Of a stretch of 39,161 bases of DNA, positions 1 through 39,161 are shown in pieces. Below the pieces are notes generated by a model. The model ran no database searches and was not told the origin of the DNA. It worked only from the letters and a program-made list of their open reading frames with translations. Numbering within the stretch: the first letter of the stretch is position 1; every line of letters begins with the position of its first letter. This stretch comes from Candidatus Poseidoniia archaeon (lineage in GTDB: Archaea; Thermoplasmatota; Poseidoniia; MGIII; CG-Epi1), in assembly GCA_029936395.1 (NCBI GenBank), contig JAPYSW010000009.1, forward strand, positions 1 to 39,161, read 5' to 3'. Both the position numbers and the translations under genes were made by a program.

Positions 1-10
1 TTTTATATAA
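1..10 (+). promoter_or_regulatory. Putative archaeal TATA box (TTTTATATAA) for the 31..276 ORF
   Basis: AT-rich TATA-like element about 25 nt upstream of the ATG at 31; spacing fits a leaderless transcript. Confidence 0.5.
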
Positions 11-30
11 GACATTGAAGTCGAAAAACT

Positions 31-276
31 ATGGCAAAAGAAAAAAAGACTCAAGGTTTCCAATCGGCCGCAGGTTTAATTCGTTACTTTGATGCTGAAG
101 ATAGTAACGCCATTCAAATCACTAAATGGGCAGTTATTCTTACATGTATTCTAACTATAATGGTCGTAGAAATTACAGAAGCAGTAGGTAGAGAAGTCGG
201 TGCTTATGTTTTAGCAGTTGGTGTAGTTATTATCATTATAAATGAAATACGATCCCGAAGAAGCGACACTGTATAA
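31..276 (+). CDS. Small membrane protein (about 2 TM helices), hypothetical
   Basis: ORF with TATA box upstream; hydrophobic segments WAVILTCILTIMVVEI and VGAYVLAVGVVIIIINEI. Confidence 0.7.
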   Translation: MAKEKKTQGFQSAAGLIRYFDAEDSNAIQITKWAVILTCILTIMVVEITEAVGREVGAYVLAVGVVIIIINEIRSRRSDTV

Positions 277-308
277 TTTTATTAATCTATATTCTTATCA
301 TAGATACA

Positions 309-1532
309 ATGCAACTTTGTGACTTTTGTGGATTCGTCATTGGTCAAGATGATAATCAGTGTAAGAATTGTTCTTCACAAGTAGCAGGCCGTGAAATAAT
401 CAAAGAAGATAATCATTTCAAAGTATTACCACCAAAACCAAAAAATGAAAGTGTAATTTACACACCGCCACGGAGATGGGGACGTTATATTCCAAGAAAA
501 ACCATAGCTTTACTTTTAGTGATAGGACTTGTAATGGCACCACAAACCCAGGTTTTGATTAAGGATGGAAAGGAATATTGGGATGATCTTAATACTCCAT
601 ATTACAACATACCTCAAACTCTTGAATTGACACTAATTCGTAACTTTACTATATATTTACCAGGAGAGAAAGGTTTTTCGGATTACAAGCTAATATTGAG
701 CAAACCAGATAACAGACCTTTGTGGCCTCAACAAGATGCTAATACTTGGCAAGAAGTCCATAGCATATCGGTTTATCCTGATTACGTCGAAAGTGAAACT
801 GGAAGAATGGAATGGAATGGAACCATAAAAGAAGGTGAAAGACATTACATCGAAGTCGAATACAAAGTAAGTGTTAACACGTTAAGACCGGACTTAACTC
901 CTGAAGACTCAGGCACCTTAGAAGACATCCCTGCAGGATATGAGAAATACTTAGATGATGAGTGGCTAATAGAACCTAGTTTACCAGTAATAAGTGAATT
1001 GGCAGCTCAAATGGTAAATGGTACTGAAGGTAATGTCATTCAAATTCTCCAAAATATATTTGATTATATTATGGATGGATATAGCTATGAAAAATCTTCA
1101 ATACCTAAAAGTTGTCCGGAAAGTATAGAGCAAGGCTATGGAGATTGCGATGATTTTTCAATTCTATTCGCCTCAATTGCCAGAGCTGCAGGAATTCCTT
1201 CATGGCTGGAATTAGGCAAAATACCGGCATTTGTAGATAGTCAAAATGGCAAGTGTGATTTGAAAGATTGGGGAGGTCATGCGTGGGTTAATGCAATAGT
1301 ACCTCTAAGTGATGGAACAATTACTACTGTAAATATAGACATAGCGAACTCATACTTTATGTGGATGCCAGCATATCGAATCTCAGACTGGGTTGATGAT
1401 GGAAATGGAGATAATTTATACTCTTACTATTATTTGTTTTCAAGTCAGGGAACTGCTCAAGCTAACTATTTGGAAAACTCTTATGTTTCAGACTGCGAAT
1501 TGACCGGAAATCTAAAATTAGAACAACTATGA
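309..1532 (+). CDS. Membrane-anchored transglutaminase-like protein with N-terminal zinc ribbon
   Basis: N-terminal CDFC...CKNC ribbon, one TM (TIALLLVIGLVMA), then Cys-His-Asp core: YGDCDDFS, GGHAWVN, NIDIANS. Confidence 0.85.
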   Translation: MQLCDFCGFVIGQDDNQCKNCSSQVAGREIIKEDNHFKVLPPKPKNESVIYTPPRRWGRYIPRKTIALLLVIGLVMAPQTQVLIKDGKEYWDDLNTPYYNIPQTLELTLIRNFTIYLPGEKGFSDYKLILSKPDNRPLWPQQDANTWQEVHSISVYPDYVESETGRMEWNGTIKEGERHYIEVEYKVSVNTLRPDLTPEDSGTLEDIPAGYEKYLDDEWLIEPSLPVISELAAQMVNGTEGNVIQILQNIFDYIMDGYSYEKSSIPKSCPESIEQGYGDCDDFSILFASIARAAGIPSWLELGKIPAFVDSQNGKCDLKDWGGHAWVNAIVPLSDGTITTVNIDIANSYFMWMPAYRISDWVDDGNGDNLYSYYYLFSSQGTAQANYLENSYVSDCELTGNLKLEQL

Positions 1533-1960
1533 AGATTACCAAATTTAGAACTGATGAGCTCGATGATCTTATGATATTTCTAGATTCCAATCTTGAGGAA
1601 AACTATGAAAAGAAAGTTTTCTTAAACATAAGACAAAGATGGCCTGAAGGATTTTTAATTATAAAAAACAAAGAAACAATAGTTGGAACATGTTGTGGTG
1701 CAATTTTACCAAATGAAAAATTGAGAATACTTATTTTGGTTCTTCATGAAGATTATCAAGGGAAAGGGATTGGAAAACAACTCATGAATCTTATAATTAA
1801 AGAGAGTATTATATTCGGTATAAAAAAAGTCACTCTAGAAGCTAGGAAGGATTCAAAGGCTATAACTTTTTATCGAAAACTAGGCTTTTCCAGTGTAGAC
1901 GTTTTACCTTGCTATTATCAGGATGGTTGCGATGGAATAGTGATGGAAAAACACCTATAA
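1529..1960 (+). CDS. GNAT family N-acetyltransferase
   Basis: VLHEDYQGKGIGKQLMNLIIKES acetyl-CoA motif and ITFYRKLGF; ATGA overlap with upstream gene. Confidence 0.85.
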   Translation: MKITKFRTDELDDLMIFLDSNLEENYEKKVFLNIRQRWPEGFLIIKNKETIVGTCCGAILPNEKLRILILVLHEDYQGKGIGKQLMNLIIKESIIFGIKKVTLEARKDSKAITFYRKLGFSSVDVLPCYYQDGCDGIVMEKHL

Positions 1961-2042
1961 ACTGAAAATTTATCGACGAGCAATACCCCAAGCCTTTTAT
2001 AGTGCCTTCAATCCACACAAAACCCAGTTAAATGGTGAAAAC

Positions 2043-2978
2043 ATGAAATCTGAAAATGAAGAAGAGGAAGTTGATGAAGTTACGACCTGTCCTGATTGTA
2101 AAAGCACTCACCTTAAGAGAGATTACGATCATGCCGAAATTGTGTGCGCTGACTGCGGACTTGTTTTAGAAGAAAATATCGTTGACACTGGACCTGAATG
2201 GAGAGCTTTCGATATGCAACAAGAAAACGCTCTTGCAAGAGCGGGACCACCTATGTCCACAACTCTTCCCGACAAAGGATTATCAACTGAAATTTCTCCA
2301 ACAAATCGAGATTATTATGGCAGATCAATTTCCAATCGAAACCAATCTATGCTTTTCAGAATGAGAAAATGGCAAAGACGAGCTCGAGCTTCTAAATCAG
2401 CTGAAAGAAATATGGCAGTAGCCATGAGAGAAATGCAGGCTGTTGCTACTAATTTAAAATTACCAAGAAGAATTCAAGAGACTGCTGCTTTCATTTACAG
2501 AAGAGCCATACAAGAACAATCGCTAAGTGGTAGAGCTATTGAAATGGTTGCCTGTGCTGCTTTGTATGCAGCCTGTAGACAAGAAGGAGTTCCAAGGACT
2601 CTAACTGAAATTAGTAGACATAGTAGATATTCAAGGAAAGAAATTTCCCGAACATATCAAGTCATGGTGAAAGCATTGAAAATGCATTCTATGCCTCCAC
2701 TTCCGGAAGATTACTTACCTAGAATTTGCTCTAAATTAGAATTATCTCCAAAAGTAGAAGGTGCTGCTAGAGATTTACTAAGGGCTGCTCAAGATGTTCC
2801 TTTGACAAACTCAGTACCCATCTCATTAGCTGCGGCTGCAGTTTACATTGCATCTATCGTCAATAATGAGCGAAGAAAACAGAAAGATGTCGCAAGAGCT
2901 GCTGACCTAACTGAAGTAACCATAAGAAGTCGTTACAAAGAAATGGCACAGTTTCTAAACATAGATATTCATATCTAA
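2043..2978 (+). CDS. tfb: Transcription initiation factor IIB (TFB)
   Basis: N-terminal zinc ribbon CPDCKSTHLKRDYDHAEIVCADCGLV, B-reader GPEWRAF, two cyclin-like repeats. Confidence 0.97.
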   Translation: MKSENEEEEVDEVTTCPDCKSTHLKRDYDHAEIVCADCGLVLEENIVDTGPEWRAFDMQQENALARAGPPMSTTLPDKGLSTEISPTNRDYYGRSISNRNQSMLFRMRKWQRRARASKSAERNMAVAMREMQAVATNLKLPRRIQETAAFIYRRAIQEQSLSGRAIEMVACAALYAACRQEGVPRTLTEISRHSRYSRKEISRTYQVMVKALKMHSMPPLPEDYLPRICSKLELSPKVEGAARDLLRAAQDVPLTNSVPISLAAAAVYIASIVNNERRKQKDVARAADLTEVTIRSRYKEMAQFLNIDIHI

Positions 2979-3005
2979 GCAGTTCTTAATCCGTAAAGTA
3001 TTCGG

Positions 3006-3599
3006 ATGATTAATGAACAAATTTACCGGCGTTTCAACCACACCGTTGCCGCGTGTTTTGTAATTTATTTTCTTTTCCCAGAATACATTCTAGGAATTCA
3101 AAGAGAATATACCATACTGCTTTTTTGGATTTTTATAGTAGCTGTAGACTATTTACGTTTGAACAAAGATTTGAAAGTCCTTGGAATGCGTAATTATGAA
3201 AATAATAGAATTGCTGGATTTGTGTGGTTTGCTACAGGAACATGTTTAATATTGGGACTGTATGAACTAAATCTAGTCCCTCAAAGCTTAGCTATTGCAA
3301 CTATAATCATGGCTGCATTTACAGATCCCCTTATTGGTGAAGCAAATCAAAAGTTTGGAGACAAATGGGGAATTGGATTAGGACTATTATGTAGTTTTTT
3401 AATTTACCAATTGATCATTGGAGTATTATTCTACTCAATTATAGGAAGTATTATTGCTGTAGCATCTGAAAGACCTAAAATTAAATGGTTTGACGATGAT
3501 TTAGCAATGCAACTAATTCCAATACTTGTTTTAACTCTTTTATCATTAATAGATTTTAGCCCTAATCTTCCTCAAGAAATATTAGGAGGGGATTTATGA
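3006..3599 (+). CDS. Polytopic membrane protein resembling dolichol/phytol kinase (SEC59-like) family
   Basis: Multiple TM helices; NRRFNHT-like start (YRRFNHTVAACF), TDPLIGEANQKFG near the usual DxxAS..G..FG position, ERPKIKWFDDDLAMQLIPIL near the usual E..DDN...P segment. Confidence 0.5.
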   Translation: MINEQIYRRFNHTVAACFVIYFLFPEYILGIQREYTILLFWIFIVAVDYLRLNKDLKVLGMRNYENNRIAGFVWFATGTCLILGLYELNLVPQSLAIATIIMAAFTDPLIGEANQKFGDKWGIGLGLLCSFLIYQLIIGVLFYSIIGSIIAVASERPKIKWFDDDLAMQLIPILVLTLLSLIDFSPNLPQEILGGDL

Positions 3600-3763
3600 A
3601 AATAACTAGAATTTACATATATCTAATGTACATTATAGTCATATTTTCCATAATTATGTTTATTTCTGAAGAACATTATATTATAGCCAGTCTATTATTT
3701 TTAGGAAATATGATACCTGGATACGCTATGGCCACATCGTTGATGGAGAAAAATGGAAATTAA
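3596..3763 (+). CDS. Small 55-aa membrane protein (not in supplied ORF track)
   Basis: ATGA overlap with 3006..3599 and 11-nt overlap with 3753..4850; translation MKITRIYIYLMYIIVIFSIIMFISEEHYIIASLLFLGNMIPGYAMATSLMEKNGN, two hydrophobic segments. Confidence 0.55.
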   Translation: MKITRIYIYLMYIIVIFSIIMFISEEHYIIASLLFLGNMIPGYAMATSLMEKNGN

Positions 3764-4850
3764 TTATAAAAGAAGATGGGACCAAATTCGCTCGAATTTA
3801 TCCGATAGAGACGCTTTCGTTGCATCCTTACCTGGAAATACTAGGTACCTAGGAAATTCTGAAGCTCCACCCGGTTGCCCACCAGGTTCAACAATGAATT
3901 ATGTCATTATACCAAAAAAAGGAGAACCAATTGCCATCACCTCTTCACTAGAAGAACATCGTTGTCGAAATGAATCAGCAATAGATGAAATCAAATCATG
4001 GACTCACTATCCCGATATTAAATCTGATGGAAAAACATCAATCGAAGTTCTAAAGAATACACTTAAAGAAAATAATATTGAAAAGATATATGTGGATAAC
4101 AAAATAAAAGTAGGAAGGAGTGTAAAATCCACTGCAAGCCCTTTTGTAACTGAGATGAGGGGCGTAAAAACGAATGATGAATTGGAAAGAATAAAGAAAG
4201 CCATCAAACAGTCAGATGCAGGACAGGATTTCGCTAAGAACCTTGTAGAATCAGGAAATAATTTAACTGAAAAAGAAGTCAGAGTGGAAATTGATTATTT
4301 CATGGGCCGAAGAGGTATTCAGGAAAATTCATTTACAACAATAATTGCTTCGGGACCAAATGCAGCTCATTCACATCATTCTAACACAAATCGTCAATTG
4401 AAAATTGGAGAACCAGTGATATGTGATTTCGGGGTGTTTTGGGAGGGATATTGTTCTGATATTACAAGAACTTATTTTGTTGGAGGTGAACCTTCAAAAA
4501 AATGGGCTGAAAGATATAATATCGTTTTAGAAGCAAATAGACTTTCTACTGAACAACTTACTGTAGAAAATACTAGTCATAAAGTAGACAATGCTGGAAG
4601 AAAATTTATACAAAAAAAAGGATATGGTAGAAACTTTGTACACGGAACAGGACATGGTTTTGGACTAGAGATACATGAATTCCCTTCTTTAACATATAAA
4701 TCAAAAACAATCATAAAGGATTCAATGGCCGTCACTATTGAACCAGGAATCTATATTCCTGATAAAGGGGGAATACGTATTGAAGATGATGTATTGGTAA
4801 GTGGAAAAGACCCAACTATTTTAACTAAAGCTGAAAAGGAGCTGTATTGA
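3753..4850 (+). CDS. M24 family metallopeptidase (Xaa-Pro aminopeptidase-like)
   Basis: Metal-site motifs CDFGVFWEGYCSDITRTYFVG, HGTGHGFGLEIHEFP, TIEPGIYIPDKGGIRIEDDVLV. Confidence 0.92.
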   Translation: MEINYKRRWDQIRSNLSDRDAFVASLPGNTRYLGNSEAPPGCPPGSTMNYVIIPKKGEPIAITSSLEEHRCRNESAIDEIKSWTHYPDIKSDGKTSIEVLKNTLKENNIEKIYVDNKIKVGRSVKSTASPFVTEMRGVKTNDELERIKKAIKQSDAGQDFAKNLVESGNNLTEKEVRVEIDYFMGRRGIQENSFTTIIASGPNAAHSHHSNTNRQLKIGEPVICDFGVFWEGYCSDITRTYFVGGEPSKKWAERYNIVLEANRLSTEQLTVENTSHKVDNAGRKFIQKKGYGRNFVHGTGHGFGLEIHEFPSLTYKSKTIIKDSMAVTIEPGIYIPDKGGIRIEDDVLVSGKDPTILTKAEKELY

Positions 4851-6352
4851 ATATGGAAGAAGCTCAATTAGTGGTTAATCGTCTTTTGGAAAAAGAACCG
4901 AAAACTAGACAAGAAATTCAATTAATTAAATTAGAAGTTGCACGAGAAGGGAAATTTTCGAGTATTCCACCGAATAATCAACTTCTTGCAAAAATAGATG
5001 CAAAGAAAGAACCTGAACTAGCTAAATTACTCCGTGTAAAACCAATGAGAACTAGTGCTGGAGTAACACCTGTAGCAATTATGACTTCACCTGCACCTTG
5101 TCCACATGGAACTTGTACCTATTGCCCCGGAGGACCTACAAATGAAAGTCCACAATCATATACGGGACATGAACCTGCTGCCCGAAGAGGCAAACGTCAT
5201 AATTATAATTCGAGATCTCAAGTGAAATCCAGACTGGAACAATATGTCCGAAATGGACACCCTACTGAGAAAGTTGAAATAATTATAATGGGTGGGACAT
5301 TCACTGCAAGAACTCCAGATTATCAAGATGAATTTCTAAAAGGGGCTTTTGCCACTCTTAATGGAAAAGAATTGCCCTTAGAAGAGGCCTTACAAGTCAA
5401 TGCAGGAGCAAAACACAAATGTGTAGCTCTGACTATGGAAACTCGTCCAACTGAATGTACCCCTTGGACTGTGTTCCAAATGCGAAAGCAGGGAGCTACT
5501 AGAGTCGAAATAGGAGTACAATGCTTAGATGATGGAGTGCATGACAAATTGAATCGTCAACAATCAGTTGATGATGTCATTAAAGCAACTAAATTATTGA
5601 AGGAAGCGGGATTCAAAGTAGTTTACCACATGATGCCTGGATTGCCTGGGATGAATCCTGAAACGGATCTTAGAGATTTTAAGAGATTATTTGAAGAAGA
5701 AGATTTCCAACCAGATATGCTGAAATTATACCCTACATTACTTGTCAAAGGTTCTCCTTTATCACGTAATCCTGGAGATTTTGTACCTTATGATACTGAA
5801 ACTGCTGCAAATCTAATAGCTAGCCTAAAAGAAATGGTACCCCCATACGTCCGAATTCAGAGAATTCAAAGAGATATTCCAAAACCCCAGATTATAGCTG
5901 GTGTAATGAATTCAAACTTACGGCAATATGCAAGAAGAGAATTGAAGGCTCGTGGAAAAAAATGTAGATGTATTAACTGTAGAGAACTTTGGAGAGCTCA
6001 AATTGATCCTAAAACAGCAGAGCTTAAAGAAATCATATACAAATCCAGTGGCGGTACTGAACACTTTATTTCTTATGAATCTGGTTCGAAACTTCTAGCA
6101 TATTTAAGACTAAGATTCGATGATAATGCAACGGTTAGAGAACTAAAAGTTACTGGACAGGCTGCAGATATTGGAAAAACCGGTACTGGAGTACAACACA
6201 TGGGACTGGGCAGTAAGTTAATGAAAATAGCTGAAGAAAAATCGAAAGCTTATTCTAAAATTAGAGTTACACATGGACCTGGAACAAGACTATATTATGA
6301 AAAATTAGGATACACTCTAAAAGAATATTATATGGTTAAAGATTTGGCATAA
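4847..6352 (+). CDS. elp3: Elp3, radical SAM/GNAT tRNA wobble-uridine carboxymethyltransferase
   Basis: CPHGTCTYCPGGP radical-SAM cluster motif, KCRCINCRELWR zinc site, C-terminal GNAT domain (HMGLGSKLMKIAEEKS...YYEKLGY). TTG at 4847 or ATG at 4853. Confidence 0.95.
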   Translation: MNMEEAQLVVNRLLEKEPKTRQEIQLIKLEVAREGKFSSIPPNNQLLAKIDAKKEPELAKLLRVKPMRTSAGVTPVAIMTSPAPCPHGTCTYCPGGPTNESPQSYTGHEPAARRGKRHNYNSRSQVKSRLEQYVRNGHPTEKVEIIIMGGTFTARTPDYQDEFLKGAFATLNGKELPLEEALQVNAGAKHKCVALTMETRPTECTPWTVFQMRKQGATRVEIGVQCLDDGVHDKLNRQQSVDDVIKATKLLKEAGFKVVYHMMPGLPGMNPETDLRDFKRLFEEEDFQPDMLKLYPTLLVKGSPLSRNPGDFVPYDTETAANLIASLKEMVPPYVRIQRIQRDIPKPQIIAGVMNSNLRQYARRELKARGKKCRCINCRELWRAQIDPKTAELKEIIYKSSGGTEHFISYESGSKLLAYLRLRFDDNATVRELKVTGQAADIGKTGTGVQHMGLGSKLMKIAEEKSKAYSKIRVTHGPGTRLYYEKLGYTLKEYYMVKDLA

Positions 6353-6356
6353 TATT

Positions 6357-7289
6357 ATGCCTAAATTAGAAATTAAGGATACTATCTCGGATTCAAACTG
6401 GATTAAACATATAGAATCTCTTCAAAATATTAAAGATGTTGTTGGAACAAAACAGAATCTTGCTAGAGCTCTAAAAAAGTCAATAATAAATGACTTACCT
6501 AAAGAACCATTTGGTATTCTTCTATCTGGAGGTGTGGATTCATCAATCATTGCTAAAATATGTAAGGATGATAATGCTTCTTTTAGATGTTTTTGCGTTG
6601 GAATCGAAGGTTCTGAAGATCTTAAAGTGGCTAAAGAAATCGCAATTTTATTAGATTTAGAACTCGTTTCCAAAGAATTTGAACTTGACGAAATTGAACA
6701 ATTGTTAATGAAAGTTATAGATATATTGCCACGTCCAATAATTCATGATGATAATTATATTGAATATATGGTTAAAGTGTCTGTATCTGCAGTCTTACTT
6801 GCAGCAATAAGTTTAGGTGACGAGAAAATATTTTTCAGTGGAATCGGAGCTGAAGAATTATTTGCAGGTTATCAAAGACACGTAAAATCAGTTGGTGAAG
6901 GAGGTACGTGGAGAGGTATGGATATCAAAGGACTTGAGGAAGAGAGCTGGGAGGGATTGAAACGTCTAAATAATCTTGTAATTTCAAGAGATAAATTAAT
7001 CTCTGAAAGTGTTGCAAAAGAAATTATTAGCCCTTATATTGATGATAAACTTATAGTTTTAGCAATGAGTCTATCTACTGATGAAAAAATAGACTCTACG
7101 ACAAACAAAAAGATTTTACGAGAAATTGCCGATGATCTCGGCGTTCCAAAAGAAGCTTCAGCTCGTAAAAAGAAAGGAGCCCAATATGGAAGTAATTTTG
7201 ATAAGGCTATTACAAAATTAGCCAAAAAAAATGGATTCAAATTAAAGAAGAGATACTTAGACAGTCTGATTGCAAAGAAAAGGATATGA
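6357..7289 (+). CDS. Stand-alone asparagine-synthase-type (N-type ATP-PPase) domain protein
   Basis: SGGVDSSIIAKI PP-loop, FFSGIGAEELFAGYQRHV; no N-terminal glutaminase domain. Confidence 0.8.
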   Translation: MPKLEIKDTISDSNWIKHIESLQNIKDVVGTKQNLARALKKSIINDLPKEPFGILLSGGVDSSIIAKICKDDNASFRCFCVGIEGSEDLKVAKEIAILLDLELVSKEFELDEIEQLLMKVIDILPRPIIHDDNYIEYMVKVSVSAVLLAAISLGDEKIFFSGIGAEELFAGYQRHVKSVGEGGTWRGMDIKGLEEESWEGLKRLNNLVISRDKLISESVAKEIISPYIDDKLIVLAMSLSTDEKIDSTTNKKILREIADDLGVPKEASARKKKGAQYGSNFDKAITKLAKKNGFKLKKRYLDSLIAKKRI

Positions 7290-7292
7290 CAA

Positions 7293-7303
7293 TTTTATAA
7301 ATA
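7293..7303 (+). promoter_or_regulatory. Putative TATA box (TTTTATAAATA) for 7323..7514
   Basis: TATA-like element about 25 nt upstream of the ATG. Confidence 0.5.
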
Positions 7304-7322
7304 AGCATCTTACTGAATAAAT

Positions 7323-7514
7323 ATGGGAAAATACGTTTGTCATAATTGTGACATGTCTGTTGCAGCAATGAACTGTGGAGCATGTGGTAAAGAATTAGTT
7401 CACGACACCCTTACTAAGGATGATGGAACCACAGTAGATGTTTCGAAGTGTCCTGGTGGTTGTGGAAAGATTAAGTCTCCAATGTGCTGTGGTAATGATA
7501 TGCACGCTCATTAG
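7323..7514 (+). CDS. 63-aa Cys-rich (double zinc-finger-like) protein
   Basis: MGKYVCHNCDMSVAAMNCGACGKE...SKCPGGCGKIKSPMCCGNDMHAH; eight Cys in paired arrangement; own TATA box. Confidence 0.8.
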   Translation: MGKYVCHNCDMSVAAMNCGACGKELVHDTLTKDDGTTVDVSKCPGGCGKIKSPMCCGNDMHAH

Positions 7515-7537
7515 ACTTAGCCTAACCTGTTAAATCA

Positions 7538-7672
7538 CTAGACGAGGGGAGTTGGGGGGTCCGGAACCCATTCAACTTCAGACTTAAAGGTAGTAACAAC
7601 ACCTTGGGTAGGTTTAGTATTAGTTGGAGCTACTTTGACAGATGAATTTTTATTTCTAGCAGTCACGTCCAC
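7538..7672 (-). CDS. Possible 44-aa ORF (GTG start), hypothetical; not in supplied ORF track
   Basis: Translation VDVTARNKNSSVKVAPTNTKPTQGVVTTFKSEVEWVPDPPTPLV; coding-like codon use; in-frame TAG immediately upstream of the GTG; same strand as and about 70 nt downstream of the AAA+ gene. Confidence 0.35.
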   Translation of the reverse strand: MDVTARNKNSSVKVAPTNTKPTQGVVTTFKSEVEWVPDPPTPLV

Positions 7673-7730
7673 CTAATTAGCCCTACATTAAATACTACAG
7701 TGTGCCCTACTTTAGTGATAAAATAACACT

Positions 7731-7739
7731 TTTTTTTTA
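7731..7739 (+). terminator. Oligo-T tract, possible archaeal terminator for plus-strand transcription
   Basis: Run of T residues between convergent gene ends, next to the stop of the minus-strand AAA+ gene. Confidence 0.4.
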
Positions 7740-7741
7740 CC

Positions 7742-10700
7742 TTAGAATAAACTTAAGCTATCCGAATTTGCCATTCTATCAAAAGTTTCAGTAACTAATG
7801 AATCTGGGCCCAAAACTTCTTTCGCCTTTAAGAATAAACAACGTATTTCACTTCGCTCTAAACCTTCTAGTGAAGGCATGATACCTGCTTTAATAACCTT
7901 ATCAAGAGCCAAATCAGGACCATATTTCGAAATTGAATTGAAAATAGTTACCATTGCATCAATCAATAAAGCTGGACCTATCTTACGGAAAGTACGAACT
8001 CCGACTGCTACTTCATCACCACGCTTTGGTGTTTCATCAGGTGTCAAAAATTTAACTAATTTTTCGTGACATTTGTACATGTTATTGTCATCATCATAAA
8101 AATCAAATTTCCGACTAGCATAATGTTTGCATTTCTCTCCAAATTTCCAAAGATCGTCTCCTTCAGGCCTATCTGGAACTAAACCTAACTTTTTCAACTT
8201 AAAGTATACGAACACTGGCATTCTATTGTACTCATCACCTGGGTCAGGTAAACCAATCTCAACAAATGCAAAACGACGCATTAAAGCAAAACCTACATTG
8301 AAAAGTGTATTCTTATCCTGAGTATTCATAGTTCCTATTATTCTAAATTCAGGAGGCATCATGAATGGAGCTCCTTTAGTTTCTTTATGTGTCAACAATG
8401 GTTGCTTATCTCTATACTCAAAGACTGTGAAAAGTTTACCAAACGCTTCATCAATATTAGCCCTATTAAACTCATCAATTACAAGATAATGAGGCCTTCC
8501 TGTTTCAACTATAGATTGTTCACACAATTTAGCTGCTTCAGCTACGTAACCATCTTTGAAATAATAACCACCAGAATCATCAGGTGAAATACCTCCAATA
8601 ACATCAAAATTAGACCATTCTGCATTAGCTGTAACTATAGTATAATTAGGAGCCATAGTTCCGTTAGGCTGTTTAATTTCGCCACATAGTTTCGTTAATA
8701 ATATATTTGATAAGGCTGTTTTACCAGTTCCAGGCTCACCAAACAGCATAATATTCTTACCAGAGGTTAAATGTGTAATTACTTCATCAACTGTATCTCT
8801 CGTAGTTGAATAAGCTTCAGCTATTTCTTCAAACTTGACATTGTAATCTACCTCTATTCCCTGTCTAATCACGACAGATTGATCCACAGCATCCATCATT
8901 GTTTTTTCAACAAGAGCCATCTCTGGCGTATGTTCTGTCGTATGCTTCAATTCAATCTGGAACTCATCACCATATTCCTCCATTAAAAATTCCATGGCAG
9001 AATCTACAGTCCATTCAGGCATAGCCGATTGTTGTCCAGGTATCGTTGGTGCAAACGGATCTTCACGATTAGGCATCGCCATATCGCTTGCAATTGAAAA
9101 TTCTTGTAACTTACGTGAACCAAATTTATAACTTAACCAGAATCCTATAGCTGTAACCAAAGTAGTAAGTGAAAGATATAGACGTCCTTGACTGTCTTGT
9201 GGTATTTCAATATCATTTCCCCCTATTAGAATTGGTGATAAGAAAGTGCCAAATAACGCAAAAATTCCAGCTGCGAAAATTCCAAAGTATGCCATTCCCA
9301 TTGAACTAGCATCGCCACTACGTTTTCGATAAAAGGAAAAAAGACCTACTGAGGCAACGCCAATCGCCATCACAGTTAGCATGGTGTCATTAGTATCCAT
9401 AACAAGACCATCCTCCCCATTTGTGATCAAATTATAAGCTAAAATTAAGAATTGTAAAACAAGACCGGAAATTATCATTGAAAAATATTTTGCTTCATCA
9501 ATGTCTCTAATCTTAGTACTTGTTATTAACCAATTACCGGCACCTATGAAAATAAATGTTGAAGCCATAAGAAGAAGCATACTATCCGAACCCCCTCCCT
9601 CCAGATAGAATGGTTTCACCAGTAATGCCTTGTATCCTACCCTCTGACATACAGTTTGCTCCTCAAAATCTATATTAGCCCTCATTTCTTCTAACTCGGA
9701 ATCCTGAAAAACAACAGTCCCATTATCTATTGATGATGTCGGAACAGTTCCATACGCATCCGTACAAATTAAGTAAGGACCTTGAGCATAATTAAAAAAG
9801 ACTGATGAAATCAATATAGCAACAGCAATCATAAACAAGTAGAAAGTTAAACTAGGTGGATCATCTAATGTACGCTCTTGCAAAGCGCGCCCAAGCAATA
9901 TACCTACTGAAACTATTAAACAAATAGTACAAACTAAACCAATTGTCAGAATCAAAGGCTCAATCAAATTATTAAGAATGCCTCCATAGACAATAAATAA
10001 AATAACTTCAGCAAGACCAAAAGCGATTATTGGTTGTAGTATCGCCTTATTGGAAACTGAAGTGTATAAATACAACGCACAAATAAATAAGATTATATTA
10101 AATAATACAAAAGAAACACCGCTCATCCAACTCATATTTACAAAACAACCGTATCTCTCACTATTATCTACAGTACCACTTTGGTTCGTATCAGTAACTG
10201 CATAAGTAATCAGTGGATCTTCTGCATCTTCGACTCTAAAATCTTCATACACTAATGCATCCCATATTTCACAATTGAAAGGTTCTCCAGTAAAGGGATC
10301 TGAAACTCCTCTTCCAATATCTACTCCATTCTTACGATAAGGAGTTACTGGCAGCGCACCATCTGAAGACTCCTCATCAGGCAAAGGAACTGTCGTTACA
10401 GCCAAACCTATAACTGAGAAAAATAGAAGAATAGAAATGACAAAAGCAATCAAAGGTGCCTTATAATTTATTTTCGAATCGGTTTTAAAGAAACCATCCA
10501 ATTTTCCAAAAAAGTTCCCAAAAGAGCCTTTAACGGTCGACAAAATATCAGAAAAAGAATTTGAACTACCTGATTTATCAGAAGATGGAACTTCAGAAGC
10601 TGATAATGCCTCCTCTATAGTTTTTTCTTCTTCAGTAATCGAAGGTGTTTCTGTTAAACTTGACACTACCTCTGTACTTTCAGCATCTGCTTTTTCTTCA

Positions 10701-10831
10701 ACTATAGGAGATGCTTCAGAGCCAGTTTCTTCGATAATACCACCTTCAGCCTCAAGGTCTGAACCACAAATAGCGCAAGAGACTTCATCCTCTTGTTCCT
10801 CCTCATATTGACAGACTGGACAAACCTTCAT
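7742..10831 (-). CDS. Zinc ribbon + polytopic membrane + McrB/MoxR-like AAA+ (AAA_5) ATPase fusion
   Basis: N-terminal CPVCQYEEEQEDEVSCAIC ribbon; acidic linker; many TM segments (about residues 125-590); C-terminal GEPGTGKT Walker A, HYLVIDEFNRANIDEAFGKLFTVFEYRD, FRIIGTMNTQDKNTLFNVGFALMRRFAF. Confidence 0.9.
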   Translation of the reverse strand: MKVCPVCQYEEEQEDEVSCAICGSDLEAEGGIIEETGSEASPIVEEKADAESTEVVSSLTETPSITEEEKTIEEALSASEVPSSDKSGSSNSFSDILSTVKGSFGNFFGKLDGFFKTDSKINYKAPLIAFVISILLFFSVIGLAVTTVPLPDEESSDGALPVTPYRKNGVDIGRGVSDPFTGEPFNCEIWDALVYEDFRVEDAEDPLITYAVTDTNQSGTVDNSERYGCFVNMSWMSGVSFVLFNIILFICALYLYTSVSNKAILQPIIAFGLAEVILFIVYGGILNNLIEPLILTIGLVCTICLIVSVGILLGRALQERTLDDPPSLTFYLFMIAVAILISSVFFNYAQGPYLICTDAYGTVPTSSIDNGTVVFQDSELEEMRANIDFEEQTVCQRVGYKALLVKPFYLEGGGSDSMLLLMASTFIFIGAGNWLITSTKIRDIDEAKYFSMIISGLVLQFLILAYNLITNGEDGLVMDTNDTMLTVMAIGVASVGLFSFYRKRSGDASSMGMAYFGIFAAGIFALFGTFLSPILIGGNDIEIPQDSQGRLYLSLTTLVTAIGFWLSYKFGSRKLQEFSIASDMAMPNREDPFAPTIPGQQSAMPEWTVDSAMEFLMEEYGDEFQIELKHTTEHTPEMALVEKTMMDAVDQSVVIRQGIEVDYNVKFEEIAEAYSTTRDTVDEVITHLTSGKNIMLFGEPGTGKTALSNILLTKLCGEIKQPNGTMAPNYTIVTANAEWSNFDVIGGISPDDSGGYYFKDGYVAEAAKLCEQSIVETGRPHYLVIDEFNRANIDEAFGKLFTVFEYRDKQPLLTHKETKGAPFMMPPEFRIIGTMNTQDKNTLFNVGFALMRRFAFVEIGLPDPGDEYNRMPVFVYFKLKKLGLVPDRPEGDDLWKFGEKCKHYASRKFDFYDDDNNMYKCHEKLVKFLTPDETPKRGDEVAVGVRTFRKIGPALLIDAMVTIFNSISKYGPDLALDKVIKAGIMPSLEGLERSEIRCLFLKAKEVLGPDSLVTETFDRMANSDSLSLF

Positions 10832-10919
10832 TGATTGTTAACAGAATCATGGTGTTAAAATATTAACTGATGCCAAATTAGCACAAATACAAGAAAAACA
10901 ATATTGCTAAAGAGCAAAC

Positions 10920-10927
10920 TTTAAATA
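10920..10927 (+). promoter_or_regulatory. Putative TATA box (TTTAAATA) for 10953..13331
   Basis: Element about 26 nt upstream of the ATG at 10953; leaderless spacing. Confidence 0.55.
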
Positions 10928-10952
10928 GGAGTCGGACCAAAAAGTAGTCCAC

Positions 10953-13331
10953 ATGAAAGAACAATTACAACAGATACAAGCGGTCGCCATTGTCACTTTC
11001 TTGTGTGTATTGATTTCAATCCATAGTAGTGGTGAATATGCTGAATGGTTTGAAGTCAGTGGAACAAGACAAAATGTCGATCCTGTAAGTGGAAATAACT
11101 CAGGCGATAGTTTCCGTTTTGAATACAGCTACTATCTTTCTGAATATATTTATTTTGAACAGAATGGCGAACAAAGAACTGTCCAATATAATAATGCAAT
11201 CGATTGTGACTCTTGTTTAAGTCAGAATCAAGCTTCTAAAAATGTAGAACGTCTCGCATATGGTACTGCACTAATGGCTATTGCTGTTGCATATATGGCA
11301 AATGATTCTATCAAAAATTTACATAAAAAGAATCTAAGAAAAGCTCTTACTAACTTAAAATATTCCGCAATACTCGTATTAGTCTTGGGAGCCTTGACGG
11401 CTTCTTCATTTGCTATGTCATGGCCAACTGCATTAACAGAAGATGAAGCTGGAATAAGTACTGAAATGGAACAACAACCTGTTTTAGGATGTATAGTCAA
11501 TACATTAACTTTCTACGGCAGTGGCTCTTGTGAAACATATGTTGAAACTGAAAAGGGATCTGTCGATAAGATAACTGCTAGAATAAGCCCGATATCATGG
11601 AGTCCGGGAATTGGTTTCTTTGTCGTTCTGTTAGGAGGTATTCTAACCGGAGGTGGGACACTGTACATTCTTGGCAATATTGATGAAGAATGGCAGAATG
11701 TACTGAAAAAACAAGACCTTATAGAAAGACAACAAAAAATACAAAATGGTGAAATTGATAAGAATAAAGATCTTCTCCGAGAATTTGAAGATACTGAAGA
11801 AAAATTAAGAAATGCAGAAAGAAAAATACAAGAAGTAAAAACTGTTGCTGAAGGTATTGATTATGATGGAATTGATGATTTAAACGTTGAATTGGATAGA
11901 CTAACAGCACTCAATCAAAGTGTAGAAACATTAAATAATTCACTGGAAAACAAGTTAAAAAGTGCTAGAATAGCTACTTCTGAAGTTGAAAAAAGATCGC
12001 GAATGGCTGAAAAAGAATTGAATGACGATTTAGCTGCTAAGTCAAATCTTGAAACCGAAATCGATGATTTAAGAGGAAAACATGAAAATGATATGAGGTT
12101 AAGCGATAGAATGACTCGTGAAATTGGTTCTCTAAGAAAAATGAGTGAGGATGCTGAAGAAAAAGCACACGAAGCTGAAAAGAAATTAAAAATTGAAAAA
12201 CCTGAAACTATCAGTGCCCTAGAATCTTATGACTCCGTAAAAGCCGCATACGATAAGACTGTTGAAGAAAAGAACAATCTTGAAAAAGAAATAATGGATT
12301 ATGAACAGCATACCTTGGAATCTAATGAAAGAGAAAAAGCAGCAGAAACTGAACGAAAAGATGCCACACAGCGAAGAAAAGAACTAGACCGAGAAGTGAA
12401 ACTTATGGACAAAAATAAAAACCGTATAAATGACAAATTTACAACGCTTACAACTAGCATAGAAAAAGCAAAAAAAGATCTGGCTGCAGCGCGTGAAAAA
12501 GCAGCAGTCACATTAAGTGAATTGGATTTAGAAAGAGAAACAATAATTGAATTACAACAAGAAGCAGAAAAGCATAGGGCAAAAGAAGGTGAAATAATTG
12601 GCTTAACTGACTCATTAAAGGAACTACAAGAACAAGTTGCTGAACAAGGTACCTCAAATTCTGGAATTCAAAATGATTTAAAAGATGAAACTAATAGAAA
12701 AAGGAAAACTCAAACTGATCTCAGTACATTAGAAAGGGCTTCAAAACAAGTTAGTAAAGTAATGGAGAGTCTGAAAAAACAATTTGATGAAGCTAAAACT
12801 GAATTAAATATTTCTATGGATGATCGAAACCAAGCAGAACGACTACTCGAGGTCGAAAAAGCAGAACATGATAAATTGAAAGAAGATCTTGAATTTCTAC
12901 AAGGAACGACTATCGGAAATGAAGAAGATACTGAAAGAAAAATAAAAGCTATGGAAATAGAGACTCCAAAAAATCAAGAACAAGCTAGGGAAATGAAAGA
13001 AGAAATTGATGAACTGAATGCTCAAAATTTAGATTTATCTGACAAAATTAAAGAAGCTAGAATTGATAGCATTGACAAAGTGGCAGAACAACCTGTAACT
13101 GAAACTAATAATTCTGAAGCACCTGTCGCAACTATTGGTTCAAGTGTTATAGTTAAAAACTTGACAAAGGAAACTGAACATCATTTTGAACTTGTTAATC
13201 CCGACCAAGTGGATCCAAAGAACGGGAAAATACCATTGACTAATCCTATTGGAAAAGCTCTAGAAGGTGCTAAAGAAGGGGACGAAGTTAAAGTAGGACC
13301 AAATCTATTCAAAGTATTAAAATTGAATTAA
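10953..13331 (+). CDS. Membrane-anchored long coiled-coil protein with C-terminal GreA/GreB-like module
   Basis: TM segments near N-terminus (VAIVTFLCVLISIH, YSAILVLVLGALTASSFAM, GIGFFVVLLGGILTGGGTLYILG), ~400-aa charged coiled coil, C-terminus GSSVIVKNLTKETEHHFELVNPDQVDPKNGKIPLTNPIGKALEGAKEGDEVKVGPNLFKVLKLN matching the GreA C-terminal domain pattern. Confidence 0.88.
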   Translation: MKEQLQQIQAVAIVTFLCVLISIHSSGEYAEWFEVSGTRQNVDPVSGNNSGDSFRFEYSYYLSEYIYFEQNGEQRTVQYNNAIDCDSCLSQNQASKNVERLAYGTALMAIAVAYMANDSIKNLHKKNLRKALTNLKYSAILVLVLGALTASSFAMSWPTALTEDEAGISTEMEQQPVLGCIVNTLTFYGSGSCETYVETEKGSVDKITARISPISWSPGIGFFVVLLGGILTGGGTLYILGNIDEEWQNVLKKQDLIERQQKIQNGEIDKNKDLLREFEDTEEKLRNAERKIQEVKTVAEGIDYDGIDDLNVELDRLTALNQSVETLNNSLENKLKSARIATSEVEKRSRMAEKELNDDLAAKSNLETEIDDLRGKHENDMRLSDRMTREIGSLRKMSEDAEEKAHEAEKKLKIEKPETISALESYDSVKAAYDKTVEEKNNLEKEIMDYEQHTLESNEREKAAETERKDATQRRKELDREVKLMDKNKNRINDKFTTLTTSIEKAKKDLAAAREKAAVTLSELDLERETIIELQQEAEKHRAKEGEIIGLTDSLKELQEQVAEQGTSNSGIQNDLKDETNRKRKTQTDLSTLERASKQVSKVMESLKKQFDEAKTELNISMDDRNQAERLLEVEKAEHDKLKEDLEFLQGTTIGNEEDTERKIKAMEIETPKNQEQAREMKEEIDELNAQNLDLSDKIKEARIDSIDKVAEQPVTETNNSEAPVATIGSSVIVKNLTKETEHHFELVNPDQVDPKNGKIPLTNPIGKALEGAKEGDEVKVGPNLFKVLKLN

Positions 13332-13384
13332 GCTTAATATCTCTATTAAAGAGACTAAAATATAGACGCCGCTTATAGTGTATA

Positions 13385-15091
13385 ATGAACTTAGAACTAC
13401 CAAGTGAAAGCAAAGTAATGCACAATTGGAAGTGGAATGAATACAAACCTTATTTCGAAGATTTATTGAATCAAAATATAGATAAAACAAACATTAATGC
13501 TTGGATGAAATATTGGTCTGATTTTAGTGAATTAATTGGTGAAGTAGGAACTGATGTGTATGTTGCTACAACTGTAGACACTACAGACGAAGATGCTAAA
13601 AACAGATTTAATACATTTCTAGAGGATGTTAGCGAAAATGCAAGCTCTAAAAATCAAGCATTAAGAAAGAAACTGCTAGACAGTGGATGTGTACCTAACA
13701 ATTTTGAAATTCCATTAAGATCAATAAAGAGTGAAGTGGAATTGTTTAGGGAAAATAACCTTTCCCTCATGACGAATGATAGTAAATTATCAAAGGAATA
13801 TGACGCAATTATTGGAGCTCAGACAGTTAAATGGGAAGGTAAAGAAATAACAATTACCCAATTAGGACCTGTTCTTTTAGAAACTAATCGAGAAAGAAGA
13901 GAAAAAGCCTGGAGATTAGCTGCTGGAAGAAGACTGAAAGACAGAGACAAGATAAATGAAGTCTGGAAGAAAATTTTGAAAATAAGAGTGGACATTGCTA
14001 AGAATGCAGATAAAGACAACTACCGTTCCTGGAGATGGGAATACCTGAGTCGATTCGATTATACACCAGATGACTGTTTGAATTTCCATTCGGCTATTGA
14101 AAAAGTAGTTATGCCTTTTGCAAACAAATTAATAAAAAAGAGAAAAGAAGAACTTGGATTAGAAATACTAAAACCTTGGGATTTGAGTGTGGACCCACTC
14201 AATAGAAGCCCTTTGAAACCATTTGAAGATGCAAATGAATTAGAAGAAAAATGCCATAATATATTTAATGCAGTAGATTCAGAACTTGGAAACCATTTCA
14301 AAATAATGCGAGAGGAAAAATTATTAGATCTTGCTAATCGAAAAGGAAAAGCACCAGGGGGCTATTGTACTGAATATTATCATAGAAGAGTTCCATTTAT
14401 TTTTATGAATGCAGTTGGAACTCACAGCGACGTTCAAACCATGTTACATGAAGGAGGACACGCATTTCATGTCTTTGAATCTAATCAATTACCATACTCT
14501 GCACAACGTGATGTAGGGATGGAGTTTGCTGAAGTAGCATCAATGTCTATGGAACTATTATCAGCACCTTATCTGACTAAAGATTTTGGAGGATTCTACG
14601 ATAAAGAAGAAGCTAAAAGGGCTAGGATAGAACATCTCGAAAAAACGATAATGTTCTTACCTTATATGGCCGTTGTGGACGCCTTTCAACACTGGGCATA
14701 TACTAATCCTGAAGATGCAATGGAGCCAAACAATTGTGACTCGAAATGGACTGAACTATGGAACCGATTTCAAGTTTATGATGATCTTGATTCAAGTGAA
14801 TTCAAAGATATAATTGCAACTGGGTGGCACAACAAACTCCATCTTTTTCATGTTCCCTTCTACTATGTAGAATATGGGATGGCCCAGTTAGGAGCAATTC
14901 AAGTATGGGGCAACGCACTGAAAGATCAAAAAGAAGCAGTTAGGCAATACAGACATGCACTCAGCCTAGGTGGAAATGCAACACTCCCCGAACTCTTTGA
15001 GGCTGCGGGTGCAAAATTTGAATTTGGAGAAGATATGTTAGAATATGCTATTAATTTAATTGACACTAATCTCAAGGAGTTAAATACATGA
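13385..15091 (+). CDS. M3 family oligoendopeptidase (PepF-like)
   Basis: MLHEGGHAFHVFE (HExxH) active site and M3-type C-terminal region FHVPFYYVEYGMAQLGAIQVW. Confidence 0.93.
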   Translation: MNLELPSESKVMHNWKWNEYKPYFEDLLNQNIDKTNINAWMKYWSDFSELIGEVGTDVYVATTVDTTDEDAKNRFNTFLEDVSENASSKNQALRKKLLDSGCVPNNFEIPLRSIKSEVELFRENNLSLMTNDSKLSKEYDAIIGAQTVKWEGKEITITQLGPVLLETNRERREKAWRLAAGRRLKDRDKINEVWKKILKIRVDIAKNADKDNYRSWRWEYLSRFDYTPDDCLNFHSAIEKVVMPFANKLIKKRKEELGLEILKPWDLSVDPLNRSPLKPFEDANELEEKCHNIFNAVDSELGNHFKIMREEKLLDLANRKGKAPGGYCTEYYHRRVPFIFMNAVGTHSDVQTMLHEGGHAFHVFESNQLPYSAQRDVGMEFAEVASMSMELLSAPYLTKDFGGFYDKEEAKRARIEHLEKTIMFLPYMAVVDAFQHWAYTNPEDAMEPNNCDSKWTELWNRFQVYDDLDSSEFKDIIATGWHNKLHLFHVPFYYVEYGMAQLGAIQVWGNALKDQKEAVRQYRHALSLGGNATLPELFEAAGAKFEFGEDMLEYAINLIDTNLKELNT

Positions 15092-15555
15092 ATAACAAAG
15101 CTGTACAAGACAAATATGCACCTAATTCCATATGTTTTGGTTGCGGCCCTTTAAACAAGAAAGGATTACGAATAAAGTCATATCGTATTGATAATGGACT
15201 TGAAATGGAATTTGAACCTGAAGAAAGTCATCAGGCTTTTCCGGGCGTAATTAATGGAGGCATTATTGGAACTTTACTAGATTGCCACGGAAACTGGACT
15301 GCTGCAATTGCAATAATGGATAAAAATAAACTAGATGCACCTTTATGCACAGTTACAGCCCAATATGAAGTGAAATTGAAGAGACCCACGCCCTTAGGAT
15401 ATAACTTAAAATTAAAAAGCAAAGTCCTAGCAATTCAAGATGACCGTGCTGAAGTAATAATTGAATTGAAAGCCGACGATAAAACCTGTGCAACAGGTAG
15501 AGGGCTATTCGTAGCAGTCAAAGAAGGCCATCCAGCCCACCATCGCTGGCACTAA
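15088..15555 (+). CDS. Hotdog-fold thioesterase (PaaI-like)
   Basis: CFGCGPLNKKGLRIKS..., FPGVINGGIIGTLLDCHGNW; ATGA overlap with upstream gene. Confidence 0.85.
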   Translation: MNNKAVQDKYAPNSICFGCGPLNKKGLRIKSYRIDNGLEMEFEPEESHQAFPGVINGGIIGTLLDCHGNWTAAIAIMDKNKLDAPLCTVTAQYEVKLKRPTPLGYNLKLKSKVLAIQDDRAEVIIELKADDKTCATGRGLFVAVKEGHPAHHRWH

Positions 15556-15923
15556 TGAATTTAGAAAAATTATGGAATAAAGCCATAGTAGAACATAATA
15601 ATGAAGAATATCATGAATCTCATGAACTTTTTGAAGATTTGTGGATGGAACTAGATGACCGAACTGAAAAAGATATAGTACAAACTCTAGCTCAAGCAGA
15701 TGCTCTTGCAGTTCATATTCAAACTGGAAATATACGGGCTGCACAAAGATTAATGAGACTGCTACCCGAATTATTGCAAAATTTCCCATCTGAATATCGA
15801 CTTATTGACCTAAGTGAAATGAAAACTTGGATATTGGAGATGATTTCCAACATTCCGCAGTCTGGAGACATAGAGAAAAGACAAATCGAAAATTCAAGGC
15901 CGCCTAAATTAACCAAGAATTGA
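15555..15923 (+). CDS. DUF309 family protein
   Basis: NKAIVEHNNEEYHESHELFEDLWMEL, typical helical DUF309 pattern. Confidence 0.75.
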   Translation: MNLEKLWNKAIVEHNNEEYHESHELFEDLWMELDDRTEKDIVQTLAQADALAVHIQTGNIRAAQRLMRLLPELLQNFPSEYRLIDLSEMKTWILEMISNIPQSGDIEKRQIENSRPPKLTKN

Positions 15924-16931
15924 AACTAATTTATTATAAAGTTCGGGACTTGAATTACAAGCTTCTTGTAAAGGTTGAAATAATTCGAATAACGCAGATG
16001 CAGTTCCATTTTTCATATCAAGGGGATGTAAACTTCCTGAAACATACGAATTTTCTAAATCACTATAAGATTTGAATTCAAGATTACCACCAAACTTTTC
16101 AGGCCTTTCTATGACGATTTTACCTAATCCAGGTACCAATAAATGCTCCCAAAGATCCAAAACCGGATTCGCCTCTCTTTCAGGAGGACAATATGCTTTG
16201 GACAATTTTTTGGTTAAAACCTTTTCAGTGTCATGGATAAGTAAAGCTCCCGAAGGATTGGATTTTGACATTTTGGAATCAGTATCCATTCTACCGGGGC
16301 CTGATAATGAACCTAATAGTGGAGTGTGTAAAGCAACAGGTTTAGATATCTTTAGCTTTTCAGCTGCATCTCGTGCTAACATATGGGCGTGCCTTTGATC
16401 CATACCTCCTAAGGCTAAATCCACATTTAAGGCATAAATATCTGTAGCTTGCATTGCAGGATAGAAAAACTTAGACATATCTCTATCACCATCCCCTTCA
16501 CTTCGTCCCATAATTGACAAAGCTCGTCGCATTCTTTTAAGACTGCTCGATTTGGATACTCGAAGAACCATCTCCCAATAACCCTCTTCACTAACCAATT
16601 CACTTGCAGTTTTAAATTCGACACCGGGACTAAATACCGAAAACATTTGCTTTTGATATTCAACACCGACTCTTAAATTATCCCAATCACCTTTCAATTT
16701 GTCATTAATATACCCATGCCAGTCTGCCAATAATATTGTAACTTGAAAACCAGCATTCATTAAATCTCGTATCTTAAGCATTGGGACTAAAGATCCTGCA
16801 TGCAGTAAACCTGATGGTTCAAAACCAACATATGCGCTTGGTTTATCTTTGGAAGATAATAAATTTTCAAGCTCAGACTCACTAACGCACTCAATTACAC
16901 CCCTCATTATCTGAGCTTTACGTTCTTCCAT
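15909..16931 (-). CDS. tyrS: Tyrosyl-tRNA synthetase (archaeal type)
   Basis: YVGFEPSGLLHAGSLVPMLKI, LLADWHGYINDKL, GGMDQRHAHMLARD, KMSKSNP. Confidence 0.93.
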   Translation of the reverse strand: MEERKAQIMRGVIECVSESELENLLSSKDKPSAYVGFEPSGLLHAGSLVPMLKIRDLMNAGFQVTILLADWHGYINDKLKGDWDNLRVGVEYQKQMFSVFSPGVEFKTASELVSEEGYWEMVLRVSKSSSLKRMRRALSIMGRSEGDGDRDMSKFFYPAMQATDIYALNVDLALGGMDQRHAHMLARDAAEKLKISKPVALHTPLLGSLSGPGRMDTDSKMSKSNPSGALLIHDTEKVLTKKLSKAYCPPEREANPVLDLWEHLLVPGLGKIVIERPEKFGGNLEFKSYSDLENSYVSGSLHPLDMKNGTASALFELFQPLQEACNSSPELYNKLVSILG

Positions 16932-16968
16932 AATCTCATTGAAACATATGAGTAAATAACTCCTTTGG

Positions 16969-16976
16969 TTTATATT
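16969..16976 (+). promoter_or_regulatory. Putative TATA box (TTTATATT) for 17000..17371
   Basis: About 27 nt upstream of the ATG at 17000. Confidence 0.5.
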
Positions 16977-16999
16977 TGAGGCACCATAAAATTATTTAA

Positions 17000-17371
17000 A
17001 TGAGGCTAGATAGGATGTCTGAGTTAAAAATGTCTGAATCTAATCCTGATGTTCTAAAAGCTGTCCGACTTTTAGTCGGTGATATCGTCAATAAAGAGAG
17101 ATATGTTATGCTCCCTGCTGACCCTGGTGAAGGAGACCCTATCCTTGGTAAATTCCGTACCGTTAGTGATGCTAAACGTTTTGCAAACCGAAGTGATATG
17201 CCTGAATTTTCACTGTGGACGCGTTTGAAAGTTGTTGGTGGCGGAAGTAAATCATTAAAAGAAGATTTTAGTGATGATGAGAAAATTGATGATGATTTAG
17301 GTGACCTTTTAGATGATGATGCAGATCTTCCTAATCTCAAAGATGATGCTGACCTTGATGAACTTCTATGA
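17000..17371 (+). CDS. Small protein with Asp-rich C-terminal tail, hypothetical
   Basis: ORF overlaps downstream PAC2 gene by ATGA; tail DDEKIDDDLGDLLDDDADLPNLKDDADLDELL; alternative ATG at 17015. Confidence 0.75.
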   Translation: MRLDRMSELKMSESNPDVLKAVRLLVGDIVNKERYVMLPADPGEGDPILGKFRTVSDAKRFANRSDMPEFSLWTRLKVVGGGSKSLKEDFSDDEKIDDDLGDLLDDDADLPNLKDDADLDELL

Positions 17372-18126
17372 ATAGTTCTATAGACATTCATGAAATCGTT
17401 GAAAAGGATTTGAGAGGTTCAGTTCTAATTGTAGGATTCCCTAGCGTAGGCCTCATTGGTACAATTGTTGCTAACTTTTTAATTAATACCTTAAAATTGA
17501 AGCAAATAGGAATTATAGACAGCTTCAAATTTCCAGCAATTACAGTGATTAAGGCCGGTGAACCACATAATCCATTAAGATTATATTCAGGTGAACAATT
17601 ATGTAAAGATGGTACTTGCAACCAAGTTGTAGTTTGTGTCAGTGAATTCACTCCGCCTGCGGAAATGATTAAAGAATTAGTTAGTTCACTAGCAAATTGG
17701 GCTGTAAAAAAAGGATGTACCAAAATAATTTCTGCTGAAGGATTTAGTGCACCTCCGAAAGATGATGGAGAAAGTAATGATGTATATGGGATTGCTTCTA
17801 CTGCTGGAGCAAGGCCTTGGATTGAAGAAGCAAAAGTAAAACCATTTACCTTTGGAACCGTAGGTGGAATTACGGGTGCCTTTTTGAATGATGGAAAAAT
17901 ACGTAATTTAAACGTTCTTGGCCTTTTAGCTGAGGTAAGTGAAGAGGTACCTGATGCAAAAGCTGCTGCTAATGTTATCAAAGCTATTGATGAATTATTA
18001 TTAGCTATTGAATTGGATCCAAAGCCTTTACTTAAAGAAGCTGAAAGTCTTGAAAAAGAAGTACAAAATGTACAAGAACAGGCCCCTCCTGAAATTTCAT
18101 CTTCGATTTCAAGATATATTGGATAA
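17368..18126 (+). CDS. PAC2-family (proteasome assembly chaperone-like) protein
   Basis: VLIVGFPSVGLIGTIVANFLINTLKLKQIGIIDS...FPAITVIKAGEP; family pattern recognised. Confidence 0.88.
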   Translation: MNSSIDIHEIVEKDLRGSVLIVGFPSVGLIGTIVANFLINTLKLKQIGIIDSFKFPAITVIKAGEPHNPLRLYSGEQLCKDGTCNQVVVCVSEFTPPAEMIKELVSSLANWAVKKGCTKIISAEGFSAPPKDDGESNDVYGIASTAGARPWIEEAKVKPFTFGTVGGITGAFLNDGKIRNLNVLGLLAEVSEEVPDAKAAANVIKAIDELLLAIELDPKPLLKEAESLEKEVQNVQEQAPPEISSSISRYIG

Positions 18127-18156
18127 GCTTATACCCCCTTTTAGTACAACATATTT

Positions 18157-19836
18157 GTGAGTCAAATAGTTACAGACCGAATAGATGATATTTTGGGAAA
18201 AATTTCAACGATAACAAGAAAACTAAATTGGCCTGACTTACCTATTGATTTGAAACCACCTATCGGAGATTTTGCTTTAATTTGTTTTCCTGCGGCCAAG
18301 ATATTAAAGCAAGACCCTTCAGACATAGCCACTAAAATCGCTTTGCAAATAAATGACATCAAGGAGATAACATCTGCGGAACCTGAAAAAGGATATTGTA
18401 ATGTTGTAATTGACTGGAATGATATTACAATTGACGTAATTAATGAAATAAATGATGATTCTTATGCTAAGACAAAAGAAGATGTCGAGAAAATACTTAT
18501 TGAACACACATCTGCCAATCCGACAGGACCTTTCCATATGGGAAGGGCTCGAAATCCCATAATTGGTGATAGTATTGCTAGACTGCTACAATACTATGGC
18601 CATAATGTAGAAACTGAATATTATGTAAATGATACTGGGAGACAAGCTGCAACTTTAGCTTTTGGGCTATCTAATTATGAAACCAAAAATAAAGGTAAAG
18701 TGGACCATGAATTAGTAGAAGCTTATCAAAAGGCATCCAAACTATTGGAAGAAAATGAAAATATAAGAGATGAAATCTACAGGAAAATGGAGGAAATTGA
18801 GGGAGGAAATGCAGAAGTACTCAAAGAAGTAAAAGAATCCGCAAAAAAAATGCTGGAAGGCATGAAAGTTTCTTTGAAACGTTTGGGAGCTGAAGCAAAT
18901 AATTACTATCATGAATCTGATTTAATAGCCAATGGAAAAGTTGGAAAAGTAATAGAATCCTTGAAAAATAGTGAGATATGCAAAGAAGAAAATGGAGCTT
19001 ATTATTTAGATCTCGAAAAAGAAAATATCGCCGGAAGAAATCAAAAATTCTTTTTTACAAGGAAAAATGGATTGAGCTTATACACAACGAGAGACATTGC
19101 TTACCACCTTCACAAATTTCAAAACTATGATAAAGCCCTGAACGTTCTAGGAGAAGATCATCGATTACAAAGTAAATTACTTGGTATTGCCCTAAGAGAA
19201 TTAGATTCTAAAGAACCAATTAGCTTATTTTATTCATTTGTAAATCTTCCTGGCGGCAAGATGTCTACTAGAGCTGGAAGAGTAGTTTACTTAGATAATG
19301 TAATGGAGATGATTGTTGAACTAGCAAAAAATAAACTAGATGAGACTGACTTGAATAAAGAAACTAAAAATAAATTAGCAGAAGATATAGGCATAGGTTC
19401 TCTGAGATACAACATTCTTAAAGTACAAGCCGAAAAAGGATTTACTTTTAACATAGAAGATGCACTCAATTTACAGGGAGATTCAGCCCCATTTGCAATG
19501 TACTCACATGCTAGGGCTGCAGCTATAATACGAAATTATAGTAAAGACATACCTGATATTATACTAAACGAAAAATTATCACACTCTGAAATAAGACTTT
19601 TGAGAACTCTTGCTAAATGGCCAGATACAGTTCAAAGAGCCGTTTCAAATCTAGCTATACATTATATTCCAAATTACACGCATGAATTAGCTTCAAACTT
19701 CAACCAATTTTATCGAGATTGTCCAGTAATAGGAAACAATAACGAACAATTAAGAATTAACTTAGTATCATCTTCGAAAAGGATATTGAATACTAGTTTA
19801 GGTATACTAGGTGTTAAAGCACCAGATATAATGTAA
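18157..19836 (+). CDS. argS: Arginyl-tRNA synthetase (GTG start)
   Basis: HTSANPTGPFHMGRARNPIIGDSIARLL signature, KMSTRAGRVVYLD, C-terminal anticodon-binding DALR region. Confidence 0.95.
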   Translation: MSQIVTDRIDDILGKISTITRKLNWPDLPIDLKPPIGDFALICFPAAKILKQDPSDIATKIALQINDIKEITSAEPEKGYCNVVIDWNDITIDVINEINDDSYAKTKEDVEKILIEHTSANPTGPFHMGRARNPIIGDSIARLLQYYGHNVETEYYVNDTGRQAATLAFGLSNYETKNKGKVDHELVEAYQKASKLLEENENIRDEIYRKMEEIEGGNAEVLKEVKESAKKMLEGMKVSLKRLGAEANNYYHESDLIANGKVGKVIESLKNSEICKEENGAYYLDLEKENIAGRNQKFFFTRKNGLSLYTTRDIAYHLHKFQNYDKALNVLGEDHRLQSKLLGIALRELDSKEPISLFYSFVNLPGGKMSTRAGRVVYLDNVMEMIVELAKNKLDETDLNKETKNKLAEDIGIGSLRYNILKVQAEKGFTFNIEDALNLQGDSAPFAMYSHARAAAIIRNYSKDIPDIILNEKLSHSEIRLLRTLAKWPDTVQRAVSNLAIHYIPNYTHELASNFNQFYRDCPVIGNNNEQLRINLVSSSKRILNTSLGILGVKAPDIM

Positions 19837-19841
19837 AGCAT

Positions 19842-19918
19842 TGGTGGTGAGGGAGAGATTCGAACTCCCGTGGTCGCGATCTGCAGTCGCGTGCATAGCC
19901 GGGCTCTGCCACCTCACC
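19842..19918 (-). tRNA. tRNA-Cys(GCA) with encoded CCA
   Basis: Reverse complement GGTGAGG-TG-GCAG...ATGC-A-CGCGA-CTGCAGA-TCGCG-ACCAC-GGGAG-TTCGAAT-CTCTC-CCTCACC-A-CCA folds as a cloverleaf; anticodon GCA. Confidence 0.93.
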
Positions 19919-19948
19919 CAATGTAAACGTCATTCTATATCTATATTA

Positions 19949-20176
19949 TTATGGATTTCCCGAACGGAAAATCGTACGTGACACATCCGTTGATGACATT
20001 TTCTTTTTCATATCATGTAACAAACTCTCATAATGTGATATCTGCTCTTTAATTCTATCTAATTCAGAAATATCAGCCTCATCTTTTTCTAATCGAACTT
20101 TAACCTTTTTTTCTCTATTTTGCCAGCTCTCTAATTCTTTTATAACCTCTAAAATCTTATCTTCTATTTCTTTCAT
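19949..20176 (-). CDS. 75-aa coiled-coil protein, hypothetical
   Basis: TAATG overlap with stop of the beta-CASP RNase gene; helical charged sequence. Confidence 0.7.
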   Translation of the reverse strand: MKEIEDKILEVIKELESWQNREKKVKVRLEKDEADISELDRIKEQISHYESLLHDMKKKMSSTDVSRTIFRSGNP

Positions 20177-22098
20177 TATAAGAACCTTATAGTCTCAAGA
20201 TTATGAGGAACACGACAATCTAATCTTACCTTACGCCTAATATCATTTGCAAATTGTTCACAGGTTTGGGCGTCTCCGTGATTCAATAACACTATTTTTG
20301 GACGTGGCCTTATAGTTCTTAAATATCTCATTAATTGCCTTTTATCACTATGTCCTGAAAAACCTTCACAGGTTTCTAAATTCATATTAACTTTAACAGG
20401 AACCATTCCTCCATTTTCTCTATCATGTAAATGTATCTCATTAGCACCCTGTTGTAGTCTCTGCCCCATGGTTCCTGATGCTTGATAACCAACAAATATC
20501 ATACTATTTCTTGAATCAGGAGCCCAATGACGCAGATATTCCATAACTGGCCCTCCATTGACCATACCAGAAGTAGCTAAAACTATTGCAGGTTCCTCCC
20601 TTCCACAAATCTCTTGTCTCATTTCAGGGCTTTCAACTTTATTGAAAATTTCGGATCTAAAAGGATTGTCTTGATTTTGATATATCTTATTACGCAAATT
20701 ATTATTCAAATACTCGGGATATGCTGAGTGCAAAGCCGTGGCTTCCCATATCATACCATCTAAATATACGGGCATATCTTTCAACTTACCTTCTGAATAG
20801 GCTTTCTCAAGTACAAGCATAACCTCTTGAGAACGACCAACTGCAAAAACTGGAATTAAAATTTTGCCCTTTCTTTCAACAGTTCTATTAATTATTTCAG
20901 TAAGATTTCGGGTACCTTCTTCTCTTGATGGTTGGAAATCTTTGTAACCGCCATATGTTGATTCCATAATAAGAGCTTCAAGTCTAGGGAAATTATTAAC
21001 GGCTCTATCAAAAAGCCAAGTATTTTCAAATTTAATATCTCCCGAAAAAACTAAATTATAAAGCCCTTCACCAACATGGAAATGCGCTGCTGCAGAACCT
21101 AAAATATGCCCTGAATTATGGAATGTTAGCTTTAAATCTGGTGCAATATCAGTAGTATCTCCATAATTTAGAGGTATTGTGTTTCTAATTGATTGTCGAA
21201 TATGTTCTGTATTATAAGGAACTTTTTTCCCTTCACTGTTCTGAATTTTTATATAATCATTTTGTAAAAGAGAAGCTAATTCTCTTGTTGGAGGCGTACA
21301 ATAAATTGGGCCATCAAAACCATAAACAAATAACATTGGAAGCAAAGCTGAGTGATCTAAATGCGCATGTGTAAGAACTACTGCATCAATCCCTTCGAGA
21401 GGAGTTACCTCTGGCGCACTTAAAAATGGACTTGGCTCCTTATCATTTCCTGGATTGAAACCGCAATCAATCAATACTTTACTATCTTTAGTCATTAAAA
21501 GATGACAGGAACGGCCTACCTCTCGATATCCACCTAATGCAGTAACTCTAATATGTTGTTCACCATCTATAGTATCACGGAATATTTTCTTACCAACTTT
21601 AGTTAGGAATTTCTTACGACCTTCTGCAATTTTATCCCCTAGCATATAATTCCGAATATCTTTCAATGTTTTAGATTCCATTGGAGCTGAACGCAAGACT
21701 ACTGGATTCCAACCTAACTCTCTACGAATTTTATTGAGAACTACACCTTGCTTTCCTATCGCCTTACCTGGATTTTTAGCTTCAATAATAACATCTCCAT
21801 TAATTTCATCAAACTTTATCTCAACAATACCCGCTTCCTCAGGGATTATTTCGTTTAGCTTCTGTTTAGCTGCAATAATTGGTTTTCGAACACTTGAATC
21901 TGCTTTGATTACTATGCGTTTTCTAACTTTCTGAGCTAAATTACGAATTAAATCATTATTCTCTGTGAAAATTTCTACGTTCGGAGTGTATAACACTACA
22001 TTCGATGCTTCTACTTTAATATCGGTAAAAGATACGCTATCTGGTATGACTTCTGTCGCGACTTTCTTGACTAGTTTAATTACGTCTTCTACGGCCAT
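20176..22098 (-). CDS. aCPSF1-type beta-CASP ribonuclease with N-terminal KH domains
   Basis: LTHAHLDHSALLP, GSAAAHFHVG, SGHSDKRQLMRYLR, KH motif NPGKAIGKQGVVLNKI; strong SD (AAGGAGGTC) upstream. Confidence 0.96.
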   Translation of the reverse strand: MAVEDVIKLVKKVATEVIPDSVSFTDIKVEASNVVLYTPNVEIFTENNDLIRNLAQKVRKRIVIKADSSVRKPIIAAKQKLNEIIPEEAGIVEIKFDEINGDVIIEAKNPGKAIGKQGVVLNKIRRELGWNPVVLRSAPMESKTLKDIRNYMLGDKIAEGRKKFLTKVGKKIFRDTIDGEQHIRVTALGGYREVGRSCHLLMTKDSKVLIDCGFNPGNDKEPSPFLSAPEVTPLEGIDAVVLTHAHLDHSALLPMLFVYGFDGPIYCTPPTRELASLLQNDYIKIQNSEGKKVPYNTEHIRQSIRNTIPLNYGDTTDIAPDLKLTFHNSGHILGSAAAHFHVGEGLYNLVFSGDIKFENTWLFDRAVNNFPRLEALIMESTYGGYKDFQPSREEGTRNLTEIINRTVERKGKILIPVFAVGRSQEVMLVLEKAYSEGKLKDMPVYLDGMIWEATALHSAYPEYLNNNLRNKIYQNQDNPFRSEIFNKVESPEMRQEICGREEPAIVLATSGMVNGGPVMEYLRHWAPDSRNSMIFVGYQASGTMGQRLQQGANEIHLHDRENGGMVPVKVNMNLETCEGFSGHSDKRQLMRYLRTIRPRPKIVLLNHGDAQTCEQFANDIRRKVRLDCRVPHNLETIRFL

Positions 22099-22130
22099 TC
22101 TTGACCTCCTTTTTTATTAATTAGTAGCCC

Positions 22131-22796
22131 TTAAGCTTCTAAATTAGTCTCAATTTTCTTTAATTCATCTGGAGAAACTGGGTGATATCCTTTAGAATTA
22201 ATTACACACATAGATATACCATCTCCTGAAGCTGAATCTCTTTTCATTGCTGCAACTAGAGCCCTGACTCCTAGTTCTTTACCTTGAGCCACAGTAATAT
22301 TTTCTTTAAATCTATCTTCTAAAACACCATATACAAATGGTGAACCTGAACCTGTTGTTTGGTATTTGTCAGGTATTGAACCTCCTGCAGCATCAAGTGA
22401 ATATACATGTGAGCCGTCTGAATCAACACCACCTAAAAGTAGCTGAACCCAGAACGGCATGTGCCTTCTACCATTCATAATATTAGCCATTAAAGTGGAT
22501 GCAGCTTTTAGAGACATCTGCCTTCCATTCTTTAATTCATACAACTTAACTTCTGCAGATAACCATCTTGCTAACATTTGAGCATCTCCAACTAGACCTG
22601 CAACTGTTAAAGCCATATTATCAGATATCTTGAATAATTTCTGAGTGGTCTTGTGACCAATTAAATTACCCATTGTGGCTCTCATTTCTGTTGCCATCAC
22701 TATGCCGTCTTTACAAACCAACCCTAAAGTGGTTGTACCTTTTTTTAAATCTTTTTCTGACAAAAATTCCCTCCAAAAAGTAGAATGTATGTTCAT
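22131..22796 (-). CDS. psmB: Proteasome beta subunit (likely start at 22796; ORF-track start at 22928 probably too long)
   Basis: KKGTTTLGLVCKDGIVMATEMRATMGNLIGHK catalytic-Thr region; the longer ORF would overlap the divergent PCNA gene. Confidence 0.93.
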   Translation of the reverse strand: MNIHSTFWREFLSEKDLKKGTTTLGLVCKDGIVMATEMRATMGNLIGHKTTQKLFKISDNMALTVAGLVGDAQMLARWLSAEVKLYELKNGRQMSLKAASTLMANIMNGRRHMPFWVQLLLGGVDSDGSHVYSLDAAGGSIPDKYQTTGSGSPFVYGVLEDRFKENITVAQGKELGVRALVAAMKRDSASGDGISMCVINSKGYHPVSPDELKKIETNLEA

Positions 22797-22845
22797 CGGA
22801 GCTAAGTATATTAGATTAATGGCTACTTTAAAAGCATAAACAAAA

Positions 22846-22853
22846 TTTAAATA
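22846..22853 (+). promoter_or_regulatory. Putative TATA box (TTTAAATA) of the PCNA gene
   Basis: About 33 nt upstream of the GTG at 22885, in the divergent psmB/pcn intergenic region. Confidence 0.45.
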
Positions 22854-22884
22854 TCGGCCACTAATCAACGTTAGAGGTTGTATA

Positions 22885-25402
<2,518 letters not shown>

Positions 25403-25438
25403 CACAGATTTAATTATAACCACTACCTAACCTGAATT

Positions 25439-25672
25439 ATGGCAGATGAAAAAGGATCTAAAATAGAATCATTAGGTTTAGATGAAGCTTTAGAGGATCT
25501 GAAATTCCTTGCACAGAAAGTTTCGGACATGTCAAAAGAACTAATGCAAAAAGCAGCTGAACAAGCTGAGGGTGCAACTGACAAAATGGGAGATGTAGTA
25601 GAATCCACAGGTAATATTTTAATTTCAGCTGGTGAAACTATTAAATCCACAAAAAAGATGTTTGAAGATTAA
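25439..25672 (+). CDS. Small helical protein, hypothetical
   Basis: 77-aa ORF with TATA-like TTTAATTATA upstream. Confidence 0.65.
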   Translation: MADEKGSKIESLGLDEALEDLKFLAQKVSDMSKELMQKAAEQAEGATDKMGDVVESTGNILISAGETIKSTKKMFED

Positions 25673-25680
25673 AATAAGAC

Positions 25681-29813
<4,133 letters not shown>

Positions 29814-29868
29814 AATCTCAGTTATGTTACTAAAGAGGTGATAATAAATAGTTCACATGCCTTATAAC

Positions 29869-29877
29869 TTTAAAATA
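29869..29877 (+). promoter_or_regulatory. Putative TATA box (TTTAAAATA) for 29901..33521
   Basis: About 24-32 nt upstream of the ATG. Confidence 0.5.
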
Positions 29878-29900
29878 CAGGACCATTTATCAATTTAACG

Positions 29901-32900
29901 ATGAGACATGAATTAGGAACAATTATTTTTCTGGCAATAGCTGCTAGTTCCTTAATATTTTTATCAATCGAAGCTGAAGGAGCTCCTGATTTATTTATAG
30001 ATAATGCCGAATATTCTAATGACCAATCTCAAGAAAGACTACTCGTCGCAAGCGGAAGAGATAATGCTACCGACTACAAGTATTTGATTATAGATGATAT
30101 TAATGATTCTCCTGAAAACTGGTCTCTACCAGAATTTAATGACTCTTCTTGGAGTTTCGGTGCTGCGCCTTTTGGTGATCGGTCATCTGGTGGTGTTGAA
30201 CCGAATATAATATGGGATACTTCTGGAAGTTCTCCCTATAATGATGATGTTATACTCATAAGACACAAATTCCAAGTTTCCGGAATCGTAACCTCTGCTG
30301 AACTTGATGTAGCAGTTGCAAATTTTTGCACACCTTACTTAAATGGAAATATGATTTATGATGATAGAGGTGGAGATAGTCGAGCACAGGAGTATTGGAA
30401 TGATGATGCTGCAGGAACAATAGCTCCTTCTTTATTCAATCAAGGCGAAAATGTACTTGCTGTATATGCTCGTGATTATGTTGGAGGATGGGGTAGTAGC
30501 AATAGACAATGGATTGATCTACAATTAACGGCTCAAATTTTTGAACCCACTAATGAGTCTATAATTCTTGGAGATACTGTTAATATAGTAATAAATGGAG
30601 GAAATCAAGGAAACCAAAGTGCTGAAACTGTATTTCTAAATAGTACTTCGGGAATTTCTAACAATAGTAGCCTCTTTTTCGCATCATTACCTGCCAATTA
30701 CAGTGGCCAAGTATTTATTAGTTGGATTCCTGAGAAAATAGGCCTTAATCAACTTAACATTTCATTTTCTTGTAATTGTAATGAAACTAATTTCACTAAT
30801 AATTATTTTATTTTAAATGTGACTGCGAATATTTACTCATTAAATACTTCATTTAATAATGAATTATTGTCTGTGAACCAAAGTAGAATTGTTACCACCA
30901 TAATTCAAGTTAGTAATGATGGGGATTTAACTGACAACATAACTCTAACATACGGAGATCCCATATTTAGTAACTGGAATATTATATTTACTCCCAATAA
31001 TTTCTTACTAGAACCGGGCCAAACACAAAATGTTTTGCTAACTGCCCTCATACCTGAATCATATGAAGATGGATTCTATAATCTCTCTTTCAAAGTAGAT
31101 AGTACTCATAATTACGTAATAACAAAAACCTTATTGAGCCGAGGTGCAAATAATGATGTGGATTGGAGATGGATAAATTCAACTGGTTCTGAAGAATTAT
31201 TTAATAATACAAACTGGACAAAATTAGGATTTAATGATTCTTTATGGAGTGATGGAAATACTCCTTTCGGTGATACTGATTTAGGTGGAATGGACTACCA
31301 AACTTTCTGGGATGGTGATAATTATGCCTACTTTAGACATATAGTTAATATTTCGGATATTAGCCTTTATGATGGAGGATTTATGAGCATCGGTGTTGCA
31401 ACAAATAATTATGGCGATCACTACATTAACGGAATTTATGTATTTGGTGATATAGATGGAGGTAGTGGACACGGAGCTGAATACTGGAATGAAGAAGTTC
31501 AAGTATACACAAACTATCTAAATCAAGGAGAAAATATAATTGCAAGTGTAGTTTATAACCCATCAAATACACAATGGTTTGACCAAGAAATTGAGATTAC
31601 ATTTCCTCAATCTAATTTATGGAATTACAAAACTGAAACGAATGAAATCCCTATTTATCTTGATTCAACACCTCCATCTTCAGGATTTATTAATGAAGGA
31701 TTTTATCGTAATAATTCTACTTTTGAAGCTAAATGGAGATGCATGTCTGATTGTGGTGATTTAGAAGGGTATTATATTTATTACTTAGAAAAAGATGGGG
31801 GAAATATAGGTGAATGGATTTCTCTAGGGTTTTACACAAATACTTCTATGAATTTCAGTGGCCAAAATGGAATAATCTATCGATTTAAATCAGTTGCCAT
31901 AGATACGCTCGGAAATATTGAATATAAAAACTCTTATGACACGGAAATGAATATTGATTTAGACTTACCTCAATCTAAACTTTGGATAGTTGAGGGAGAT
32001 TATGAATTTACTAATCGAGATGGGGTGACTGTACAATGGAAAGCAAATCTCACATATGATATTCAAGCTTATCTAATAGAATATAGAGAGAGTGGAAATA
32101 TAACGTGGAAAGATTTTGGATCATTCACTGGACCTGGTCAATATTGGTTTTCACCAACATATGATGCAACATTTGAACTTCGTTCACGAACAATTGATTA
32201 TGCTGGTAACATTGAAATTAAAGAAGTTAGTGACATTACAATAACTTTTGATAGAGTAAAACCTATTGTGAAATTAAATCCTATCAATACTCTTGTTGGT
32301 CCTGAGGATTTGATAATTAGCATACTATACTCTAGTGAAGATTTAACTAATATAACTTTAGAATATGCCCAAATAAATGAAAATAATGAAGAAGAACTAG
32401 ACTGGAAAATGTGGAGCAATGACTGGGAAAATAAATCGGCTATTACTAATTTATTAGATGCTAAAACCTATTATTTCCGAATTAACCCCTTGGATTTAGC
32501 AGGAAACGATTATACTAGAGAAACATATCAATTTACACTTCAAATCATTTCTGAAGAGGATCTTAATATCCAATTACCCGTTCATCCTCTAAAACCAGTT
32601 ATGATTGGGAAAATTAGGAACATGGCTATTAGTGTCGATGAAGATGGTGATGGAATCTTTGAAACTAGTTTGGAAGAATATACTGGTACCGATTTGACTG
32701 GAATGACTGCAAACCAATATTGGATTGATTACGCTAACTCTAAAGTTGTATTTGGCAATGGAAATGATGGATATATGCCTCCCATTAATTCTTCAGTATC
32801 ATTTGTTTATCATGGTTTTGACTTAAAAACTACAATAGATGCAACTCCTCCTGAACCAGTTACTATTGCTAGCTTCATTATTGAAGAAAGAAATAATGCT

Positions 32901-33521
32901 ACTCTAGAATGGGAACGGCCTGTAGGTGCAGTAAGCTTCTTCATTGAAAGTAAAAGGAATTTCACTACGGACTGGATTTCAGTAATTATTATAGAGGCAA
33001 ATAACACAGATGAACTGAAATATAAATTAGTAAATTTGAGTAATGGATTTCATTATTATCGAATTAGTTCTATTGACAGAATGGGATATACTAACTCAGA
33101 TATGGAACCTAAATTCTTAGAGATAATTATCAAAGCTGAAATTATCAATGAAGTTATAAGAGAGGAGAAACCTGAGAATGATATTTATATTTATGTAGGT
33201 GCTGCAGTTTTATTAATCTCAATAGCACTATTCTCTGCAAGTTATATATTTAAAAGAAATGAAACGGATGAATTAATTAGTGATGGACCTGTATTGATAC
33301 CTTTAGAAAGTTTTACAGAAGAAGGATTTAATGAAAAAGTAAATCAAACTTTAGATGTGGAAGATGATAAGGCACCTTTTAGTGTGATCTCAGGAAGTGA
33401 ATTTTCTCGACAGGTTTCATTCATATGTGAGACTGGTTGTTCAAAAGAATTTAAAGGTAAAGGTGATGATGAAGAAATTATGTGCCCTTATTGTGGTACT
33501 ATTGGTGAATCACCACTATAA
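29901..33521 (+). CDS. Large secreted/membrane-anchored protein with duplicated extracellular beta-domain and C-terminal cytoplasmic zinc ribbon
   Basis: Signal peptide; two related blocks (NWSLPEFNDSSWSFGAAPFGD... and NWTKLGFNDSLWSDGNTPFGD...); one TM (IYIYVGAAVLLISIALFSASYIF); C-terminal C...C...CPYCGTIG. Confidence 0.85.
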   Translation: MRHELGTIIFLAIAASSLIFLSIEAEGAPDLFIDNAEYSNDQSQERLLVASGRDNATDYKYLIIDDINDSPENWSLPEFNDSSWSFGAAPFGDRSSGGVEPNIIWDTSGSSPYNDDVILIRHKFQVSGIVTSAELDVAVANFCTPYLNGNMIYDDRGGDSRAQEYWNDDAAGTIAPSLFNQGENVLAVYARDYVGGWGSSNRQWIDLQLTAQIFEPTNESIILGDTVNIVINGGNQGNQSAETVFLNSTSGISNNSSLFFASLPANYSGQVFISWIPEKIGLNQLNISFSCNCNETNFTNNYFILNVTANIYSLNTSFNNELLSVNQSRIVTTIIQVSNDGDLTDNITLTYGDPIFSNWNIIFTPNNFLLEPGQTQNVLLTALIPESYEDGFYNLSFKVDSTHNYVITKTLLSRGANNDVDWRWINSTGSEELFNNTNWTKLGFNDSLWSDGNTPFGDTDLGGMDYQTFWDGDNYAYFRHIVNISDISLYDGGFMSIGVATNNYGDHYINGIYVFGDIDGGSGHGAEYWNEEVQVYTNYLNQGENIIASVVYNPSNTQWFDQEIEITFPQSNLWNYKTETNEIPIYLDSTPPSSGFINEGFYRNNSTFEAKWRCMSDCGDLEGYYIYYLEKDGGNIGEWISLGFYTNTSMNFSGQNGIIYRFKSVAIDTLGNIEYKNSYDTEMNIDLDLPQSKLWIVEGDYEFTNRDGVTVQWKANLTYDIQAYLIEYRESGNITWKDFGSFTGPGQYWFSPTYDATFELRSRTIDYAGNIEIKEVSDITITFDRVKPIVKLNPINTLVGPEDLIISILYSSEDLTNITLEYAQINENNEEELDWKMWSNDWENKSAITNLLDAKTYYFRINPLDLAGNDYTRETYQFTLQIISEEDLNIQLPVHPLKPVMIGKIRNMAISVDEDGDGIFETSLEEYTGTDLTGMTANQYWIDYANSKVVFGNGNDGYMPPINSSVSFVYHGFDLKTTIDATPPEPVTIASFIIEERNNATLEWERPVGAVSFFIESKRNFTTDWISVIIIEANNTDELKYKLVNLSNGFHYYRISSIDRMGYTNSDMEPKFLEIIIKAEIINEVIREEKPENDIYIYVGAAVLLISIALFSASYIFKRNETDELISDGPVLIPLESFTEEGFNEKVNQTLDVEDDKAPFSVISGSEFSRQVSFICETGCSKEFKGKGDDEEIMCPYCGTIGESPL

Positions 33522-33561
33522 ATTGAACAACTATCTTTAAGGAATACTTGCTTACCTAGTT

Positions 33562-34836
33562 ATGACTCCGAGCTCGGAAGTACCTGGTTTTTACAAAAAA
33601 AAACCATCTGAAAGATTAGAATTTATTAAAGAATTCGCTAACCTTTCCGATGAAGAAGCAAATGCCATAAGCGGATATGGCGCATTAGGTGAAGAAACGG
33701 CAAACAGAATGATAGAGAATGTAGTTGGTACATTCCCACTTCCTTTAGGTATTGCAGCTAATTTTATGGTTAATAAGAAAGAATACATGGTTCCTATGGC
33801 ACTAGAAGAACCTTCTGTTGTAGCTGCAGCTACACACATGGCAAAGGGAACAAGAAAAATGGGAGGAATTATTGCTGATTCTGATGAACCAGTAATGATT
33901 GGCCAAATACAGTTAGTAAATTTAGAGGACCCATTTGCAGCAAAAAAACAAATAATTGAAAGGAGAGAAGAAATAATCCAATTGGCTAATGAGCAAGATC
34001 CCATTTTAGTCAAATTTGGAGGTGGCTGTAAAGATATTGAAGTTCGTGTACTTGAATCGGACACGGGACCAATGGTGATAACACACTTACTAGTAGATTG
34101 TAGAGATGCAATGGGAGCTAATGCAGTTAATACAATGGCTGAAGCTGTAGCTACTAGATTAGAAACTATAACTGGAGGAAGAGTGTATCTTCGAATTATA
34201 TCTAATTTAGCAATTTACCGTAAATCAAGGGCAACTGCAATCTGGCCTGCTAAATTTTTAGGTGGTGAAGAAGTTGTTGACGGAATAATTGAAGCTTTTG
34301 CCTTTGCATGCGCAGATCCATTCAGAGTTGCAACACACAATAAAGGAATTATGAATGGAATCGATCCCGTAGTGATTGCTACAGGTAATGATTGGAGAGC
34401 AATAGAGGCGGGAGCACATACTTACGGCCAATGGAAAGAAGGACATTCTTCATTTACAACATGGGAAAAAACTGATAATGGAGATCTAAAAGGTAGTATT
34501 GAACTTCCAATGGCCATTGGATTGGTAGGTGGAGCAACGTCCACTCACCCTACTGCAAAAGCATGTGTCAAAATACTAGATGTTAAAATTCCGGGAGGTG
34601 CTACTGAACTATCTCAAGTAATTTGTGCAGTAGGATTATGTCAAAACTTAGGTGCCCTAAGAGCTTTGGCTTCTGAAGGGATACAGAGAGGGCATATGGG
34701 ATTACATGCTCGCAATTTAGCAGTTCAAGCTGGTGCAAAGAAAAACGAAATAGATAAGGTTGCTGAAATGCTGAAGAATTCGGGCAAAATAAGGGCAGAT
34801 ATGGCTGAAGAATTTTTGAATGAATTAAGGAAATAA
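33562..34836 (+). CDS. hmgA: Hydroxymethylglutaryl-CoA reductase, class II-like
   Basis: ENVVGTFPLPLGIAANFMVNKKEYMVPMALEEPSVVAAATHMAK, DCRDAMGANAVNTMAEAVA, GHMGLHARNLA. Confidence 0.94.
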   Translation: MTPSSEVPGFYKKKPSERLEFIKEFANLSDEEANAISGYGALGEETANRMIENVVGTFPLPLGIAANFMVNKKEYMVPMALEEPSVVAAATHMAKGTRKMGGIIADSDEPVMIGQIQLVNLEDPFAAKKQIIERREEIIQLANEQDPILVKFGGGCKDIEVRVLESDTGPMVITHLLVDCRDAMGANAVNTMAEAVATRLETITGGRVYLRIISNLAIYRKSRATAIWPAKFLGGEEVVDGIIEAFAFACADPFRVATHNKGIMNGIDPVVIATGNDWRAIEAGAHTYGQWKEGHSSFTTWEKTDNGDLKGSIELPMAIGLVGGATSTHPTAKACVKILDVKIPGGATELSQVICAVGLCQNLGALRALASEGIQRGHMGLHARNLAVQAGAKKNEIDKVAEMLKNSGKIRADMAEEFLNELRK

Positions 34837-35312
34837 TGACTATTTTATCAGATGAAGCCATATTATCTGCACTGGATCTTAAAGAATTAGAGATTGAACC
34901 ATTTTATAGAGATAACCTAACACCAAATGGATATGATTTAACTATTGATGAAGTAGAAATCCCTAGTGAAAGTAAAGCAACTGCAGGAAGTCTTGTTATA
35001 TCTCCCGGAAAACGTTTTGCAGTTTCAACAAAAGAACGTATAGGGTGTGGACCTAATATTTGTGCACAATTATGGCTTCGAACAAGCTGGGCCAGAAAAG
35101 GTATAATCTGTAGTTTCGGTAAAATTGATTCCGGATTTAATGGTACTTTAACATTGTTAGGATTCAATTCGAGTAGTAAAGAGGTAGAATTAAAGATAGG
35201 AGAAACCTTTGCTCAAATGGTATTTGAAATGATGTCTGGACCGGCTGCATCACTTTATTCTGAAAGAAGTGGAAACTATCAAAATCAAAAAGGAATTACC
35301 TGGTCGAAATAA
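34836..35312 (+). CDS. dcd: dCTP deaminase / dUTPase family
   Basis: NLTPNGYDLTIDEVEI, QLWLRTSWARKGIICSFGKIDSGFNGTLTLLGFN, GETFAQMVFE. Confidence 0.9.
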   Translation: MTILSDEAILSALDLKELEIEPFYRDNLTPNGYDLTIDEVEIPSESKATAGSLVISPGKRFAVSTKERIGCGPNICAQLWLRTSWARKGIICSFGKIDSGFNGTLTLLGFNSSSKEVELKIGETFAQMVFEMMSGPAASLYSERSGNYQNQKGITWSK

Positions 35313-36066
35313 GGAATTTTATTAATTCAACGAAACCATAACCTTCATCTTCTTTAGTTATATACTTAGGATATGTATCAATTAAACCTTCATAATTCAT
35401 TACTGATTTAACACCAACAGTAGACTCAAAACATTCGAACATTGGTGAATCATTAGGTGAGTCTCCAATGTATATTATATTTTTACTATTCAGACCTAAT
35501 TCTTCAAGAACTTTTAATGACATTTGTTCTTTATTATAATCACCAAACCATATATTAACATGAATATTAGATATAGCAGTACAAGCTCCCCCATGTTCTG
35601 CAAAATTTACAATATCCAATATTTCTTTCTTTGATAACTTTGTTTCTTCTGCAATATCTATCGCTAAATCCCATTGTCTAAAAGATTGATCAGAAGCCAC
35701 CTTAATATTGGGGAAACTCAATAATAACTTGTCAAATAATAAATTCAATCTTGTTCGATTTATCGGCTGCACCTCTAAATCATAAAATGTTTTTCTTATT
35801 ATCTTATTTTTATTTTTATAAAAGAAGAAAGCCCCATTCTCTCCAACAACAGCATCTATAGGCCACCATCGAGCAATTAAATCACACCAACCTGCAGGTC
35901 TCCCCGTTACAGCTATAGCTTTCAAGCCCCTTTCTCGAATTAATTCTAATGAACTATAAGCAACTCCTTTCAACTCATCGTTATTAACAAAAGTACCATC
36001 CAAATCGAACAATACTGCTTTAATATTACTGGATTCCTCAACACCCATGTCTGATAATGGTAACAT
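35296..36066 (-). CDS. HAD superfamily (Cof/phosphoglycolate-phosphatase-like) hydrolase
   Basis: KAVLFDLDGTFVNND, AVTGRPAGW, YIGDSPNDSPMF; start likely at 36066 or 36048, not 36165, which overlaps the divergent gene. Confidence 0.88.
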   Translation of the reverse strand: MLPLSDMGVEESSNIKAVLFDLDGTFVNNDELKGVAYSSLELIRERGLKAIAVTGRPAGWCDLIARWWPIDAVVGENGAFFFYKNKNKIIRKTFYDLEVQPINRTRLNLLFDKLLLSFPNIKVASDQSFRQWDLAIDIAEETKLSKKEILDIVNFAEHGGACTAISNIHVNIWFGDYNKEQMSLKVLEELGLNSKNIIYIGDSPNDSPMFECFESTVGVKSVMNYEGLIDTYPKYITKEDEGYGFVELIKFLISTR

Positions 36067-36122
36067 AAATCCTGACAAAAAGCTAGTTTTAAATATACTT
36101 CGGCAGTAGAAGAAGTCCAAAT

Positions 36123-36130
36123 AGGAGGTA
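36123..36130 (+). promoter_or_regulatory. Shine-Dalgarno (TAGGAGGT) for 36134..37150, with TATA-like TTTTAAATATAC farther upstream
   Basis: Purine-rich anti-16S match just upstream of the ATG. Confidence 0.55.
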
Positions 36131-36133
36131 AGA

Positions 36134-37150
36134 ATGCCATCATTGTACGGTGCAGTCAAGAGCAAAACAGGAGAATTACTTCAAGAAAGTATGGATTATT
36201 GTAAAGGTGCTCTTCAATCAGTTTCACGTTCATTTGCCTTAACTATTCCTCTTGTAGAAAACAATATCTTAGGTCCAATTATGGTGGGATATCTAGAAGC
36301 TCGAATATTAGATACATTCGAAGATGATATTGGAAAAAGAGAGATTACATTAGAGGAAAGAATCCATTCTATGAATTTACTAATGGAAGTTTTGGAAAGT
36401 CCAAGTAGCCTTTCAGCCAAAGAAAAAGCTAAAACCTTGGTAGATTCAGCAGATGAAATGGTAGCTAATCCTAAATATCGGGACTTAGTAAAAAACATGG
36501 AGAGTATCCTTACCGTTCATGATAGTTTCGATGAGCGAACCAAAGAATGTATGGTGAGATGGTTAAAAGAAATGAATTTTGGAATGCAAAAATTTCTAAG
36601 ACAAGAAGTTTATTCTTTCGAAGACTTAAATGAATACTGTTACTATGTGGCAGGTACACCATCTGGATTTTTAACTGAATTAATTCGAACAAGATCTAAA
36701 GATCTTTCCGAAGAGAACTCGTCCATTTTAAGGAATAACGAAAGGGATTTTGGATTATTTCTTCAGAAAGTCAATATAATACGTGATTATAGAGAGGACA
36801 TATTAGATAATGAAAAAATATTTTGGCCTGGATTCTTATTTGAAAAACACAATCTAATACCTTCTGATCTTCTTAAACCTGAACATGAAACTCAATCCAT
36901 GAGTATGTTAGATGAAATGCTTGATAATGCATGTCAACATATTGAACCCGTTAAAGAATATCTTAATGCAATACCAGATGAATATGCTGGTTTCAGAGCT
37001 GGAGCTGCTGTAAACTTTGCCATGGGTGTAGGAACTTTAGAAACTATGAGAAATAATAATGAAGTATTCTTTGGTGAAAAACCTGTTAAAATCACACATG
37101 AAGCAAGAGATAATATTCTTTCAGATCCCCTAGGTTTTGTTTCGAACTGA
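36134..37150 (+). CDS. Squalene synthase-like (trans-isoprenyl, head-to-head) enzyme
   Basis: SVSRSFALTIPLV, YLEARILDTFEDDI (first Asp-rich motif), EYCYYVAGTPSGFLTELI, FGLFLQKVNIIRDYREDI..FWP (second Asp-rich motif). Confidence 0.92.
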   Translation: MPSLYGAVKSKTGELLQESMDYCKGALQSVSRSFALTIPLVENNILGPIMVGYLEARILDTFEDDIGKREITLEERIHSMNLLMEVLESPSSLSAKEKAKTLVDSADEMVANPKYRDLVKNMESILTVHDSFDERTKECMVRWLKEMNFGMQKFLRQEVYSFEDLNEYCYYVAGTPSGFLTELIRTRSKDLSEENSSILRNNERDFGLFLQKVNIIRDYREDILDNEKIFWPGFLFEKHNLIPSDLLKPEHETQSMSMLDEMLDNACQHIEPVKEYLNAIPDEYAGFRAGAAVNFAMGVGTLETMRNNNEVFFGEKPVKITHEARDNILSDPLGFVSN

Positions 37151-37183
37151 ACTTTAATATCTCCTCTTGAATATTCGATAATA

Positions 37184-39161
37184 ATGACCCGAAGATTACA
37201 ACTCTTAACTGGATTATTAATTTTATCGTTATTTTTTGTAATGGAAACTGAAGCAGCCCCTAGTACTGGTACTATTGAAGTCGCATTTATTTTATCTGAA
37301 TTTGAAGATCAAGAATACCAGAGCGTGCATGATCAGGACTATTTTGAAGAACTAGCATTTGGAAATGAAGATTCAATGTGGGCATATTATTATGAAGTCT
37401 CAAGAGGTGAATTAGATATTCAGGGAGATGTTTATGGACCTTATACCCTTGATGGTGATGCTGCTGATTATGGCACTGAAAATACAGAATTTGTCAGAGA
37501 TAGTGTAGAAATTGCTGATGATGATATTGACTATAGAGACTACGATGCTGTAATGGTAATCCATTCAGGAGCTGGGGAAGAATCAACTGGCAATGGCGAT
37601 GATGTATGGTCTATTCATTGGCCAAGTGTAAATATAGAAACTGATGATAATAACCACATAATAGAAGAAATTACACAGGCTCCAGAATACGAAAATTCAA
37701 ATGGCCAAAGGAGTCCTCTAGGTGTATGGTGTCATGAATTTGGACATGAATTGGGAATACCTGATTTGTATGATACAGATAGCTCTTCAGAAGGAATTGG
37801 AAATTGGGGATTAATGGCATCGGGTTCATGGGCTAATGATGGAGAAACTCCTGTTTACTTTAGTGCTTGGTCCAGATATTGGTTAGGGTGGATAGAACCA
37901 ACCGTAATCACTGAAGACATTAATAATCTTGAGTTGGAACCAATCGAAAATGGTGGAAATGTATACCTTTTACCAATTCCGGGGAATTGGTCAAGTTCAA
38001 ATGAATATTATTTATTAGAAAACAGACAGCAATTGAAATATGATAGCTATCTTCCTGGTGAAGGTCTGTTAATATGGCATATTGATGAAGAAATAATAGA
38101 CTCCAAATGGAACTCTAATGGAGTTAACTCAGATGAAGAACATAAGGGAGTTGATCTTGAAGAAGCTGATGGAAATGATGATTTAGACAGTTTAACTAAT
38201 CGAGGAGACGATGGAGACCCCTACAATTCAGGCTCATTTACAAAAGATAGTTATCCAAATTCATTAGCATACAATGGTACTGAATCGGGATGGAAAATAG
38301 AAAATATTGAAACCAGTGGAGATAATATTATCTTAGATATTAGCTTCTTATCTAAACCACATGCAGTAGCTGATGCCGATGAGGCTGTTATTACTGAAGG
38401 ATTAGAACTACAATTCTACGGCAATGAATCATGGGATGAAGATGGAAATATTGTCAGCTATACCTGGGACTTCGGAGATGGAGATTTTGCATACACTGAC
38501 AATCCTACACATATTTTTACACAAAATGGAACCTATGACGTTAAGCTCACTGTCTGTGATAATAATGACCTATGCGATTCTATGATTCTTAATATATTTG
38601 TAAACAAACCCCCGATTGCTGTTGTTGAAATTTCTAAGTTGACTATAATGTTAGGAGAAACTATCACATTTGATGCTTCAGGGTCATACGATATTGATGG
38701 TGATGTTGATTTTTATTATTGGAATTTTGATGATGGTTATACCTCAAGTCAGGCATCAGCAGATCATGAATACAAGAATTCGGGAACATACAATGTTTCT
38801 CTAAAAATAATAGATGATTTGAATGATATAACAACCGTTTATTACACTATAGAAGTCATAAACAGATTACCTATAGTAGATTTTTATTTCGAGGGAGGTA
38901 ATAGAACAACAACCGATATCTTCGAGTTTTATGATTCATCATACGACGAGGATGGAGAGATAATAGAATGGCTGTGGGATTTTGGTGAAGGAAATACATC
39001 TGATGATGTAGCATGTAATCAAAGCAAAAACTATTGCAATAAGGTATTCTGGTTTCCTGGGACTTACAACGTGACCCTATTCGTAACTGATGATCAATTG
39101 GGTACGAATTCAACAACCATCGAAATTACCGTAACTCCCACGCTTCCTCAACCCCAAATTA
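37184..39161 (+). CDS. Secreted M6-like zinc metalloprotease with C-terminal PKD domains (partial, runs off the window end)
   Basis: Open frame to window end, absent from ORF track; signal peptide MTRRLQLLTGLLILSLFFVMETEA; WCHEFGHELGIPDLYDTD; GLMASGSWA; three PKD-like repeats (YTWDFGDGDF, YYWNFDDGYT, WLWDFGEGNT). Confidence 0.9.
   Translation, partial: MTRRLQLLTGLLILSLFFVMETEAAPSTGTIEVAFILSEFEDQEYQSVHDQDYFEELAFGNEDSMWAYYYEVSRGELDIQGDVYGPYTLDGDAADYGTENTEFVRDSVEIADDDIDYRDYDAVMVIHSGAGEESTGNGDDVWSIHWPSVNIETDDNNHIIEEITQAPEYENSNGQRSPLGVWCHEFGHELGIPDLYDTDSSSEGIGNWGLMASGSWANDGETPVYFSAWSRYWLGWIEPTVITEDINNLELEPIENGGNVYLLPIPGNWSSSNEYYLLENRQQLKYDSYLPGEGLLIWHIDEEIIDSKWNSNGVNSDEEHKGVDLEEADGNDDLDSLTNRGDDGDPYNSGSFTKDSYPNSLAYNGTESGWKIENIETSGDNIILDISFLSKPHAVADADEAVITEGLELQFYGNESWDEDGNIVSYTWDFGDGDFAYTDNPTHIFTQNGTYDVKLTVCDNNDLCDSMILNIFVNKPPIAVVEISKLTIMLGETITFDASGSYDIDGDVDFYYWNFDDGYTSSQASADHEYKNSGTYNVSLKIIDDLNDITTVYYTIEVINRLPIVDFYFEGGNRTTTDIFEFYDSSYDEDGEIIEWLWDFGEGNTSDDVACNQSKNYCNKVFWFPGTYNVTLFVTDDQLGTNSTTIEITVTPTLPQPQI

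Follow-up and report, generated by a model that had tools for sequence, protein, structure and literature searches.

A predicted membrane-embedded McrB-family AAA+ motor of Marine Group III archaea, with a paralog followed by a McrC-like gene

Most of what is known of McrB-family motors concerns soluble subunits of restriction systems. The CoCoNuT and CoCoPALM systems are McrBC variants with coiled coils and an Ig-like domain in the McrC homologue; the CoCoPALM GTPase is fused to an FtsB-like transmembrane/coiled-coil segment, both groups have an NxD motif, and CoCoNuTs hardly occur in archaea (PMC11090510). PcdA of Staphylococcus aureus is a McrB-family division protein that has a cellular, membrane-associated role, no linked McrC, EVE domains and degenerate nucleotide-binding motifs (PMC10602043).

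The window, the whole stretch of 39,161 nucleotides analysed here, comes from a Marine Group III archaeon. Its minus strand carries at 7742–10831 an open reading frame of 1029 amino acids with an ATG start and, upon translation, no internal stops. Pfam, PDB sequence search, hydropathy and AlphaFold2 describe the product, termed type A, as a zinc ribbon, an acidic linker, a domain of about ten transmembrane (TM) helices and a McrB-family AAA+ domain. The first-pass annotation had given the same order (paired CxxC motifs, acidic linker, hydrophobic helices, C-terminal AAA_5), and it is borne out by sequence motifs, hydropathy, Pfam and AlphaFold2. The N-terminal zinc ribbon (residues 1–26; 10754–10831, minus strand) has the pattern C4-x2-C7..C19-x2-C22, its four cysteines are invariant in 18 N-terminal rows, and several members give weak Zn_ribbon_3/DZR matches; residues 27–126 form the acidic linker. 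Behind the membrane domain come the NTPase domain (residues ~660–872; 8216–8854, minus strand) and a C-terminal region, helical in AlphaFold2 secondary structure (residues 873–1029; 7745–8215, minus strand). That a membrane gene was joined to a McrB gene by an artefact of assembly or gene calling can practically be dismissed: many independent assemblies of Marine Group III archaea have the frame unbroken, on metagenome-assembled as well as single-cell contigs, among them AG-343-J07 and AG-343-N02, which we take from their record titles to be single-cell genomes. The fusion is also present in two paralogous families, whose alignment crosses the TM/AAA junction, and an assembly chimera was rejected.

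The membrane domain (residues ~125–584; 9080–10459, minus strand) has nine TM segments scoring at least 1.6 in hydropathy and a weaker tenth near 547–571. In the AlphaFold2 model, which is of moderate confidence (mean pLDDT 58.8), ten long helices lie within 124–584 with the AAA domain after them, and the loop charges are compatible with an N-in/C-in arrangement, so that the membrane embedding proposed at first pass is upheld by a predicted topology of about ten helices with both ends inside. Two outer loops hold two cysteines apiece (C187/C229 and C356/C395); C187 and C229 of the first loop, together with W190, are invariant across the type A and type B families (see below for type B). When residues 1–597 were used as a profile against 390 sampled genomes of the phylum, full-length matches were confined to the Marine Group III motor family, and matches outside it were almost all to the zinc ribbon alone or to short stretches. 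Searches of Pfam and PDB gave no convincing relative of the TM domain. Whether such a fusion is already a characterised family had been raised at the outset, and no description of a zinc ribbon/TM/McrB fusion turned up in the domain libraries and papers covered by a limited literature search; judged from sequence, a McrBC-family variant of this kind, integral to the membrane and part of the core genome, appears to be new.

Pfam places AAA_5 at residues 693–854 of type A (E 1.6e-19), with Walker A (GEPGTGKT) at 698, Walker B (VIDEF) at 784, the NxxD motif at 836–839 (NTQD, within MNTQD at 835) and RRF at 852. The best named family is McrB (PRK11331, E 3.5e-19, NCBIfam; GvpN reaches 1e-4), and sequence matches in PDB are McrB chains only (6hz4, 6ut6, 7vsr, 6ut3, 6ut5). 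Foldseek with the type A model put McrBC 6hz4 on top, with NorQ and dynein folds also resembled. In the tree a 100/100 branch splits the motor from the MoxR proteins of its own genome; the motor falls outside the canonical McrB clade (84/94) and groups weakly with Deinococcus McrB-family proteins (94/93), a placement to be read with a long-branch warning. By these sequence criteria type A is a McrB-clade AAA+ motor in which the Walker A, Walker B and NxxD motifs are all intact. It had been described as resembling McrB or MoxR; NCBIfam, PDB and the tree support the McrB half of that description, and the MoxR half falls away with the separate clade of the genome's own MoxR proteins. A Pfam scan of the neighbouring genes found no VWA gene adjoining the motor, and a search of the genome with the VWA_2 model found no such protein; with the tree, this led us to reject a MoxR/VWA system. 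DUF58-like genes presumably adjoin the true MoxR genes of the genome. No Pfam recognition domain for modified DNA was found at the N-terminus of type A, where the zinc ribbon and TM domain stand instead. Membership among the CoCoNuTs was rejected as well, the type A motif being NTQD (NxxD) and not NxD (motif classes of PMC11090510).

A second copy of the motor, type B, is present in the same genome (G000:C1); its identity with type A is 78% in the AAA region, 55% after it (from residue 871 on) and 26% in the TM domain. A gene for a McrC-like protein of 697 amino acids starts one base pair behind type B; it is single-copy in the genome and was found in 18 of 60 relatives; none was found outside the family in the sampled genomes of the phylum. 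No McrC-like gene stands beside the type A copy. The first-pass statement that no McrC or VWA gene is adjacent and that the client is unknown thus holds for the copy in the window and fails for the family, and its proposed search for partners elsewhere in the genome yields a candidate diverged McrC for type B, with VWA_2 lacking.

The McrC-like protein consists of an Ig-like domain, a helical middle and a PD-(D/E)XK-like motif (E-x12-E-x-K). We compared it by hhalign with an archaeal McrC profile whose members were retrieved with PF10117. Residues 423–479 reached 93.6% with a score of 54 and an E-value of 2.2e-07, E-values being indicative in such single pairwise profile comparisons; 40 column shuffles scored at most 21.1, the reversed segment 15.7, and a repeat with 20 shuffles per comparison no more than 20.4. 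With the protein taken whole, the values were 90.2% and a score of 57.6, residues 1–560 scored 55.8 (shuffles at most 24.4), and the middle region against the partners of haloarchaeal McrB-like proteins scored 50.2 (shuffles at most 18.0). Profile comparison gave no signal for the Ig-like domain, nor for the protein against the partner set of Deinococcus and Priestia (A7), and as a query in Pfam, PDB and tblastn searches the protein yielded nothing useful. Its motif, E426-x12-E439-x-K441, in its context P-E-x12-E-x-K-Y, is followed by VYKVLAYM (as DVYK..AYM) and then YP, copying the motif order of an archaeal McrC (L103: PD-x12-DxKY, as DTKY, then DVYQMLAYA, then YP) with the same spacing between the acids. 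AlphaFold2 was reasonably confident for parts of the protein, mainly the Ig-like N-terminus, and Foldseek with this model returned mainly beta-sandwich-type matches. Profile comparison and motif order together suggest that the gene behind type B is a diverged McrC homologue; they carry the assignment because the protein matches neither PF10117 nor DUF2357 in Pfam and its nuclease part has no confident fold. The PD-(D/E)XK-like motif is kept in 12 of 15 McrC-like partners. Nuclease activity is uncertain, since K441 is replaced by Q in three members of genus g2 (L061, L062 and L065) and Glu stands in place of Asp as the first acid.

The divergent neighbour of type A (10953–13331, plus strand) encodes 792 amino acids with about four TM segments, a long coiled coil and, at the very end, a GreA/GreB C-terminal domain (PF01272, E 9.5e-13; GreA 1grj in PDB, E 4.2e-4). 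A GreA N-terminal domain was not recognised in the product. The two genes have in common a 121-bp intergenic region (10832–10952) that reads as containing a TATA-like tttaaatag near 10919, and their spacing is similarly short in other genomes. Co-occurrence and adjacency make this protein a candidate partner of type A: both genes are found in the identical set of 12 genomes and adjoin on every contig carrying both. One contig (G019) runs from Elp3 to M3 peptidase with neither gene, a joint absence at the syntenic site; in G017 a gene resembling one from that G019 site adjoins the end of the coiled-coil gene. Linkage accounts for part of this co-occurrence, as linked genes are expected to vanish together. 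On the other side of the motor, a 63-aa cysteine-rich protein with no Pfam match (7323–7514, plus strand) is conserved beside type A, g2 included.

Among 60 relatives, 20 gave a match to the motor protein; 19 of these belong to one family, and the twentieth is a short AAA match in another. In genus g1 type A is flanked by the genes for Elp3 and the M3 peptidase, and in the g2 member G017 it lies near Elp3; the type B locus keeps the order GINS (upstream), type B, McrC-like gene and GAPDH in both genera. Conservation of the neighbourhood, which had been left to check, thus extends to both loci and to the divergent neighbour of type A. Against G008, dN/dS was 0.065 for type A, 0.045 for type B, 0.035 for the McrC-like gene and 0.077 for the coiled-coil gene, with 0.024–0.131 for five neighbours in the window, all rough values with dS near or above 1 for most. 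Both motor loci are syntenic core genes in two genera, under purifying selection like that on housekeeping genes. Typical restriction systems are mobile and exchangeable, and measured against these the motor loci look unlike an exchangeable defence island.

Elsewhere in the window, a 1206-aa protein (29901–33521, plus strand) has a weak fn3 match alone (E 0.0029), and a 957-aa membrane protein (26940–29813, minus strand) is MMPL/Patched-like. About 1.7 kb at 37151–38870 has no open reading frame of at least 80 aa and no Rfam match; the sole Rfam match in the window is a tRNA at 19845–19918.

We consider it fairly probable that these genes encode a membrane-relocated McrB-family AAA+ NTPase in a paralogous pair, type B having a McrC-like partner, with a co-opted cellular role rather than exchangeable restriction. 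Six copies of the motor would form a ring under the membrane, its zinc ribbons and AAA domains in the cytosol and its membrane domains as tethers. The McrC-like protein would dock on the ring and stimulate its NTP hydrolysis in the way that McrC stimulates McrB, and might act on nucleic acid handled at the membrane. Type A may join the same McrC-like protein in trans, in mixed or parallel rings, or it may have its adaptor or client in the divergent membrane/coiled-coil/GreA_C protein. The cellular role that we favour would be membrane-proximal DNA handling, division or surveillance; it is favoured by the fixed, core-gene status of the loci and by the change of the catalytic lysine to glutamine in three McrC-like proteins, and PcdA offers by analogy a precedent for co-option of a McrB-family protein (PMC10602043). 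The original proposal of a membrane-embedded remodelling motor with an unknown client survives as to a membrane-embedded McrB-clade motor; the motor family is no longer without partners, given the operon of type B with the McrC-like gene and the conserved divergent neighbour of type A.

We rank second a membrane-tethered, otherwise ordinary Type IV restriction system, in which the motor would scan DNA entering at the membrane by virus injection or uptake and the McrC-like nuclease would cut it. The operon at type B, the PD-(D/E)XK-like motif in most partners, and haloarchaeal relatives that adjoin DNA methyltransferases, helicases or a GIY-YIG nuclease on plasmids all point that way; yet both loci sit syntenically among housekeeping genes and evolve like them, no DNA-recognition domain (EVE, DUF3578) was identified in the motor, three McrC-like members have lost the catalytic lysine, and PADLOC yields weak AAA matches only, so that we regard this as unlikely. 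For type A by itself, a motor for membrane remodelling or protein handling without a nucleic-acid function, with the coiled-coil/GreA_C protein as client or adaptor in the manner of NorQ-NorD or PcdA, seems doubtful. It would fit the lack of an adjacent McrC, the shared presence and joint absence of the coiled-coil gene, the resemblance of the model to NorQ and dynein folds and the precedent of PcdA (PMC10602043), but linked genes on one contig are expected to go missing together, no VWA_2 protein was found in the genome, and the NxxD motif and AAA domain are nearly identical to those of type B, which has the McrC-like partner.

In a tentative and less likely history, an early Marine Group III archaeon would have acquired a restriction-type McrBC machine, which was then joined to a membrane domain, duplicated and made permanent at the membrane, one copy keeping the McrC-like partner and the other becoming coupled to the GreA-domain membrane coiled-coil protein, a coupling that might connect transcription or nucleic-acid events with the envelope. 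A ten-TM McrB fixed as a core gene in ocean archaea with small genomes would be evidence that motors of this class can become membrane-anchored and domesticated. We offer motor B with the McrC-like protein and motor A with the coiled-coil/GreA_C protein as candidate pairs.

Among known systems, PcdA differs in that the Marine Group III motor has a TM block and intact motifs. NorQ/MoxR-VWA systems have the broad AAA_5 fold in common with it, NorQ being among the structural matches of the type A model, whereas sequence and tree lead type A to McrB, VWA_2 is missing from the genome and the true MoxR genes lie elsewhere. Compared with CoCoNuT and CoCoPALM, the motor has NxxD, ten TM helices and the status of an archaeal core gene, and the coiled coil comes from a neighbouring gene of its own; in CoCoNuTs it is fused to McrB. 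Closest by AAA sequence are plasmid-borne McrB-like proteins of haloarchaea, Deinococcus, Priestia and others, at no more than 44% identity over the AAA core. The loci examined are two-gene units with a "hypothetical protein" (L102, L123-L133), represented in one D. radiodurans record by two short genes; in the haloarchaeal pairs this partner has a middle domain in common with the McrC-like protein of Marine Group III. These pairs differ in being mostly plasmid-borne, several near DNA methyltransferases or helicases, and hydropathy gives no TM block in the haloarchaeal, Deinococcus and Priestia motors. A more ordinary McrB and McrC pair occurs in another family of the same class (L033, G037:C4, 1019–5078; PF10117, E 6.5e-9). 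The E. coli McrBC Type IV system (6hz4, PRK11331) resembles the present one in its AAA+ domain with Walker A, Walker B and NxxD and in the operon of type B with a McrC-like protein; it differs in that the Marine Group III motor has a zinc ribbon and a multi-TM domain in place of the DNA-binding domain, stands outside the canonical McrB clade, and comes as two core paralogs with a very diverged McrC-like protein that begins with an Ig-like domain.

Follow-up and report, generated by a model that had tools for sequence, protein, structure and literature searches.

GreA/GreB C-terminal (GreA/B-C) domains have been described in large non-Gre proteins of conflict systems, sporadically in archaea too (PMC8195603), among them the TPR-GreA/B-C-PIN conflict proteins (Kaur et al. 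2021, PMC8195603). In the Gre factors, the C-terminal domain binds the β′ rim helices at the secondary channel of RNAP (PMC7527559), catalysis is the role of the N-domain tip (PMC7527559, PMC8195603), and binding to the rim helices has been proposed for the C-terminal domain in other multidomain proteins too (PMC8195603). Long coiled coils occur in two other described systems: McrB GTPases with coiled coils are known as CoCoNuTs, and ShdA of the Shield system carries a single TM helix followed by a long coiled coil and, as its C-terminal functional domain, an RmuC-like nuclease (PMC11090510).

The DNA analysed here (the window) is a stretch of 39,161 nucleotides and constitutes one entire contig of a 1.17-Mb draft MAG of a Candidatus Poseidoniia archaeon, a member of a marine group. 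An ORF of 792 aa at 10953–13331 on the forward strand, exactly where an earlier note had placed it, encodes a protein with the same order of parts as ShdA, to which we liken it by description alone.

Positions 10953–13331, forward strand: protein of 792 aa with four TM helices, a long coiled coil and a Gre C-terminal domain (ORF, nine other orthologs, low dN/dS).
Positions 10953–11675, forward strand: N-terminal membrane module, aa 1–241 (averaged hydropathy, loop charges and alignment of 10 orthologs).
Positions 11676–12902, forward strand: charged coiled coil, predicted to be cytoplasmic, aa 242–650 (composition, periodicity, AlphaFold helices).
Positions 12903–13067, forward strand: final helix with the conserved acidic breaks, aa 651–705, TIGNEEDTERKIKAMEIETPK... 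(AlphaFold breaks, per-residue conservation, no PF03449 match).
Positions 13068–13127, forward strand: variable linker, aa 706–725 (dN/dS, AlphaFold pLDDT below 50).
Positions 13128–13328, forward strand: GreA/GreB C-terminal (FKBP-like) domain, aa 726–792 (Pfam PF01272, Foldseek).

The gene is real. Nine more genomes of the genus carry full-length orthologs with 63–81% identity to the window protein, and the resulting 10 full-length copies from 10 genomes, which form our ortholog alignment, lie at the same locus among archaeal neighbour genes. Fragments that end at contig ends were found in three further genomes of the genus (G006, G014 and G015). The window gene is under purifying selection (low dN/dS). 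Many comparisons were saturated at synonymous sites, so that the values serve only to rank the parts of the protein; in the unsaturated ones, the Gre domain (0.015–0.046) is among the most constrained parts, and the linker at aa 706–725 lies at 0.50–0.86.

Using hydropathy averaged over the 10 orthologs, we identified four TM peaks (aa 5–23, 98–116, 138–156 and 222–240). Throughout these orthologs, the short loop between TM2 and TM3 has a charge of +3 to +5, against −6 to −15 for the two long loops, and thus both ends of the protein are predicted to be cytoplasmic; under the positive-inside rule, the coil would lie inside. Invariant cysteines, C85/C88 and C180/C193, fall in the predicted outside loops. 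With four TM helices and a Cys pair in loop 1, the 4TM part might be likened to claudins, a reading that was dropped for want of a Pfam match and of a usable model. Distant relatives of the 4TM module are encoded elsewhere in the genus; they are smaller and have no coil or Gre domain, so that the window protein is a modular assembly. Paralogous frames of this kind, 302–456 aa in length, include L087 1127–2494 (−), which has an acidic tail, and G000:C26:111–842 in the window's own genome. The full-length AlphaFold model was poor (pLDDT 48.7), and its membrane part too poor for a fold search with it.

The coiled coil consists of 44% K/R/D/E, with a heptad-like hydrophobic periodicity of 3.5 residues. 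AlphaFold placed helices, at low confidence, at aa 246–264, 270–299, 305–414, 420–565 and 570–653; as a single straight helix, the coil would be ~60 nm long. A second AlphaFold2 model, covering aa 540–792 and built from three sequences only, shows helix breaks around aa 651–656 and 668–672. Between the two predicted breaks lies a strongly conserved acidic stretch, TIG(N/S)EE(D/E)TERKIKAM. Residues 651–705 may be a diverged hairpin, one that is not recognisable as a Gre N-domain.

The C-terminal domain was identified by both sequence and fold. Pfam matched PF01272 at aa ~725–792 (E = 9.5e-13; 48.4 bits, curated cut-off 26.9) and, on the full protein, otherwise returned only a sub-threshold leucine zipper. 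The best PDB sequence matches of the window protein are GreA and GreA/GreB-like proteins, and a profile of ten Gre domains from the family matches E. coli GreA (1grj) in the PDB with E = 3.3e-8. In the aa 540–792 model, pLDDT is in the 80s for most of the domain (69 in one ten-residue block). Foldseek with this model gave 14 matches below E = 0.001, all of them GreA, GreB, Gfh1, Rnk or the GreA/GreB-like 2pn0 (9a7t_B, 5.0e-6; 3bmb, 7.2e-6; 1grj, 6.9e-5). The match is far beyond chance, and GreA/GreB, Gfh1 and Rnk share their C-terminal FKBP-like domain with the window protein. These results bear out the earlier note on N-terminal TM segments, on a charged coiled coil of about 400 aa (~410 aa by our estimate, from aa ~245 to ~650) and on a C-terminal Gre FKBP-like fold; the search for the same architecture in related archaeal genomes that it had proposed found it conserved across the genus, in the 10 full-length copies.

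The residue equivalent to GreA Ser121 is Pro761 in the window protein; it is likewise Pro in the other copies of the genus and Ser in the copy of sister-genus genome G019. S121P reduces the binding of E. coli GreA to RNAP (PMC7527559), and the proline thus speaks against unchanged RNAP binding. All genus copies retain the loop NPI(G/A)K.L.G, which corresponds to a conserved loop of Gre factors, SPI(A/G).

The catalytic half of a Gre factor was not detected. GreA_GreB_N (PF03449) had no match in the window protein even at E ≤ 1 in Pfam, and by inspection the D41/E44 acidic tip motif (GDLKENAEY context) is absent from 10 of the 10 orthologs. For alignment we used an E. coli GreA query whose C-terminal part agrees with 1grj. 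The Smith–Waterman score of its N-domain against aa 632–712 was 46, within the range of shuffled sequences (mean 28.6, s.d. 5.4, maximum 57). Moreover, the optimal alignment is not in the register that the earlier note had proposed, and a second GreA prefers a third register; the proposed N-terminal alignment does not exceed chance. Some full-length NCBIfam GreA models reach weakly into the coil, and SMC and Rad50 models match the same coil. We thus rejected the idea of a complete GreA module, of which the C-terminal domain is confirmed and the N-terminal domain was not detected. Unlike GreA/GreB, the window protein is archaeal, carries Pro at the S121 position and has, instead of a detectable N-terminal catalytic hairpin, four TM helices and a coil of ~410 aa. 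Judged by sequence, it falls outside the GreA/GreB cleavage factors. Archaeal TFS, whose fold is unrelated to Gre, is the archaeal counterpart of Gre function; a separate TFS gene with its D-E pair kept is present elsewhere in the same genome, so that transcript cleavage is already covered, and replacement of TFS by the Gre protein was rejected.

Across 395 Thermoplasmatota genomes, PF01272 was found in 8, all within the family of the window genome; in a control genome set that includes at least four archaea, its only carriers were nine bacteria. The sister-genus genome G019 keeps the tail of the Gre gene where a contig breaks off, close to the same M3 peptidase gene, and G021 retains only a relic in this neighbourhood, 20 codons from the end of the Gre gene (L079 8111–8170), between Elp3-like and M3 peptidase genes. 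The Gre gene was thus probably ancestral to both genera and later lost in some genomes, although with draft assemblies some of the absences are uncertain. A frame that by eye looks like a 2-oxoglutarate/iron dioxygenase (L015 5293–6240 (+); L024 4653–5723 (+)) lies between the Gre and M3 peptidase genes in G004 and G019 and is absent from the window. Searching IMG/VR with the Gre-domain alignment confirmed no virus-borne copies.

The best contextual clue, which the earlier note missed, is the divergent gene upstream, encoding a membrane GTPase of McrB type.

Positions 7742–10831, reverse strand: membrane protein of 1029 aa with a Cys-rich N-terminus (CPVC...CAIC), ~9 TM helices and a C-terminal McrB-type AAA+ GTPase domain (NCBIfam, PDB, synteny).
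Positions 10832–10952, no strand: shared intergenic region of 121 bp with two TATA-like elements facing apart (elements recur in nine genomes).

The GTPase gene matches NCBIfam McrB with E = 3.5e-19, far below that model's equivalog cut-off, and McrB 6hz4 in the PDB with E = 4.1e-20, its MNTQD being aligned to the MNTAD of McrB. The NxxD signature of the AAA+ domain is thus present (PF07728, E = 1.6e-19). The TATA-like elements are AAACTTTAAATAG for the Gre gene and, for the GTPase gene, the reverse complement of a TTAAAATGTTAA-type element. Other genomes of the genus show the same divergent pairing. The GTPase copy linked to the Gre gene occurs in genomes with the Gre gene and in G019; it was not found in genomes of the sister genus that lack an intact Gre gene. 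This joint loss is weak evidence of joint function, since neighbours can go in one deletion.

Most genomes of the family carry a second McrB-like copy away from the Gre gene, and in four genomes of the sister genus (G016, G018, G020 and G021), which show no intact Gre gene, only this copy was seen. Phylogenetic analysis separated the two McrB-like copies with full support; the C93 copy of G019, syntenic with the window locus, groups with the Gre-linked copies, on a long branch that leaves its placement unsure. The second copy, also a membrane protein, is followed by a conserved protein of ~700 aa, the pair being found at L058 5085–7190 (−) and 7180–10020 (−) and again in L059, L060, L062, L063 and L066. 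This ~700-aa protein, which has no Pfam or PDB match, contains the motif PEIFxNYRGVNxYFE(A/C/T)(K/Q)Y, by eye McrC- or PD-(D/E)xK-like, with Lys changed to Gln in G016 and G018. The motif makes it a possible McrC, an identity that no family or PDB match supports. Within the window itself, Rfam found only a tRNA. At 29901–33521 a protein of 1206 aa without a Pfam match has, by eye, an apparent signal peptide and a C-terminal TM segment, and an open frame at the contig end (37151–39160) matches an M6 peptidase and several PKD domains.

As in McrBC and CoCoNuT systems, a McrB-type GTPase stands beside a long coiled coil (PMC11090510). In contrast to the NxD GTPase fused to a coiled coil that characterises CoCoNuTs, however, the window GTPase has NxxD and ~9 TM helices, and the coil is on a separate gene. 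Among the neighbours scanned with Pfam, which are part of the window genes, no McrC with a PD-(D/E)xK nuclease was recognised. From the TPR-GreA/B-C-PIN proteins the window protein differs too: Pfam found no TPR repeats or PIN domain in its full length, and it has no effector match, is membrane-anchored and is vertically conserved in one archaeal genus. A limited, partial literature search yielded no description of a TM–coil–Gre architecture with a McrB-type GTPase, and the combination appears to be undescribed.

A Gre head that sits on a long membrane arm and has no recognisable catalytic half points to docking rather than cleavage. We tentatively favour, at somewhat less than even confidence, a membrane-anchored docking arm that offers its Gre head to RNAP and works with the GTPase. 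The four TM helices would anchor the protein in the cytoplasmic membrane, the very long coiled coil would extend into the cytoplasm, with the Gre C-terminal domain as a binding head on a flexible linker. By analogy with the Gre C-terminal domain in bacteria, the head would most likely contact RNAP at its secondary-channel rim and, once docked, may hold, recruit or inhibit transcription complexes near the membrane. The adjoining GTPase would probably cooperate, for example as a GTP-driven switch or remodeller. RNAP as the target and this cooperation are both what we infer; the Gre C-terminal fold, the strong constraint, the coil placed inside, the separate TFS and the conserved pair with its promoters count in favour of the docking arm, and the proline at the S121 position in every genus copy and the poor whole-protein model count against it. 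The earlier note had envisaged a Gre fold on a membrane coiled coil serving a use other than cleavage, with RNAP tethering, sensing and docking as possible examples; fold and architecture hold, and the undetected catalytic half and the TFS elsewhere agree with such a use, while the module is not the complete one it described.

That proline would suit a repurposed FKBP-like docking module with a partner other than RNAP, most simply the McrB-type GTPase or another coiled-coil subunit, acting as a membrane scaffold or GTP-driven remodeller outside transcription. The undetected Gre N-domain, the constant GTPase neighbour and the occurrence of the 4TM module in smaller paralogs that have neither coil nor Gre domain are consistent with this reading, whereas the NPI(G/A)K.L.G loop, retained in all genus copies, and the Ser of the sister-genus copy argue against it. 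Setting Pro in every genus copy against Ser in G019, we regard RNAP docking as tentative and the repurposed module as possible but somewhat doubtful. A membrane antiviral system resembling Type IV restriction, in which the GTPase and the Gre-headed coil act on the transcription complexes of invaders, is improbable. The McrB-type GTPase, the GreA/B-C domains of predicted conflict proteins (PMC8195603) and the frequency of coiled coils in McrBC-derived CoCoNuT systems (PMC11090510) would fit, but the locus is genus-wide, collinear and slowly evolving where typical defence loci are patchy, the Gre protein has no effector domain and no match in the PADLOC defence library, and no nuclease was found among the locus neighbours scanned.

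The helix breaks modelled at aa 651–656 and 668–672, the strong conservation of the acidic stretch and the extension of some GreA models into the coil could also be taken to mean that the last coil hairpin (aa 541–705) enters the secondary channel with acidic TIG(N/S)EE(D/E)TE at its tip, the protein being a degenerate but working cleavage or anti-cleavage factor of Gre type. We consider this highly improbable: PF03449 is unmatched, N-domain similarity is within the shuffle range, there is no D41/E44 motif, and the genome already has a TFS that keeps its D-E pair. The likelihood that the protein is an artefact of chance resemblance, misassembly or bacterial contamination is negligible. The window does come from a draft MAG, and the related bin G011 holds a contig of 2.1 kb (C69, L002; 2103 bp) that encodes a full GreA of bacterial appearance, GDLKENGEYHAAR included, and is itself probably bin contamination; however, the domain match is highly significant, and ten full-length copies in ten genomes at one locus with archaeal neighbours rule contamination or artefact out for the window protein.

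The docking arm in its most far-reaching form, a membrane-tethered RNAP arm made from a bacterial-type Gre domain and worked by a membrane McrB-type GTPase, would be a dedicated link between transcription complexes and membrane of a kind so far undescribed in archaea; taken as a whole, this seems rather unlikely. GreA/B-C domains outside Gre factors are known, but the papers searched contained no genus-wide, slowly evolving membrane arm that ends in one and is paired with a membrane McrB-type GTPase. Should the head not bind RNAP, a Gre domain would have been recruited as a plain docking module; if it does, the protein would physically tether transcription to the membrane in these archaea.
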